From Parcubacteria group bacterium Gr01-1014_38 (GTDB taxonomy: Bacteria; Patescibacteriota; Andersenbacteria; UBA10190; CAIZMI01), in contig VMFP01000005.1 of NCBI GenBank assembly GCA_007376145.1, positions 1-52,087 on the forward strand: a DNA stretch of 52,087 bases. The letters are read 5' to 3'. Positions 1 through 52,087 of the stretch are shown here, piece by piece. A program made the translations under genes and the position numbers. The notes under the pieces are model-generated. The model was not told where the DNA came from, searched no databases, and saw nothing but the letters and a program-made list of their open reading frames with translations. Each line of letters begins with the position of its first letter. Within the stretch, counting starts at the first letter, position 1.

Positions 1-225
1 GAGAGTTTTGACCCCGAGCTCCCGTCCCCAGCCTTTGTCCCAGAGGATCTTGGACTGGACGAGGAAAGGATCGTCGGTGTCGGGGGCGCCGACGCCGCCC
101 GCAGAGAGACGGGCGATAAGCTCCTGGACCTCATCGTGAATCCCGATGCCCCCCTTCTTGAGACGCGCTTTCTGAATCTCTTCCAGTTGCTTGATCTGCT
201 TCAACCCGAACAGTTTCTTCGCCAT
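1..225 (-). CDS. hypothetical protein, 3' end cut by window edge
   Basis: Open for 75 codons from an ATG at 223-225 to the window edge, so the C-terminus is missing. A GGAGG sequence lies about eight bases upstream of the ATG and decides the start. The visible N-terminus (MAKKLFGLKQIKQLEEIQKA...) is charged and probably helical, with no signal peptide or membrane segment. It follows tsaE on the same strand after about 140 bases that hold only a small hairpin (305-322, GCACGG/CCGTGC). I do not recognise the family. Confidence 0.6.
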   Translation of the reverse strand, partial: MAKKLFGLKQIKQLEEIQKARLKKGGIGIHDEVQELIARLSAGGVGAPDTDDPFLVQSKILWDKGWGRELGVKTL

Positions 226-366
226 GATGGAAACCTCCAGACGCCGGTGCATTCCCGCCGCAGCTTCACACCGCCACAGCAGCGCTCTCCGGCGCACAGA
301 ATCTGCACGGAATCTGCCGTGCGCAGTGTTCAAGGAACAACCCGAACGTTCAAGGCGGAGACTATA

Positions 367-801
367 TCACTGAGGCCGGTCAATGTCAAGGGTGCGTTCG
401 TTCTCACGCTGGCCATGCTCGAACCGGACGTGAACGCGTCGGCTCTCCTTCGCCAGGGCTTCGACGGGCATCCTGTCGGCCCACTCGACGACCGTGATCG
501 CCTGCGGGTCGGCAAGAAGCTCGGGAAGTCCGAGGCGGTCGAGATCGACCGTGGGATCGTGAAGTCGGTAGAGATCGAGATGGCGGAGGACCCGCTCTGC
601 GCTGAGGGGATACTCCTGGAGGAGCACAAAGCTGGGAGAGGTGACCAAGGCGCTCGCACCGAGCCCTTCCGCAATCCCTTGGACGAAGAGCGTCTTCCCG
701 GAGCCCAGCGGCCCCTCGAGTAACACGACATCGCCCGCCTGGAGCTGGCGGGCGAACGCCTGACCGGCGGCGCGGGTTTCTGCCGGAGAGCGCGTGATCA
801 T
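367..801 (-). CDS. tsaE: TsaE, tRNA threonylcarbamoyladenosine biosynthesis ATPase
   Basis: A 144-residue protein, the usual size for TsaE, the P-loop ATPase that works with TsaB and TsaD to place t6A on ANN-decoding tRNAs in the cytoplasm. The Walker A sequence GPLGSGKT is at residues 30-37; the family motifs HLDLYRL (74-80) and VVEWADRMP (104-112) follow. The ATG at 799-801 is preceded by AAAGGA. The frame stays open upstream into uppP, but homology begins at this methionine. It lies 13 bases after the uppP stop, so the two are probably cotranscribed. The pairing with uppP looks positional rather than functional. Confidence 0.92.
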   Translation of the reverse strand: MITRSPAETRAAGQAFARQLQAGDVVLLEGPLGSGKTLFVQGIAEGLGASALVTSPSFVLLQEYPLSAERVLRHLDLYRLHDPTVDLDRLGLPELLADPQAITVVEWADRMPVEALAKESRRVHVRFEHGQRENERTLDIDRPQ

Positions 802-814
802 TCCTTTGGCAACG

Positions 815-1567
815 TCACCGAAGGCGGAGGAGAAGAGCTCCGCCAACGACCAGAAGGTAGAGCACGTACGGCAGGAAGGTCTGGGTCCGGATGAGACGAA
901 GGAACGCGCCGATCGCCACCACACCCGAGAGAAACGCCGCGAGCACGCCAATGGCGAGCGGGAGCGAGACCCCCGCGCCCAGAGTGCTCCGCACTCCCTC
1001 GGCGCCTGCCGCCGCAGTGATCGGCAAGGCGAGAAGGAACGAAAACTCCACGGCACGCTCGCGCGAGAGCCCGGCGAAGATGCCGGCCGCCATCGTGACG
1101 CCGGAGCGCGAAAGCCCGGGAAGCAGTGCAAAGATCTGCGCACATCCGATGAGAAACCCGCGCGGCGGTGTGACTTCCAAGACGGAGGATCGCTGCGCGC
1201 GCCGATCGGCAAGAAACAGAAGCGCGGCGGTGGCGAGAAACGAAAGCCCGGTGACGAGAAGGCTGCGGAACTCCTCCGCAAGGAGACGTTGGGCAGCAAC
1301 CCCGACCAGCGCGGCCGGAAGCGTTCCGAGCACCAGCGCCCAGAACAGCGGCGCGTCGCGTCCACGGACGAGCGCGATCCAGGTCCTCCGGAAATAGACG
1401 AGCACCGCAAGAAAGGTTCCAAGGTGGAGCGCCGCGTCGAAGGCCAGTCCCTCATCCGCCCATCCGAAGACGTACCGCGCCAGGAGGAGATGGCCGTCGC
1501 TGCTCACCGGAAGGAACTCGGTAATCCCCTGCACGACGCCGAGGACGACCGCGCGGAGGAGTTCCAT
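815..1567 (-). CDS. uppP: undecaprenyl-diphosphatase UppP (BacA)
   Basis: A 250-residue polytopic membrane protein of the BacA/UppP family, which dephosphorylates undecaprenyl pyrophosphate to recycle the lipid carrier for peptidoglycan and surface glycans. Both signature regions are present: ITEFLPVSSDGH (15-26, with the catalytic Glu) and PGLSRSG (150-156). The length is slightly below the usual 260-280. The start is ATG at 1565-1567. A hairpin with a T-run on the minus strand lies shortly upstream (1605-1633). It fits with the PBP and the polysaccharide cluster in this window, which need the same carrier. Confidence 0.93.
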   Translation of the reverse strand: MELLRAVVLGVVQGITEFLPVSSDGHLLLARYVFGWADEGLAFDAALHLGTFLAVLVYFRRTWIALVRGRDAPLFWALVLGTLPAALVGVAAQRLLAEEFRSLLVTGLSFLATAALLFLADRRAQRSSVLEVTPPRGFLIGCAQIFALLPGLSRSGVTMAAGIFAGLSRERAVEFSFLLALPITAAAGAEGVRSTLGAGVSLPLAIGVLAAFLSGVVAIGAFLRLIRTQTFLPYVLYLLVVGGALLLRLR

Positions 1568-1604
1568 GCAGTGTCAGCGTAGCATGGAGCATTTCAAAAA
1601 ACGG

Positions 1605-1633
1605 AAGGGACAACCTATCCGGGGTTGCCCCTT
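1605..1633. promoter_or_regulatory. terminator-like hairpin between divergent genes
   Basis: AAGGGACAACC (1605-1615) pairs with GGTTGCCCCTT (1623-1633), ten pairs with one A-C mismatch and a seven-base loop. The minus strand reads into TTTTTTG and the plus strand into TTTT. Both neighbouring genes start outward from here (uppP at 1567, plus-strand gene at 1666), so an ordinary end-of-gene terminator is unexpected. It could be an attenuator in the uppP leader or a block against antisense transcription. Confidence 0.45.
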
Positions 1634-1665
1634 TTGAGGCCCAGCCGATACGCTGAGCTGTTCCA

Positions 1666-2895
1666 ATGGACCGCTCGAGTATGGATCAGACACTAGAGGT
1701 GATCACGCGTGCACAGCGGGGGATTCTCCTCGCGGTGCCTGCGGATCCACCCACCGACGCGTTTGCGGCGATGCTCGGACTCTCCCTGGCCCTCGATCGC
1801 CTCGGCAAGCCCGCCACGGTGGTGAGTCCGAGCTTCGTCCCCGAACACCTCCGGTTCCTCCCGGGGACGTCGCAGGTTCGGGATCGGGTCGAGATCCCGG
1901 CGGAGATAATCCTCGAACTTCCCCTCCGTGGCGCACATCCGCACGAGGTGCGCTGGGACGAAGTCGGAGATCACCTCCGGGTTACGGTACGCGCGAGTGC
2001 GGGTCTGGCAGTGGCAGACCGCGACGTCCGCGTCCGCAGCGGAGCGTACCCGTGGGATGCCGCGGTCACGGTGGGGGCGTCACGCCTCCACGCGCTGGGA
2101 CCGCTCTACGCCGAGCACCACCGGTTCTTCTCCGAGACGCCGCTCCTCAATATTGACCGCGGGACGGCGAACGAGTTCTTCGGGACCGTGAACCTCGTCT
2201 CTTCGACGGCGAGCACGGTGTCGGAAGTCATACTGGAACTCCTGGAGACGCTCGGCGGAGTGCAGACACTGGCGCCAGAGGTCGCGACATGCCTCCTGGC
2301 AGGGATTGCTGCCGCCACCGATTCCTTCCGGACGCCGACGCTGACGCCACAGACGTTCCAGGCGGCGAGTCGCCTCCTCCGGCAAGACGCCGACCACCAG
2401 GCCGTGGTCCGGCATCTGTTCCGGACACACACCCTCCCCGAGCTCCGCCTCCTCGGTCGGGCCCTCGCGCGGCTCGAAGAACTGCCGCGGGACACCGTCC
2501 TCGCCGTCGTGCACGAACGCGACTTTATGGAAACCGAGGCGACACCCGATACCATGCCGAGTATCCTCAAAGAGATCCTCGAGTGGGCCGGGAGGACGCG
2601 CACCGCCTTTCTCGCGTTCGCACGGAACGCGGGGACGTTCGAAGTCCTCACGTTCCTCGGGCAGATGAATCCAGAGGACCGGGAGAACTTCCGCGCCGCG
2701 CTCGGCGGCGTCTTCGTCGGACCGTTCGTCCTCATCAATCTCGGACCGGTTCCTCCGGAACAGCTTCCGCAGGTACTCCGCGAGCGACTCCTCTCCCGCC
2801 TCCCGGAACCGGAAGGCACCGCACCGGTCAGGGCAGCGGTTTTGGAACAAGCCTCGGGTACCGCCGGAGGAGTCCTTGGATCCCGGACCGCGTGA
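1666..2895 (+). CDS. degenerate DHH-family phosphoesterase-like protein
   Basis: A 409-residue protein with the layout of NrnA/RecJ-type DHH phosphoesterases, which cleave short RNAs or phosphonucleotides with two metal ions. The N-terminal strand and PPTDAFAAML (28-37) match the family PDGDAxGS region. STASTVSEVILELL (180-193) matches the SSTAE helix. Where the family has NIDHH, this protein has NIDRG (162-166), so both catalytic histidines are gone. Hydrolytic activity is doubtful; a binding or structural role is possible. No strong ribosome site is visible; an in-frame ATG at 1681 is an alternative start. Its 3' end overlaps the convergent PfkB gene by 68 bases. Confidence 0.75.
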   Translation: MDRSSMDQTLEVITRAQRGILLAVPADPPTDAFAAMLGLSLALDRLGKPATVVSPSFVPEHLRFLPGTSQVRDRVEIPAEIILELPLRGAHPHEVRWDEVGDHLRVTVRASAGLAVADRDVRVRSGAYPWDAAVTVGASRLHALGPLYAEHHRFFSETPLLNIDRGTANEFFGTVNLVSSTASTVSEVILELLETLGGVQTLAPEVATCLLAGIAAATDSFRTPTLTPQTFQAASRLLRQDADHQAVVRHLFRTHTLPELRLLGRALARLEELPRDTVLAVVHERDFMETEATPDTMPSILKEILEWAGRTRTAFLAFARNAGTFEVLTFLGQMNPEDRENFRAALGGVFVGPFVLINLGPVPPEQLPQVLRERLLSRLPEPEGTAPVRAAVLEQASGTAGGVLGSRTA

Positions 2896-3823
2896 GGAGT
2901 CCCGCCTGCGGACCGATTTTCTGGATGACGGAGCCGGCGTTCGCCGCCCCCCAGCGGAGCGCATCGGCGATGTCTGTGCCGTAGGAGAGTGCCGCGAGGA
3001 ATCCGGTGCTGTAGGCATCCCCCGCTCCTGTCCGTTCGACCGCGGGCAGCGGGTACGGCGGCATGGACCACGCGTCGCCATCGCGGAGTGCGTAGGAACC
3101 AGCGGGGCCATCGGTGATGACCACCGTTGCGGGCCCAAGCGCGTGCAACCCCGAGAGCAAAGTTCGAGGCGTCACGGAGGGCGAGCGTTTTAAGATCGTT
3201 GCCGCTTCCTCCCGATTGACGAGGAGAACGTCGGTGCGTTTCAGGAGCGACAAAAGCGCTGACGGTTTACCCCGCAACTGGTGGGTTCCGGGGTTAAAGG
3301 CAAGGGACGCACCGGATGTTTGTAGGTACCGGAGGAGCGGTGGAACAATCCGCTCCCACCCTTTCCCCATGCTGGTGAGGTAGACGCGGAAGGAGGGCGC
3401 GAGCACCGGCAGGCGGTAGGTCCGCGGCTCGTGATAGATGAGGATGGTTCGCTCCCCTTGGAAGCTTAAGACGGTGGAGTAATTCGTGCCGCGGCGGCGA
3501 TCGAAGATGACGTACGGCATGGCCACGCCGTTCTTCCGGAGTTCGGCGGCAATTCCGCGCCCGGCCTCATCGCTCCCGAGCGTGGTGACCATGGCGACCG
3601 AGAGTCCCAAGCGCGCAGAACCCACTGCGTTGTTCGCCGCGTTCCCCGCCGCCGGGACGCGCGTGACGGCCTCGACGGGAATCTTGTCCGCGTACCGGAA
3701 GCAGAGGAGACACGCCCGCCGGTTCAGCGTGCAATGGACCGTCGCATCGTGGAGCTTCAAGAACACATCCACCGTCGCATCGCCGATGGAAACGAGGTCG
3801 TACGGCACGCGGCGTTTCTGCAT
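2828..3823 (-). CDS. PfkB-family carbohydrate (ribokinase-like) kinase
   Basis: A 331-residue ribokinase-fold sugar or nucleoside kinase. The glycine/asparagine-rich substrate loop AAGNAANNAVGSARLG is at 58-73, NREEA at 203-207, and the catalytic/ATP site RTGAGDAYSTG at 264-274 with the catalytic base Asp269. Substrate cannot be read from sequence. A stretch around 30-45 with three cysteines (CTLNRRACLLC) is unusual for the family. It is monocistronic, facing the DHH-like gene and overlapping it by 68 bases at the 3' ends, and is divergent from pilB with about 125 bases between the starts. Confidence 0.88.
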   Translation of the reverse strand: MQKRRVPYDLVSIGDATVDVFLKLHDATVHCTLNRRACLLCFRYADKIPVEAVTRVPAAGNAANNAVGSARLGLSVAMVTTLGSDEAGRGIAAELRKNGVAMPYVIFDRRRGTNYSTVLSFQGERTILIYHEPRTYRLPVLAPSFRVYLTSMGKGWERIVPPLLRYLQTSGASLAFNPGTHQLRGKPSALLSLLKRTDVLLVNREEAATILKRSPSVTPRTLLSGLHALGPATVVITDGPAGSYALRDGDAWSMPPYPLPAVERTGAGDAYSTGFLAALSYGTDIADALRWGAANAGSVIQKIGPQAGLLTRSGIQGLLRRYPRLVPKPLP

Positions 3824-3947
3824 GGGCGTTTTGGTTCAGCGTATCCTGGATGACCGGCGCGCGTACAGCCGTGCGGGCCAACCGGCGCGCAGGGAAACTC
3901 CCCACGCGGACATCCGACGCAGTACACTACGCAAAGGAGAACACCGC

Positions 3948-5690
3948 ATGGCCAACACCAATATCCCCCCGCCGCCGGAGACACCGCCCCGCCCCCCCCG
4001 CAGCGGGGTCTCCCGGGAGACGGAGAAGGAACTCCGGCGGGAGGAGCGCGCCCTTGAGCCGACCTTAAAGAAGCTCGAGCGAACCGAGGAAGAGCGCTTT
4101 GCGGCTGATCGCGCGGCGCGCCTCGGACTCCCGTACATCAACCTTCTCGGATTTCCCATCAACACCGACGCCTTACGCCTGGTGCCCGAGGAACGCGCCC
4201 GAGCGGTGAAGGCCATCGTGTTCTGGAAGCAGGGAAAAGAAGTGCGCCTTGGCGCCGTTGATCCGACGTCGCGCGCCGTCCGAGATCTGGAGAACGAACT
4301 CGTGGACCAAGAAGGTTTTCACGTCCGTCGATACCTCTGCTCGCCGCGCTCTCTCGATCTCGCACTCTCGATGTACGTCAAAGTGGCGCGAGAAGGCGCG
4401 AAGCGCGATCGGTACCTTGCCCTTCCCACCGAGGAGCTTACCATTTTCGAGCGGGAAATCCGGAACTTGAAGGAGCTTGGGCAGCGCATCGTGGAGCTCC
4501 CCACCACCGAAGTCCTCGACACGATCGTTGCAGGCGCGGTCAAGCTCGAGGCGTCGGACATTCACATCGAGCCGAAAGAGGGCTATGCCCGCCTCCGGTA
4601 CCGCATTGACGGCGTGCTGCAGGACATTACGAACTTTTCTCTCGCCGGCTACACCCAGCTTCTCTCTCGCGTGAAAGTCCTCTCCGGCCTCAAGCTGAAC
4701 GTCCACGATCTCCCGCAAGACGGCTCCTTTGTCCTGCAGACCGCGCAGACCACCATTGACGTCCGCACGAGCATCATCCCTGGGGATCCAGGAGAGAACA
4801 TCGTCCTCCGACTCCTCGATCGGAACATGGCGGTGAAGCGCATCGAGGACCTCGGGATGAAGGACCGCGATCGTGACCTCATCCTGAAGGAGCTGAAGAA
4901 ACCGGACGGGATGATCTTGAATACCGGCCCGACGGGGTCCGGGAAAACGACAACGCTCGCAACGTTCCTCCAGCTCATCAATAAGCCCGAGCTAAAAATC
5001 ATTACGCTCGAAGATCCTATCGAATACCGCATCCCCGGCGTCGAGCAGACGCAGGTGGACGAGGAGAGCGGCTACACGTTCTCCAGGGGGTTACGGAGCA
5101 TCCTCCGGCAAGATCCGGACATCATCCTCGTCGGCGAGATCCGCGATACGGACACGGCGGAAACGGCGATGCACGCGGCGCTCACCGGCCACCTTGTCCT
5201 CACCACGCTTCACACGAACGATGCGGTGGGTGCCATTCCTCGTCTCGTGGACATGGGGGTGCGTCCGTACATCATCGCGCCTGCCGTGAACGCGATTATC
5301 GCGCAGCGCTTGGTGCGGAAGGTTTGCCCGCACTGCGCGGAGGAATATCCGGCAACGTCCGAAGAACGCGCGCTCATTCGGGAAGCGCTTAGCGGGGCGG
5401 CAAAAGACGTCTTCGATCCGAAGGTGCTCGACAATCCAAAACTGACCCTGGTCCGCGCGAAAGGCTGCCCCAAGTGCAACGAGACCGGCTACCGCGGCCG
5501 CATCGGCGTCTTCGAGATCTTCGCCGTGAAAGGGGAGATCGAAAAGCTGGCGACGGAAGGCGCCGACACCATGGCGCTCAAGGAGGCCGCTCACAAGCAG
5601 GGCATGACCACCGTCACGCAGGACGCGATGCTCAAAGTCCTCGAGAAGATCACCACCCTCGAAGAAGCGGAACGGGTCGGGGAGGTGTAG
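3948..5690 (+). CDS. pilB: PilB/GspE-type pilus assembly ATPase
   Basis: A 580-residue GspE/PilB secretion ATPase that powers type IV pilus extension at the inner face of the membrane. A proline-rich start (8-18) and charged helix precede an N-terminal MshEN-like domain (about 50-160). The ATPase core has Walker A GPTGSGKT (327-334), Asp-box residues around 355-377 and Walker B ILVGEIRD (393-400). A four-cysteine zinc motif is formed by CPHC (460-463) and CPKC (507-510). The start is ATG 3948 with AAAGGAGA seven bases upstream; the frame is open further upstream but antisense to the kinase. No pilC, pilT or pilin gene is adjacent. Confidence 0.93.
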   Translation: MANTNIPPPPETPPRPPRSGVSRETEKELRREERALEPTLKKLERTEEERFAADRAARLGLPYINLLGFPINTDALRLVPEERARAVKAIVFWKQGKEVRLGAVDPTSRAVRDLENELVDQEGFHVRRYLCSPRSLDLALSMYVKVAREGAKRDRYLALPTEELTIFEREIRNLKELGQRIVELPTTEVLDTIVAGAVKLEASDIHIEPKEGYARLRYRIDGVLQDITNFSLAGYTQLLSRVKVLSGLKLNVHDLPQDGSFVLQTAQTTIDVRTSIIPGDPGENIVLRLLDRNMAVKRIEDLGMKDRDRDLILKELKKPDGMILNTGPTGSGKTTTLATFLQLINKPELKIITLEDPIEYRIPGVEQTQVDEESGYTFSRGLRSILRQDPDIILVGEIRDTDTAETAMHAALTGHLVLTTLHTNDAVGAIPRLVDMGVRPYIIAPAVNAIIAQRLVRKVCPHCAEEYPATSEERALIREALSGAAKDVFDPKVLDNPKLTLVRAKGCPKCNETGYRGRIGVFEIFAVKGEIEKLATEGADTMALKEAAHKQGMTTVTQDAMLKVLEKITTLEEAERVGEV

Positions 5691-5789
5691 AGTCTGGGCG
5701 AAGAAAACCAGTAGTTTTCCTCGTCCACAGGACTTTTCCACAGCCGACATCTGGACAGAAAGATTAGTTTCGGATATGTTGGATTATAG

Positions 5790-6344
5790 ATGAACTCATC
5801 TTCTTCGATAGAAATCTTGTCTGCCTTCGTGGACACGGCGGAAAGAAACCGAAATTACCCCTCGAACACCGCGGCGGGACTACGTTCGGCCCTACGACTG
5901 TTTGAGCGTGAATTGAACGGGACCGAGCGTGCCTCTGTGGAGCAATTGTCGAAGAACCTAGACAAAATCTACAGGCAGGTCGTGAGTCGAAATCAGCAGA
6001 AAATGACCGCGGCGAGCATGGAAACCTATCGCCGTCGTATAAAAAACCTCCTGAGCGATTACGAAAACTATGGCGTGGATCCGACGAGGATAGCGGAGTG
6101 GAATCGCCCAACTCGAAAAGTTCTCGCACGAGAGCCTGGATCGGTAATATCCAACCCTTCTACGGACAGTTCCGCTGCACCCACATCGGTTCCCAACAAC
6201 GAAACACCTGCAACCAGTCGTCTGGAGATAGTATTGCGTCCCGATGCGAGAGCTATTCTGGTGTTGCCGGCGAATTTGACAAAAGAGGATGCTGCAGCAA
6301 TTAAAGCACTCGTGGACGCCAGTGTGCGCTCAGCCCATTTATAA
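5790..6344 (+). CDS. hypothetical protein, integrase SAM-like N-terminus
   Basis: A 184-residue protein I cannot name. The first 100 residues are helical and resemble the N-terminal DNA-binding (SAM-like) domain of tyrosine recombinases, including ETYRRRIKNLLSDYENYGVD, but no catalytic domain follows. A Ser/Pro/Thr-rich linker (about 118-145) leads to a short C-terminal segment with LVLPANLTKEDAAAIKALVD. Base use differs from the neighbours: 30 of 60 bases are G/C at 6001-6060. The ATG has no clear ribosome site. Probably an accessory DNA-binding protein; function is not established. Confidence 0.6.
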   Translation: MNSSSSIEILSAFVDTAERNRNYPSNTAAGLRSALRLFERELNGTERASVEQLSKNLDKIYRQVVSRNQQKMTAASMETYRRRIKNLLSDYENYGVDPTRIAEWNRPTRKVLAREPGSVISNPSTDSSAAPTSVPNNETPATSRLEIVLRPDARAILVLPANLTKEDAAAIKALVDASVRSAHL

Positions 6345-6485
6345 TCATGGGGCGGCAGTTTCACGCCAGTCAATGTTCTTGCCGCGTGTGTTTCGATATT
6401 AGTCAGTTTGGTACTCACCCGGATCTCGTGGCAGGTACCGAACTACTTGTACCGGCTACTATTATCTGTGAGAGAAAACTAAGAA

Positions 6486-6656
6486 GTGAGCATTTGTGCT
6501 CGCCTCGCTGGTCTTTCCAAGATCCCAATTCCAGCGCGCACCGAACTTATCTATAACGCCGACGATTGTTTTTCACACCTTGCAACTCAACTCATCGATG
6601 CGATAAAGATCTTTGTCGAGAAACCCAGGAATCTGACAGTCAACGAGCATGCTTGA
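6486..6656 (+). CDS. possible small ORF or gene fragment
   Basis: Fifty-six codons from GTG with a protein-like composition (KIPIPARTELIYNADDC, LATQLIDAIKIFVEK). It is not recognised, has no clear ribosome site, and overlaps another short frame. It may be the 3' remnant of a decayed gene. Confidence 0.2.
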   Translation: MSICARLAGLSKIPIPARTELIYNADDCFSHLATQLIDAIKIFVEKPRNLTVNEHA

Positions 6657-6708
6657 GTTAATCCTATGAGTGTGCTCGAAACCCATAAACCTTCCAGCCT
6701 CCGTGCTC

Positions 6709-6762
6709 GCCACCCGCTGTATCGAGAGGAGAAGTGGGTTCCACAATCTTCTCACGTGGGCT
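6709..6762 (+). repeat. 54-bp direct repeat, left copy flanking the DUF4331 cassette
   Basis: This segment matches 10681-10734 at 45 of 54 positions without gaps, in the same orientation. Conserved blocks are ATCGAGAG, GGGTTCCACA and GTGGGCT. The two copies bracket exactly the three-gene DUF4331-TPR-HupE unit. Coding potential differs in the two copies, so shared protein sequence does not explain the match. Confidence 0.75.
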
Positions 6763-6780
6763 ACCAAGCCACAGAACGAA

Positions 6781-6807
6781 AAAGTCCCGGCTTCACGTCG
6801 GGGCTTT
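6781..6807. terminator. bidirectional intrinsic terminator
   Basis: AAAGTCCCGGC (6781-6791) pairs with GTCGGGGCTTT (6797-6807), eleven pairs including G-T pairs around a TTCAC loop. CTTTCTT follows on the plus strand and the minus strand runs into TTTTTC. It sits 74 bases past the hupE-like stop and probably ends that minus-strand operon. Confidence 0.75.
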
Positions 6808-6880
6808 CTTCGTTGCGCGGCATGGCCGCGCGAAGGGAAAGGGAGTCGAAGAGTCTCCATCCTTGAGCAAAGAGCTTTCG

Positions 6881-7717
6881 TCACGCAACCATCCGCTGAA
6901 TGCCCCAGGCAAGACCCAGACCTCCGAGGACAACGCCTGCCAGTTTGAGAAATGCCTGGTACCAGGTGGATGTCCGAGCTGACCAGAGCACGGACAAGGC
7001 GAGCGAGACGACGAGGAGCTGTCCGAGCTCGATGCCGACGTTGAAGGAGAAAAGTGAAGAGAGAAACTTATCCTGCGGAAGTTGGATTTCCTTGAGGATA
7101 CCTGCAAAGCCAAGGCCGTGGAAGAACCCGAAGACAAATACTGTGACGATGTGCGAGAGAGTGCTCCGAAACCACCGGACATGATGAAGGAACGTGCTCG
7201 TGAGCGCGACGTACGCAATGGAGAATGCGATGAAGGGCTCGACGATGCGGGAAGAGAGCGTGAGGAGTCCCGCGCCCGCAAGAAGGAGTGAGAGACTGTG
7301 TGCAATCGTGAACGTACTCGTAAGCCGGAGGATGCGGCGGAGTGATGCTGGTACGAGAAGGAGCGAGAGGACAAAGAGAACATGGTCGAGACCGCCGAGA
7401 ATGTGGCGGACGCCGAGTTTCCCAAAGTCCATGCTGTTGTCGAGGAGGGTAGTCTGCTGGTGTGCCAGGCGGACGACATCTTCCGCGTTCCGGATCCTCT
7501 TCGCGAGGTCAGGAGCCGTATGGGCTCCCAGGATTTTCCGGAGATCTTCCGGGGACGCGGTGGGGTTGGCTCTGAGGAACTCTTGGACTTGTATGGGGAG
7601 GAGTTCGTGAGCGAATGCTGGGTGAGCGAATAACAGAACAGTGAGAACGACGGACACGCGAAGCGAGAGCGTGCTCCGGCCCTCGCCCTGCTCGAGCCTC
7701 ACCCGGTCACAGGTCAT
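6881..7717 (-). CDS. HupE/UreJ-2-like membrane protein
   Basis: A 278-residue membrane protein of the HupE/UreJ type, a family linked to nickel or cobalt handling though often uncharacterised. A signal peptide is followed by AHELLP (36-41). A soluble segment follows (about 42-95), then roughly six membrane helices. The family signature HxxxGxDH is present at 105-112 (HILGGLDH) and a second histidine group FGFFHGLGFAG lies in a later helix. Its ATG overlaps the stop of the TPR gene (ATGA, 7714-7717), so the two are translationally coupled. No hydrogenase, urease or other nickel enzyme is visible in the window. Confidence 0.8.
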   Translation of the reverse strand: MTCDRVRLEQGEGRSTLSLRVSVVLTVLLFAHPAFAHELLPIQVQEFLRANPTASPEDLRKILGAHTAPDLAKRIRNAEDVVRLAHQQTTLLDNSMDFGKLGVRHILGGLDHVLFVLSLLLVPASLRRILRLTSTFTIAHSLSLLLAGAGLLTLSSRIVEPFIAFSIAYVALTSTFLHHVRWFRSTLSHIVTVFVFGFFHGLGFAGILKEIQLPQDKFLSSLFSFNVGIELGQLLVVSLALSVLWSARTSTWYQAFLKLAGVVLGGLGLAWGIQRMVA

Positions 7718-8997
7718 GGGGGCATCAAACGGAGTCTCTCCTCCACCACGGGGTCATACAAAATGGCGATGTGTTTCGCCAGCTGGCGTGTCCGCTCGAA
7801 GAGCCAGCGTGCTTCGGCGCGGTTCCCGGTTGCCTCTGCGATCACGGCTGCGTGGAACACAATGAGTGGGTCGTGTTCACCGAGACGGAGAGCTTCCTTG
7901 ATCACATGCGCAGCGCGCTCGTGTTGCCCGTCTTTGTACAGCGCCCACGCAAGCACATCAGCGGCCTGGATACTCGGCCGGTCGCGGTGCGCGGCTTCGG
8001 CTTTCTGCAGTGCGGTGCCAAGATCCCGATCGTGATCCGCGAGAAAGAAGGCAATCTCGAGATCCGTGTTCACGCCGCTCGCCTGCGATTTCTCAAAGGC
8101 GAGCTGCGCGAGAGTGTAGTAGGTCTCGGCCCGTTCCTTCTCCCCGAGGCGCACGTACGTGTCACCGAGGTCAATCGCGTGCTGCGCAACGGGCAGACGT
8201 GCAAGCGCTCGCTCGAACCATGGGAGCGCGCCGCGAAGATCGCCCTGCGCGACGGCAACACGACCGCGTCCTTCAAGCGCAGGTGGATGGTCAGGAACCA
8301 CGGCGAGAGCCCGCTCGTATGCACGAGCTGCGGCATCGGGATCGCGGCGCAGAGCCAGATTTCCGAGCAGGACGTAGCTCCACGCAAGGTTCTCTGGGTA
8401 CAGAGACCCCGCGCTGATCGCATCGCGGATCGCCTCCTCTGCGCCTTCGAGATCGCCATGGAGCTCGCGCGCATAGGCGATGCGGTGGTAGGCGCTCAAG
8501 TTCGGCCGGAGGTCAACCATCCGCTGGAACGCTTCGACCGCCTCGATGTACTGGCCGAGTTCCAGGGCGGCATCGCCAAGCAGACCGTAATGGGCAGCGG
8601 CGTGCTGGTTGCGCTGAATGGCCTCCTCGGCAAGTCGCTTCGCTTCACGGAACTGGTGACGGCCGAAGGCAATGGCGGATCGGGTCGCAATGATGTCAGC
8701 ACGACCGGGCGCGAGTTGTTCGGCGTCGTTGAGAACTTCTTCGACACGAGCATAGAGCGCGACATCCGCTGTCTCTCGTACCTTCTGGAGAAGGACCTGC
8801 GCGAGCTCAAGGCGGAGCTCCACATTCTTCGGTGAACGGCGGATCCGAGATTCGAGCGTTTGAATGCGTTGCTCGGTGGATGCGATACCCGTCGGGGTGG
8901 ACGATGCGCGCGGCGATGGTCGAAAGATCGTCGTGACGACGACGGCACTCCCGAGCAGCAATCCGAGGGATAGGAGAACGTGCCAGAGGTTCCGCAC
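7714..8997 (-). CDS. membrane-anchored TPR-repeat protein
   Basis: A 427-residue protein with an N-terminal membrane segment (about 6-25) and a long array of tetratricopeptide-like repeats, for example residues from about 130 on with AAAHYGLLGDAALELGQYIE and repeated A-x-G-x-x-x-x-A patterns. It probably forms a periplasmic or extracytoplasmic scaffold. It lies between the DUF4331 gene (84-base gap) and the hupE-like gene (ATGA overlap), so it is likely the bridging member of a three-gene unit. No catalytic domain is visible. Confidence 0.85.
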   Translation of the reverse strand: MRNLWHVLLSLGLLLGSAVVVTTIFRPSPRASSTPTGIASTEQRIQTLESRIRRSPKNVELRLELAQVLLQKVRETADVALYARVEEVLNDAEQLAPGRADIIATRSAIAFGRHQFREAKRLAEEAIQRNQHAAAHYGLLGDAALELGQYIEAVEAFQRMVDLRPNLSAYHRIAYARELHGDLEGAEEAIRDAISAGSLYPENLAWSYVLLGNLALRRDPDAAARAYERALAVVPDHPPALEGRGRVAVAQGDLRGALPWFERALARLPVAQHAIDLGDTYVRLGEKERAETYYTLAQLAFEKSQASGVNTDLEIAFFLADHDRDLGTALQKAEAAHRDRPSIQAADVLAWALYKDGQHERAAHVIKEALRLGEHDPLIVFHAAVIAEATGNRAEARWLFERTRQLAKHIAILYDPVVEERLRLMPP

Positions 8998-9081
8998 GGC
9001 ATGTACACTGAAGAACCCGCGTGCGGTTGTCCACCGCGTGTGCTCTGCGACGCGCCAGTTGTCGGTGCGCGGGAGATCCTG

Positions 9082-10467
9082 CTACGGCGCCGGACAGTGG
9101 GGAACGCTATCGAAGCCGCTCCCCGGAAGGGCGAGGTACGGGAATGTGCTCAGGAAGGCTTTATCATTCTCATCCACACCGTCCCCAAGACGATTCGCCA
9201 ACGGATCGGGTATAAACCCTGGGTGGAAGAGTGCATAGACAGCACCGGCAACAGCGCGGAGCGAGATGTCAGTCACATCGTCTGCCAGACGGCGTCCATT
9301 CGGATAGCCCTGAGTGTCTCCGCCGAGGACGCCGAACCGATTCGGCGTTTCGGTCGGTGGAATCGCAGTGTTCAGACGGAGCATTTCCGCGGCGCGTTGG
9401 TTTCCCTGGTCCGTCAGCCCGGGAATTCCTGTGAGGAAAACCGCCATGAGATCGTCGCGTTCATCACCGCTGCCCACATCGCCCTGCGGTGGGACCGCGA
9501 TCCCGTAGAGAGCGTTGAGGAGTGTTCCGAGTTCCGGATTCGCCACGAAATTCGCAAACTGTCCGTCATCACGTGGTGCCGATGCATTCCAGCGATCCTT
9601 CCCCTCGAGCGGAATGACAACTTCGTTCACGAGCGGCGACCCGAGGCGCGATACCTGAACCCACGGACCGTCGTGCTCCTGCGAACCATCGGTGCGCAGG
9701 ACGCGCTGTGAAGGACGAGAGGAGGTCGTCCAGACACCGATGGTCGGGTGCTGATCATCCGCCAGCAGCTGTTCAATCGGAACCTGAAGCGCAAGCGTGA
9801 GCACGCCATATCCGGCGAGACCGTCGACACCGCCACCTTCGTCCCCCGGCGGGTTCCGAATCGTGAGGAGATCAAACGCGCCGCCAAGGTCAACGAAGAA
9901 GGGATCATCTCGTTGCCCAGCAAAGACCTTGATGTCATCCGCGACTGTATGGATGGCCGCTTCCTGAAGGGCGGGATAGTTCGGCGTAGTCTGCGGACCA
10001 ACGTGGGACGGTGGCGTGACGAGACCCCTGCCGAGCTCAGTGTCCCCCCGGGTGAGGGTGTAAGTCTGCGGCGTGTTCCAGTCGGGGTCATCGGGGGCAT
10101 CAATGGGCCCCGTGGCGTAGAGGAAGGTGTTCGGATTCCGAAGGAGGTCCTGGAAACGGAACTGATACGAGATGTCTTCGTGCGCGTCTCCATCGTTATC
10201 CACCTTGATTTCGTAGAGGACGTTTGGATCGAAGGAATAGAAATTGGGCCCACCCGCTGGTTCCTGGAAGGGAAGGTAGTTCGCAATGAGGGTGACGGTC
10301 TCCGGGTTGTCCGGGCTCACGAAGGCGAAGAGATCGGTGGCGTCTGCCTTTGGGTCTCCACTAATGAGCGGGGCTTCCCGGTGGCTTGAGGCACGCACCG
10401 GAGCCTGGGTGGTTGTGAAAACCACGGCGAGAAGCAACAGAATGACGCCAAGCGTTCGCCAGTTCAT
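9082..10467 (-). CDS. secreted DUF4331-family protein
   Basis: A 461-residue exported protein with a clear signal peptide (hydrophobic 7-24) and the DUF4331 hallmark right after it: SSHREAPLISGDPKADATDL. Later family blocks include NYLPFQEPAGGPNFYSFDPN and a C-terminal GYPNGRRLADDVTD. DUF4331 proteins are secreted, of unknown activity, and common in free-living bacteria. It is the first gene of the DUF4331-TPR-HupE unit. A surface or metal-related role is only inference from the linked gene. The family is unexpected in a reduced Patescibacteria-like genome. Confidence 0.9.
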   Translation of the reverse strand: MNWRTLGVILLLLAVVFTTTQAPVRASSHREAPLISGDPKADATDLFAFVSPDNPETVTLIANYLPFQEPAGGPNFYSFDPNVLYEIKVDNDGDAHEDISYQFRFQDLLRNPNTFLYATGPIDAPDDPDWNTPQTYTLTRGDTELGRGLVTPPSHVGPQTTPNYPALQEAAIHTVADDIKVFAGQRDDPFFVDLGGAFDLLTIRNPPGDEGGGVDGLAGYGVLTLALQVPIEQLLADDQHPTIGVWTTSSRPSQRVLRTDGSQEHDGPWVQVSRLGSPLVNEVVIPLEGKDRWNASAPRDDGQFANFVANPELGTLLNALYGIAVPPQGDVGSGDERDDLMAVFLTGIPGLTDQGNQRAAEMLRLNTAIPPTETPNRFGVLGGDTQGYPNGRRLADDVTDISLRAVAGAVYALFHPGFIPDPLANRLGDGVDENDKAFLSTFPYLALPGSGFDSVPHCPAP

Positions 10468-10743
10468 TGGTCATCCACAGTCTACCGCACGACCAACCGC
10501 GCTGCCACCTGCTGTCAAGGGCCACTGATGGAGTCACAGGACACGGAGGACCCATCGTGTAGCTTTTGGGGAGACACCCCCCCCTGTGCCTCCCCCTATG
10601 GGTTCCAAACCAGTCACGAGATCAGGTAGCGTGTGTGACGCTAGCCGGTGTCAGATCTTTCAACGACTCCGTCCACGCTTGCCACACGCAGAATCGAGAG
10701 AAGAAGAGGGTTCCACATTTTTGTCAGGTGGGCTGTCGATTGC
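10468..10743. other. intergenic region upstream of the DUF4331 gene
   Basis: The 276 bases hold no supported gene. A GGGGAG/CTCCCC hairpin around a run of C (10568-10595), a small TAGCGT/ACGCTA hairpin (10627-10643) and the right copy of the direct repeat (10681-10734) are visible. The DUF4331 promoter should lie here on the minus strand but I could not fix it. Confidence 0.5.
10681..10734 (+). repeat. 54-bp direct repeat, right copy flanking the DUF4331 cassette
   Basis: Right partner of 6709-6762 (45 of 54 identical, same orientation). It lies about 210 bases upstream of the DUF4331 start and ten bases from the stop of the next minus-strand gene. Confidence 0.75.
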
Positions 10744-12903
10744 TCACGTTCGCCGCGCCAGGAGGCGAAGGATCCCGAGGACGCCGGCGGAGCCCCAGGC
10801 GACGTACGTGGGGACGGGAAGATGCGGGGTAAGCGGTTTTCGCTCCGAGCGAGGAGACGATGCGCGGAGTGAAGGCGGACCCGCCTCTCGCGTGTTTGCC
10901 CGGTTTGCCGCGGTACGGCCGCGCGGGGCGCTCGCGCGATCGGTGCTCCCCGAACGAGCTGCAGCAGACTGTGAGGAAACTTTTCCCGCGCCCACTGTGC
11001 CGGAGCGCGCCGCCGCGGACGCTGCCACTCGTCCAGCAAGCTGCAGGTCACTTTCGAACCGCGGGAGGATGCGGTATGTCGCGCCCGACTGGGAGGCAAG
11101 GCCGACCACCGCGAGCTCCTGCCCCTTGGAAAGTTGGGGTCGTTTCCAGCCCGTGGTCTCCCGGATGAGAATGCGCAGTGGTCCCGACCCGTCATCGAGG
11201 GTGAACGTGTTCCCGGAGAGCTTCGTCACCGTTCCGCGGACGCTCACGAGCGTTCCTTCGAGAGCCTCGCCGACGGCACCGGTCTTCGCTTCGACGGAAG
11301 CCGGCACGGCCCCCGATCCCGTCTTGCGAACCCCGGCGGCATCGGCGCGGACCCGCGCTTCATTCCTGATGCTGCTCGTCACGCCGTCAACCGTCACGCG
11401 GTCGCCGAGCGACAGGGGCGGCGGATCGCCTTTGCTGACAAAGACCTGGAGTCCCGACCCCGACTCCGCAAGGTAGAAGACCCCGCGACCGAGCAGGTTG
11501 GGCGGGGCGGTCACCACTCCGGAGACCTGCACGCGCGCCCCGCGCGCGAGCGAGCGGACCTCCGCGAGCGACACGAAGCGCCCGGCAGAGGGAGAGGCGC
11601 TGGGCGACGGCGATGGCGTACCGCTGGCTCCTTCGTCGTCCTCCTGCCCCCGCGCCGGTAGCGGCGTGAAGACGTTCGCGGCTCCGGGGGTCGGCGTTGC
11701 CGTCCACTCTGCGGACCCATCACTCTTCCGCGCCCAGGCCGCCCCCTCGCGGGGAACGTCCCCATAGATGAGGGAGTGCACCACGGTACCATCCGAAGCA
11801 AGGAGACGCGCAGAATCCCCATTGTTGTTCAGCGCGAGGCGGGTTTCGCTCCGCGGGAACGAGCGGTACTCCCTCCCTTGGAGAACCGTGCCTGCCGTGA
11901 GAGTGTAGGGAGTGCTGCCGCCTTCCGCGTCGTCGAGTTTGGCCCCGCTGAGATCAACGGATTCCGCCGCCGTGTTGAAGAGTTCAATGAATTCGCCGGC
12001 GGCATCGCTGCCGACCGGATCCGGGAGCGTCTCGTTGACGACGACACTCGTCGGAAGGGGACGGGTGCGGACGAGAACCGCGTGTGTCGCCTCCGCTTCG
12101 GCGCTTCCGTCGCTTGCCGTCGCGGTAATGGTGAACGAACCGGCGCGTCCGTAGGTGTGCGTGACGGACGTTCCTTGGGCTCTCCCGCCATCGCCGAAGT
12201 CCCAGGAGACCGTCACGCGATCCCCGTCGGGATCGGTCACCGTGGCTGAAAATGCTCCGCGCTCGCCTTCAAACAGCGAGGTGGGACCGGTCACCGCGAT
12301 GCTCGGCGGGCGATTCCCGGGGCTGTTCGGAGTCCGCGGCGTCCCATGGCGGCCGCCGAGAGCGCCGGTGGACGTATGCCAGCTCCTCGCCTCCACGCCG
12401 CTCCCCGGCGGATCCTTCCGCTCCATCGAGATGCCGCCTCCCGTAGTTCTCCCCGCGAACCACCCGCCGGAGGGTTGGTTGGCCTGATCGACGATGGTGT
12501 TCTCCGCGTCGAGGAGCCGGAGGAGCTCGCCGGTGTTCAGAAGCGCGAGCGCGGAGATAACTTTGTCTGCGGGAATCGTTGTCGCGTCCTCGTTTCGTTC
12601 AATAAGATAGAAATCTCCGGCGCCAATCGTATCGCCTTCCCCAAACGTGAAGATGCGCGTCGGTTCCTGCTCCCCTCGCTGGCGCTGGAGCTCCCAGCCC
12701 GCGAGGGAGATCTCCGCATCGCTCGTGTTCCGGAGTTCGAGGTACTCGACCCCGCCCCACATGATCTCATTGATGACGACGCTGGGTTCCTCCTGGGCAT
12801 GGGCGGAGAACCAGAGAGTGAGGAAACTGATCCCGATGAGGAGGCTGATGACAAGCCGAGACGCCGCTGCGCCCTGGGTCGCGTGGGAAGATCTGCCTGG
12901 CAT
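10744..12903 (-). CDS. surface protein: lamin-tail, PKD, lamin-tail, OB-fold, C-terminal anchor
   Basis: A 719-residue exported protein. A signal peptide ends near AHAQ (about 33-36). A first lamin-tail-like domain begins VVINEIMWGGVEYLELRN. A PKD-type Ig domain follows (WDFGDGGRAQGTSVTHTYG). A second lamin-tail-like domain begins VVVNETLPDPVGSDAAGEFIE. After a Ser/Pro linker comes an OB-fold-like region (RVQVSGVVTAPPNLLGRGVF ... RILIRETT). The C-terminus has a short hydrophobic segment and RR tail that may anchor it. No nuclease catalytic domain is present, although LTD/OB combinations often accompany extracellular nucleases. The start is the ATG at 12901-12903; the open frame further upstream is antisense-like. 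Confidence 0.8.
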   Translation of the reverse strand: MPGRSSHATQGAAASRLVISLLIGISFLTLWFSAHAQEEPSVVINEIMWGGVEYLELRNTSDAEISLAGWELQRQRGEQEPTRIFTFGEGDTIGAGDFYLIERNEDATTIPADKVISALALLNTGELLRLLDAENTIVDQANQPSGGWFAGRTTGGGISMERKDPPGSGVEARSWHTSTGALGGRHGTPRTPNSPGNRPPSIAVTGPTSLFEGERGAFSATVTDPDGDRVTVSWDFGDGGRAQGTSVTHTYGRAGSFTITATASDGSAEAEATHAVLVRTRPLPTSVVVNETLPDPVGSDAAGEFIELFNTAAESVDLSGAKLDDAEGGSTPYTLTAGTVLQGREYRSFPRSETRLALNNNGDSARLLASDGTVVHSLIYGDVPREGAAWARKSDGSAEWTATPTPGAANVFTPLPARGQEDDEGASGTPSPSPSASPSAGRFVSLAEVRSLARGARVQVSGVVTAPPNLLGRGVFYLAESGSGLQVFVSKGDPPPLSLGDRVTVDGVTSSIRNEARVRADAAGVRKTGSGAVPASVEAKTGAVGEALEGTLVSVRGTVTKLSGNTFTLDDGSGPLRILIRETTGWKRPQLSKGQELAVVGLASQSGATYRILPRFESDLQLAGRVAASAAARSGTVGAGKVSSQSAAARSGSTDRASAPRGRTAANRANTREAGPPSLRASSPRSERKPLTPHLPVPTYVAWGSAGVLGILRLLARRT

Positions 12904-12911
12904 CGCCGCTC

Positions 12912-13502
12912 TCACACAACCGAAGACAGAGAGATCTGAGCGCCTGCCCGGCGGAGCGCTTCCTCGTGCGCCAGAATCACGATCTTCTTCACCGCATCTG
13001 GATGTGGAACCTGCTCGAAGACGAAACGCTCTCGCTCTCCCGCGGTCTGGACGAAGACCTGCCCGTAGTCCAAGAAGGTGGGGAACAATCCTTTCACTTC
13101 GCTCGTCGCGTCCTGGACGCGGAGGAGACGCTGCTCGGAGATCACCCGGTTGAACAAGCCCACCTGCTCGATGTTGACGATACGCTCGTCCGTGACGATC
13201 CAGAGGTCGAGGTAGTAGTCCACCCACGCGTAGGCGAAGAAGAGCCAGAGAAAGAGGTAGTAGAGAGAGAGCGCGACCGACAGGAGAACCTCCCAGACGG
13301 TTCCCTCGAGACTCTGGGAGAGGCCCGCGGGGACCAGGAACCGAAGGAAGATGGGGAGGAGCGTGAACCGAACGAAGGCGGCCGCAACGAGAATGAAGAC
13401 AAACGGATGGCGTCGGAGAACAAGGAGCACGCGCTCCCCGCGGTGCTGGCCTTGGAAGTGCATGCTCCGGAACTCACTCGGCGGAGGGAACGCGTGCGGC
13501 AT
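12912..13502 (-). CDS. PH-domain (bPH2-like) membrane protein
   Basis: A 196-residue protein with two hydrophobic segments (about 35-57 and 68-95) followed by a bacterial PH-like domain beginning DLWIVTDERIVNIEQVGLFN, with the RVQDATSEVKGLFPTFLDYG block typical of this group. The domain probably faces the cytoplasm. An internal Met at residue 14 (13461-13463) could be the true start. It sits between the small membrane protein and the lamin-tail surface protein in a ruvB-led minus-strand unit. Function unknown. Confidence 0.8.
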   Translation of the reverse strand: MPHAFPPPSEFRSMHFQGQHRGERVLLVLRRHPFVFILVAAAFVRFTLLPIFLRFLVPAGLSQSLEGTVWEVLLSVALSLYYLFLWLFFAYAWVDYYLDLWIVTDERIVNIEQVGLFNRVISEQRLLRVQDATSEVKGLFPTFLDYGQVFVQTAGERERFVFEQVPHPDAVKKIVILAHEEALRRAGAQISLSSVV

Positions 13503-13522
13503 GCGGTTCGAAGAAATTCCGG

Positions 13523-13759
13523 TCAGAACACGGCCGTGGGCAGCGTGGTCGGCGCCGACCAGTCAAGGCGGAGGAACCCTGCGACGGACACAAGGAGAAG
13601 AAACAGCGTCACGCCGACGAAGAGGATGATGGACACGATCGCGGTCTCCCGGCGAGGTGCGAACCTCAGAAGATGGTAGGCGAGGAACACGCTCCAGATG
13701 GCGTAAAACGCGAGGAAGAGAAGGAAGAAGAGCAGCGCGCCAAGTGCCAGGGGGTTCAT
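13523..13759 (-). CDS. small two-helix membrane protein
   Basis: A 78-residue protein with two long hydrophobic helices (about 3-28 and 39-66) separated by a positively charged RFAPRRE loop. Its start overlaps the ruvB stop in an ATGA (13756-13759), which indicates translational coupling. I do not recognise a family. Confidence 0.75.
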
Positions 13760-14823
13760 AGCAACTGGGGGTGCTTCTCGGCGGGGAGCGGACGCCCGAG
13801 GTGCACGTAGGCGGCGGGAGTCGCCACACGACCACGGGGCGTGCGCTGGAGGAACCCGAGCTGGAGCAAGTACGGTTCGGTCACTCCTTCGAGGGTTTCC
13901 TCATCCTCGTGCGTGGCGGCGGCGAGGGTCGTCAGCCCCACCGGACCGCCGCCGAAGACGTCAATCACGGTCGTGAGGAGCGTGCGGTCCACCGCGTCGA
14001 GTCCGCGGGCATCCACCTCGAGGAGTGCCAAGGACCGACCAGCGAGCTCCACCGTGATCCGCCGCCCTTCCTCAACCTCGGCAAGGTCGCGTGCACGTTT
14101 CAAGAGGCGGTTGGCGACGCGCGGAGTTCCGCGACTACTCTGCGCCAACCGCGCGGCTGCCTCATCGTCCAGGTCCACCCTGAGCAATCGGGAAGAGCGC
14201 CGGAGGATGGTGACGATCTCTTCCTCGGTGTAGAACGTCAGACGGTGGGTCACGCCGAAGCGGTCCCGGAACGGGGCCGAGAGCATCCCGACGCGCGTCG
14301 TCGCACCGATAAGGGTGAAGCGCGAGATGGTGAGCCGAACCGTCTTCGCCCCCGGACCCTGTCCGAGGACCACATCGAGGAAGAAATCCTCCATGGCACT
14401 GTACAGCACCTCCTCGACGACGCGCGGGAGGCGGTGAATCTCGTCCACGAAGAGGAGATCGCCTTCTTCTAAGTTCGTGAGAATCGCGGCAAGGTCCCCC
14501 GTTTTCTCGATAGCCCCACCGCTCGTCACCCGCAGGTTCGTGCCGAGCTCGCCAGCCACAATCGTGGCGAGCGTGGTTTTTCCTAAACCCGCGGGGCCGC
14601 TAAAGAGGACGTGCTCGAGCGCTTCTTTCCGCTTCTTTGCTGCGGCGAGGAACACGCGGAGGTGCTTCTTGACCCCCGCCTGGCCGACAAATTCTTCGAG
14701 CGTCTGCGGACGTAAACTCGCTTCGTACGCGCGTTCGCCCACGGCCTGCGGCGTAGGCGTACTCCGAACACTCACGTCTGGCGTCTTTTGGATGCGCTTA
14801 CTTGGTGACGCTGCCCGCGGCAT
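13756..14823 (-). CDS. ruvB: RuvB, Holliday junction branch-migration helicase
   Basis: A 355-residue RuvB, the AAA+ motor that drives branch migration with RuvA. Walker [10 protein letters not shown] (76-84), Walker B VDEIH (126-130), the [18 protein letters not shown] sensor/arginine-finger region and the C-terminal winged-helix ([20 protein letters not shown]) are all present. The first 25 residues are a variable extension. It leads a minus-strand unit of membrane genes. ruvC is in the window (19.5 kb) but not adjacent, and ruvA is not seen. Confidence 0.97.
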
Positions 14824-14854
14824 ACGCCCCTATCGTACCTCGCGCATCCGCCTC

Positions 14855-14883
14855 TTGACAGACGCAGAAGTTCTCGCTACACT
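14855..14883 (+). promoter_or_regulatory. sigma-70-type promoter
   Basis: TTGACA (14855-14860) and TACACT (14878-14883) are separated by 17 bases, with a perfect -35. It lies just upstream of the ruvB start on the other strand and reads into a short unit with two small frames. Confidence 0.75.
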
Positions 14884-14907
14884 GGTGCGTTCTTTCGATG
14901 TGGAGGG

Positions 14908-15102
14908 ATGCCCGTTTACACCCCGACTTCCCAGCACTTCCTGTACCCACCTACGCGGACGGTACGGGTCCACTTCCCTGTAGGCACGACGAGGCCAGTC
15001 GTCAGACGTGGTTTTCAGGGGGTTGGCTGTCCAGATCGGCTAAGGCAGCCCCGGCTTCCTTATGTCCTCGACACCAATTTCCACGTGTCTACAGTGAAGT
15101 GA
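14908..15102 (+). CDS. possible small protein in promoter-driven leader
   Basis: Sixty-four codons (MPVYTPTSQHFLYPPTRTVR ... YVLDTNFHVSTVK) about 25 bases past a strong promoter. GGAGGG directly abuts the ATG, which is too close for a good ribosome site. An overlapping frame from ATG 14898 is equally open. It could be a small basic protein, a leader peptide, or non-coding. Confidence 0.3.
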   Translation: MPVYTPTSQHFLYPPTRTVRVHFPVGTTRPVVRRGFQGVGCPDRLRQPRLPYVLDTNFHVSTVK

Positions 15103-15146
15103 GCCCCGCACCAATCCTGCTTCTCTTTTCAAACTAGGAGGATCAC

Positions 15147-15536
15147 ATGTCTGTTCAAAGTCCCACACGCCATTACTACATCGCCCTTGCAACGTCACGC
15201 GAACGGTATGAAAGCGCGATGGGACCGGCAGTGTGTCCCTTGGGCGCGTTCGATAGTGACGAAGAAGCCCTCGCCTACGCCCGCGAACATCTCTGTGGAG
15301 AGCATGCGCTACAGGTTGAGGTCACCCGCTCACTTGGTCACGTACAGTTCGGTAACCCAGATACCGGAATTAAAGACTTCGACCCTCCTCTCCAGCACGA
15401 TGTAACGCATACCACGCTTAAAACGAAAGTGTGCAGCGCAATTACATACCCCGGCCAATGTGGTGTCCGGGGTTTTTCTTGTCGGAGGTGCGTGACTTAC
15501 GCCCCATGGCCCATGGCCGAAAATCCGGTACGCTAG
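15147..15536 (+). CDS. hypothetical protein with strong RBS and an internal terminator
   Basis: A 129-codon frame with AGGAGG four bases before ATG 15147, the best ribosome site in the window. The first part (ARHYYIALATSRERYES-like, FDSDEEALAYAREHL) looks like a small soluble protein. An intrinsic terminator hairpin lies inside the frame at 15449-15480, so most transcripts would stop about 60 bases before the stop codon. The C-terminus may therefore be mis-framed or the protein made only on read-through. The family is not recognised. Confidence 0.5.
   Translation: MSVQSPTRHYYIALATSRERYESAMGPAVCPLGAFDSDEEALAYAREHLCGEHALQVEVTRSLGHVQFGNPDTGIKDFDPPLQHDVTHTTLKTKVCSAITYPGQCGVRGFSCRRCVTYAPWPMAENPVR
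15449..15480 (+). terminator. intrinsic terminator inside the 129-codon frame
   Basis: CCCCGG (15449-15454) pairs with CCGGGG (15467-15472) around a 12-base loop, followed by TTTTTCTT. It ends the unit driven from 14855-14883 and insulates the next gene. Confidence 0.75.
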
Positions 15537-15540
15537 TGGT

Positions 15541-16728
15541 GTGTTCTCCAAAACCGACATTAAAAACCTCCTCGAAAATCCTCGCCTGGCGGCGCCAGTC
15601 GCGAGTCTCTACGTGAATACGGATCGAGGATCGCCGGAAGGCGAGCGGTACATCGCAAGTTTCCGACATGTCGTCCACAAGGCGGATCGCGCACTCCGTC
15701 GCCGCCCCGACGCGGAGGCAGCAATCGCCCAAGACCGGATGACACAGGCACTTCCGGAGCTCCTCGCGTTCTTGGACCAAGAAGTAAAGCCGGTGCCGGT
15801 GATTCGCGGAGTTGCGCTCTTCGTCTCCCTCAGGGCTCCGAATCCTCGTGATCCTCGGACGCCGCCATTCACCGCCTTCACCCTCCCCCGTCCTCTCCGC
15901 AATCAGGCGTGGGTAGAGAACCGCCCGTCCATTCGACCGCTCCTCTTCCTTCTCGATCAGTACGAACGCGTCGGCGTCATCGTCGCCGATCGGAACCACG
16001 CGCGGATCTTCACGCTGTTCCTCGGCGAGATTGAGGAAATCCGCCGTCGGACAGCCGATACGCCCCGCCGCCACCACCAAGGCGGATGGAAGCAGATGCT
16101 CTTCCAGCGCGACATTGACGGCCATATCAAGGCGCACGTCCGCGCGACCGTCCGCGAGGCCGTGAACCTCTTCGGGCGGGATCATCTCAAGCGGATCGTC
16201 CTCGGCGGGGGCGATGAGACGCTCGGGCTGCTCAAGACAGAACTCCCGCTCCGCCTTCATTCCTTGATCGCCGGGACGTTTCTGGCAGAGCCGCACGCGA
16301 GCGACACCGAACTTGCGACCGCGGCGCTCGCGCTCGCTCACGGCGCGGAGATCCGGGAAGAGCAGCAGCGTGTCCAGGAGCTCGTGGATCACCTGGCCCA
16401 TCGCCCGAGTTTTGTGCGTGGTCCGCACCACCCCGAGGCAGTGTCGGGAATCCGCGAAACGCTCCGAGCGCTCTCGGAACGCCGCGTGCGGAGACTTCTG
16501 ATCGGCCGCGGGATCCGAATGCCAGGCTCCGTCTGCGACAACTGCTCCGCGCTGTGTACGGAAACGCGCGGCAGGTGCCCGTATTGCTCCTTTTCCCTTC
16601 GCCTGGTGCTGGACATTCTCGAGCATGCCGTTGAGCGCGCGCAAGAGCAAAGCGCCGACGTGGAGTTCGTCACCGACAACGCCTCGTTGACCGCCGTGGG
16701 AGGCGTCGGCGCGTTCCTGCGCTTTTAA
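15541..16728 (+). CDS. bacterial archaeo-eukaryotic release factor-like protein (baeRF)
   Basis: A 395-residue protein with the eRF1-like layout seen in bacterial baeRF families (closest in my judgement to family 10). The N-terminal region VASLYVNTDRG is followed by a central RNase H-like domain (RVGVIVADRNHARIFTLFLG, KRIVLGGGDETLGLLKTELP) and a C-terminal L7Ae-like part (ALSERRVRRLLIGRGI). A zinc-ribbon-like cysteine set CDNCSALC...CPYC lies near the end. Such proteins are thought to act on ribosomes but their roles are mostly unproven. The start is GTG at 15541, 60 bases past the terminator. Confidence 0.65.
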   Translation: MFSKTDIKNLLENPRLAAPVASLYVNTDRGSPEGERYIASFRHVVHKADRALRRRPDAEAAIAQDRMTQALPELLAFLDQEVKPVPVIRGVALFVSLRAPNPRDPRTPPFTAFTLPRPLRNQAWVENRPSIRPLLFLLDQYERVGVIVADRNHARIFTLFLGEIEEIRRRTADTPRRHHQGGWKQMLFQRDIDGHIKAHVRATVREAVNLFGRDHLKRIVLGGGDETLGLLKTELPLRLHSLIAGTFLAEPHASDTELATAALALAHGAEIREEQQRVQELVDHLAHRPSFVRGPHHPEAVSGIRETLRALSERRVRRLLIGRGIRMPGSVCDNCSALCTETRGRCPYCSFSLRLVLDILEHAVERAQEQSADVEFVTDNASLTAVGGVGAFLRF

Positions 16729-16762
16729 GCCTCTCTAGGCAGCCATCGCGCCCTGGCGTACG

Positions 16763-17665
16763 ATGGCGACTTCGTACTGCCGTATGCTGCCGAGAGACCG
16801 ATTGCTCTTCGTGGGGCTCGCGGGCACCGCGTTTCTCGCGGCGTTCTTCTTCATGGTCTTGCGGCGTGAGGATGCGACGCTCGGCACACCGGTGGTGGAT
16901 ATGGGAATTCTCCCCGCGGCGCGGTGGAGCGACGTCCGCTACACGCGCGGGACACTCCTCCAAGGAAATCTCGGGAGTCAGACGCTGAGGCCCGCCCAGA
17001 GCCCGTACCTGCTCCAGGGGTCAGTTCGGGTGCCGGCGGGCGCTCGGCTCTGGGTAGAGCCAGACACCCTCGTCGCGGCCTCGGAAGGTGCTCGCATCGT
17101 CGTCGAAGGAACGCTGGAGGTGCACCGCGCCGCATTCGTGAGTAACCAACTCCACCTCGATCGCCGTCTCTGGCATGGTCTCACTGTCCAGCGTGGCGGG
17201 AAGATCGTGCTCCGCGAGAGCACGATCTCGAACGCGTCCGCGGGGCTCACCTGCGCCGAGGGCGGCACGGTATCGGTCTCCGGAGGGGGTGTCATCGACA
17301 CCGCCGCCGGCTTCGTGACGCTCCAAGGCTGTGCGACGGCCCAGATCGACCGTGTGCAGATCACGCAAAGTCGCGTGGGGTTCTACCTCCTCGGGGGCTC
17401 GCCGGTGGTTACCAATGCCATCCTCACCCGAGTCTTTGATGGCTTCCGGGTATTCCACGAAGCGCGACCGACAATTGTGGGGCTCACGGTCCGCACACCG
17501 CGGCACGCGGTCGTGATGCACGCGGCGAGCACCGATCTTCCGATCCGCGGCCTCGTGCTCCCGCGGGGCGCAGACCGTGCCGCGCTGATCATCGACGGCA
17601 CGGACGCCCCGACCCACCGTTGGCGAGACCGGGAGTACCCCACCGGCCGCGTGATCGTTCAATAA
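16763..17665 (+). CDS. membrane-anchored right-handed beta-helix protein
   Basis: A 300-residue protein with an N-terminal membrane anchor (about 12-33, LLFVGLAGTAFLAAFFFMVL) and an extracytoplasmic domain of repeating beta-strand rungs, such as RIVVEGTLEVHRAAFVSN, KIVLRESTISNASAGLTCAE and AQIDRVQITQSRVGFYLLGG. This is the pattern of a parallel beta-helix. No polysaccharide lyase active site can be assigned. It follows the eRF1-like gene after 34 bases and may be cotranscribed. Function unknown; a glycan-binding surface protein is a guess. Confidence 0.75.
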   Translation: MATSYCRMLPRDRLLFVGLAGTAFLAAFFFMVLRREDATLGTPVVDMGILPAARWSDVRYTRGTLLQGNLGSQTLRPAQSPYLLQGSVRVPAGARLWVEPDTLVAASEGARIVVEGTLEVHRAAFVSNQLHLDRRLWHGLTVQRGGKIVLRESTISNASAGLTCAEGGTVSVSGGGVIDTAAGFVTLQGCATAQIDRVQITQSRVGFYLLGGSPVVTNAILTRVFDGFRVFHEARPTIVGLTVRTPRHAVVMHAASTDLPIRGLVLPRGADRAALIIDGTDAPTHRWRDREYPTGRVIVQ

Positions 17666-17750
17666 GAAAAGTCGTCTTGGGCACTCCACCAAAACCCAGA
17701 AAATCAGGGTTGGTCGCGAGCCGAAACAGCGAGGCAGACATGCAAAGCTC

Positions 17751-17846
17751 TATCGCAAAAGCTGCGGGTTATACGGTCCCGAGCTTTTGCGATACCTCTT
17801 TTGGAGGGTGATGCATGGAAGAGGGAACCGCAAGGTGCCCTCTTCC
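17751..17846. other. double-hairpin structured element, possible RNA
   Basis: Hairpin 1: TATCGCAAAAGCT (17751-17763) pairs perfectly with AGCTTTTGCGATA (17782-17794), and the loop holds a further CGGG/CCCG stem. Hairpin 2: GGAAGAGGG (17817-17825) pairs perfectly with CCCTCTTCC (17838-17846), enclosing a CC-GCAA-GG tetraloop stem after an AA/TG internal loop. Neither has a proper T-run on the plus strand. A GGAGGGTGATG lies between them. This could be a small RNA, an RNA leader or a mobile palindromic repeat. Confidence 0.45.
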
Positions 17847-17851
17847 AGACA

Positions 17852-17889
17852 TAAAAATCCCCGGCGCATTGTCCAGCAATGCCCACCGG
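17852..17889 (-). terminator. intrinsic terminator of the anchored 185-aa gene
   Basis: Read on the minus strand, CCGG...CATTG (17877-17889) pairs with CAATGCGCCGG (17861-17871) and is followed by GGATTTTTAT. It lies about 27 bases after the stop at 17916. Confidence 0.75.
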
Positions 17890-17915
17890 AGATCGAGTGC
17901 GCCGTATTGTGTGTG

Positions 17916-18473
17916 CTAGCGATACGCGGCCACGAGGCGCGAGTACCGCTTCAAGTGTTGGAGTTGCGCATCTGTCAGCCCCTTCGAGTTCTCGATCCCT
18001 TCGCGGACGAGTCCCTTTGTGATCGTCACGCTCTCTCCGAGTGCGAGAGACTTCCGACTAATTCGGTCTTTCACATAGTCCTCAATCCAGACCTTGTGCT
18101 CTGCGGTGAGCTCAAACCCGGGCTTGCCGGCCTCGAGCGAGCGGAGCAGTGCGCGCCGGGCCAGGTGCGTGGCCCCGTCACCTCGGGTCGCCACTTCCAT
18201 GTATGCCTCTTCGGTTTCGCGGGCCTCCGGGAGCGGTGTCGGGGTTGGTCCCCCTTTCGGCGCTGGCGTTGTCTCGCCCTTGGGCGTCGGAGAGCCCTCC
18301 GGCGGAGGAACCTCTGTCGGTGCGGGAGAAACCGTCGGCGCTCCGGGTTGCTGGCCTTGGTCGCTGAAGGCGAAGATGGCTCCAACCACGATCAGGATTA
18401 CGATAATGGTGGACACAGTCCGCGGCGAATTTCTCAGACGCTCCAAAAATCCCCCCTCCGTACCGTCCGTCAT
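17916..18473 (-). CDS. membrane-anchored protein with Pro/Thr linker
   Basis: A 185-residue protein. A basic N-terminus is followed by one membrane helix (about 20-38), a Pro/Thr/Gly linker (40-85) and a helical C-terminal domain containing GDGATHLARRALLRSLE, TAEHKVWIEDYVKDRI and the LALGESVTITKGLVREGIE block. I recall this layout from Patescibacteria proteins of unknown function; this is family memory, not a search. The domain should be extracytoplasmic. It is a single-gene unit with its own terminator, divergent from yebC. Confidence 0.75.
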   Translation of the reverse strand: MTDGTEGGFLERLRNSPRTVSTIIVILIVVGAIFAFSDQGQQPGAPTVSPAPTEVPPPEGSPTPKGETTPAPKGGPTPTPLPEARETEEAYMEVATRGDGATHLARRALLRSLEAGKPGFELTAEHKVWIEDYVKDRISRKSLALGESVTITKGLVREGIENSKGLTDAQLQHLKRYSRLVAAYR

Positions 18474-18595
18474 ACGACGTTCACCTCCTTTCGTACAGCC
18501 CCTCCAGAAAATGCGTTAATGGTGAGTGAAAAAGAGCAGATGCGCCCCCCTATCGTAGCAAGAGGGCTTCACCAGAGGGAGTACGACCGCCCGGG

Positions 18596-18624
18596 TTGTC
18601 AAGGACAACCACCCGTGGGATACT
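18596..18624 (+). promoter_or_regulatory. possible promoter of yebC
   Basis: TTGTCA (18596-18601) and GATACT (18619-18624) are 17 bases apart, about 100 bases before the yebC start. The match is moderate. Confidence 0.4.
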
Positions 18625-18723
18625 GTGAAAGGGTAGAGGACGACCAAGGGACGGGATGCCGGACATCAGAAATGCGTGGAGGATTCTCGCCCTCTCTCTC
18701 TTTTCCCTTCCGCAAGGTGAGGT

Positions 18724-19449
18724 ATGTCTCGGCACTCAAAGTGGGCCAAAATCAAGCGGCAGAAAACAGCCACGGACGTCAAGCGTGGCCAGCTCTTTTC
18801 GAAACTCATCCGGGCGATTACGGTCGCGGCACAAGCGGGAGGTGGAGACCTGGAGGCAAATCCCCGTCTCCGCCTGGTTGTTGACCGAGCGCTTGCGGCG
18901 AATATGCCAAAGGAGAATGTCACCCGCGCGATCGAACGAGCTGCGGGCGCGGGAACGGAATCAACCACCGCGCTCACGCTGGAGGCATACGGACCCGGCG
19001 GCGCTGCGCTCCTCATTGACACGGTCACGGATAACCGCAACCGCACCGTCGCGGAGGTCCGCCGGATCCTCGCGGATTACGGCGGCTCTCTCGGAGAATC
19101 GGGAAGTGTGGCGTGGCAATTCGAGCGTCGGGGCCTCGTGATGGTGGAGAATACAGAGAACCCCGACGCGATGGAACTTGCGGCCATCGACGCGGGTGCG
19201 CTCGACATCGAGCGCGAGGACGGCAACCTGGACATTTCTACTCCTCCAGAGAGAGCCAAGGACGTCGCCAACGCGCTTCGGGGGGCAGGGGGAAACGTCG
19301 CGTCCATGCAACTCACGAACATGCCGAAGCAGTGGATGCAACTGGACTCCGCCGCCACGGAGAAGCTGGCGAACCTCATGGAGGAGCTCGAAGAGCACGA
19401 CGACGTGATCGAGGTGACGACGAACGCCGCCCCGCCGGAAGGAGCATAG
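18724..19449 (+). CDS. yebC: YebC/PmpR family translation factor or regulator
   Basis: A 241-residue YebC protein, about the normal length. It starts with the family N-terminus SRHSKWAKIKRQK (usually SGHSKWxxIKxxK) and has NPRLRLVVDRALAANMPKEN, AYGPGGAALLIDTVTDNRNR and the GSVAWQFERRG block. YebC proteins have been described as DNA-binding regulators and, in some bacteria, as ribosome factors that relieve stalling at proline stretches. The second role would suit the long polyproline tail encoded at 41.4-42.3 kb, though that link is inference. AAGGTGAGGT precedes the ATG. ruvC follows, as in many bacteria. Confidence 0.93.
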   Translation: MSRHSKWAKIKRQKTATDVKRGQLFSKLIRAITVAAQAGGGDLEANPRLRLVVDRALAANMPKENVTRAIERAAGAGTESTTALTLEAYGPGGAALLIDTVTDNRNRTVAEVRRILADYGGSLGESGSVAWQFERRGLVMVENTENPDAMELAAIDAGALDIEREDGNLDISTPPERAKDVANALRGAGGNVASMQLTNMPKQWMQLDSAATEKLANLMEELEEHDDVIEVTTNAAPPEGA

Positions 19450-19456
19450 GGTTACG

Positions 19457-19529
19457 AGCGTGCAAGTGGGCAAGCGTGCAAGAGTTACAATAGACACTCG
19501 TACGCTCACACGCTTTACGCTTGCACGCT
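19457..19529 (+). promoter_or_regulatory. repeat and inverted repeat leader before ruvC
   Basis: AGCGTGCAAG occurs twice (19457-19466 and 19473-19482) and its exact inverse CTTGCACGCT lies at 19520-19529, ending directly before the ruvC ATG. The arms could form a 10-bp stem that occludes the start region. No Shine-Dalgarno sequence is visible before the ATG. Confidence 0.5.
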
Positions 19530-20024
19530 ATGAGAATTATCGGCCTTGACCCCGGTTTCGGACGCCTCGGGTATGCCGTGATCGAGACGGTGCGGGGGCA
19601 CACGCAGTGCCTCACGTGCGGATGTTTTGAAACGGAAAAAGAGCGCAGCGCAGGAGTGCGGCTCGTCACGCTCCGCGATGCGGTCCGTACCCTCCTCAAG
19701 AAGTTCCACCCGGAGCAGGCGGTGATCGAACGGCTCTATTTCTCGAAGAACGTCCGCACGGCACTCGCCGTGGCAGAAGCGCGCGGCATGCTCTTGACGC
19801 TCCTCGGGGAGACGAACGTCCCGGTCCTCGAGGTTTCTCCGCAGGAAGTGAAATCCGGCGTGACGGGAAAGGGAAACGCCCCGAAAGAGCAAGTGCAGCG
19901 CATGGTCACACGAATCTTCCGGCTCGACAAGCCTCCCAAACCGGACGATGCCGCGGACGCCCTCGCGATCGCCTATGCCGCGACGGCGCGCGCGTGGCAC
20001 GTGCGGCGCGGTCATGAACCTTAA
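19530..20024 (+). CDS. ruvC: RuvC, Holliday junction resolvase
   Basis: A 164-residue RuvC endonuclease that resolves Holliday junctions with RuvAB. The catalytic acids are in place: RIIGLDPG (first Asp), AVIERLYF (Glu) and PDDAADALAIAYA (two Asp near the C-terminus). The start chosen is ATG 19530; an in-frame TTG at 19521 would add three residues. The start lacks a ribosome site and abuts the right arm of an inverted repeat. The stop is only six bases from the stop of the convergent tyrS. Confidence 0.95.
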   Translation: MRIIGLDPGFGRLGYAVIETVRGHTQCLTCGCFETEKERSAGVRLVTLRDAVRTLLKKFHPEQAVIERLYFSKNVRTALAVAEARGMLLTLLGETNVPVLEVSPQEVKSGVTGKGNAPKEQVQRMVTRIFRLDKPPKPDDAADALAIAYAATARAWHVRRGHEP

Positions 20025-20030
20025 AACCCC

Positions 20031-21230
20031 CTATCCCACACGCACAAACTTGCGCTTGCCGACTTGTAGAAGGTCACCACTATCAAGAGTAAGTATATTT
20101 TCTTTCCCAATCAGGGCGGGTCGAATGTCGTGACCGTTAAGACGCACTCCACCAAACTCAACTAACCGTCTAGACTCGCTTTTAGATGTTGCGAGCCCTG
20201 CTTTAACAAGAAGTTCGGCAACATCTTCCCATGTACCGGCAAGCTGTTTTTCTGGAATGTCGCTGGGAAGTCCCTTCTGGTGAAAGACGCGGAGCCACTC
20301 GTCCGCGGCGCGCTTTGCTGCCTCTGCTCCGTGGTACAGCCTTACAACGCCTTGAGCTACCTCAAGTTTAATATCGCGTGGGTTTTCTTTTCCCAGACGG
20401 CGTGAAAGCTCTTTCACCTTCTCCTCTGGCCAGCCAGCAGCAAGACGCGCGTAGTCAAGAATTGCTGTATCTGGAACGGTCATGAGCTTGCCAATCATGC
20501 TCTTCGGAGATTCGGTAATTCCCACAAAGTTGCCCTCGCTTTTGCTCATTTTTTTCTTCCCGTCGATACCAACAAGCATTGAGGTACCTAGAAGATCCTG
20601 AGGATCTTGCTTAAAATGCGGCTGGAGATCCCGTCCAAAATTAAGATTAATGAGCTGCTCCTTACCGGCCACCTCAATGTCAGCTCTTACTTTAACCGAG
20701 TCGTACGCTTGAAGTACGGGGTAGAGAAGCTCGTAGAGCCAGACCGGCTCTTTTTTCTCCTGGCGCTCCTTAAATAATCCCCGCTCTAGAATTTGGGATA
20801 ACGTAAACTTCGAGAGCAGCAGAAGCGTCTCCTGAAAGGTGATCTGATCAATCCATTCGCTGTTCTTCCTAACCTCAATCTTGTGCACATCAAGAATTTC
20901 TCCAACTTGATCCAAGTATGTCTGCATATGCTTACGTATTTCCCCTTTGCTCAACGCGGTTCGAACTTTCGAAAGACCTGTAGGATCACCAATTCGCGCC
21001 GTTGCATCGCCGATAATAAAAACAATTTTATGTCCAAGCTGCTGAAATTCCAGAAGTTTTCTAAGGACAACTGCGTGCCCCAAATGAAGATCTGGAGCAG
21101 TTGGATCAACACCAAACTTTATACGAAGCTTCTCGCCTCGCCGTAGACGATCTTGGAGATGGTCCCGATCTATGACCTTATCAACGTTGTGCGAAAGGAG
21201 ATGATCAATACGCTCGTTTGTAGTCTCCAT
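20031..21230 (-). CDS. tyrS: tyrosyl-tRNA synthetase
   Basis: A 399-residue class I tyrosyl-tRNA synthetase. The HIGH-type motif is HLGH (49-52) and the KMSKS loop is KKKMSKS (225-231). The tyrosine pocket region YPVLQAYD is present, and a C-terminal S4 domain begins around 335 (LLVKAGLATSKSESRRLVEFGGVRLNG). It looks complete. Its base use differs from the neighbours: 27 of 60 bases are G/C at 20521-20580 and 32 of 60 at 20941-21000, against 40 of 60 in the adjacent PBP gene at 22021-22080. This suggests acquisition from a lower-G+C donor. Confidence 0.96.
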   Translation of the reverse strand: METTNERIDHLLSHNVDKVIDRDHLQDRLRRGEKLRIKFGVDPTAPDLHLGHAVVLRKLLEFQQLGHKIVFIIGDATARIGDPTGLSKVRTALSKGEIRKHMQTYLDQVGEILDVHKIEVRKNSEWIDQITFQETLLLLSKFTLSQILERGLFKERQEKKEPVWLYELLYPVLQAYDSVKVRADIEVAGKEQLINLNFGRDLQPHFKQDPQDLLGTSMLVGIDGKKKMSKSEGNFVGITESPKSMIGKLMTVPDTAILDYARLAAGWPEEKVKELSRRLGKENPRDIKLEVAQGVVRLYHGAEAAKRAADEWLRVFHQKGLPSDIPEKQLAGTWEDVAELLVKAGLATSKSESRRLVEFGGVRLNGHDIRPALIGKENILTLDSGDLLQVGKRKFVRVG

Positions 21231-21281
21231 ACAGCTGCAGAAATATATAATACCTTGAAATAAAAACTAACCAAGCGGTCA

Positions 21282-21310
21282 ACCATAACATGCCTTCCTC
21301 AGAAATGCAA
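21282..21310 (-). promoter_or_regulatory. possible promoter of tyrS
   Basis: On the minus strand TTGCAT (21305-21310) and TATGGT (21282-21287) are 17 bases apart, about 50 bases before the tyrS start. Confidence 0.45.
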
Positions 21311-21320
21311 GGGAATAATC

Positions 21321-21349
21321 TGGACGTCAAGGTCCTTACTTACTATACT
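21321..21349 (+). promoter_or_regulatory. possible promoter of the PBP gene, near-leaderless
   Basis: TGGACG (21321-21326), 17-base spacer, TATACT (21344-21349). The PBP ATG is at 21360, so transcription would begin only a few bases before it. The ATG has no Shine-Dalgarno sequence, which agrees with a leaderless message. Confidence 0.5.
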
Positions 21350-21359
21350 AGCGCCTGCG

Positions 21360-24218
21360 ATGGCGCACCGACGGTATACCGGTGGTCCCCCGTCGTCTGG
21401 GCTTGAGGCCGCACACCAGGGCACGGCGCACCCCCTCCGACACTTCCTCCGAACGCACCGGCGGCAGCTGATCCGCTGGGGATTGTTCGGGAGTATCGGG
21501 TTCTTCCTCTTCACGAGTGCGGCCGTGGTCGTGGTGTCCCGCGACCTCCCGAAGCCCGGCATCCTGACGGAGCGCGCGGTGAAAGAATCCACAAAGATCT
21601 ACGATCGGACCGGGACCACGCTCCTGTACGAAATCGGTGAAGTGCACCGAACGCGGGTGAAGTTCGCGGATATTTCCCCGCACATGATCCGCGCCACCGT
21701 CGCGACGGAAGATCGCGAGTTCTACCAACATCGGGGGGTCTCCTTCCGCGGGATTCTCCGTGCGGTGTTCCGGGCTCGCCCCGGGCGTCGCCTCCAAGGG
21801 GGATCCACCATCACGCAGCAGCTGGCGAAGAACGCGCTCCTCACTCCGGAGCGGACGTTCACGCGAAAGCTCCGCGAGCAGCTCCTCGCGCTCCTCATTG
21901 AGCAACGGTACACGAAGGACCAAATCCTCGAGCTGTACCTCAACGAAATCCCCTACGGGGCCAATGCGTACGGCGTGGAGGCCGCAGCGCGGGCGTACTT
22001 TGGGGCATCGGCAAAAGACCTCTCGCCTGCGCAAGCGGCACTCCTCGCCGCACTTCCGAAAGCCCCCACGTACTACTCCCCCTACGGCTCTCACAAAGAC
22101 GAGCTCTTTGCGCGCCAGCAGGGGATCCTCAACGCGATGGTTGACCTGAAGTACCTCACCCCCGACGAGGCGGAGACGGCGAAGAAGACGTCCTTCCACT
22201 TCACCACACGGCGAGAACCGATCATCGCTCCCCACTTCGTTTTCTACGTCCGAGAGTTGCTGGAGCAAGAGTACGGGGAAACCCTCGTGGAACAGGGAGG
22301 ATTGAAGGTCACAACCACCCTCGACGTAAACATGCAGCGTGCCGCCGAGGAAGCCATCACCCAGCAGGCGCCCAAGAATCTCGCCTACGATGCCCGGAAC
22401 GCCGCCCTCACCGCGATGAACCCGAGGAATGGGGACCTCCTCGCGATGGTGGGGAGCGTAGACTACTTTGACACCGAGAACGACGGGAATGTGAATGTGG
22501 CCATCCGACCGCGGAGCCCGGGGTCCAGCTTTAAACCCATCGTGTACGCCGAAGCGTTCCGGAAAGGGTTCACGCCGAACACCGTGCTCGCGGACGTGCC
22601 CATTGATTTCGCGGCGGCAGGGAAGAGCTACTCGCCGAAGAACTTCGATCTGAAATACCGCGGCCCGGTCACCATCCGGCAGGCGCTGGCGATGTCGCTG
22701 AACGTGCCTGCGGTGCAGGCGCTGTACCTCGCGGGTGTCAACGACGCGGTCGCCCTTGCCCGCCAGATGGGCTACACCACGCTCACGGACCCCGAGCGCT
22801 ACGGGCTCTCGCTCGTGCTTGGCGGCGGAGAAGTCCGGCTCATTGACCAAGTGGCGGGGTACAGCGTGTTTGCGACTGAAGGGATACGGTACCCACAGCG
22901 CGCAGTGCTCAAAGTGGAGACACCCGACGGGAAAGTGATTTTTGACACCTCGAAGGAAGAACCGAAAGGAGAGCAGGTGTTGGAGTCGGAGATTGCGCGC
23001 CTCGTCACCAGCATTTTGAGCGATAACGCGGCACGGGCTCCGATGTTCGGCACGCGGAGCCCTCTCCAGCTCAGCGAACGCCCGGTAGCGGCCAAGACGG
23101 GGACGGCTCAGGAGTTCCGCGACGGGTGGACAGTTGGCTACACTCCCGGCATCGTGGCGGGTGTGTGGGTTGGGAAGAACGACAACACCCCCATGAAGCG
23201 TGAACCGGGCGTCTACACCGCGGCTCCGATCTGGAATGCGTTCATGCGGAAAGTGCTCCAGGGGACACCGATTGAATCGTTTACCCTACCACCGACGATC
23301 GAAACGGGAAGAAGGGTGTTGGACGGAAAACTCCCAGAGATGGCCGTACGCTACGAGCTGGAGACTGGCCTCGCTCTTGCCGCCTCGTGTGGGATTGAAG
23401 TGGGCGTTCCCCGCCGCTTTATTGAGTTCCGCAGTACCCTGCACTACGTCCACCGGGAGAGCCCCAGAGGCGACGCTCCGTCGAACGCTGCGGGTGATCC
23501 GCAGTACCTCCTGTGGGAGAAAGGAGTCGCGGCGTGGCGGGAGAAAGATAACGCCGAGACACCCGACGACGACAAGCACTACGTGGAGAAACTCCCGGAT
23601 GAGCAGTGTGACCCATCACTCTTTGAAGGACGCCCCGTGATCACGTTTCGCTCCCCGACGGACGCGGTGGTGAAGAGCACCCCCATCGCCATCGCAGTGG
23701 AGGTGGAAGCGCCCGCACGCGTGACGAAGGTGGTGTTCTACGCAGGAGATCGAAAGCTCGCGGAGCGCAGCGAGCCGCCCTGGGAAACGTCCTACGGCTT
23801 CGGGGGTGAGGTGCGGGGGGACATCGTCTTCCGCGTGCGCGCCGAAACAGAGGCGGGGAAGAGCAACGAAGTGCGACGGACGATCCGAGTGAACCCCGAC
23901 AGCACCCTCCCGCGCGTCGAGCTCCTCGCCCCAAAGGACCGGGAGACACTCCCTCCGTCTGCCTTCCCCTACACTACCCGAGTGAAAGCCTCCGACCCGT
24001 CGGGGATCGCGGCGGTGGACGTCTTCTACACGCTCCCCGGAGACTCCCGACGTCTGATCGTGGGACGCACCACCAGCCCACTCCCAGGGCGCCCCGACCG
24101 TTTCTCCATCGCGTGGGAAGCTGCGCCCGCGCCGGGGACCTACGAACTCCGCGCGCGTGCCACCGACCGCACGGGAAACGCGGTCGATACCTCATCCCTG
24201 AGTATTGTCATCCCATGA
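21360..24218 (+). CDS. class A penicillin-binding protein with C-terminal Ig-like domains
   Basis: A 952-residue bifunctional peptidoglycan synthase. A membrane anchor (about 40-59) precedes a GT51 glycosyltransferase with EDREFYQHRG (117-126, catalytic Glu) and GGSTITQQLAKN (147-158). The transpeptidase has SSFK (389-392), SLN (446-448) and KTGT (579-582), so both activities should be intact. After about residue 760 come two Ig-like beta domains (ITFRSPTDAVVKSTPIAIAV and RVELLAPKDRETLPP onward), a longer tail than in typical PBP1A. The stop overlaps the start of a cyclic-di-AMP receptor gene (ATGA), suggesting coupled expression. Confidence 0.95.
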   Translation: MAHRRYTGGPPSSGLEAAHQGTAHPLRHFLRTHRRQLIRWGLFGSIGFFLFTSAAVVVVSRDLPKPGILTERAVKESTKIYDRTGTTLLYEIGEVHRTRVKFADISPHMIRATVATEDREFYQHRGVSFRGILRAVFRARPGRRLQGGSTITQQLAKNALLTPERTFTRKLREQLLALLIEQRYTKDQILELYLNEIPYGANAYGVEAAARAYFGASAKDLSPAQAALLAALPKAPTYYSPYGSHKDELFARQQGILNAMVDLKYLTPDEAETAKKTSFHFTTRREPIIAPHFVFYVRELLEQEYGETLVEQGGLKVTTTLDVNMQRAAEEAITQQAPKNLAYDARNAALTAMNPRNGDLLAMVGSVDYFDTENDGNVNVAIRPRSPGSSFKPIVYAEAFRKGFTPNTVLADVPIDFAAAGKSYSPKNFDLKYRGPVTIRQALAMSLNVPAVQALYLAGVNDAVALARQMGYTTLTDPERYGLSLVLGGGEVRLIDQVAGYSVFATEGIRYPQRAVLKVETPDGKVIFDTSKEEPKGEQVLESEIARLVTSILSDNAARAPMFGTRSPLQLSERPVAAKTGTAQEFRDGWTVGYTPGIVAGVWVGKNDNTPMKREPGVYTAAPIWNAFMRKVLQGTPIESFTLPPTIETGRRVLDGKLPEMAVRYELETGLALAASCGIEVGVPRRFIEFRSTLHYVHRESPRGDAPSNAAGDPQYLLWEKGVAAWREKDNAETPDDDKHYVEKLPDEQCDPSLFEGRPVITFRSPTDAVVKSTPIAIAVEVEAPARVTKVVFYAGDRKLAERSEPPWETSYGFGGEVRGDIVFRVRAETEAGKSNEVRRTIRVNPDSTLPRVELLAPKDRETLPPSAFPYTTRVKASDPSGIAAVDVFYTLPGDSRRLIVGRTTSPLPGRPDRFSIAWEAAPAPGTYELRARATDRTGNAVDTSSLSIVIP

Positions 24219-24544
24219 AGCTCATCATAGCCTTCGTCCACAGGGACGACGCCGGACCGGTGTTGGCGAAGCTCCAGCGGGCGAACACCCCCGCCACCGC
24301 GTTGGAAAGTCGGGGGGGATTCCTCCGCCGCAGTAATCAGACCATTCTCACCACCGTCGAGGATGCACAGACGGAGCGTGTCCTCGACATCCTCCGGGAA
24401 ACGTGCAAGCCGCGCGCGGAACGGGTGGACACCACCTTTGCGGGCGGCGCAGTGGAAAACCTCGGACTCCCCGCAACGATGGAAGTCCCGGTGGGCGGCG
24501 CAACCGTCCTGGTTCTTGACGTAAGCCAGGTAGTGAAAATTTAG
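24215..24544 (+). CDS. cyclic-di-AMP receptor (DarA/PstA-like PII protein)
   Basis: A 109-residue PII-like protein of the DarA/PstA (DUF970) family, small trimeric cytoplasmic proteins that bind cyclic-di-AMP. The diagnostic block is LESRGGFLRRSNQTILTTVE, followed by the conserved C-terminal EVPVGGATVLVLDV, which matches the family EVxVGGATVFVM. The ATG lies inside the stop of the PBP gene (24215-24218), so it is translationally coupled to a cell-wall synthase. No diadenylate cyclase is in the window. Identity is judged from motif memory. Confidence 0.82.
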   Translation: MKLIIAFVHRDDAGPVLAKLQRANTPATALESRGGFLRRSNQTILTTVEDAQTERVLDILRETCKPRAERVDTTFAGGAVENLGLPATMEVPVGGATVLVLDVSQVVKI

Positions 24545-24557
24545 AGCGGGCAAGCGC

Positions 24558-24830
24558 TTAGAGGAGAATGGCGCGGATGCGACGGAGGGAGAGGGTAGGA
24601 AGCGCTTCCTGAAGCGCAGAACGCAACTCCTCTCCCAAGGAGAGGATCTCGGCACGCCAGAGGGGGGATGGACAGGACACCGTCAGGACTCCGCGGGTGA
24701 ACTGCTGCGGTTCCAAGGGAGCGCGCTGCCCCCAGCGCACCCTCGCAAGACGCGTGAAAGCGGCGTACACATCGTGGGGCTCGGTGTCGCGGGAGGGAGT
24801 CTGAAGGAGATGTTGGAGTTTGATGGCCAT
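24558..24830 (-). CDS. dciA: DciA-like (DUF721) helicase-loading protein
   Basis: A 90-residue protein resembling DUF721/DciA, which helps load the replicative helicase in bacteria lacking DnaC or DnaI. GVLTVSCPSPLWRAEILSLGEELRSALQE matches the family core, where a conserved Trp and hydrophobic strand precede a helix. It is short, with only the core domain. It lies just downstream of dnaN and dnaA on the same strand, a common position. Assignment rests on the core motif and context. Confidence 0.7.
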   Translation of the reverse strand: MAIKLQHLLQTPSRDTEPHDVYAAFTRLARVRWGQRAPLEPQQFTRGVLTVSCPSPLWRAEILSLGEELRSALQEALPTLSLRRIRAILL

Positions 24831-24858
24831 CTACGCAAACCCTGAAACGCGTCTGGGC

Positions 24859-26100
24859 TCACGTTCGAATCGGCATGATCAACGCGAGAGTCTCGAGTGT
24901 TGGTTTCGACTCTCCAGGAGCGCTCTGCGGAATGCGCGGTTTCTGGGTTGCCGTCCCGACCGGCCGAAGGAGTGTGGGGGTGGTGGCGCTTCCTAGCCCA
25001 ATCTGCACGCGATCCCCAGGGAGAGCCGACAGCGCTTCGCGGAGGAACCGGGCGTTGAAGGAAATGGCCACACTCTCTCCTCGCACCTCCGCAGGAATGG
25101 TATTCTCGGTTTCTCCTACTTCCGGGGTGACGGCGGTCACGCGGAGTTGGTCTGCTCCAACCTCCAGCGTCACCCGGCTCACCGCTTGCTCGCTGAAGAC
25201 CGCTGCGGCGCGTATGGAGCGGAGGAGATCCGCCCGGTCAACGTCTGCGGTCGTCGGTGACTGTTGGGGAAGAATTTGGGTGTAGTCGGGGTATACCCCT
25301 TCCACGCGGCGGGAGACGAGGTGGACGGTCGGCGTACGAAGGAGGACTTGCCCTTCACCCACGCGGAGGGTTGCCCCTTCCGCCGTCTCGAGGACCCGCC
25401 GTATCTCCTGGGCTGCCCGTCCCGGGATGATCACCGAGAGTGGTTGAGTAAGCGCAGAGGGAAGCGAAACTCGCACTTCCGCGAGACGATAGGAATCCGT
25501 CGCGGCAAGGATGAGGGTAGTCCCCTCTCCTCGAACAAGAACCCCCGCCAACTCGGGGCGTGTGTCATCCGTCGCGACGGCGTACAGCACCCTCTCGAGC
25601 CCTTGCCCGCACTCGCGGGGCGGAAGGGGGATTTCACTCCCCTCTTCCAGCGCAGGAATGAGGGGAAAATTTTCCGCTGATTCACCTTGGAGAACGGCGT
25701 GCGCGGCTTTGGGGGATTTCCCCTCTGTCTCCCGCGCGGTGATGACGAGTGCGCCGGGTTTTAAGTACAGCGTGACCGAGCCGGAAGGGAGATGCTGCAG
25801 GTACTCCGCAAGCATGCGGAAGGGGATGGTCACAGCTCCTTCCCCCCGGATTCTTCCTGCGAGCCAGGCGGTCACGCCAACTTCCAGATCGGTCGTGGAG
25901 AGGCGAAGCTGTCCTTGTTCGTTTTTTATGAGCACATTCCCGAGGATGGGTAGGGCGGGGTTTCTTCCCACGACGCCACTAACGATCCGAAGCGTTCGTG
26001 CGAGGTGTTCTTGGGTCGTGGTGAATTCACACTCCTCCCCCGTCCGCACTCGCGTTCGTTCTTTCTCTCGTACTTTCGGTTGTGGTTGGGAGCGGTTCAT
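24859..26100 (-). CDS. dnaN: DNA polymerase III beta sliding clamp
   Basis: A 413-residue beta clamp. Three repeated clamp domains are visible, starting with EFTTTQEHLARTLRIVSGVV, then ECGQGLERVLYAVATDDTRP and finally ADLLRSIRAAAVFSEQAVSR. The C-terminus LALIMPIRT matches the family MPMR ending. The first 25 residues (basic, RSQPQPKVREKER) are an extension absent from most clamps, so the true start could lie later. It lies 76 bases after dnaA and a perfect DnaA box sits directly before its ATG. Confidence 0.96.
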   Translation of the reverse strand: MNRSQPQPKVREKERTRVRTGEECEFTTTQEHLARTLRIVSGVVGRNPALPILGNVLIKNEQGQLRLSTTDLEVGVTAWLAGRIRGEGAVTIPFRMLAEYLQHLPSGSVTLYLKPGALVITARETEGKSPKAAHAVLQGESAENFPLIPALEEGSEIPLPPRECGQGLERVLYAVATDDTRPELAGVLVRGEGTTLILAATDSYRLAEVRVSLPSALTQPLSVIIPGRAAQEIRRVLETAEGATLRVGEGQVLLRTPTVHLVSRRVEGVYPDYTQILPQQSPTTADVDRADLLRSIRAAAVFSEQAVSRVTLEVGADQLRVTAVTPEVGETENTIPAEVRGESVAISFNARFLREALSALPGDRVQIGLGSATTPTLLRPVGTATQKPRIPQSAPGESKPTLETLALIMPIRT

Positions 26101-26101
26101 T

Positions 26102-26110
26102 TGTGGATAA
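26102..26110. promoter_or_regulatory. DnaA box between dnaA and dnaN
   Basis: TGTGGATAA, the exact reverse complement of the consensus TTATCCACA, one base before the dnaN start on the minus strand. It could take part in origin function or in regulation of dnaN. Confidence 0.7.
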
Positions 26111-26176
26111 GTTACCGTCTAGAGAGGAGAGTGCTTCGTCATCGCTGTGTACGGCGTGTGCATGTGATGGGGGCGA

Positions 26177-27595
26177 TTACTCAGCGGAGATGTATAACTT
26201 CTGGCGAATCGCAACAACGTCCTGGCGCAGTACCTCGTTTCTCTCCAAATGTTCCCCAACCTTCCCACAGGCATGCATCGCCGTCGTGTGATCGCGTCCT
26301 CCGAAGATAGCACCGATCGCGGGAAAGGAAAATTGATTTTCTGAGCGGAGGAGGTACATGGCCACCTGACGAGGGAGCACGACTTGCTTCCGTCGGCTTT
26401 TCCCCACGAGATCGCTCAAGTCAAGGTGATAGTGAGATCTCACCGCCTCCAAAACCAGATCGGTGTGGACCCTCGTGCGCTTCGGTTGGGAGAAGAGATT
26501 GGAGAGAAGCTCCTTCGTGCGCTCGAGGTCGGGAACCGTCCCTTGAAGCTCGAAGTAGGCGAGAACCCGGTTTAAGCATCCCTCCAACTCGCGGATGTTG
26601 TTCGCGACCTGCGCGGCAATGTACGTGAGGACAGACTCGGGGACGTGGGCCTTCCGGATCGTGCATTTAGCGTTCAGAATCGCAATGCGCGTTTCGAGGT
26701 CTGGGGCGCCAATGTCGGCAATCATCCCTCCTTCAAACCGGGAGCGGAGGCGCTCTTCGAGCGTCGCGATTGCTTTTGGTGGGCGATCACTACTAAAGAC
26801 GAGCTGTTTCCCTGCTCCGTAGAGTTCGTTGAAGGTGTGGAAGAGTTCATCCTGTGTCTTCTCTTTCCCAGCGAGAAACTGCACATCATCAACGATGAGG
26901 ATGTCGACCGCCCGGTACCGATCTCTGAAGTTGTACTGCGTCTTGGTTTGAATTGCGGTGATGAGTTCGTGCATAAACTTCTCACTCGTCACATACCGAA
27001 TACGGAGAGAACTTTTCCCAAGTACTGCATTCCCAACTGCCTGGAGGAGGTGCGTTTTCCCCAATCCCACTCCACCGTAGAGGAAGAGAGGATTGTACGC
27101 TTCCCCCGGGCGGCGGGCGACCGCCTGTGCGCAGGCGTGCGCGAGCTCGTTGTGCGCACCGACCACGAAGGTTTCGAACGTGTAGCGCACGTTGAGGTTT
27201 GAGGCCTTATCCCACTGGCTCTCACTCTCGCGCGGTGGTTCGGCAGAGTTGGGAGTTGGTGGGGTCGTCGAAGCGCGTTTGTAGAGGATCGTTTCCCCCA
27301 ACGGGAGTGCCCGTCGCTGGAGGACGGCCCCGTGGGCACTCACCTCGTACCGGATTCGCTGGATGGTGGGATCGACGCGCTGGAGAGAGGCAAGAATGAC
27401 CTGATGGTACTTATTCTCCAACCACTCCCGCGTGAAGATGTTGGAGACCGCGACCACCACCAAATCTTCCTCGCGTCGGGCGAGACTCGCCTGCTTAAAC
27501 CACGTTGCGAAGTGCGCTTTCGATACTGACAACTCAATGTCTCCAAGAGCAATCCTCCAGAGACTTCCCAAATCGGTATGAGGAGAAACAAGCAC
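26177..27595 (-). CDS. dnaA: DnaA, chromosomal replication initiator
   Basis: A 472-residue DnaA with all four domains. Domain I is [23 protein letters not shown]-like (11-33); a Ser/Pro linker (106-128) follows; the AAA+ domain has GGVGLGKTH (174-182) and [14 protein letters not shown]; domain IV has the DNA-binding signature [11 protein letters not shown]. The start is GTG at 27593-27595. It binds the DnaA boxes found on both sides. The near-consensus -10 TATACT (27603-27608, minus) next to those boxes suggests autoregulation. Confidence 0.97.
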
Positions 27596-27639
27596 GGAGC
27601 GAAGTATAGCATGTAGGAGAGCGCGGGAATTGCCGTTTT

Positions 27640-27671
27640 TGTGGAAAATTCTGTGGATAAGATGTGGATGG
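27640..27671. other. DnaA-box cluster, probable oriC
   Basis: Three DnaA-box-like sites in the same orientation: TGTGGAAAA (27640-27648), TGTGGATAA (27652-27660, perfect) and TGTGGATGG (27663-27671). They lie between divergent dnaA and rpmH, a classic bacterial origin position. A further perfect box is at 26102-26110. Confidence 0.75.
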
Positions 27672-27683
27672 GGAGGCGAAGTT

Positions 27684-27713
27684 TTGACCCAATGGTTTCT
27701 CTTTCGGTATCAT
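27684..27713 (+). promoter_or_regulatory. promoter of rpmH operon
   Basis: TTGACC (27684-27689), 18-base spacer, TATCAT (27708-27713), ending 15 bases before the rpmH start. It sits directly beside the DnaA-box cluster. Confidence 0.65.
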
Positions 27714-27728
27714 ACCCAAGAGACGCTC

Positions 27729-27866
27729 ATGAAGCGGACCTACCAACCGAAGGTGCGCCGACGCGCGCGCGTCCACGGATTCCGATCTCGGATGCGTACT
27801 CCTGGTGGGCGACGGGTGCTTCACCGTCGGCGCCGGAAGGGTCGGCGTCACCTCTCTCCTTCTTAA
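27729..27866 (+). CDS. rpmH: ribosomal protein bL34
   Basis: A 45-residue, very basic protein beginning [18 protein letters not shown] and ending in an Arg-rich tail, the standard bL34 sequence of the large ribosomal subunit. The frame is open further upstream but homology fixes ATG 27729. First gene of rpmH-rnpA-yidD-yidC-jag, transcribed away from the origin. Confidence 0.97.
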
Positions 27867-27882
27867 AGTACGGCGGTGGCCC

Positions 27883-28230
27883 ATGCTTCCCGCTCCGTAC
27901 CGGCTCCGGGGGAAACGGAATTTCCAGCGGGTGCAGGCGTCTCCCCATGTGGTGCGGACCAAGCTGTTGGCCATGCGCATCGTCCGTCGGAATGGTGGGC
28001 GCACGGCGCGGGTGTCCATCGCGGTGGGGCGGTGGGTGAGCAAGCGCGCGGTGGATCGGAATCGGATCACCCGCTGGCTCCGGGAATCCGTGCGGATACT
28101 TCTCCCGCGCCTCCGCTCGGGCGTGGATCTTCGGCTCTCCGCAACCGCACCGGCGGCTTACTACTCCTACCGTCAGTGTGTTGTGGGTGTGGAGACGCTC
28201 TTGAAGAAAGCTGACCTCTTGCAGAAGTAG
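27883..28230 (+). CDS. rnpA: ribonuclease P protein component
   Basis: A 115-residue RnpA, the protein subunit that helps RNase P RNA cut tRNA 5' leaders. The N-terminus YRLRGKRNFQRV and the RNR signature KRAVDRNRITRWLRE are present. It starts at ATG 27883, 16 bases after rpmH; earlier in-frame starts overlap rpmH and lack homology. No RNase P RNA gene is visible in the window. Confidence 0.95.
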   Translation: MLPAPYRLRGKRNFQRVQASPHVVRTKLLAMRIVRRNGGRTARVSIAVGRWVSKRAVDRNRITRWLRESVRILLPRLRSGVDLRLSATAPAAYYSYRQCVVGVETLLKKADLLQK

Positions 28231-28260
28231 CCCACCATTCTTTACCGTCCTCGCTAGGCG

Positions 28261-28569
28261 ATGCCGTACGGACCGATGACGGAGCTCACCCTACGCAGTA
28301 TCCGTCTCTACCAACACACACTCTCTCTCGACCACGGGTGGCTCCGATTTCTCTTCCCTTTTGGGTGCTGTCGGTACTCCCCCACCTGTTCGGAATACAC
28401 GGCGCAGGCCATCGAACGTTTCTGGCTGTGGAGGGGAGCATGGATGGGGGTGAAGCGCCTTCTTCGTTGCCACCCATGGGCGCGCGGTGGCGCTGACCCG
28501 ATCCCCGCGGGGGGCGCCGTCGCTTCACTCGAGCGTCGTTTGGCCCCCCATACTGGGACCTCCCGATGA
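28261..28569 (+). CDS. yidD: YidD membrane-protein insertion efficiency factor
   Basis: A 102-residue YidD. The hallmark [23 protein letters not shown] is followed by [20 protein letters not shown]. It aids YidC-dependent insertion at the inner membrane. An in-frame ATG at 28276 gives the usual family N-terminus ([13 protein letters not shown]) and is an equally likely start. Its stop overlaps the yidC start (ATGA, 28566-28569). Confidence 0.94.
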
Positions 28570-29339
28570 GCATCTTTCACGAGTTCCTCTACCGTCCACT
28601 CTTCAACGCGCTCATTGCGTTGTACGCCTTTCTCCCTGGGGGTGATTTGGGGGTGGCGATCATCGTTCTCACCGTCGCGGTGCGTCTCCTCCTCTCTCCC
28701 CTTCTCCTCCGTCAGTTCCGATCGCAGCGGGCGCTCGCCGATCTCCAACCAAAAGTCACGGAAATCCGGCAGTCCACAAAGGATCCTTCCGAGCAGTCCC
28801 GGAAGCTCCTCGAGCTCTACCGACGTCACGGAGTCTCGCCGGTGGGCGGGTGTCTCCCCCTCCTCGTACAGCTCCCCATCCTCTGGGCAATGTACGCTGC
28901 CCTCCAAGGAGGCCTCAATCCCGACGCTATGTCCGCGCTGTACCCCTTCATCCCAAAACCGGAGATGCTCGATGCGACCGCGTTCGGGGTGGTGAACTTG
29001 GCGCAGCCCGCCTTCCAGCGTCCGGGGGGACAGTTCATCGTGTCCTGGCCGGCGGTCATCCTCGCGGCACTGACGGTCCTGGTGACCTACTGGCAGATGC
29101 GACTCACACCGACGCCGCAATCCCACTCCCCGGCGGAGGACCGAACCCCTGCAGAGCAGTTGACGCACCGCATGAGCGGCCAGTTTCGGTTCATTGTCCC
29201 GCTCACCACGGGGTACTTCACGCTCATTCTGCCCGCCGGCATTGCGCTCTACTGGTTTACGACCACCCTCGTCGCCGTCGCCCAGCAGTGGTACCTTCTC
29301 CGGAAGGTGCAGCCGGTTTCTTCTCTCCACGGGCGGTGA
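28566..29339 (+). CDS. yidC: YidC membrane protein insertase
   Basis: A 257-residue YidC/Oxa1 insertase without the large periplasmic domain of Gram-negative YidC, as in Gram-positives and Patescibacteria. Helices start at about 27 ([20 protein letters not shown], with the conserved hydrophilic-groove Arg), then a charged coiled region [35 protein letters not shown], and C-terminal helices ending at [19 protein letters not shown]. No lipoprotein cysteine is visible at the start. It is coupled to yidD. Confidence 0.95.
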
Positions 29340-29385
29340 GCCCTCCCTTGTGGTACTTCTCTTCACGCCTTTCCCACAACGATCG

Positions 29386-29916
29386 ATGGTCCTCGCTCCC
29401 TGCTCTCATTCTGACACCCGCCGTACCTCGGCGGGGGTACAGGACGACGATCTCCTGACTCGGGTTGAGCAGGCAACGAAGGAATTCCTTGTGGTGATGG
29501 GGATGCCCGGGGAGGTCGTCTGTCGTGATCGGCGGCAGGACGAACATTCGTGCTTGTGGGTAGAAATTCTCTCCTCCGAGAGTCGCTTTCTCATCGGAGA
29601 GCGCGGTGCGACCCTGGGGGCGCTCGAGCATGTACTGCGCCGCCTCCTCCGGGGCGTGGTTGGTGATGCCGTCCGCATCGTCGTGGACGTGAACGCGTAC
29701 CGAGCGCGGCACGCGGATCTTCTCCGCCGACGGGCGCGCGAAGCGGCCCGGCGGGCCTGCGCGACCCGGCGCGCCGTCATTCTTGAACCGATGACCGCGG
29801 CCGATCGGCTGGTGATTCACCTCACCCTGGCGTCGGAAGCCGACGTGATGACCGAGAGCGTGGGTGAAGATCCGGAACGGCGCGTCGTCGTACGACCCAA
29901 GGATCCGCTCACGTAA
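29386..29916 (+). CDS. jag: Jag/KhpB-like KH-R3H RNA-binding protein
   Basis: A 176-residue protein with a KH domain (FLIGERGATLGALEHVLRRLL, GxxG loop GERG) and an R3H domain ending in ILEPMTAADRLVIHLTLASE and TESVGEDPERRVVVRP, as in Jag/KhpB. The N-terminal Jag domain of Firmicutes is absent. KhpB binds RNA and affects cell division and wall synthesis. The start is uncertain; ATG 29386 is the first after the yidC stop. It ends the rpmH-yidC run. Confidence 0.88.
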   Translation: MVLAPCSHSDTRRTSAGVQDDDLLTRVEQATKEFLVVMGMPGEVVCRDRRQDEHSCLWVEILSSESRFLIGERGATLGALEHVLRRLLRGVVGDAVRIVVDVNAYRARHADLLRRRAREAARRACATRRAVILEPMTAADRLVIHLTLASEADVMTESVGEDPERRVVVRPKDPLT

Positions 29917-29970
29917 AGATTCTTCCCGTGTTCGCGCTGACAGCCGCGCGCTGTTAGCCACAAACACCGC

Positions 29971-31431
29971 ATGTCGGTGCTCCCTCCCCGTCTCCTCTCC
30001 GGCGCGGCCGTTTCCACCTTCGGGAGAGTTCTTGGTACCCTCGTCTCCGTCTTGACGGTGGGTGTCGTCACGCGCAGCCTTGCGGCCGGCGGGGGCGTGG
30101 CTGCCTATGGGACATACGCGACGATCTTCGCCTTCCTGGCGGTTGCAGCGGTGGTCGCCGACGGGGGGCTCTACCTCGTCTTCACCAAGTGGGCGGCGCG
30201 AGAGGACGCCGAGGGAGAATCGCGCATCTTCCAGGCGGTGCTTCGTCTTCGCTTCGTGAGTCTCGGGGTCGCTCTGTTCCTCCTGGCGACCGTGGTCTCG
30301 GTGCTCCCCTACCCAGCAGTGGTCCGTGCTGGGGTTCTCCTCGGCACCGTCGGCGTCGGCAGCCAGCTCGTTACCCAGCTTCTCCTCGGGGTCTTCCAGA
30401 AGCGCCTCCGGATGCTCGCGCCGGCCGTGTCGGAGGTCCTCGGCCGGGGGGCGACTCTCCTCTTCTCTCTCCTCATCAGCTGGCGGGGGGGAGGGGTTCT
30501 TGCTTTCGTGGGCGCGTTCGTCGTCGGCGCGCTCGTGACACTTGTTGGGAATCTTCTCGCCGTCCGGCGCTTCCTTACCGCGCCCTCCGCCCACCCAGGT
30601 CCCCGCGCTTCCGCCGTCATCCGCGAAGCATGGCCACTCGGTCTCATGCTCATCTGCTGGCTCCTCGTGTTCCGAGTTGATAGCGTGCTCTTGTCTCTCT
30701 TCCGGCCACCGGAAGAGCTTGGGTGGTACGCACTCCCCTACAAAGTGCTCGAGAGTCTCCTGTTCTTCCCTGCGATGATCGGCGGATTACTTCTCCCCGC
30801 GCTCTCCAAGGAGGCAATCGCGGAGAAACGACGGTTTTCCGAAGCGCTCTCCGCTGCGACCAGCCTCTTCCTTGTCCTCACGATTCCGACCGTCGCTCTC
30901 CTCTTTCTTAGCGCGCCGTGGGTCATTGCCGTCTTGGGAGGGCCGGGGTTCTCCCCTTCCGTCCCCGTCCTGCGCATTCTCGCCGTGGCTCTCGGGACGC
31001 TCTTTTTCGGCAATCTCTACGGGAACAGCGCGATCGCCCTCGGGGCGCAGCGGTCACTCCTCCGTGCGGCGATGATCCTCGCGCTCTTCAACATCCTCGT
31101 GAACCTGGTAATCATTCCGCGTTATTCCTTCTTCGGTGCGGCCTGGACGACGCTGGGGACCGAACTCCTCTCTGCGCTGACCGCTTTCGGCATCGTGTGG
31201 CGGCGCGTGCGATTTACATTCTTCTCCGCCCCGAACTGGCATATTGCCAGCGCTGGGGGGGTTCTCTTGCTCGTGAGTTTTCTTCCGCTCCCGTCCTCCC
31301 TCCGGATCATGATGAGCGTGTCCGCGTACGCGGCCGCACTCTGGGTCCTCGGCGTGCTCACCCCGCGCCGTCTCGCGGCGCTCCTTCGTGCCCAGCGGCT
31401 GTCTGGGTCGAGCCCAGTGGGAGAGCTATGA
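29971..31431 (+). CDS. Wzx-like polysaccharide flippase
   Basis: A 486-residue membrane protein with about 12-14 helices and the N-terminal pattern of the polysaccharide transporter (Wzx/MATE-like) group: SGAAVSTFGRVLGTLVSVLT then YGTYATIFAFLAVAAVVADG. It should flip lipid-linked glycan units across the membrane. Its stop overlaps the start of a GT2 gene (ATGA), beginning a polysaccharide cluster that runs to 36.9 kb. Confidence 0.87.
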   Translation: MSVLPPRLLSGAAVSTFGRVLGTLVSVLTVGVVTRSLAAGGGVAAYGTYATIFAFLAVAAVVADGGLYLVFTKWAAREDAEGESRIFQAVLRLRFVSLGVALFLLATVVSVLPYPAVVRAGVLLGTVGVGSQLVTQLLLGVFQKRLRMLAPAVSEVLGRGATLLFSLLISWRGGGVLAFVGAFVVGALVTLVGNLLAVRRFLTAPSAHPGPRASAVIREAWPLGLMLICWLLVFRVDSVLLSLFRPPEELGWYALPYKVLESLLFFPAMIGGLLLPALSKEAIAEKRRFSEALSAATSLFLVLTIPTVALLFLSAPWVIAVLGGPGFSPSVPVLRILAVALGTLFFGNLYGNSAIALGAQRSLLRAAMILALFNILVNLVIIPRYSFFGAAWTTLGTELLSALTAFGIVWRRVRFTFFSAPNWHIASAGGVLLLVSFLPLPSSLRIMMSVSAYAAALWVLGVLTPRRLAALLRAQRLSGSSPVGEL

Positions 31432-32345
31432 CTCTGACGGTCGTCATTCCCGCGTGGAACAGCGCGGCTTCCATCGTCCGCGTGCTCTGCGCGCTCCGCC
31501 CGCAGCTCCTTCCCCACGACGCTGTGGTTGTCGTGGATGACGGGTCAACCGATGCGACCCCCGAGCTTATACCTCAGGAGCAACTCCTGTTCGGGGGGCG
31601 TCTCCACTTCACCCGTCAGGAACATCGCGGTGCCGCGGCTGCGCGGAACCACGGCATGGCGGTCTCGACGACGGACCTTGTCCTGTTCCTCGGCGCTGAT
31701 ATGCTCCCCGCGGCGTCTCTCCTCGCGCGCCATCGGGCGGTGCACCAGCAGTACCCAGAGGAGACCACCGGGTGTTTGGGGTTCGTGACGTGGGACCCAC
31801 TACTCCCCCCGACGCCGTTCATGGTGTGGTTGGAGCACGGCGGGTCTCAGAACGCCTACGGAGAGATCGCCGGGCTGCGGTGGGTCGATCTCGCGCGGTA
31901 CTGCTACGGGTCGAACATTTCCTTCAAGCGAACGTTCGTCCAACGCGCGCGGGGGTTTGATGAGCAGAACTTCCGGACGTACGGATGGGAAGACCTCGAC
32001 CTTGGGATCCGACTCGCGGCTCGCGGTGGGAGAATCTACTACGAGCCTTCCGCCCGCGCGTACCACGCGCACCACTATTCCTTCGACTCCTGGGTACGTC
32101 GTCAAACCTTGGCGGGGGAGAGTTTTGTGACGATCGCCCGCATCCACCCCACACGGGAATCTCTCCCGAGAACCGCTGTGGGGATGAGGTACGCGGCCCG
32201 TCGTTTCCTCCACCACTTTCCTCTCGGAGCCAGTCTCCGTTCCCTCGCCCGCCACTCGGAACGGCGGTGGATTCTTCCTGGCCTGTACGCTCGGGTATCC
32301 GGATGGGTGTTTACTAAGAGTGTTCACCAGAGACTCGCGAGGTAA
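31428..32345 (+). CDS. family 2 glycosyltransferase
   Basis: A 305-residue GT2 enzyme. TLTVVIPAWNSAASIVRVL, VVVVDDGSTDAT (nucleotide-sugar site) and VLFLGADMLP (GAD in place of the usual DxD) are in order, followed by FRTYGWEDLDLGIRLAARGG (catalytic ED). It probably adds a sugar to a lipid-linked glycan at the cytoplasmic face. It is coupled to the flippase by an ATGA overlap. Donor sugar cannot be inferred. Confidence 0.9.
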   Translation: MTLTVVIPAWNSAASIVRVLCALRPQLLPHDAVVVVDDGSTDATPELIPQEQLLFGGRLHFTRQEHRGAAAARNHGMAVSTTDLVLFLGADMLPAASLLARHRAVHQQYPEETTGCLGFVTWDPLLPPTPFMVWLEHGGSQNAYGEIAGLRWVDLARYCYGSNISFKRTFVQRARGFDEQNFRTYGWEDLDLGIRLAARGGRIYYEPSARAYHAHHYSFDSWVRRQTLAGESFVTIARIHPTRESLPRTAVGMRYAARRFLHHFPLGASLRSLARHSERRWILPGLYARVSGWVFTKSVHQRLAR

Positions 32346-32521
32346 CCTTCATCTGTGGAAAACTCTCAACGGTGCTCATGCTTCTTTACGAGTCGAGAAA
32401 GTGCATTTTTATGGCGTATGAAAGGGGAAAATCACCAGTCTGTTTCTGTGGACCTCCCGAAGTTTTCCGAGTGCGAGGACCACGCCGTCCACAGTTTGTA
32501 CACATTTGGTAAACACCAGAA
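32346..32521. other. gap inside the glycan cluster
   Basis: Within this 176-base gap I see two TGTGGAAA/TCCACAG-like sites of the kind that occur by chance and an AT-richer stretch at 32385-32430. No gene, hairpin terminator or clear promoter is supported. It may start a new transcript for the second half of the cluster. Confidence 0.4.
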
Positions 32522-33370
32522 ATGAGCCTCCTCAACGACACGGCGATTGTCGTCCTCCACTTCGGGTCTCCGGAGGTTACCGAGACGGCACTGGAGACGA
32601 TCCGCCACTGGTATCCCAATCCACAATCCCCCCGAGTCTTTGTCGTGGAACACGGGGTGCCTTCCGTGACGCTCGAGAGGTTCCGCGACGTCACGCGGAT
32701 ATCTCTGCCGAAGAACCTCGGGTATGGCGCGGGGAACAACCAAGGACTGCGGGTGGCGTTGGACGCTGGAGCTCGTTTGGTCATTCTCGTCAACAACGAT
32801 GTGCGCATTACCCCAGGGGCGTTCGAAGCGATGCGTCGCGCTGCAGATCAGCCCACGGTTGGAATCGTTGGTTTCCCCGTCCGAGAACCCGAGGGGATGG
32901 TGTGGGGCGGGGGCCGCGTGTCCTGGTGGGCGCTGAAGACCCACCTCGCTCGCCAACCTACTGCGCCCGCTGCCCTCCACTACATCCATGGTGTCTGCCT
33001 TGGCCTCACCCGCGCCTGTGTCGAACGGGTCGGGATGCTCCGTGAGGATTTCTTCCTGTACTGGGAAGATGTGGACTACGGGCTTCGGGCGCGGCGGGCG
33101 GGATTCACCTTCGCGGTTGCTCACGCGTCACCACTTCTGCATCTCTCCTCTCTCCACGGAGCCGGCAGGGAGACGCCGAAGACGTATTACTTGGTGCGGA
33201 ACGCGGTGTACCTCGTGAGCGAGTGGGGGACTCTCCCCGCCCGCTGGTGGGTGCGGGTGCTCACTCCTCTCCGGCGGTGGGTGGCGACGGTGCGCGGGAA
33301 ACGGATGGTCGCCCGCGCGCTGGCGGATGCGGCACGCGGCGTGGTTGGGCCGGCGCCGACGGATCTATGA
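32522..33370 (+). CDS. family 2 glycosyltransferase (rhamnosyltransferase-like)
   Basis: A 282-residue GT2 enzyme with the WbbL/rhamnosyltransferase pattern: TAIVVLHFGSPEVTETAL, LPKNLGYGAGNNQGLRVAL, LVNNDVRITPGAF (DxD equivalent NDV) and FFLYWEDVDYGLRARRAGF (catalytic ED). Rhamnose specificity is a family-level guess. The stop overlaps the next gene's start (ATGA, 33367-33370). Confidence 0.88.
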   Translation: MSLLNDTAIVVLHFGSPEVTETALETIRHWYPNPQSPRVFVVEHGVPSVTLERFRDVTRISLPKNLGYGAGNNQGLRVALDAGARLVILVNNDVRITPGAFEAMRRAADQPTVGIVGFPVREPEGMVWGGGRVSWWALKTHLARQPTAPAALHYIHGVCLGLTRACVERVGMLREDFFLYWEDVDYGLRARRAGFTFAVAHASPLLHLSSLHGAGRETPKTYYLVRNAVYLVSEWGTLPARWWVRVLTPLRRWVATVRGKRMVARALADAARGVVGPAPTDL

Positions 33371-35574
33371 CACCCTGCGTTTCTCTCGTCATCGTCACGC
33401 ACAATTCTGCTGCCGATCTTGAGCGCTGTCTCCTCGCTCTCCCGGATGCGGCGGGGGGCCTCCCGTTCGAGGTCATTGTGGTCGATACGGAGTCCACCGA
33501 CCACACCGTGGCGATCGCGCGGGCCAGCGCGCTGCCTTTGACCCTGGTGGAGCTGGACAATCGTGGGTTTGCGGCCGCGGCCAACCGTGGAGCAGCACAC
33601 GCGACTTGGGACCTCTTGCTCTTTTTGAACCCGGACACGGTTCTCCCCCCAAGCAGCGTTCCGCGGCTGACGTCACTCTGTCTGCAGGATCGGGTGGCCG
33701 CTGTCTCCGGCCTTCTCGTCAATACCGAGGAGAAGCCAGAACCGATCGGCGAACCGTTCCCCAGTCTGGGCTGGTATCTCCGCCGTCGGGTTCGTCCATC
33801 GGTATGTTCTCCTGCGCTCTCCCGACACCCGCAGAGCGTTCCGTTTCTTTCCGGCGCTGCGCTCCTTGTCCGGCGCGAACGATTCCGGCACGCGGGAGGC
33901 TTCCGCGAATCCTACTTCTTGTACTACGAAGATATCGATCTCTGTCGCCGTCTCCGTGCACACGGGGGAGTGCTCCTCGCGGACCCAAGGGTTCACATTC
34001 TCCATGCGGGGGGGCGCAGCGCGCCACTCAAGGAGCGACTTGCGCTATCCGACCGCGCGGAGGACGTGTACTTTTCCCTCCATCGCCCCCGCTGGGAAGG
34101 AGTCATACTCCGAGGGCTTCGACGCATCTTTCGCCTGTTTTCTCCACTCCCCCACCCGCTGGTCGTCATTCTCCCCCTCGCCGCAGTCTTCGGGGTCCTC
34201 CTTGGGCAGCGCGGGGATTTATCTCCTGGGATTCTGGGAGGGGCGCTCGCCGCAGCACTGCTCGTGCTTTCGGCGCGAGTTCCGGATGCGGGGGCTGCCC
34301 TCCTTCTCGGGAGTCTCCTCCCCGGGCAACTCCTTCGCATTCCGCTCGGCGCCGTTGCTGATCTCACCTTCACCGACGCTCTTCTCCCGTGGGTGACTGG
34401 AGGGTGGCTGTTGGCGTTTTGGCGGGTGTCTCTTCAGCGAACTCCTCATGGGGGCTCCCCCGTTTCTCCCAGGCTTCTTGGTGAGCGTTTTCCCGCCGGG
34501 GTCGTCGCCGTGCTCGTCGTTCTCGCCGCTGTGCTTCCCGGGCTGCTCCTTGCTGCCGAGCGGTTGCCTTGGGCGGATTGGATGATTGCCCTCGGGTACG
34601 CCGGCCGGATTCTCATCATTCTTCTTCTGCTGCCGCTTTCCGCACGCGTCCTGCGCCGGAAGCTGCTCATCCCCACGGGCGTGCTCCTGGTGGGAGTGGT
34701 CCTCGCCATCCTCGGGCTCCTCCAGTTCGCGGTCTTTTCCTTCTTGAGCCCATCGGCCGTGGTCGCGGCGACCTGCGGACGGATCCCCGTTCCCATCTGT
34801 CCCCTGACCGGGTGGGACCCCCACCCAGGGAGACTGTTCTCGACCTGGCTCGATCCGAACCTGCTCGGCGGATTTCTGGTGATGGCCCTGGCGGTGCTCG
34901 TCGCAGTACCGCCGACCACGCGGCGCACGACGCGGATCTTCCTTCTTGCGGCCGGAGCGCTTCTCGTCTTCGCCCTGGTGTTGACGAAATCACGGGCGTC
35001 CCTGTTTGCGCTCGCGGTGGTTGCGGGTTTCAGTCTGTTCTCCTTCCGCTCGTGGCGACGGTGGTTCCCGCTCGCGACCGCAGCGGCCGCCGGGCTCGCT
35101 CTCGTCCCCTCCTTTGTCGCCCGCATCCAGAATCTCAGCGCCACCGATCCAACGGTCTCCCTCCGCGTGCAGTCGTGGCAGCAAGCGCTCGAGCACTTTT
35201 TTCACTTCCCCCTGTTCGGAGTCGGCTACAACGCCTACGGGTTTGAGCAGCTGGCTGCGGGGAACATCGCGAGCCTCGCGCTCCACTCCCGCGCCGGAGC
35301 CGATAACTCGTTTATCACGCTGTTGGCGACCACCGGCACTTGGGGGATTATCCTCTTCTTCCTCCTCCTGAACGCGCTCGTCTGGGTACTCTTCTGGGAG
35401 ACCAGGGAATGGCGCCAAGGAGCACTGCCGGGGTTGGCACTTCTTGCCCTTAGCGGGATGCTCGCCCACGCCCAGTTCGTCCACAGCCTCGTGTACATCC
35501 ACCTCTTGCTCCCCCTTGTCCTTCTTCTTGGTGGGGCGTTGCGTCCTAGCGGGGATCGCTGGCGCGGTTCTTAA
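33367..35574 (+). CDS. fusion: GT2 glycosyltransferase + O-antigen ligase
   Basis: A 735-residue protein joining two functions. Residues 1 to about 245 are a GT2 domain: VSLVIVTHNSAADLERCL, LDNRGFAAAANRGAA, LLFLNPDTVLPPSS and SYFLYYEDIDLCRRLRAHGG. From about 260 to the end there are about 12 helices with the Wzy_C/O-antigen ligase loop (GRLFSTWLDPNLLGGFLVMA, LTKSRASLFAL, HFPLFGVGYNAYGFEQLAAG and a later ADNSFITLLATTG). There is no stop or frame change between the parts. The fusion would couple sugar addition and ligation or polymerisation, though the active sites face opposite sides of the membrane. Confidence 0.87.
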   Translation: MTPCVSLVIVTHNSAADLERCLLALPDAAGGLPFEVIVVDTESTDHTVAIARASALPLTLVELDNRGFAAAANRGAAHATWDLLLFLNPDTVLPPSSVPRLTSLCLQDRVAAVSGLLVNTEEKPEPIGEPFPSLGWYLRRRVRPSVCSPALSRHPQSVPFLSGAALLVRRERFRHAGGFRESYFLYYEDIDLCRRLRAHGGVLLADPRVHILHAGGRSAPLKERLALSDRAEDVYFSLHRPRWEGVILRGLRRIFRLFSPLPHPLVVILPLAAVFGVLLGQRGDLSPGILGGALAAALLVLSARVPDAGAALLLGSLLPGQLLRIPLGAVADLTFTDALLPWVTGGWLLAFWRVSLQRTPHGGSPVSPRLLGERFPAGVVAVLVVLAAVLPGLLLAAERLPWADWMIALGYAGRILIILLLLPLSARVLRRKLLIPTGVLLVGVVLAILGLLQFAVFSFLSPSAVVAATCGRIPVPICPLTGWDPHPGRLFSTWLDPNLLGGFLVMALAVLVAVPPTTRRTTRIFLLAAGALLVFALVLTKSRASLFALAVVAGFSLFSFRSWRRWFPLATAAAAGLALVPSFVARIQNLSATDPTVSLRVQSWQQALEHFFHFPLFGVGYNAYGFEQLAAGNIASLALHSRAGADNSFITLLATTGTWGIILFFLLLNALVWVLFWETREWRQGALPGLALLALSGMLAHAQFVHSLVYIHLLLPLVLLLGGALRPSGDRWRGS

Positions 35575-35586
35575 GAATCACCCAGC

Positions 35587-36870
35587 GTGACGGTTCCCCT
35601 CTGGACCTTCGGTCCCTTCCTCGCCGCGGCCGTCCTGCTCGCCTTCTGGCGGCCCAAGGTCGCGCTCCTTCTTCCCCTCGTGTTCCACGCGGGGTATCTC
35701 CTCCGCTCCCACCTGCTTCTCGGAGGGGTCGAGCTCCCCACGACACTCTTAGAACTCTTGATTGGCGTCGCCGTGGTCACCGGTGTGATCCACTGGCGTG
35801 CCGGGATTCCTGGTGCGCTTCGCGTGCTCCCGCGTTCTCTCCTTCTGTTCACCATCATCTTCGCGGCTTCGGCCACCATTTCCGCCGCGATTGCTCCGCA
35901 TCCAAGGACGGCCTGGGGGCAGTGGAAAGCCTTCGTCGCTGAACCGCTCGCGTACGCGGTGGTGCTTCTTCCTCTCCTGCGGACCGCAGAGGGTCGGACC
36001 GCAGTGGCGCGTGCTCTCCTCTGGGGAGGGGTGGTCTCCGCAGGGCTCTCCCTCGCGGTGGGAACCCGTACTGCGGACTTCAGCCGCCTCCGCGGCATCT
36101 ACGATGTCCCGAACTCCCTCGCCTTGGTGCTTGCGCCGCTCATCGCCTTTGCCACCGTTTTCGCCTCCCAGTCCTCTCCCCCCGCCGGTCGCCGCCTGTC
36201 GCGGGTCTCTCTCGCCCTCTTCCTGCCGACTCTGTTCTTCACCCAGTCTCTCGGCGGAGTACTCGCGGCGGCCGTCGGTGCTTGTGCGGTACTCCGGCGT
36301 CGGCGTCGGTGGCTGATACTCGTGTTCTTTCTCCTTCTACTCGCGATCGCGATCCAGTTTGGCACGGGGAAATTCAGGCACGCGGTCGCCGTCGATTCGC
36401 CATTTCGGGCCCGACTCCAGATTTGGCACGTGTCGCTCGCCCTCATCCGCGATCATCCAGTACTCGGCACTGGCCTCGGCACCTTCGAGCCAGTCTATCA
36501 AGCCCAACTTCACGATCTGCTTTCGCGCTCGTCTGTCCCTGGGATTCTGCGCCCCACATCCCTGGAATGGGTCGTTCGCGATCCTCATAACATTGTCCTC
36601 TCGCTTTGGTTGAATACTGGCCTCCTCGGGCTGTTGTCCATGATGGCACTCGTCGCCTTTTCGCTCTTTCAGGCGCATTTCACCCCACATCGTTTTTCTC
36701 CCCTGTTGGCCGCTTCGGGAGCAGCACTCCTCGCATTGCTCGTCTTCGGTCTCGTGGATACCCCCTTCTGGAAAAACGATCTTTCCGTTCTGTGGTGGGT
36801 CTATCTCCTCGCCGCCGCATCTCCGGGGAACGCCGGGTCTGCCGTCGTGCCTCGCACGGCCCCCGGCTGA
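35587..36870 (+). CDS. second O-antigen ligase/polymerase-like protein
   Basis: A 427-residue membrane protein of about 11-12 helices with the Wzy_C signature: LRGIYDVPNSLALVLAPLIA, a periplasmic loop beginning FRARLQIWHVSLALIRDHPVLGTGLGTFE, and RDPHNIVLSLWLNTGLLGLL (conserved His). It starts at GTG 35587, 12 bases after the fusion gene. It could be the polymerase while the fusion is the ligase, or the reverse. Its last 70 bases overlap the convergent VirB2-like gene. Confidence 0.85.
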   Translation: MTVPLWTFGPFLAAAVLLAFWRPKVALLLPLVFHAGYLLRSHLLLGGVELPTTLLELLIGVAVVTGVIHWRAGIPGALRVLPRSLLLFTIIFAASATISAAIAPHPRTAWGQWKAFVAEPLAYAVVLLPLLRTAEGRTAVARALLWGGVVSAGLSLAVGTRTADFSRLRGIYDVPNSLALVLAPLIAFATVFASQSSPPAGRRLSRVSLALFLPTLFFTQSLGGVLAAAVGACAVLRRRRRWLILVFFLLLLAIAIQFGTGKFRHAVAVDSPFRARLQIWHVSLALIRDHPVLGTGLGTFEPVYQAQLHDLLSRSSVPGILRPTSLEWVVRDPHNIVLSLWLNTGLLGLLSMMALVAFSLFQAHFTPHRFSPLLAASGAALLALLVFGLVDTPFWKNDLSVLWWVYLLAAASPGNAGSAVVPRTAPG

Positions 36871-37220
36871 GGATCCCGGAGTTCTTTTGCGAACTGCGGG
36901 CTGATGGTATTGAGGATGACCCAGGCGAGGAGCCCGAGGATGAGCCCCATGAGCGAGCGGGTGATGTACTCTTTCCCCGTCTTGGCCATCTCGGCGTTGC
37001 CTGCCGCGATGAAGTACATGTACGCCCCGATGGCGATGTAGATGGCGGCGGCGAGAACGATCAGGACAATACCAAACCTGAACAGTTGATTTACCAGTTC
37101 CCCAATTGTCCGGGCGGGAAAGGGCTGATCGAGATTCTGCGCATATGTGACAGAGGCAATGATCAAGATCAGCACTCCTCCGAGAAGCGGCAACCATCGC
37201 GTGCGTCGAGTGCTCTTCAT
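36801..37220 (-). CDS. VirB2/TrbC-like pilin
   Basis: A 139-residue protein with a signal peptide (about 10-27, cleavage near TYAQ) and two long helices (about 45-70 and 92-112) joined by a short polar turn (AGNAEMAKTGKEY), the layout of VirB2/TrbC conjugative pilins. It lies 12 bases after virB4 as last gene of the secretion operon. Its 3' end overlaps the O-antigen ligase gene by 70 bases in convergent orientation. Confidence 0.8.
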   Translation of the reverse strand: MKSTRRTRWLPLLGGVLILIIASVTYAQNLDQPFPARTIGELVNQLFRFGIVLIVLAAAIYIAIGAYMYFIAAGNAEMAKTGKEYITRSLMGLILGLLAWVILNTISPQFAKELRDPQPGAVRGTTADPAFPGDAAARR

Positions 37221-37232
37221 TATTGCTCTCGC

Positions 37233-39086
37233 TCAGCCGGGCTCGCTCGGCGCAGGCGGTGCAACCTCGCGTGTCTCCATCTCTTTTCGTGCCGCCTCGA
37301 TTTCCAGGACTTGCCGGGGGTCGCTCGTGATGATCTGGTCTTCGGCGTAGCTCGCCACGACTTTGATCGCGACGTGCTTTAAGCCTGCAAAGAACAGGCC
37401 TTCTCCGACGTCGCTCTCGAGGAGGAGGTATTTCTCCCCCTCGGTGAGGTAGAAGGTATCCGCGATGAGATCAATCGCCGCGGGGGATTGCCGGAGGAGA
37501 AACTGGATGGACGAGTTCGTGACGATGGGTTTCCCGTACCGGGAGGTGAGGAAGTCCGTCACGTCCTGCGTGATGGTGGTGACGCCGAGGTAGTACTTCC
37601 GGGCGCGTTTGGCGATGCCGAAAAGGAACTGCGCGGACTCCTCGTGCTGCATCAAGACCCACGCTTCGTCAATAACGAGAACCCGCTTCTTTAAACTGGC
37701 GCGGATCTTCTTCCAGATGTACGCGAGAACCACGTACATGGCCATCGGGCGAAGCTGTTCCTCCATGTCGCGGAGGTTGAAGACCACGAGCTGCGTGGTT
37801 GTGTCGATGTTCGTGGGTTTGTTGAACACCCCGGCGTATGTTCCCGTGACGAACTGCTGGAGACGGAGCGCGAGATTCCGCCCGCCCGCCATGTCCTTCA
37901 GGATATTGTAGAAATCCTCGAGCGTCGGCGGCTCGCGGTTCCACTCCTTCGTCGCGGGGGTGATGTCTTTCAACGCGTACGTCTGCCAGATCGCTTCATC
38001 CGCGATGCTCTTCTCTTCCGCCGAGAGCCCGTCCGCCATAATCGCGATGAGCCCCGTCAGATGCGTGACCTGCTCCCGGAGCACGTCCTCCGGATTGTCG
38101 TCTTCCCGGAGCGGCGGGAGATCGAAGGGGTTGATGCGGTGCTCGGAAGCCGTGCTGATCCGGAGGAAGGTGCCGCCGGTCGCTTGGGCGAGGTAGCGGT
38201 ACTCGTTCTCCGGGTCAATGACGATCACCTCGGTGCCGAACATCATGCTCCGGAGGATTTCGAGCTTCACGGTGTAGCTTTTCCCGGCGCCGGACTTCGC
38301 GAAGATCACCGTATTCGCGTTCTCGAGCGAGAAGCGGTCAAAGATGATCAAGGAGTTGTTGTGCCGGTTAATGCCGTACAAGATTCCCGTATCGGAGGTG
38401 AGGTCGCTACTGACGAAAGGGAAAGCCGTGGAGAGCGGCGCGGTGTTCATGTTGGTCCCAACTTGGAGGACGTCGTGCCCGAGGGGGAGCGTGCTGATGA
38501 ATCCCTGCTCCATTTGGTAGATCGCCGGTTTCACATAGATGAGCTTCCCTTCGAGGAGCGATTCGATTCGTCCAATCGTGTCGTCGAGCTCCTTCTTCTC
38601 CCGCCCGTGGATGGTGAAGTAGAGACCGAGGCGGAAGAACCGCTCCGTTCCTTGCGTGAGCCGGTCGCGGAGTTCCTCAATGTCCTGGTACGCGGTTTCC
38701 AGAAGCGGGTCCCGCGCCTGTCCTTTCTCCTGCGCCATCGCGATGCTTGCCTGCACCTGCGCCACCTTCTTTTTTAGGTTTTTGAGAATGACCGCCGACT
38801 CAAGCGGATAGACGAAGAGCGCGATGTCGAGCTCGGTGTCGAGGTTGATGAGGGGCGCGAGCCAGGGCGAGGCGAGGTACCGGGGGTACGTGAATGCGAA
38901 GAGCGTCCCGATGTACTCCCCGGAGAGTTCCAGATGACGTGGGGTGATGCGGAGCGCGGCGGGCGCGAGGAGGTCGCGCAGGGTCGTCACCCCTTCCCGA
39001 AATTGTTTCTCGGCCGTGGCGATTTCCCGCTTGAGCTCTCGCCCTTGCGGGGTTTCCGTGGTTTTCTTCCGTCCAAAGAGAGCCAT
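37233..39086 (-). CDS. virB4: VirB4-type secretion ATPase
   Basis: A 617-residue VirB4/TraC-type ATPase that energises pilus assembly and substrate transfer at the inner membrane. Walker A FAKSGAGKSYTVK lies just before the middle; Walker B is RVLVIDEAWVLM. NPFDLPPLRE, typical of these proteins, follows the P-loop. ATG 39086 (MALFGRKK) is preferred because AGAGGGA precedes it; an upstream ATG at 39101 overlaps the previous stop. Together with the upstream TraC-like protein it covers the functions of a full-length VirB4. Confidence 0.94.
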   Translation of the reverse strand: MALFGRKKTTETPQGRELKREIATAEKQFREGVTTLRDLLAPAALRITPRHLELSGEYIGTLFAFTYPRYLASPWLAPLINLDTELDIALFVYPLESAVILKNLKKKVAQVQASIAMAQEKGQARDPLLETAYQDIEELRDRLTQGTERFFRLGLYFTIHGREKKELDDTIGRIESLLEGKLIYVKPAIYQMEQGFISTLPLGHDVLQVGTNMNTAPLSTAFPFVSSDLTSDTGILYGINRHNNSLIIFDRFSLENANTVIFAKSGAGKSYTVKLEILRSMMFGTEVIVIDPENEYRYLAQATGGTFLRISTASEHRINPFDLPPLREDDNPEDVLREQVTHLTGLIAIMADGLSAEEKSIADEAIWQTYALKDITPATKEWNREPPTLEDFYNILKDMAGGRNLALRLQQFVTGTYAGVFNKPTNIDTTTQLVVFNLRDMEEQLRPMAMYVVLAYIWKKIRASLKKRVLVIDEAWVLMQHEESAQFLFGIAKRARKYYLGVTTITQDVTDFLTSRYGKPIVTNSSIQFLLRQSPAAIDLIADTFYLTEGEKYLLLESDVGEGLFFAGLKHVAIKVVASYAEDQIITSDPRQVLEIEAARKEMETREVAPPAPSEPG

Positions 39087-39097
39087 GGCGTTCCCTC

Positions 39098-39913
39098 TCA
39101 TTCTTCCCGCCCCCGCCGTGCGCGGTACTGCGTCTCGGCTTCCTCCGCGCTTGGTGGCGTCACCGTGAGGTAGCGGAATCGGTCCATGTCCTCCGGAGCT
39201 GGCGGAGCTTCGGCGAGCGCCTCCGGCGCGATGTCCTCGACGTTCAGGTCTTCCACCGGAGGCAGGTGCTGGTTCCGGGCGGTGTCCGGGTTGTACAGGG
39301 TATAGAAGAGCTCGATGATTTCCTGGGTGTTCAGGGGCGCGAGGCGCACCCCGATGCCGCGGAGGTTTGCGGAGACCTGGTCAACCCGCTGCCAGAGCTG
39401 GTCCTTGTAGCGGGAGAACTCGGTCGGCGTGAGCGGAGCAAGCCCGCCGCGGACTCGCATCCCCTTGAGGAATTTCGTCATCGCGCGTTCCTCCGTCGCC
39501 GCGAAAGGCGCAAAGGGAATGACGATGTAGAAGGTCTTCGTCATGACGTTCGAGACTTTCACGAGTTCCTTGATGTACTCGCGGTACTCCTGGAGCTGGA
39601 TTTTCATGAGTTCGCTCTGCTGGAGGTCCTCCAGGCGGTCGAGCTCCTGCAAGTACGGGGTGAGGTCAATCCGCCGCGAGGTGACGAGGATCTGCATCGG
39701 AAAATCCAGGCTGTTCAGCGTGTCCTGGAAGCCGTAGATGATGGCGTTCTGCTCCTCTTCGCTCTTGAGGGCGAAGTTCACGCTGCTCGCCATAAGGATA
39801 GCGCGGAACGAGCCGTCGCGGAGGATGACCACGCCGTCCCGGATCTCCGCGATGTCCAGGTACTGCTGTGCGGAGTGCTTCGTCCGGCGTCTCTGGGTGA
39901 GCTGGTTGGCCAT
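39098..39913 (-). CDS. TraC-like protein (VirB4 N-terminal-type component)
   Basis: A 271-residue soluble protein matching the TraC-like domain proteins found beside PrgI and VirB4 in Patescibacteria. It starts TQRRRTKHSAQQYLDIAEI and contains GSFRAILMASSVNFALKSEE and RRIDLTPYLQELDRLE. It resembles the N-terminal non-ATPase half of VirB4. It lies three bases after prgI and directly before virB4, so the three are one operon. Confidence 0.85.
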   Translation of the reverse strand: MANQLTQRRRTKHSAQQYLDIAEIRDGVVILRDGSFRAILMASSVNFALKSEEEQNAIIYGFQDTLNSLDFPMQILVTSRRIDLTPYLQELDRLEDLQQSELMKIQLQEYREYIKELVKVSNVMTKTFYIVIPFAPFAATEERAMTKFLKGMRVRGGLAPLTPTEFSRYKDQLWQRVDQVSANLRGIGVRLAPLNTQEIIELFYTLYNPDTARNQHLPPVEDLNVEDIAPEALAEAPPAPEDMDRFRYLTVTPPSAEEAETQYRARRGREE

Positions 39914-39915
39914 CG

Positions 39916-40392
39916 CTAGGCGCGTTCAAATCCTGCTGGCGCTGGCAGGTCTTCCTCCACCACTTTCCCCGAGGTGTCGAGGATGCGCGCGAGTTGCTGA
40001 ATGCGGCTCTCCGCCGCCGCTCCCACGCGTTCCAGCGAGCGGACCCCCCGCCGGGCGAGTGCGGTCTCCACCGCCGTGATCGAGGAGATGCGAATTTTGG
40101 GGGTTTCTCCCCGGCGCTCCCAGAGAAAGAGCTTCCCCGTCAAGACGTAGTGGAGGACGGCGTACAGGAACCAGACAAACGACCGACCGTTCACTTTGTA
40201 GAACGCGAGAAGGAGGAAAAAGATGGTAATCGGGATGATGAGCGCGACGAAGACGGGAAGGGGGAACGCGACATAGAGCGCCGCCCCAATGAGCGCGTTC
40301 ACGACGAACATCAGGAACTGCTTGGCGGTGAGCGGCCCGAAGATTTTATCTTCAACGTCCACGAATTGGGGCACTTGGAACTGAAGCGACAT
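39916..40392 (-). CDS. PrgI/VirB3-like inner membrane protein
   Basis: A 158-residue PrgI-family protein with the N-terminal QFQVPQFVDVEDKIFGPLTAKQFL and two helices (about 28-45 and 48-65), equivalent in position to VirB3. A soluble C-terminal tail of about 70 residues follows. It heads the prgI-traC-virB4-virB2 unit. A MITE-like element sits 70 bases upstream, between it and the PIN toxin. Confidence 0.88.
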   Translation of the reverse strand: MSLQFQVPQFVDVEDKIFGPLTAKQFLMFVVNALIGAALYVAFPLPVFVALIIPITIFFLLLAFYKVNGRSFVWFLYAVLHYVLTGKLFLWERRGETPKIRISSITAVETALARRGVRSLERVGAAAESRIQQLARILDTSGKVVEEDLPAPAGFERA

Positions 40393-40458
40393 TCGTGTGT
40401 CTGTATAAACCCTAGAATACCATACCAGAGCGATTGGCCGTCGAGCGGGCTGGAGCCC

Positions 40459-40628
40459 ATCTCAAAAACTCCTTTCGTGTCATCCTGAGGCCGAAGGCCG
40501 AAGGATCTCGCGCGGAGGTCCTTCGCTTCGCTCAGGACGACACCTTGAGTGTTGGATGCTTCGCGGAGTTTACCTTGAGCAAAGTCGAAGGGCTCCGAAT
40601 GACCAGGGTGGGAGGAAGTTTTTGAGAT
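40459..40628. mobile_element. MITE-like palindromic element
   Basis: The element is bounded by a perfect 12-bp inverted repeat, ATCTCAAAAACT (40459-40470) and AGTTTTTGAGAT (40617-40628). Inside, GTGTCATCCTGAGG and CGAAGGATCT pair with AGGTCCTTCG and CTCAGGACGACAC, forming a long imperfect stem. No transposase is encoded, so any movement would need an enzyme from elsewhere. Confidence 0.65.
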
Positions 40629-40670
40629 TGGTTCTAAAAAAAGAACCGAGCGAGCGTATTCCTCTCGCCC

Positions 40671-41114
40671 TCAAGACTCTTCAGAACGACGAAGGAGTCG
40701 GAGCACGGATCCAGGATCGAGAATCTGAACCGCGCCTGCGGCGCGGTGGACAGTAGGGGGAGAGAAATCCGTATCGAGGGTAACGAGGGCATCGGCACGA
40801 TTGTGTACCGCTGCGGCGAGGACCGGCGCATCTTTCTTGTTGATCACGCGCGCGAATCTCCGCACGACTCTCGGTGGCGGATCGGGGACGATACGCGGGC
40901 GCACTCCCACGAGGAGCTCGTAAAACTTTTGGAGCGCCTCCGTGCCCAATTTCTCGCGAATATTCCTCTCTGCTTCAGCGATGACGCGCCGCGAGGCCAC
41001 CGCGGTCAGGAATCCTCGCGCGCACAGCGTGAGGAGCGTGCCCGAGCCGCCCGCCGGTCGTCCCACCGCAGCGACGAAGATGTTTGCATCGAGAAAGATA
41101 CGGGAGACCTTCAC
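40671..41114 (-). CDS. PIN-domain toxin-like ribonuclease
   Basis: A 147-residue PIN-domain protein of the VapC-like type, which cleaves RNA. The acidic residues are in place: IFLDANIF (Asp8), VIAEAERNI (Glu), NKKDAPVLAAA (Asp) and LVTLDTDF (Asp). It overlaps the upstream antitoxin by ATGA (41111-41114), a standard toxin-antitoxin arrangement. It is inserted between secretion genes. Confidence 0.85.
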   Translation of the reverse strand: MKVSRIFLDANIFVAAVGRPAGGSGTLLTLCARGFLTAVASRRVIAEAERNIREKLGTEALQKFYELLVGVRPRIVPDPPPRVVRRFARVINKKDAPVLAAAVHNRADALVTLDTDFSPPTVHRAAGAVQILDPGSVLRLLRRSEES

Positions 41115-41377
41115 CGTCGGCGCGGTTTGGCCTGAAGTGCCCAGGAGCGCAGATCGGCCGGGACGGCATCACGCCGGAACATATCCTGGAGCTCCTTGTC
41201 CGTATAGCGTTCGGTATCCGCATCAGCGATGTAGGTTTGATAGTCCTCCAAGGGGATGAGCACGGCCATATCCTTCCTTCCTCGGCGCACAAGAATCCGC
41301 TCTTTCCGGTAGAAGATTTGGTTGAGAATGTCGCCGGCCCTCCGGCGGAACTCGAGCATGGTTACAATCCTATTCAT
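41111..41377 (-). CDS. Phd/YefM-type antitoxin
   Basis: An 88-residue antitoxin. The N-terminal DNA-binding part has VTMLEFRRRAGDILNQIFYR and ILVRRGRKDMAVLIPLEDYQ, as in Phd/YefM; the charged C-terminus would wrap the toxin. It has its own promoter, with the -10 so close that the message should be leaderless. It is translationally coupled to the PIN toxin. Confidence 0.83.
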   Translation of the reverse strand: MNRIVTMLEFRRRAGDILNQIFYRKERILVRRGRKDMAVLIPLEDYQTYIADADTERYTDKELQDMFRRDAVPADLRSWALQAKPRRR

Positions 41378-41383
41378 ATAGCA

Positions 41384-41412
41384 ACTCTATGATCTGCTAG
41401 AGTCCGAGTCAA
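41384..41412 (-). promoter_or_regulatory. promoter of the Phd-PIN module
   Basis: On the minus strand TTGACT (41407-41412), 17-base spacer, TAGAGT (41384-41389). The antitoxin ATG begins at 41377, about where transcription should start. Confidence 0.6.
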
Positions 41413-42350
41413 GGAGGCGTCGGCAGCGGCCCGTGGGCGCCGCCTCCCGGTGGCCGGGCGGGGAGCGTCGGGGCGGGCGGGGGCGGCGGCGGAGGCCCCG
41501 GGGGCGGCGGCGGAGGCGACAGGCGCTCCAGAGGAACGCCCGGGGGCATCTGCGGATTTCCGGCGGGTCTCGGCGCGCTCGGCGGAGGGGCAACGCGGGG
41601 CGGTCCCCACTTCGCTCCTCCCGGAGCTACGCGGGGCGGGGGCGGCAGCCGGGACGGGATTGCTCCGTTCCGTAAGTCCACGACTCGGGGAGGGGCCGCC
41701 TGCGGGGGTGCTGCGGGCGCGGCGGGTGGAGGAGTCGCTGGCGGGGGAGCTGCTGGCGCCGGCGGCGTTACATCCACCCTCGCTGCCTGCCCGCCCCGCG
41801 TAGCTTCAGCGGAGTGGGGCTCACTGCCCTGCCCCGCGAAGTCCAAAGGACGAAGTGGGGCGCCGGTTGCCTCGTCCGTGGTCATTCCTACTGCCTGCTC
41901 TGTCCCGCGAAGCCCCGTGGGCGGAGTGGGGTGCCCACTGCCTACTGCCTGCCGTCCGTGCTTCTTCTCGTACACCTGCGCGATCTGAAAGTAGTGCGCT
42001 GTGATAAATTCTTTCGTGAGGCGCGCGCCAAGGGCATGGGCTGTTTCCGGAGAAGTACCCGCGCGTCGCTGGATCGCTTGGCTTAATTCCCGCGCGCTCA
42101 TTTCGCCGAGGAGAATGTCCCGAAGCATTCTGCTGATTTCTCGGATTTGATCGAGGGAAAGCCGAAACTCGCTCGTACCAATCGTCCACAGGTGTTGCGC
42201 GGTTTCCTTAGCTGTGAGTAGTTGTCGAAGATTCTCGGGGAGAGAGGGAGGGATTGGCGGCGAGGAGTTGGGCGTACCGCGATCAACCGCAGCCGGACTC
42301 GCGTTGAAATACACGACGAGTTCATCCAACTCGGTTTCTGAAGGGGTCAT
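41409..42350 (-). CDS. hypothetical protein with polyproline tail
   Basis: A 313-residue protein. The N-terminal half (about 40-135) is a soluble helical domain with LRQLLTAKETAQHLWTIGT and LRDILLGEMSARELSQAIQR. From about 140 on it is Pro/Ala/Gly-rich, ending in runs such as SPPPPPPGPPPPPPPAP. It lies six bases after the VirB6-like gene and should belong to the secretion operon. Translation of the tail would be expected to need EF-P-type rescue. I do not recognise the helical domain. Confidence 0.7.
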   Translation of the reverse strand: MTPSETELDELVVYFNASPAAVDRGTPNSSPPIPPSLPENLRQLLTAKETAQHLWTIGTSEFRLSLDQIREISRMLRDILLGEMSARELSQAIQRRAGTSPETAHALGARLTKEFITAHYFQIAQVYEKKHGRQAVGSGHPTPPTGLRGTEQAVGMTTDEATGAPLRPLDFAGQGSEPHSAEATRGGQAARVDVTPPAPAAPPPATPPPAAPAAPPQAAPPRVVDLRNGAIPSRLPPPPRVAPGGAKWGPPRVAPPPSAPRPAGNPQMPPGVPLERLSPPPPPPGPPPPPPPAPTLPARPPGGGAHGPLPTPP

Positions 42351-42356
42351 GTTCGA

Positions 42357-44372
42357 TCAGGTAATGATGCCTCGCTGCCGGAGTTGTCGCTCTGTGGCGT
42401 CGTTCCATGCCGGTGTGGCCCGGAGCGCTGTAATGTAGTCGTCAAGCGCCTGCTGTGCTTCGGGAACCCGTTCCGCGATGGCGCGCATTTTGTTCACCGA
42501 GAGATCGATGGGACGCTCGGCGGGGGCACCAGCTCTCACTGCTTCTGTCGCTGCTTCGATGGCGATCTTCACTTCTCCTTTCGCCTTCGGCAAGTCTTCG
42601 TCTTTCACGCGGCCGAAGGCCCTTCGTGCCGCAGGCGCGTTTGCGCGCAACCCTATCTTCACGGACAAGGCGCCGATGCCGGTTTCCAGCGCTTCCTTCA
42701 CGGCACTCGCCGGTTGTCCTGATGTCGCATAGACTGGTCGAGATTTTTGATACGCCTTCTCCACCGCTTCCTTGTCGCCGCCCCTCGCTGCCGCTTTTGC
42801 GCGCTCGAATTGTTCGGGTTCGTCGAAGTATTCCTTTTCGACTCCGTACCGTGCTGCCGCCGCTCGCTGGGTAACGTTGCCGCGCTCGAGTTGTCGCAGC
42901 GTCTCGTCCTTACCAACGCCGCGAGCCTTCATGTCCTTGTAGGACTCCTCTACCTCCCGGAGCTGTTGACGCTCGGCGAATCGGCGTGAGAAGGGTGCGG
43001 CGGTGCGGGCACCAAGACCGCCGAAGAACCCTGCGCGCCGCTCCTTCGTAATCGCTTTCTGCGCTTCCGCGCGCGCCTCAAGGAAAGGTTTGCCGGTCCG
43101 TGTCCAAAGGGCCGGTCCGCCGGTGGCGGCCGGGATCCAGCGGCGCGCGGCGGCCGTCCCGATCGCGGCGCCGGCGACGCCCATCTGCTGGGCGGCGAGG
43201 AGCGCGATGACGATGAAGAGGACGACAAACGTCGCCTCAAGCATCGCCCCGAAGAATCTATTGTTGAGGAAGAAGGCTGCGACGTCGCTCGTCGGCTCGA
43301 TGCCGAGCTGACCAGACAGCGTGCGAAAGCTCGGATTTCTGCTGCCCTCCGGCGTGCCGATTCGCGTGGCGAGGGTCAAGAAGAAGACAACGACCGGCCC
43401 GTAGAGAACATACTTGATGAGCGCGTCCCACCACTGCCGGGCGTAGCCGGCGGTCTGCGGGAGAATGGAGAAGACGAACCCGACGGGAGAGAGAATGAGG
43501 AGGACATAGAGCGCGACGATCCGAATCACGAGCATCAAGGCCACGGCGCCGATCGCGATCGTCACAATCGTGAGCATGATGGCAGCAATGAGGGCGCCCA
43601 GTGTGTATTGGAGCTGCTGGTTGGTCTTGAGGTCATTCGGCGTTTTTACCGGTGACGTCGGCACGACCGCCGGCGTACTCGGGCCAACCGGCAAGAGTTT
43701 ATCCCAGGTGATGTTCGGGTCGAGGGAGAAGAAATCCTTGATGACCGTCACGTTTGCCAGCCGAATGCTAAGCGTTGACCCGGGCGTGGCGGTGCTTCCG
43801 GCGAGCGTGCGCATGGCGATATTGGAGAAATTGATGAAGGCTCCTCCGATCGCGAGGCTGAAGTTCACGAGGAGGGCGGCCACGATGAGTCGGGGCAAGA
43901 GCTGCTTCATCCCATACCCTTCGATCCCCGCGATGGTCGCGAAGGCGATGGCGAGCAACGAAAGAATAAAGACCACGTTCAGGGTGTCTCGCGTGATTTT
44001 CCATCCATCCTTCACCCACTCATTGTCGGCGAATTTTGCCACATGGAGGATGTAGTCCAGCACATTCCCAAGGAAGAAGAGGACAATGCCGACCATGCTC
44101 GTATAGATCCACAGCACGCCCATGAGAAGCGTGTTGAAGGCGGCGAGGATTCCGCCTACTGCCCGATCCGCCAACTCCGCGATCATGCCTTTCTCTGCCG
44201 GAGTTCCTGTCGGACTAGGGGTTTCTCCCCGTGCTAACGAAGCTCTAATCCGGGCGATTGCCTCCTTCTCTCCCTCTGCGTGCGCGGTGAGACCAGCGAG
44301 AAGCCCCCCGCCCGTGAGCGCGAGCACAATCGTGAGAAGGAGCCACTTCGTGATGCGAGAGCGGGCCGGCAT
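42357..44372 (-). CDS. VirB6/TrbL-like conjugal transfer membrane protein
   Basis: A 671-residue polytopic protein with a signal-like N-terminus, about seven to eight membrane segments up to residue 415 (including LNVVFILSLLAIAFATIAGI, MLVIRIVALYVLLILSPVGF and QWWDALIKYVLYGPVVVFFL) and a charged, probably cytoplasmic C-terminal tail of about 250 residues (REVEESYKDMKARGVGKDE). This is the VirB6/TrbL pattern: the channel component of a type IV secretion system. It lies two bases after the upstream gene. Confidence 0.82.
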   Translation of the reverse strand: MPARSRITKWLLLTIVLALTGGGLLAGLTAHAEGEKEAIARIRASLARGETPSPTGTPAEKGMIAELADRAVGGILAAFNTLLMGVLWIYTSMVGIVLFFLGNVLDYILHVAKFADNEWVKDGWKITRDTLNVVFILSLLAIAFATIAGIEGYGMKQLLPRLIVAALLVNFSLAIGGAFINFSNIAMRTLAGSTATPGSTLSIRLANVTVIKDFFSLDPNITWDKLLPVGPSTPAVVPTSPVKTPNDLKTNQQLQYTLGALIAAIMLTIVTIAIGAVALMLVIRIVALYVLLILSPVGFVFSILPQTAGYARQWWDALIKYVLYGPVVVFFLTLATRIGTPEGSRNPSFRTLSGQLGIEPTSDVAAFFLNNRFFGAMLEATFVVLFIVIALLAAQQMGVAGAAIGTAAARRWIPAATGGPALWTRTGKPFLEARAEAQKAITKERRAGFFGGLGARTAAPFSRRFAERQQLREVEESYKDMKARGVGKDETLRQLERGNVTQRAAAARYGVEKEYFDEPEQFERAKAAARGGDKEAVEKAYQKSRPVYATSGQPASAVKEALETGIGALSVKIGLRANAPAARRAFGRVKDEDLPKAKGEVKIAIEAATEAVRAGAPAERPIDLSVNKMRAIAERVPEAQQALDDYITALRATPAWNDATERQLRQRGIIT

Positions 44373-44374
44373 GG

Positions 44375-45736
44375 TCAGATCACGTTCATGAGACGGAAGG
44401 CGACCGGGTCCGTATCGCTCAAGAAGACCGCGTCATTCCCAACGATGACGACCCAGACACACGTGTTCGGGCGAAGCAGCTGGTCACTGATGGTCACGCG
44501 CTCGCCGGTTTCGAAGTCCGTCCCTTGAATGCCGAACAGTGCCGTGGCGGGGGACAGGCCGATGGTCCACTCGGCGTCCGCCGGGAGCTGCAGGAGCCGG
44601 GCGGCGTTGGCGACGGTTGTCTGGGAGTGTCTGGCAGCCGCCACGGGGCAGAGGGCATCCTCCGCCGCCGGCCTCGTCGCTGGCGCCGGGGAGCTGCCGC
44701 CGCCCCGCCCAAGGAGGTCCCGCGTGCGGCTGCCCCCGAAGATGTTGAGGAGGTCCCCGAGCGGCCCTCCGCCGCCAAACCGATCCAGCGCGTCGGGAGT
44801 TATTCCCAAGTTATTGAGGATGTTCTGGGCACGGTTCGCAATCGGGAACAGCAGGATGCTCGGGTTCACGCTTGCCAGTCCCGAGAAGGGGTTGGCGTTC
44901 GCAAGAATGCCGAGGTTCTGGGCGAGCTGGGGTCCGGCGTTCGACCCTCCGGGGATTGCCGGATTCTCGGGGGGTTTCTGCGAGGAGGGGACGAATTGGG
45001 GCGGGAGGGGGGCGTCCGGCGGGAGCGCGGCCACGGGCCCGGGGTCCTGGGTTTTTGCGAGTTCCGTCAGTTGGTCTTGAGCCTCTTCGGCAGATGCCTT
45101 CACGTCTCCAGCGTGGATCGCGTATCTCCCAAGATTCTGGCCGCCAATACCCCGAGCATTACCGGGACCGGCAAGCGCGAGGCGCCCCTCGCCGTCGCGG
45201 AGTTCCTTGTCGAGCGCTTCGCTCTGCTCCTTGGCTCGCTGCTGGAGCGTGGAGATGATGTCGAAGGCCTGCGCGTGGACCGAGTGGGTGATATCGTAGA
45301 GAAGGTCTCCCCAGGCATTGACCCCGTTCCGCGTCCGCGCCGTGGAAATGTACGGGCTTCCTCCTTGCGCTCCGGTAGGAGGGGGAGAGGCCCGATTGAG
45401 GATATCGATTGGGGCATCGAAGGCAACGAGGGGAAGCCGCTGCTGGAAGTGGTCGATCACTTCGTCGGCGAAGTATCCGGCATTCCGCTGGAGATACCCG
45501 GGCGCCCCGGTGGGCGATGCTGCTGTGGGCTCCGAGCCCAGCATCTCGAGGAGGGCGACGAGCGTGCCGACGTACGGGACGTTGAGGTAGTTATCGATCC
45601 ACCGTGTTCCCTGCTTCCGCTGGAGTTCCTCCGCCGTCTGCAGTGCGGCGTGCACCATGGGCGTAGAGGCCACGGCGATGGTCGCGGCGAGTAGCGCCCC
45701 GAGGGCGGAAAGAACTTTCGGATCCCGGAACGTCAT
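44375..45736 (-). CDS. secreted hypothetical protein of the secretion locus
   Basis: A 453-residue exported protein with a signal peptide (about 10-31). The segment GTRWIDNYLNVPYVGTLVALLE is followed by Pro/Gly-rich low-complexity stretches (for example around PPPTGAQGGSP and DAPLPPQFVPSSQKPPEN). It ends with a small beta domain, LLRPNTCVWVVIVGNDAVFL. Two bases separate it from the VirB6-like gene, so it is almost surely part of the machinery or its substrate. Family not recognised. Confidence 0.75.
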   Translation of the reverse strand: MTFRDPKVLSALGALLAATIAVASTPMVHAALQTAEELQRKQGTRWIDNYLNVPYVGTLVALLEMLGSEPTAASPTGAPGYLQRNAGYFADEVIDHFQQRLPLVAFDAPIDILNRASPPPTGAQGGSPYISTARTRNGVNAWGDLLYDITHSVHAQAFDIISTLQQRAKEQSEALDKELRDGEGRLALAGPGNARGIGGQNLGRYAIHAGDVKASAEEAQDQLTELAKTQDPGPVAALPPDAPLPPQFVPSSQKPPENPAIPGGSNAGPQLAQNLGILANANPFSGLASVNPSILLFPIANRAQNILNNLGITPDALDRFGGGGPLGDLLNIFGGSRTRDLLGRGGGSSPAPATRPAAEDALCPVAAARHSQTTVANAARLLQLPADAEWTIGLSPATALFGIQGTDFETGERVTISDQLLRPNTCVWVVIVGNDAVFLSDTDPVAFRLMNVI

Positions 45737-45759
45737 GCGGTCCTCTTGGTCCCGTTGCG

Positions 45760-46335
45760 CTAGCGGAGATTTAGGCCGCGCTGTTGCGCCTGGTCAAGGC
45801 ATTCCCGTGCCTCGTCATCGCCGAGGTAAAGTCGGCGGAAGCCGCAGACGAGGTTCGAGAGCTCGACCCGCTGGGCTTCCGCGAGGGCGCGTTCTGCGAC
45901 GCGCTGGCGGAAGTAGATATCCCCGTCGTCGGACGTCACCGGCCGGACGCGGATGCGCGGGAGTTCCACCCCGGCCGCCTCGTTCGGCTCGAGGGGAAGG
46001 CCGGATCCTGGATCGAGCGCGACCGTCACTTGGCCGGTGACGGGGTCTCGCGTCACCTGGTATTTCGGTCGGTTCGCGGAAGACGTGTACGTTCCGAACC
46101 GGATGAAGGATCCGAGACGCCGGTCGGCATCAATCGGGGGCTGCTTCGGCGGCTCCACATAGTCCGCTTGGTTGAGCGCCGCGAGCACATTGAAGAAGAG
46201 CTGTTCTTGGGCGCGGTCGGTGAAGAAGGTGGCGTGCGGGTCAGCGAAGGCGATCTTCGGGAAAATGCCGAACCCCAGCAAAATAGTCGTGAGACCCATG
46301 AAGGCGAGGAACCTTTCCCAGCGGGATTTGAACAT
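45760..46335 (-). CDS. secreted/anchored hypothetical protein of the secretion locus
   Basis: A 191-residue protein from ATG 46335 (MFKSRWERFLAFMGLTTILL) with a signal peptide or anchor and an extracytoplasmic domain containing GSFIRFGTYTSSANRPKY and a DPVTGQVTVALDPGSG hairpin. Two cysteines occur near the C-terminus. An in-frame ATG at 46419 would add 28 residues and overlaps the antitoxin stop (ATGA); it is less likely because it moves the signal peptide inward. Family unknown. Confidence 0.7.
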   Translation of the reverse strand: MFKSRWERFLAFMGLTTILLGFGIFPKIAFADPHATFFTDRAQEQLFFNVLAALNQADYVEPPKQPPIDADRRLGSFIRFGTYTSSANRPKYQVTRDPVTGQVTVALDPGSGLPLEPNEAAGVELPRIRVRPVTSDDGDIYFRQRVAERALAEAQRVELSNLVCGFRRLYLGDDEARECLDQAQQRGLNLR

Positions 46336-46415
46336 TCGAGTAGGAAATATCGTGGAGCGATACTCCGCTAATGCGCGATACTGGACGCCCCAGAGATGAG
46401 AAACAATCTGCTTGT

Positions 46416-46628
46416 TCATGGAATCGACAGCGGTTCCGCTTTTACATTCAAGAGTTCCTTGTTTTCTCCGTTCATGAGGCTCTCGAAATCTCGATACGAA
46501 ACAATAACCGCCTCCGGCTTGCTTTCCCGGATCACCACAATGGGAGCGCCATCCTTCGAGAGACGGTCAAACACTTTCCGCACATTGTTCCGCAGTTCCG
46601 TAATGCCAATGAATTTTGGCAGCGTCAT
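46416..46628 (-). CDS. orphan Phd/YefM-type antitoxin
   Basis: A 70-residue Phd-type protein: FIGITELRNNVRKVFDRLSK and APIVVIRESKPEAVIVSYRD are diagnostic. No toxin follows; the next frame begins by ATGA overlap (46416-46419) and runs into a secreted protein of the secretion locus. It has a near-perfect promoter and a 22-bp palindrome upstream. It may have lost its toxin or serve as a transcriptional regulator of the downstream operon. Confidence 0.82.
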   Translation of the reverse strand: MTLPKFIGITELRNNVRKVFDRLSKDGAPIVVIRESKPEAVIVSYRDFESLMNGENKELLNVKAEPLSIP

Positions 46629-46681
46629 AGTGTTGTTGTGGAATGTTGGTGTTCGTGCCCTAGTCTTCGAGCGTTGACTCT

Positions 46682-46710
46682 AGTATAGCGTCTTTTTGAA
46701 CGTCTGTCAA
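46682..46710 (-). promoter_or_regulatory. strong sigma-70-type promoter of the orphan Phd gene
   Basis: On the minus strand TTGACA (46705-46710), 17-base spacer, TATACT (46682-46687). It is the best promoter match in the window and could drive the whole downstream secretion operon. Confidence 0.8.
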
Positions 46711-46716
46711 TCACGA

Positions 46717-46738
46717 CATCTCTCTGTACAGAGAGATG
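46717..46738. promoter_or_regulatory. 22-bp perfect palindrome, probable operator
   Basis: CATCTCTCTGTACAGAGAGATG is perfectly self-complementary. It ends six bases upstream of the -35 box, a suitable place for a dimeric regulator such as the Phd-type protein encoded downstream. Confidence 0.6.
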
Positions 46739-46769
46739 CGCAGCGAGCGTGGTTAATTCAGCTGATCGT

Positions 46770-47189
46770 TCAGCGCAGGACGCGTGCCGCGCTGCCTCCC
46801 GCCGCCGCGGCGGGGCGGACTCGCGCGGCTTCACCGGTTCTCACCCTCGGCTCTCTCCGCACGCCGGCTTCAACCTGTTCGAGGGTCTCTCTTCGTGCCG
46901 CGCGGCGGTTGGCCCAGACGGTCAGGAGGAAGCCCACGGTCTTTAACGGAAGAGCGCCGACGTACGGGATGAGCTCCACGATGTTGCACACGATGTTGTA
47001 TGTGGAGCGCACGCCTTTGAAACGAAGGTACAGCTGGGTGATGGGAAACGCCAGCACGTCCGTAATCCAAAAGTCATCCATGCCGACGAACAGAAGCAGG
47101 ACGTTCACCCCATCCAACACTGCGAGGTACGGCGTGAAGAGCAGGACCGCGATGAGCGAGATCTGCGCGGGAGGACGGTTGTCGGGCAT
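46770..47189 (-). CDS. membrane protein of the secretion locus
   Basis: A 139-residue protein with two or three hydrophobic segments (about 9-40 and 66-92: NIVCNIVELIPYVGALPLKT) and a charged Ala/Arg-rich C-terminal tail. It lies 22 bases after the calcium-repeat protein. I do not recognise the family. Confidence 0.7.
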   Translation of the reverse strand: MPDNRPPAQISLIAVLLFTPYLAVLDGVNVLLLFVGMDDFWITDVLAFPITQLYLRFKGVRSTYNIVCNIVELIPYVGALPLKTVGFLLTVWANRRAARRETLEQVEAGVRREPRVRTGEAARVRPAAAAGGSAARVLR

Positions 47190-47211
47190 CGGTGTCGCTT
47201 TGAAATGCCGT

Positions 47212-48141
47212 TCAAGAAATTCCGTACTTCTGTTCGAGGTCCTTGATACCGTCAGTCACAGCGCGGAACACGCCGCGGAGGTTCTCGATGCGCGAGGCGG
47301 CGACGAGCGCGCCGACGTAGTCGCTCTGATAACTGACGAGCTTCTCGGTGTTGTCTTTCAGGGCTTGCGCGGCGGCAACGTATTGCGTATGGAGCGCGAG
47401 CGCTTCGCCGGGCACCGGGGCTTTCTTCAGCTCTTCAACGTTCCGCGTCAATGTTCCGACCAGGTCCGTGAGCGGCTGCGGGTTCTTGGTCGAGGTGAGC
47501 GTCCGGAACGCCGCCGAGATCTCCTCGGCGGTCACCGGCACAATCTTTGTATTCTGGGGGGTACTCACGGCATCCAGGTAGCGAACGATCGCCGCTTTCC
47601 CGGCAGCCGAGACGATGTTGAGTTGCGCATCGGGAATGTTTGGCAGGAAGCCGCGGACATTCGCTTCGGCGATAAAGTTTCCTAAGTCGTCGCTCTTTAG
47701 GAGGCTGCGCGGATCGGAAGGAAGGCCGGTACGCGCGAGGAATTGTTCGGTGTACGTCGGAGCGGGCGACGGCGTGGCGGGCGCGGGAATGGAGATTTTG
47801 TCTCCGGGCGCCGGCTTTGTGGGGTCATACCCGTTGGCGACTTCGAGACCATCGGCGTATCCATCCTTATCGGTATCGGCGATTCTGGGGTCGGTCTGAT
47901 AAATCCGTTCCAAATCGTCGGGAAGACCATCGGCATCGGTATCCGCACGGACGGTTGGGAGTTGCACGTCCGGCGACGGGGCAATCGCTGGAAAGAGAGT
48001 TGCCGGACTGGTGGTGGGCAGCGCTGTCGGCGCAGGCATTCGCGCGCGCTGAACGAGCTTCGTGATCCCCCACCCACCGAAGAGGAGCACGACGGTCACG
48101 ATGCCCGGGATGAGCGTCGCGGAAAGCTTCGACGGTGGCAT
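47212..48141 (-). CDS. anchored protein with thrombospondin type 3-like calcium repeats
   Basis: A 309-residue protein with an N-terminal anchor (about 9-27), a Pro/Thr linker, and two aspartate-rich calcium-binding repeats (DTDADGLPDDLERIYQTDP and DTDKDGYADGLEVANGYDP, about 67-106). A helical C-terminal domain follows (about 125-309). It should sit outside the membrane and bind calcium. Its location directly after hicA and before more envelope proteins makes it a candidate surface component of the secretion system. Confidence 0.8.
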   Translation of the reverse strand: MPPSKLSATLIPGIVTVVLLFGGWGITKLVQRARMPAPTALPTTSPATLFPAIAPSPDVQLPTVRADTDADGLPDDLERIYQTDPRIADTDKDGYADGLEVANGYDPTKPAPGDKISIPAPATPSPAPTYTEQFLARTGLPSDPRSLLKSDDLGNFIAEANVRGFLPNIPDAQLNIVSAAGKAAIVRYLDAVSTPQNTKIVPVTAEEISAAFRTLTSTKNPQPLTDLVGTLTRNVEELKKAPVPGEALALHTQYVAAAQALKDNTEKLVSYQSDYVGALVAASRIENLRGVFRAVTDGIKDLEQKYGIS

Positions 48142-48152
48142 AGAGTCAGGAG

Positions 48153-48371
48153 TTATTTTCTGAACCGCGCAGGATCAATACCGGCTTCTCTAAGAATACT
48201 GCGGAGCGTGCCTTTCGGGAGATCGCGTCGATGAATTGGAACAACCGTCCGTCGTTTGGTGGTGGGGTGATAGAGAACGAGATGGCTTCCGGTCTGATGG
48301 TCCGGGACAAACCCCTGATCTCGAAGAAGTCGGAGAACTTCTCGCGGAGTAAGAGTTGGAAGCTTAGCCAC
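48153..48371 (-). CDS. hicA: HicA-type mRNA interferase toxin
   Basis: A 72-residue HicA (YcfA-like) protein with the dsRBD-like fold: LTPREVLRLLRDQGFVPDHQ, then TGSHLVLYHP with the catalytic His, and VVPIHRRDLPKGTLRSILRE. It inhibits translation by cutting mRNA. Its start overlaps the hicB stop by eight bases. Confidence 0.92.
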   Translation of the reverse strand: MAKLPTLTPREVLRLLRDQGFVPDHQTGSHLVLYHPTTKRRTVVPIHRRDLPKGTLRSILREAGIDPARFRK

Positions 48372-48606
48372 GGACGAGCACGTCGACGGACGTGAGAAGT
48401 GCGCCGGTATCCGAAGGAATATTCTCGCCGTGTTTCCGAAGGCTGGCGAGATACGCGCGAATCGCGTCGTCTGCCATCACCGAGGCTTCCTCCAAGTCGC
48501 GCCCATACGTTACGCACCCCGGAAGCGCAGGAACCGTGACGGTAAATCCCCCTTCCGGCTCGGGGCGCAAGTATACATGAAATCGGCGCATCGTTCGCAG
48601 TTTCAT
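48364..48606 (-). CDS. hicB: HicB-type antitoxin
   Basis: An 80-residue HicB-like protein with the partial RNase H-fold core FHVYLRPEPEGGFTVTVPAL-PGCVTYGRDLEEA and a helical ENIPSD end. It lies upstream of hicA and overlaps it by eight bases. No added DNA-binding domain is visible. A small palindrome (GTACG/CGTAC, 48608-48622) directly upstream may be its operator. Confidence 0.9.
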   Translation of the reverse strand: MKLRTMRRFHVYLRPEPEGGFTVTVPALPGCVTYGRDLEEASVMADDAIRAYLASLRKHGENIPSDTGALLTSVDVLVRG

Positions 48607-48607
48607 C

Positions 48608-48622
48608 GTACGGAAAACGTAC
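48608..48622. promoter_or_regulatory. short palindrome before hicB
   Basis: GTACG (48608-48612) and CGTAC (48618-48622) form an inverted repeat around GAAAA, directly in front of the hicB start. It is a possible operator. Confidence 0.35.
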
Positions 48623-48654
48623 CAGATTTTAGACCCACAGACAACACGCCCACT

Positions 48655-49077
48655 TTAGGGCGTCGGCGTGTGGGTATGACCAAAGTCCTGCTGCTCGAGC
48701 GTGTCTGGTTGAAAACCGTCGTGGAGCCTGTTGATCGGTAGTTCGCCGGGGATGGGCGAGGGCGGCGTTCCGCGCGTTCGGAACCCGGGTGGCGGGTACG
48801 GAACACCCGGAGAGCTTCCTGGTGGGCGGTAGAACCCCCGCGGACGGAACCCGATGTTCAGGCGATCGGGAATTTTGAAGCGGCTTACCGGCCGTCCCGC
48901 GATTTCCTCGATGTGTTCGACGAATCCACGAAGAAGATTGCGCACTTCCGTAAACAATCCAAGTCGTTCCGGAACCCCGTCGAACGGATTCCAGATGTCC
49001 GCAGAGACTCTAAGAGGGAAGAGTGCGACAGATATTCCTGTGCTGATACTCAGAATCACTGCAACGGACCGATTCAT
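48655..49077 (-). CDS. secreted Pro-rich hypothetical protein
   Basis: A 140-residue exported protein from ATG 49077 (MNRSVAVILSISTGISVALF) with a signal peptide ending near VSAD. A short helical segment (LFTEVRNLLRGFVEHIEEIA) is followed by a Pro/Gly/Arg-rich, probably disordered tail. The frame is open further upstream, but homology-like composition starts at this Met. Function unknown; it belongs to the run of secretion-locus genes. Confidence 0.6.
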   Translation of the reverse strand: MNRSVAVILSISTGISVALFPLRVSADIWNPFDGVPERLGLFTEVRNLLRGFVEHIEEIAGRPVSRFKIPDRLNIGFRPRGFYRPPGSSPGVPYPPPGFRTRGTPPSPIPGELPINRLHDGFQPDTLEQQDFGHTHTPTP

Positions 49078-49115
49078 CCGCTGTATATGGTACCACCACC
49101 AGTGGTCAGAAATGC

Positions 49116-49901
49116 TCAGGCCGCTATTGTAAGCTCTTTGTAGAGAGTGACGAGGAACGCAGCGCCGATTAGGCTCATGACGAACGGCATCATCCACTGG
49201 ACGAATGGCAGAGGCTCGACCGCCGTGCAGATCACCACAAACAGTACTACCCACAGCGCGAGACGTCCGGAAATCTTCCAGAATGCTTTCCGCTCACGGA
49301 GAAGCGCAAATGACCGCTTCAGAGCGGAGAGGCCTCCGGAAGTATCTCCGACCGCTGCGGTGATCGGGGAGAAGGAAACGGCTACGGAAAGAGCCATAGG
49401 AAGAGATGCGAGGAGCAGTACTCCCAAGAGACCAAGCGTGTTTGTTACGGTGATTCCGGCACTCGCGAGGAGTGCGGGACGGGCAGCGCCGGCAAACCAG
49501 CCTTGGAACGCAAGGAGGGGGAGTAGGGAAAGTCCGATGGGAATAACGATAAGGAGTTCTGTTCCAAAAAACGGCCAGAAGCGGCGGAGACCAATCCGCA
49601 ATGCTTCCCGTGCAGAAAATTTTCCTTCATGTCGTGCGAAGAGATTCAATAGTCCAGCGCGCGCGGGAATAGTCGCGAGATAGAAAACGATAAGTACCGC
49701 TATTCCCACCATGGTCAGGAAAAGCGACGGTGTTGTGCCGCTTCCCGTGTTCCGAGCCCAGGCGAAAAGGATTGGAAGGGCTATCGCGAGGACAATTACT
49801 GGGGAAAGCCCCACAAGAACCGCCGTCCGCCAGCGGCTGCTGAAGAGTTTCCACGCGCGAAGAAGCTCGTGGGAGATGGGAGAAAGGGTGACGGTAGACA
49901 T
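49116..49901 (-). CDS. polytopic membrane protein
   Basis: A 261-residue membrane protein of about six helices (for example AVLVGLSPVIVLAIALPILF, MVGIAVLIVFYLATIPARAG and LALWVVLFVVICTAVEPLPF), with the GGLSALKRSFALLRERKAFW cytoplasmic loop seen in glycerophosphodiesterase-type membrane-domain and DUF975-like proteins. Family assignment is loose. It is the first minus-strand gene left of the protease. Confidence 0.7.
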   Translation of the reverse strand: MSTVTLSPISHELLRAWKLFSSRWRTAVLVGLSPVIVLAIALPILFAWARNTGSGTTPSLFLTMVGIAVLIVFYLATIPARAGLLNLFARHEGKFSAREALRIGLRRFWPFFGTELLIVIPIGLSLLPLLAFQGWFAGAARPALLASAGITVTNTLGLLGVLLLASLPMALSVAVSFSPITAAVGDTSGGLSALKRSFALLRERKAFWKISGRLALWVVLFVVICTAVEPLPFVQWMMPFVMSLIGAAFLVTLYKELTIAA

Positions 49902-50218
49902 GTGCGTACCTGTTGGTGTCTTAAGGTGAACAAAGAAAGCATATCACAATATTCCTCCTCGCTGCCACAGCTGCCTGTGCAAACTGCATAAGGCCAGATA
50001 CATCCTGGACTCCCTCGAGAAGCACGGGAGGGTGAAGTTTTGATGCAGGTCTTCCGCCTCGGGTACGGCATCCGCGGCTTCAGTTCACACGTTGGACACT
50101 CTCGTTCGCTCTTCTCGGAGGACTCGCTCTCTGGCAAGCGCCCGGAGACGATTCGGCTCCAAAAGCTGTTCCCGCGAATCACGCACTGTCCGCCGCGACG
50201 CCGATTACCGATTTTGGC

Positions 50219-50968
50219 GTGGCAGCCCAGAAGGTTGCGCCCGCTGTCTATTTTGTCGGAAGTAAGAAAGCCGGTGTGGGGGGCACGGCAGTGTGCATCC
50301 ATGTCCAAGCTCGACTCCTCGCCACAGCCGCCCATGTGGCCGATCTGCGCATCCTGCACGGCGAATTGTATGCGATGCGAAATGGGTTTGGTGACCCGTG
50401 GCGTCGCGTCGTACAGGTCTGGTACCCGTTTGAACTTCCCCGCCACACTGCAGATCTCAAGACAATCTGGGGGCTGGCACCGGTAAAAGATTCCGTCTAC
50501 AACCGGGTCTCTGCTCCCTACCGAGACGTGGCTGTTCTCCAGCTCGAAGACTACGCGAGCGCGATGCCCATTCTTCCCGCAGAGATTCCGCTTGCTTCAA
50601 AAGACCAGTTATTCCTCGGACGTTCGGTCGGGCTCCTCGGGTTTCCAACGTACGGCCTCAAGCATCCGTGGCCCCATCCAGGAGATCCTCTCGTTGCCAT
50701 CTTTGACCAAGGCTTCGTGAAACGCGAAACCGGTCATGACCTTGCGCGAGGGGTATCGGCTGTGTTGGACTACAGCATTGGCTGCTATCCGGGGAACAGC
50801 GGGGCTCCGCTGTTCACGTCCGACGGCTTTCTTGTCGCTATCCACAGTGGGAACAGAATGAGCCACTTCGGAAGCGGTCCCTCGGTATGGGAACTCTGGC
50901 GGTGCATTGAGCAGCACGAAGATCTCCGACGCCTGTTCGCGGAGAAAAACCGCGTTTCCCGGAAATAA
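50219..50968 (+). CDS. trypsin-fold serine protease, N-terminus probably frameshifted
   Basis: A 249-residue chymotrypsin-fold protease domain. The catalytic triad is visible: LLATAAHVA (His), YRDVAVLQL (Asp) and GCYPGNSGAPLF (Ser). GTG 50219 is the first start codon in this frame. Upstream in the same frame lies a signal-peptide-like stretch (TRWTLSFALLGGLALWQAPG, from about 50090) that has no start codon. A good ribosome site (GGGAGGGTGA) and ATG 50043 lie in another frame. A one- or two-base shift near 50075-50085 would join them. The protein is likely exported and is the only plus-strand gene here. Confidence 0.72.
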   Translation: MAAQKVAPAVYFVGSKKAGVGGTAVCIHVQARLLATAAHVADLRILHGELYAMRNGFGDPWRRVVQVWYPFELPRHTADLKTIWGLAPVKDSVYNRVSAPYRDVAVLQLEDYASAMPILPAEIPLASKDQLFLGRSVGLLGFPTYGLKHPWPHPGDPLVAIFDQGFVKRETGHDLARGVSAVLDYSIGCYPGNSGAPLFTSDGFLVAIHSGNRMSHFGSGPSVWELWRCIEQHEDLRRLFAEKNRVSRK

Positions 50969-50983
50969 GGAGAAAACGAGTCC

Positions 50984-51015
50984 AATCCCCCCGATCACGG
51001 TCGCGGGGATTTTTT
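50984..51015 (+). terminator. intrinsic terminator after the protease gene
   Basis: AATCCCC (50984-50990) pairs with GGGGATT (51005-51011), with CCG/CGG continuing inside, followed by TTTTTT. It lies 15 bases past the protease stop. Confidence 0.8.
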
Positions 51016-51033
51016 GTCCAGTAATGAGAGTTT

Positions 51034-51888
51034 CTAGAGTCCGTAAAGATTCGGGACTTGGGGTTGCCCACCCGGTCCAGACCCAGCGAAACTTTCGACG
51101 CTCTGTCGGAGGCACTCCTGATATCCGGTATCGTTTGGAAATGAACGCGGGTACCCGAAGTGCGATCCTTTCCCCGTCCCGACGAACCGGTCGTGCTTGC
51201 GGATGTTGTGATCCCCGAAACATTCGTTGCAGCGGATGAAGTCGTCGGTCCCTCCATAGATGCGATGGAGATTTGGCCCCCGCGTGAACAGAGGGACACC
51301 AAGAGGAGGCGGTACGCCTGTTGGGCACGCCACTTGCTCATCCCAACGGCAGAAACAGTCCCAGTTGGGGTGGACTAGTTGGAAAGGGGGTGGAAATTCA
51401 ACATTTCCTGGTCGCGGGAATCCAACCCAAAACGGATCACCCGGACATTGGCCGCCGGGTTGGCCCAGTCGAGGGACATCCGTGACATTTTGTCCTCCAA
51501 TGCCTTTAAATCCCGAAAATAAGCGACTCACGTTTTGTTTGAAACCCACAGGACGATAATCATATCCCACCAACTGGCCGGATTTGTAACCTATGTATGT
51601 GGGATCTCCCGCCAATGGCTGGAGCGCGCTCCCCAGCGCGCGCATGATGCCTCCAAACCAGTCATAACTTGCGGGGAGCAACCCAAGGGCGGGGTTTACA
51701 TTTCGAAAACCGGCACTTTGACGTCCGGAAGGTCCCTCGCGTATAGAAGGATCACAAAGACTGCGAGGCACGTTTGCTGGCCCTTGCGCTTGTGTTAGGA
51801 TGGGCGTTATCAAGAAGGAAACCGCCAGAGCACTGGCGAATAACACTCCCCTAGTAGTGCCCAACTCGGCAATGCCGTTCCTAGTCAT
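51034..51888 (-). CDS. secreted cysteine-containing hypothetical protein
   Basis: A 284-residue exported protein with a signal peptide (about 15-35, ending TQAQ). The mature part is rich in Gly, Pro and aromatic residues and has eight cysteines, including WDCFCRWDEQVACP and FIRCNECFGDH, suggesting disulfides or a metal site. The ATG at 51886-51888 lies inside a palindromic repeat, so the real start may be the GTG at 51844-51846, which has AGGGGA before it. Family unknown. Confidence 0.65.
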   Translation of the reverse strand: MTRNGIAELGTTRGVLFASALAVSFLITPILTQAQGPANVPRSLCDPSIREGPSGRQSAGFRNVNPALGLLPASYDWFGGIMRALGSALQPLAGDPTYIGYKSGQLVGYDYRPVGFKQNVSRLFSGFKGIGGQNVTDVPRLGQPGGQCPGDPFWVGFPRPGNVEFPPPFQLVHPNWDCFCRWDEQVACPTGVPPPLGVPLFTRGPNLHRIYGGTDDFIRCNECFGDHNIRKHDRFVGTGKGSHFGYPRSFPNDTGYQECLRQSVESFAGSGPGGQPQVPNLYGL

Positions 51889-51981
51889 TGCGAGGAGCGT
51901 CAGCGACGAAGCAATCTCTGCGTCGCGCGCGAGGAGATTGCTTCGCTTCGGCTTGCTCCGCGCACCTTCGCTCGCAATGAC
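51884..51981. repeat. REP/MITE-like palindromic repeat
   Basis: GTCATTGCGAG (51884-51894) and its exact inverse CTCGCAATGAC (51971-51981) bound a 98-bp element. Inside, GAAGCAATCTC and GAGATTGCTTC also pair. The sequence resembles dispersed GTCATTGCGAG palindromes known from many bacterial genomes. It carries no gene. Confidence 0.7.
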
Positions 51982-51984
51982 ATG

Positions 51985-52087
51985 TTATCCCCCCACCACC
52001 GTCTCCCCCACCGGCACCATCGTCTCTCCTCCTGTCCCGATCCCTCCCGTCTGGAAGAACGACAGAAGCACGCCAACCACCGCCCGT
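51985..52087 (-). CDS. C-terminal end of a gene cut by the window edge
   Basis: The last 33 codons of a minus-strand frame ending TAA at 51985-51987 (...VVGVLLSFFQTGG...GETVVGG). It has a hydrophobic segment then a Gly/Val-rich tail. Too short to identify, but it fits the run of secretion-locus genes upstream of the secreted cysteine protein. Confidence 0.4.
   Translation of the reverse strand, partial: RAVVGVLLSFFQTGGIGTGGETMVPVGETVVGG

Follow-up and report, generated by a model that had tools for sequence, protein, structure and literature searches.

The window, that is the whole stretch of 52,087 nucleotides that was analysed, carries three adjacent genes on the minus strand that encode a DUF4331 protein, a TPR protein and a membrane protein of the HupE_UreJ_2 family, and these are the three genes lying between two direct repeats (Table 1). 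The match of the DUF4331 protein to PF14224 is full-length (497 bits for a cut-off of 27, positions 1-421 of 421), and the PF13795 domain of HupE scores 144.9 bits for a cut-off of 24.5. Together with the Pfam match of the TPR protein and the ATGA at 7717-7714 (minus strand), which is common to the TPR stop and the HupE start, these matches confirm the layout of three genes with an ATGA overlap described in an earlier note on this DNA. The DUF4331 protein begins with a signal peptide, directly followed by the mature start SSHREAP, while the TPR protein has a single N-terminal hydrophobic anchor. The hairpin that follows HupE consists of an 8-bp stem with G-T pairs, a loop of 5 nt and a TTTTT run; a terminator pattern scan returned only a plus strand version at 6789-6805. 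On the left side, the LTD/PKD gene has orthologues across the order, which stand between RuvB and GspE, and on the right side the true start of the GspE/PilB-type gene is probably further in than 3486.

Table 1. Coordinates of the cassette genes, the direct repeats and the flanking features in the window.
Feature	Position	Strand	Description
Lamin-tail (LTD)/PKD surface protein gene, left flank	10744-13227	-	PF00932, PF18911
Direct repeat copy c2	10672-10734	-	begins 9 nt past the LTD/PKD gene stop
DUF4331 gene	9082-10467	-	461 aa; PF14224, E=5.8e-149
TPR protein gene	7714-8997	-	427 aa; TPR repeats, E=4e-24 (Pfam)
HupE_UreJ_2 membrane protein gene	6881-7717	-	278 aa; PF13795, E=2.1e-42
Terminator-like hairpin and T-run after HupE	6779-6804	-	read from the sequence
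Direct repeat copy c1	6700-6762	-	118 nt past the HupE stop, beyond the terminator-like hairpin
Orphan gene	5790-6344	+	184 aa; same lineage-specific interval, outside the repeats
GspE/PilB-type ATPase gene, right flank	3486-5690	+	PF00437

The two repeat copies, c1 and c2, extend over 63 nt in direct orientation and are 81% identical, with 12 mismatches. A shorter repeat of 54 bp matching at 45 of 54 positions had been reported before, and this count was exact, nine of the 12 mismatches falling within those 54 bp. When the two intergenic regions were aligned locally, the score was 67, to be compared with a mean of 18.6, a standard deviation of 2.3 and a maximum of 30 for the dinucleotide-shuffle null (n=1000). 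The 25-bp core of the repeat, searched with up to 3 mismatches, was present only in c1 and c2 in the source genome (1.03 Mb, 95% complete) and in 0 of 96 relatives. Across this genome and its relatives, close copies stand only at the edges of the cassette, and not at the many unrelated places that would have spoken against the earlier proposal of entry or duplication as a unit; with two close copies in the genome, an abundant dispersed repeat was ruled out. Other identities of the repeat were rejected as well. Rfam and ARAGORN detected no tRNA, tmRNA or Rfam match in the repeats, and a sub-threshold match to the ylbH leader was judged to be due to chance. An integron attC site was ruled out by folding, c1 and c2 having no symmetric structure in common. 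The copies share a reading frame (WNPLLLSI.RVAS), but with 5 of the 12 mismatches (by eye) third positions are not favoured, which argues against a protein-coding remnant. The repeat had no match in viral contigs.

We then considered how the cassette is distributed in the lineage. DUF4331 was found in one of the 380 sampled genomes of the phylum, namely the source genome, which agrees with the view that such a gene set is unexpected in a reduced genome. The DUF4331 protein used as query matched in 0 of the 96 relatives. Among 361 genomes of the phylum, HupE_UreJ_2 was strong only in the source genome (146 bits), the two other matches being marginal, one just above the cut-off (25.1 bits) and one below it. 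Within the order, RuvB, LTD and GspE form a conserved neighbourhood. In a member of the same family (G001), the GspE orthologue of which is 68.5% identical to that of the window, LTD and gspE are convergent, and their stops are 152 bp apart with nothing between them. The cassette is thus absent from this site and does not occupy a syntenic place throughout the lineage. No single repeat copy was readable at the empty site, where the intergenic DNA is too diverged. The LTD-gspE interval is filled differently in other relatives. In a second member of the family (G002:C2, L035 291-1580), two small genes for exported peptides come after the LTD gene, and the gap is therefore variable within the family.

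The codon usage of the cassette genes is native (z -0.03 to 0.41), so that their entry was old or came from a similar donor. The orphan gene at 5790-6344 shows atypical codon usage (z -2.5), has weak matches to DUF327 and Phage_int_SAM_1, both below the cut-off, and was not found in the relatives except for a marginal match of 40 aa. It is a second and probably later arrival in the LTD-gspE gap, and the presence of this atypical, lineage-limited gene beside the cassette makes the whole gap a variable site. Neither phage records nor viral contigs contained a match to DUF4331, which ruled out a phage origin of the cassette; DUF4331 is present on plasmids of several phyla. From these sequence comparisons, the cassette looks foreign to its lineage and horizontally acquired, by an acquisition that appears to be old. 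The earlier note had suggested entry or duplication as a unit. Entry is supported by the lineage-unique cassette, the empty site of G001 and the restriction of the close repeats to the edges, while duplication is not supported, as the genome contains one cassette.

The origin of the repeats is less straightforward. A profile built on c1 and c2 recovered a third, diverged copy (G000:C23:39311-39366, L060 1501-1556; E=0.0017), and the repeat is therefore not strictly unique. Just outside the profile, 10 of 13 positions also match c1 (by eye), to about position 6775. This copy has a 119-aa orphan ORF on one side and, on the other, a LAGLIDADG endonuclease gene next to a tRNA-Asp. The repeats may thus belong to an old family dispersed through intergenic DNA, two members of which flank a foreign operon by chance; the operon would have entered a variable gap through ordinary recombination in which the repeats had no role. 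The location of the third copy far off on another contig, the 19% divergence between c1 and c2, the variability of the LTD-gspE gap in relatives and the position of the atypical orphan gene within this gap, beyond the repeats, are all consistent with such a family. However, within 1.03 Mb its two closest copies stand precisely at the cassette edges and in direct orientation, which would be rare for a random pair, and we regard this explanation as quite possible although short of probable. The divergence of the copies and the existence of the third one, as well as the lack of an integrase or transposase gene in the cassette, count against an insertion driven by the repeats.

To place the cassette among its relatives in other phyla, 25 DUF4331 loci outside the window were compared, with two incomplete loci set aside. 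They came from Chloroflexota, Acidobacteriota, Planctomycetota, Myxococcota, Actinomycetota, Bacteroidota, Cyanobacteriota and Pseudomonadota. A TPR gene was linked to DUF4331 in 21 of the 25 loci and a membrane transporter in 15, fractions that should not be read as unbiased frequencies because the loci were picked by similarity or collection content and some are near relatives. Twenty of the TPR genes were assigned by BLAST or Pfam, whereas for L082 the position and size of the gene were the only criteria, on the model of its near relative L049; the loci with no linked TPR gene were L025 and three loci linked to type II secretion. The transporter belonged to NicO (PF03824) in six loci (L024, L028, L045, L080 by BLAST, L084 and L086) and to HupE_UreJ_2 in nine (L032, L046, L047, L049, L051, L052, and, by BLAST or annotation, L031, L082 and L083). 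In Bacteroidota, TonB-dependent receptors flank the DUF4331-TPR pair. The conservation of the neighbours was thereby checked beyond the phylum, and the finding that a DUF4331-TPR-membrane protein operon recurs in many phyla upholds and extends the earlier view of the gene set as one envelope system whose function is unknown. A transporter is not an obligatory member, since it is missing from the three Rhodobacterales loci and from several further DUF4331-TPR pairs.

The gene types and their order in the Pseudomonadota operons (Marinobacter, Comamonadaceae, Pseudoalteromonas and Lichenicola) are identical to those of the window. Nevertheless, the HupE proteins of these operons carry an EF-hand-like N-terminal domain of about 180 aa that the window HupE does not have. 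In the DUF4331 tree, the window also falls outside the 100/100 clade formed by the HupE-type and type II secretion-linked operons, although a sister position to this clade was not rejected (p-AU 0.198). The closest TPR protein to that of the window among the loci belongs to a NicO-type operon of Chloroflexota (36%). Judged by these sequences, the window is best described as a variant, combining a shorter HupE with a DUF4331-TPR pair that stands apart from the usual HupE group. In Pseudoalteromonas (L049, L082), a gene pair for a sigma-70 family factor and an anti-sigma factor lies directly upstream of DUF4331, and a similar arrangement was noticed by eye in Sulfopaludibacter (L029).

Clues to function were sought in the proteins themselves. 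The window HupE retains the metal-ligand-type motifs, in the form of HILGGLDH, FTIAHS, HGLGFA and FNVGIE, and the patterns H-x3-G-x-D-H, T-x-A-H and HGxGFA were invariant in an alignment of seven sequences including it, in agreement with a motif scan. It shares these motifs and the Pfam family (HupE_UreJ_2) with the HupE/UreJ nickel permeases (PF04955, PF13795), for members of which nickel transport has been demonstrated (PMC2667541). It differs from them by its linkage to DUF4331 and TPR, with no hydrogenase or urease genes nearby. The earlier observation that genes for hydrogenase, urease or nickel use are lacking holds across the source genome for NiFe hydrogenase, and for hydrogenase and urease among the seven genes scanned at and beside the cassette, none of which encodes a linked metal enzyme; both absences weigh against a role in metal handling. 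The NicO proteins of the DUF4331-TPR operons of Chloroflexota, Acidobacteria, Actinomycetota and Nostoc occupy the same slot as the window HupE and have in common with it a mature N-terminus reading AH- (operon transporters, predicted by eye), but they belong to a different membrane family. An EF-hand-like loop of 12 residues, at an equivalent place in the exported N-terminal part near residues 52-83, was seen in 12 of the 13 operon transporters examined, the exception being the Acidobacterial one, and several NicO members bear a His-rich loop. The window HupE has neither, and the absence of the EF-hand-like N-terminal loop counts against a metal reading. Because NicO and HupE, two Ni/Co-type families, alternate in one operon slot, they would do the same job, and this exchange is the strongest functional hint that the sequences offer.

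As for the DUF4331 protein, of 19 listed homologues 18 have SSHREAP or NHREAP immediately behind their signal peptide and the remaining one is incomplete; a motif scan showed that a D-N-D-G-D-like loop is conserved in most homologues. Its AlphaFold model, with a mean pLDDT of 52.5, was poor and offered no meaningful fold match that could serve as a structural clue, and no sequence relative was detected in the PDB. Neither DUF4331 nor PF14224 is named in the 5.39 million open-access texts searched.

The explanation that we favour, with a confidence that is about evenly balanced, is that the cassette arrived horizontally and represents a variant of an envelope metal-handling operon that is widespread but undescribed, and that the repeats are recombination scars. 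A complete operon of three genes would have been taken up by horizontal transfer into the LTD/PKD-gspE gap, which in relatives is short or has other contents; the recipient, judged by the size and content of its genome, is probably a member of Patescibacteria. The 63-bp repeats would delimit the insert and were most likely left by the ancient recombination that brought it. The exported DUF4331 protein probably binds an ion, metal or calcium, outside the membrane at the cell surface; the membrane-anchored TPR protein may act as a scaffold holding DUF4331 or the transporter; and the HupE-family permease is predicted to move a divalent metal ion across the membrane, in or out. This explanation builds on the gene identities, the uniqueness in the lineage, the empty site, the confinement of the repeats to the edges bar one diverged copy, the recurrence of the module and the two Ni/Co-type families in one slot; the metal as substrate, the role of each protein and the repeats as scars are what we infer from them.

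DUF4331 is spread over many phyla, and the alternation of its partner between two nickel/cobalt-type families provides a first testable function. That a reduced genome gained and kept the operon with native codon usage suggests usefulness outside hydrogenase metabolism. The cassette is a cell-surface set missing from the sampled relatives, and the nickel/cobalt-type transporter often present in related sets of other phyla hints at metal-ion handling.

The function could be of another kind, DUF4331 being an exported adhesin, enzyme or matrix protein with no metal link, whose export or modification is served by TPR and HupE. In three Rhodobacterales plasmid loci (L048, L053, L081), DUF4331 adjoins a type II secretion cluster and an A24 prepilin peptidase and no transporter is linked, which suggests that DUF4331 is a secreted substrate there. 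A class F sortase joins the DUF4331 module in Streptomycetaceae, and phosphoesterases are found near DUF4331 in Marinobacter. These associations are what a protein of this kind would lead one to expect; however, the third slot is taken by two Ni/Co-type transporter families, both usually with EF-hand-like loops, and we hold a role with no metal to be rather unlikely.

As regards the mode of entry, the cassette might be a degenerate integrated element, the repeats representing attL and attR for a site-specific integrase that has since disappeared or acts in trans. Direct repeats of about 60 bp likewise bound the genes of integron cassettes and integrative elements, and the third copy lies near tRNA-Asp and the LAGLIDADG gene. 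Furthermore, a c1-like site, TGGTAGCCC-N13-GTGGAACTC, was detected in G008:C30 (L075 about 9690-9720), where a gene for a large serine recombinase (L075 257-1798) lies some 7.9 kb away. This loosely similar site is not significant alone (E=0.034), and its recovery with the site pattern is circular because the pattern was derived from it; together with other weak profile matches, it gives leads only for an attachment site. Unlike such elements, the cassette has repeats with no attC-like symmetry seen, in two copies plus one diverged. Moreover, the cassette contains no integrase, phage or plasmid gene, phage records and viral contigs yielded no DUF4331, and no tRNA-like match was found in the repeats, all of which makes an integrated element unlikely. 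The most far-reaching version, an undescribed metal-handling system of the envelope, spread across phyla and made up of exported DUF4331 and an interchangeable Ni/Co-type permease, of which a stripped variant was gained through a mobile element with the 63-bp repeats as attachment sites, appears improbable. Elsewhere in the window, which is mostly above 60% G+C, a low-G+C gene at 20031-21230 (GC3 0.46) lies in a stretch of 49% G+C.
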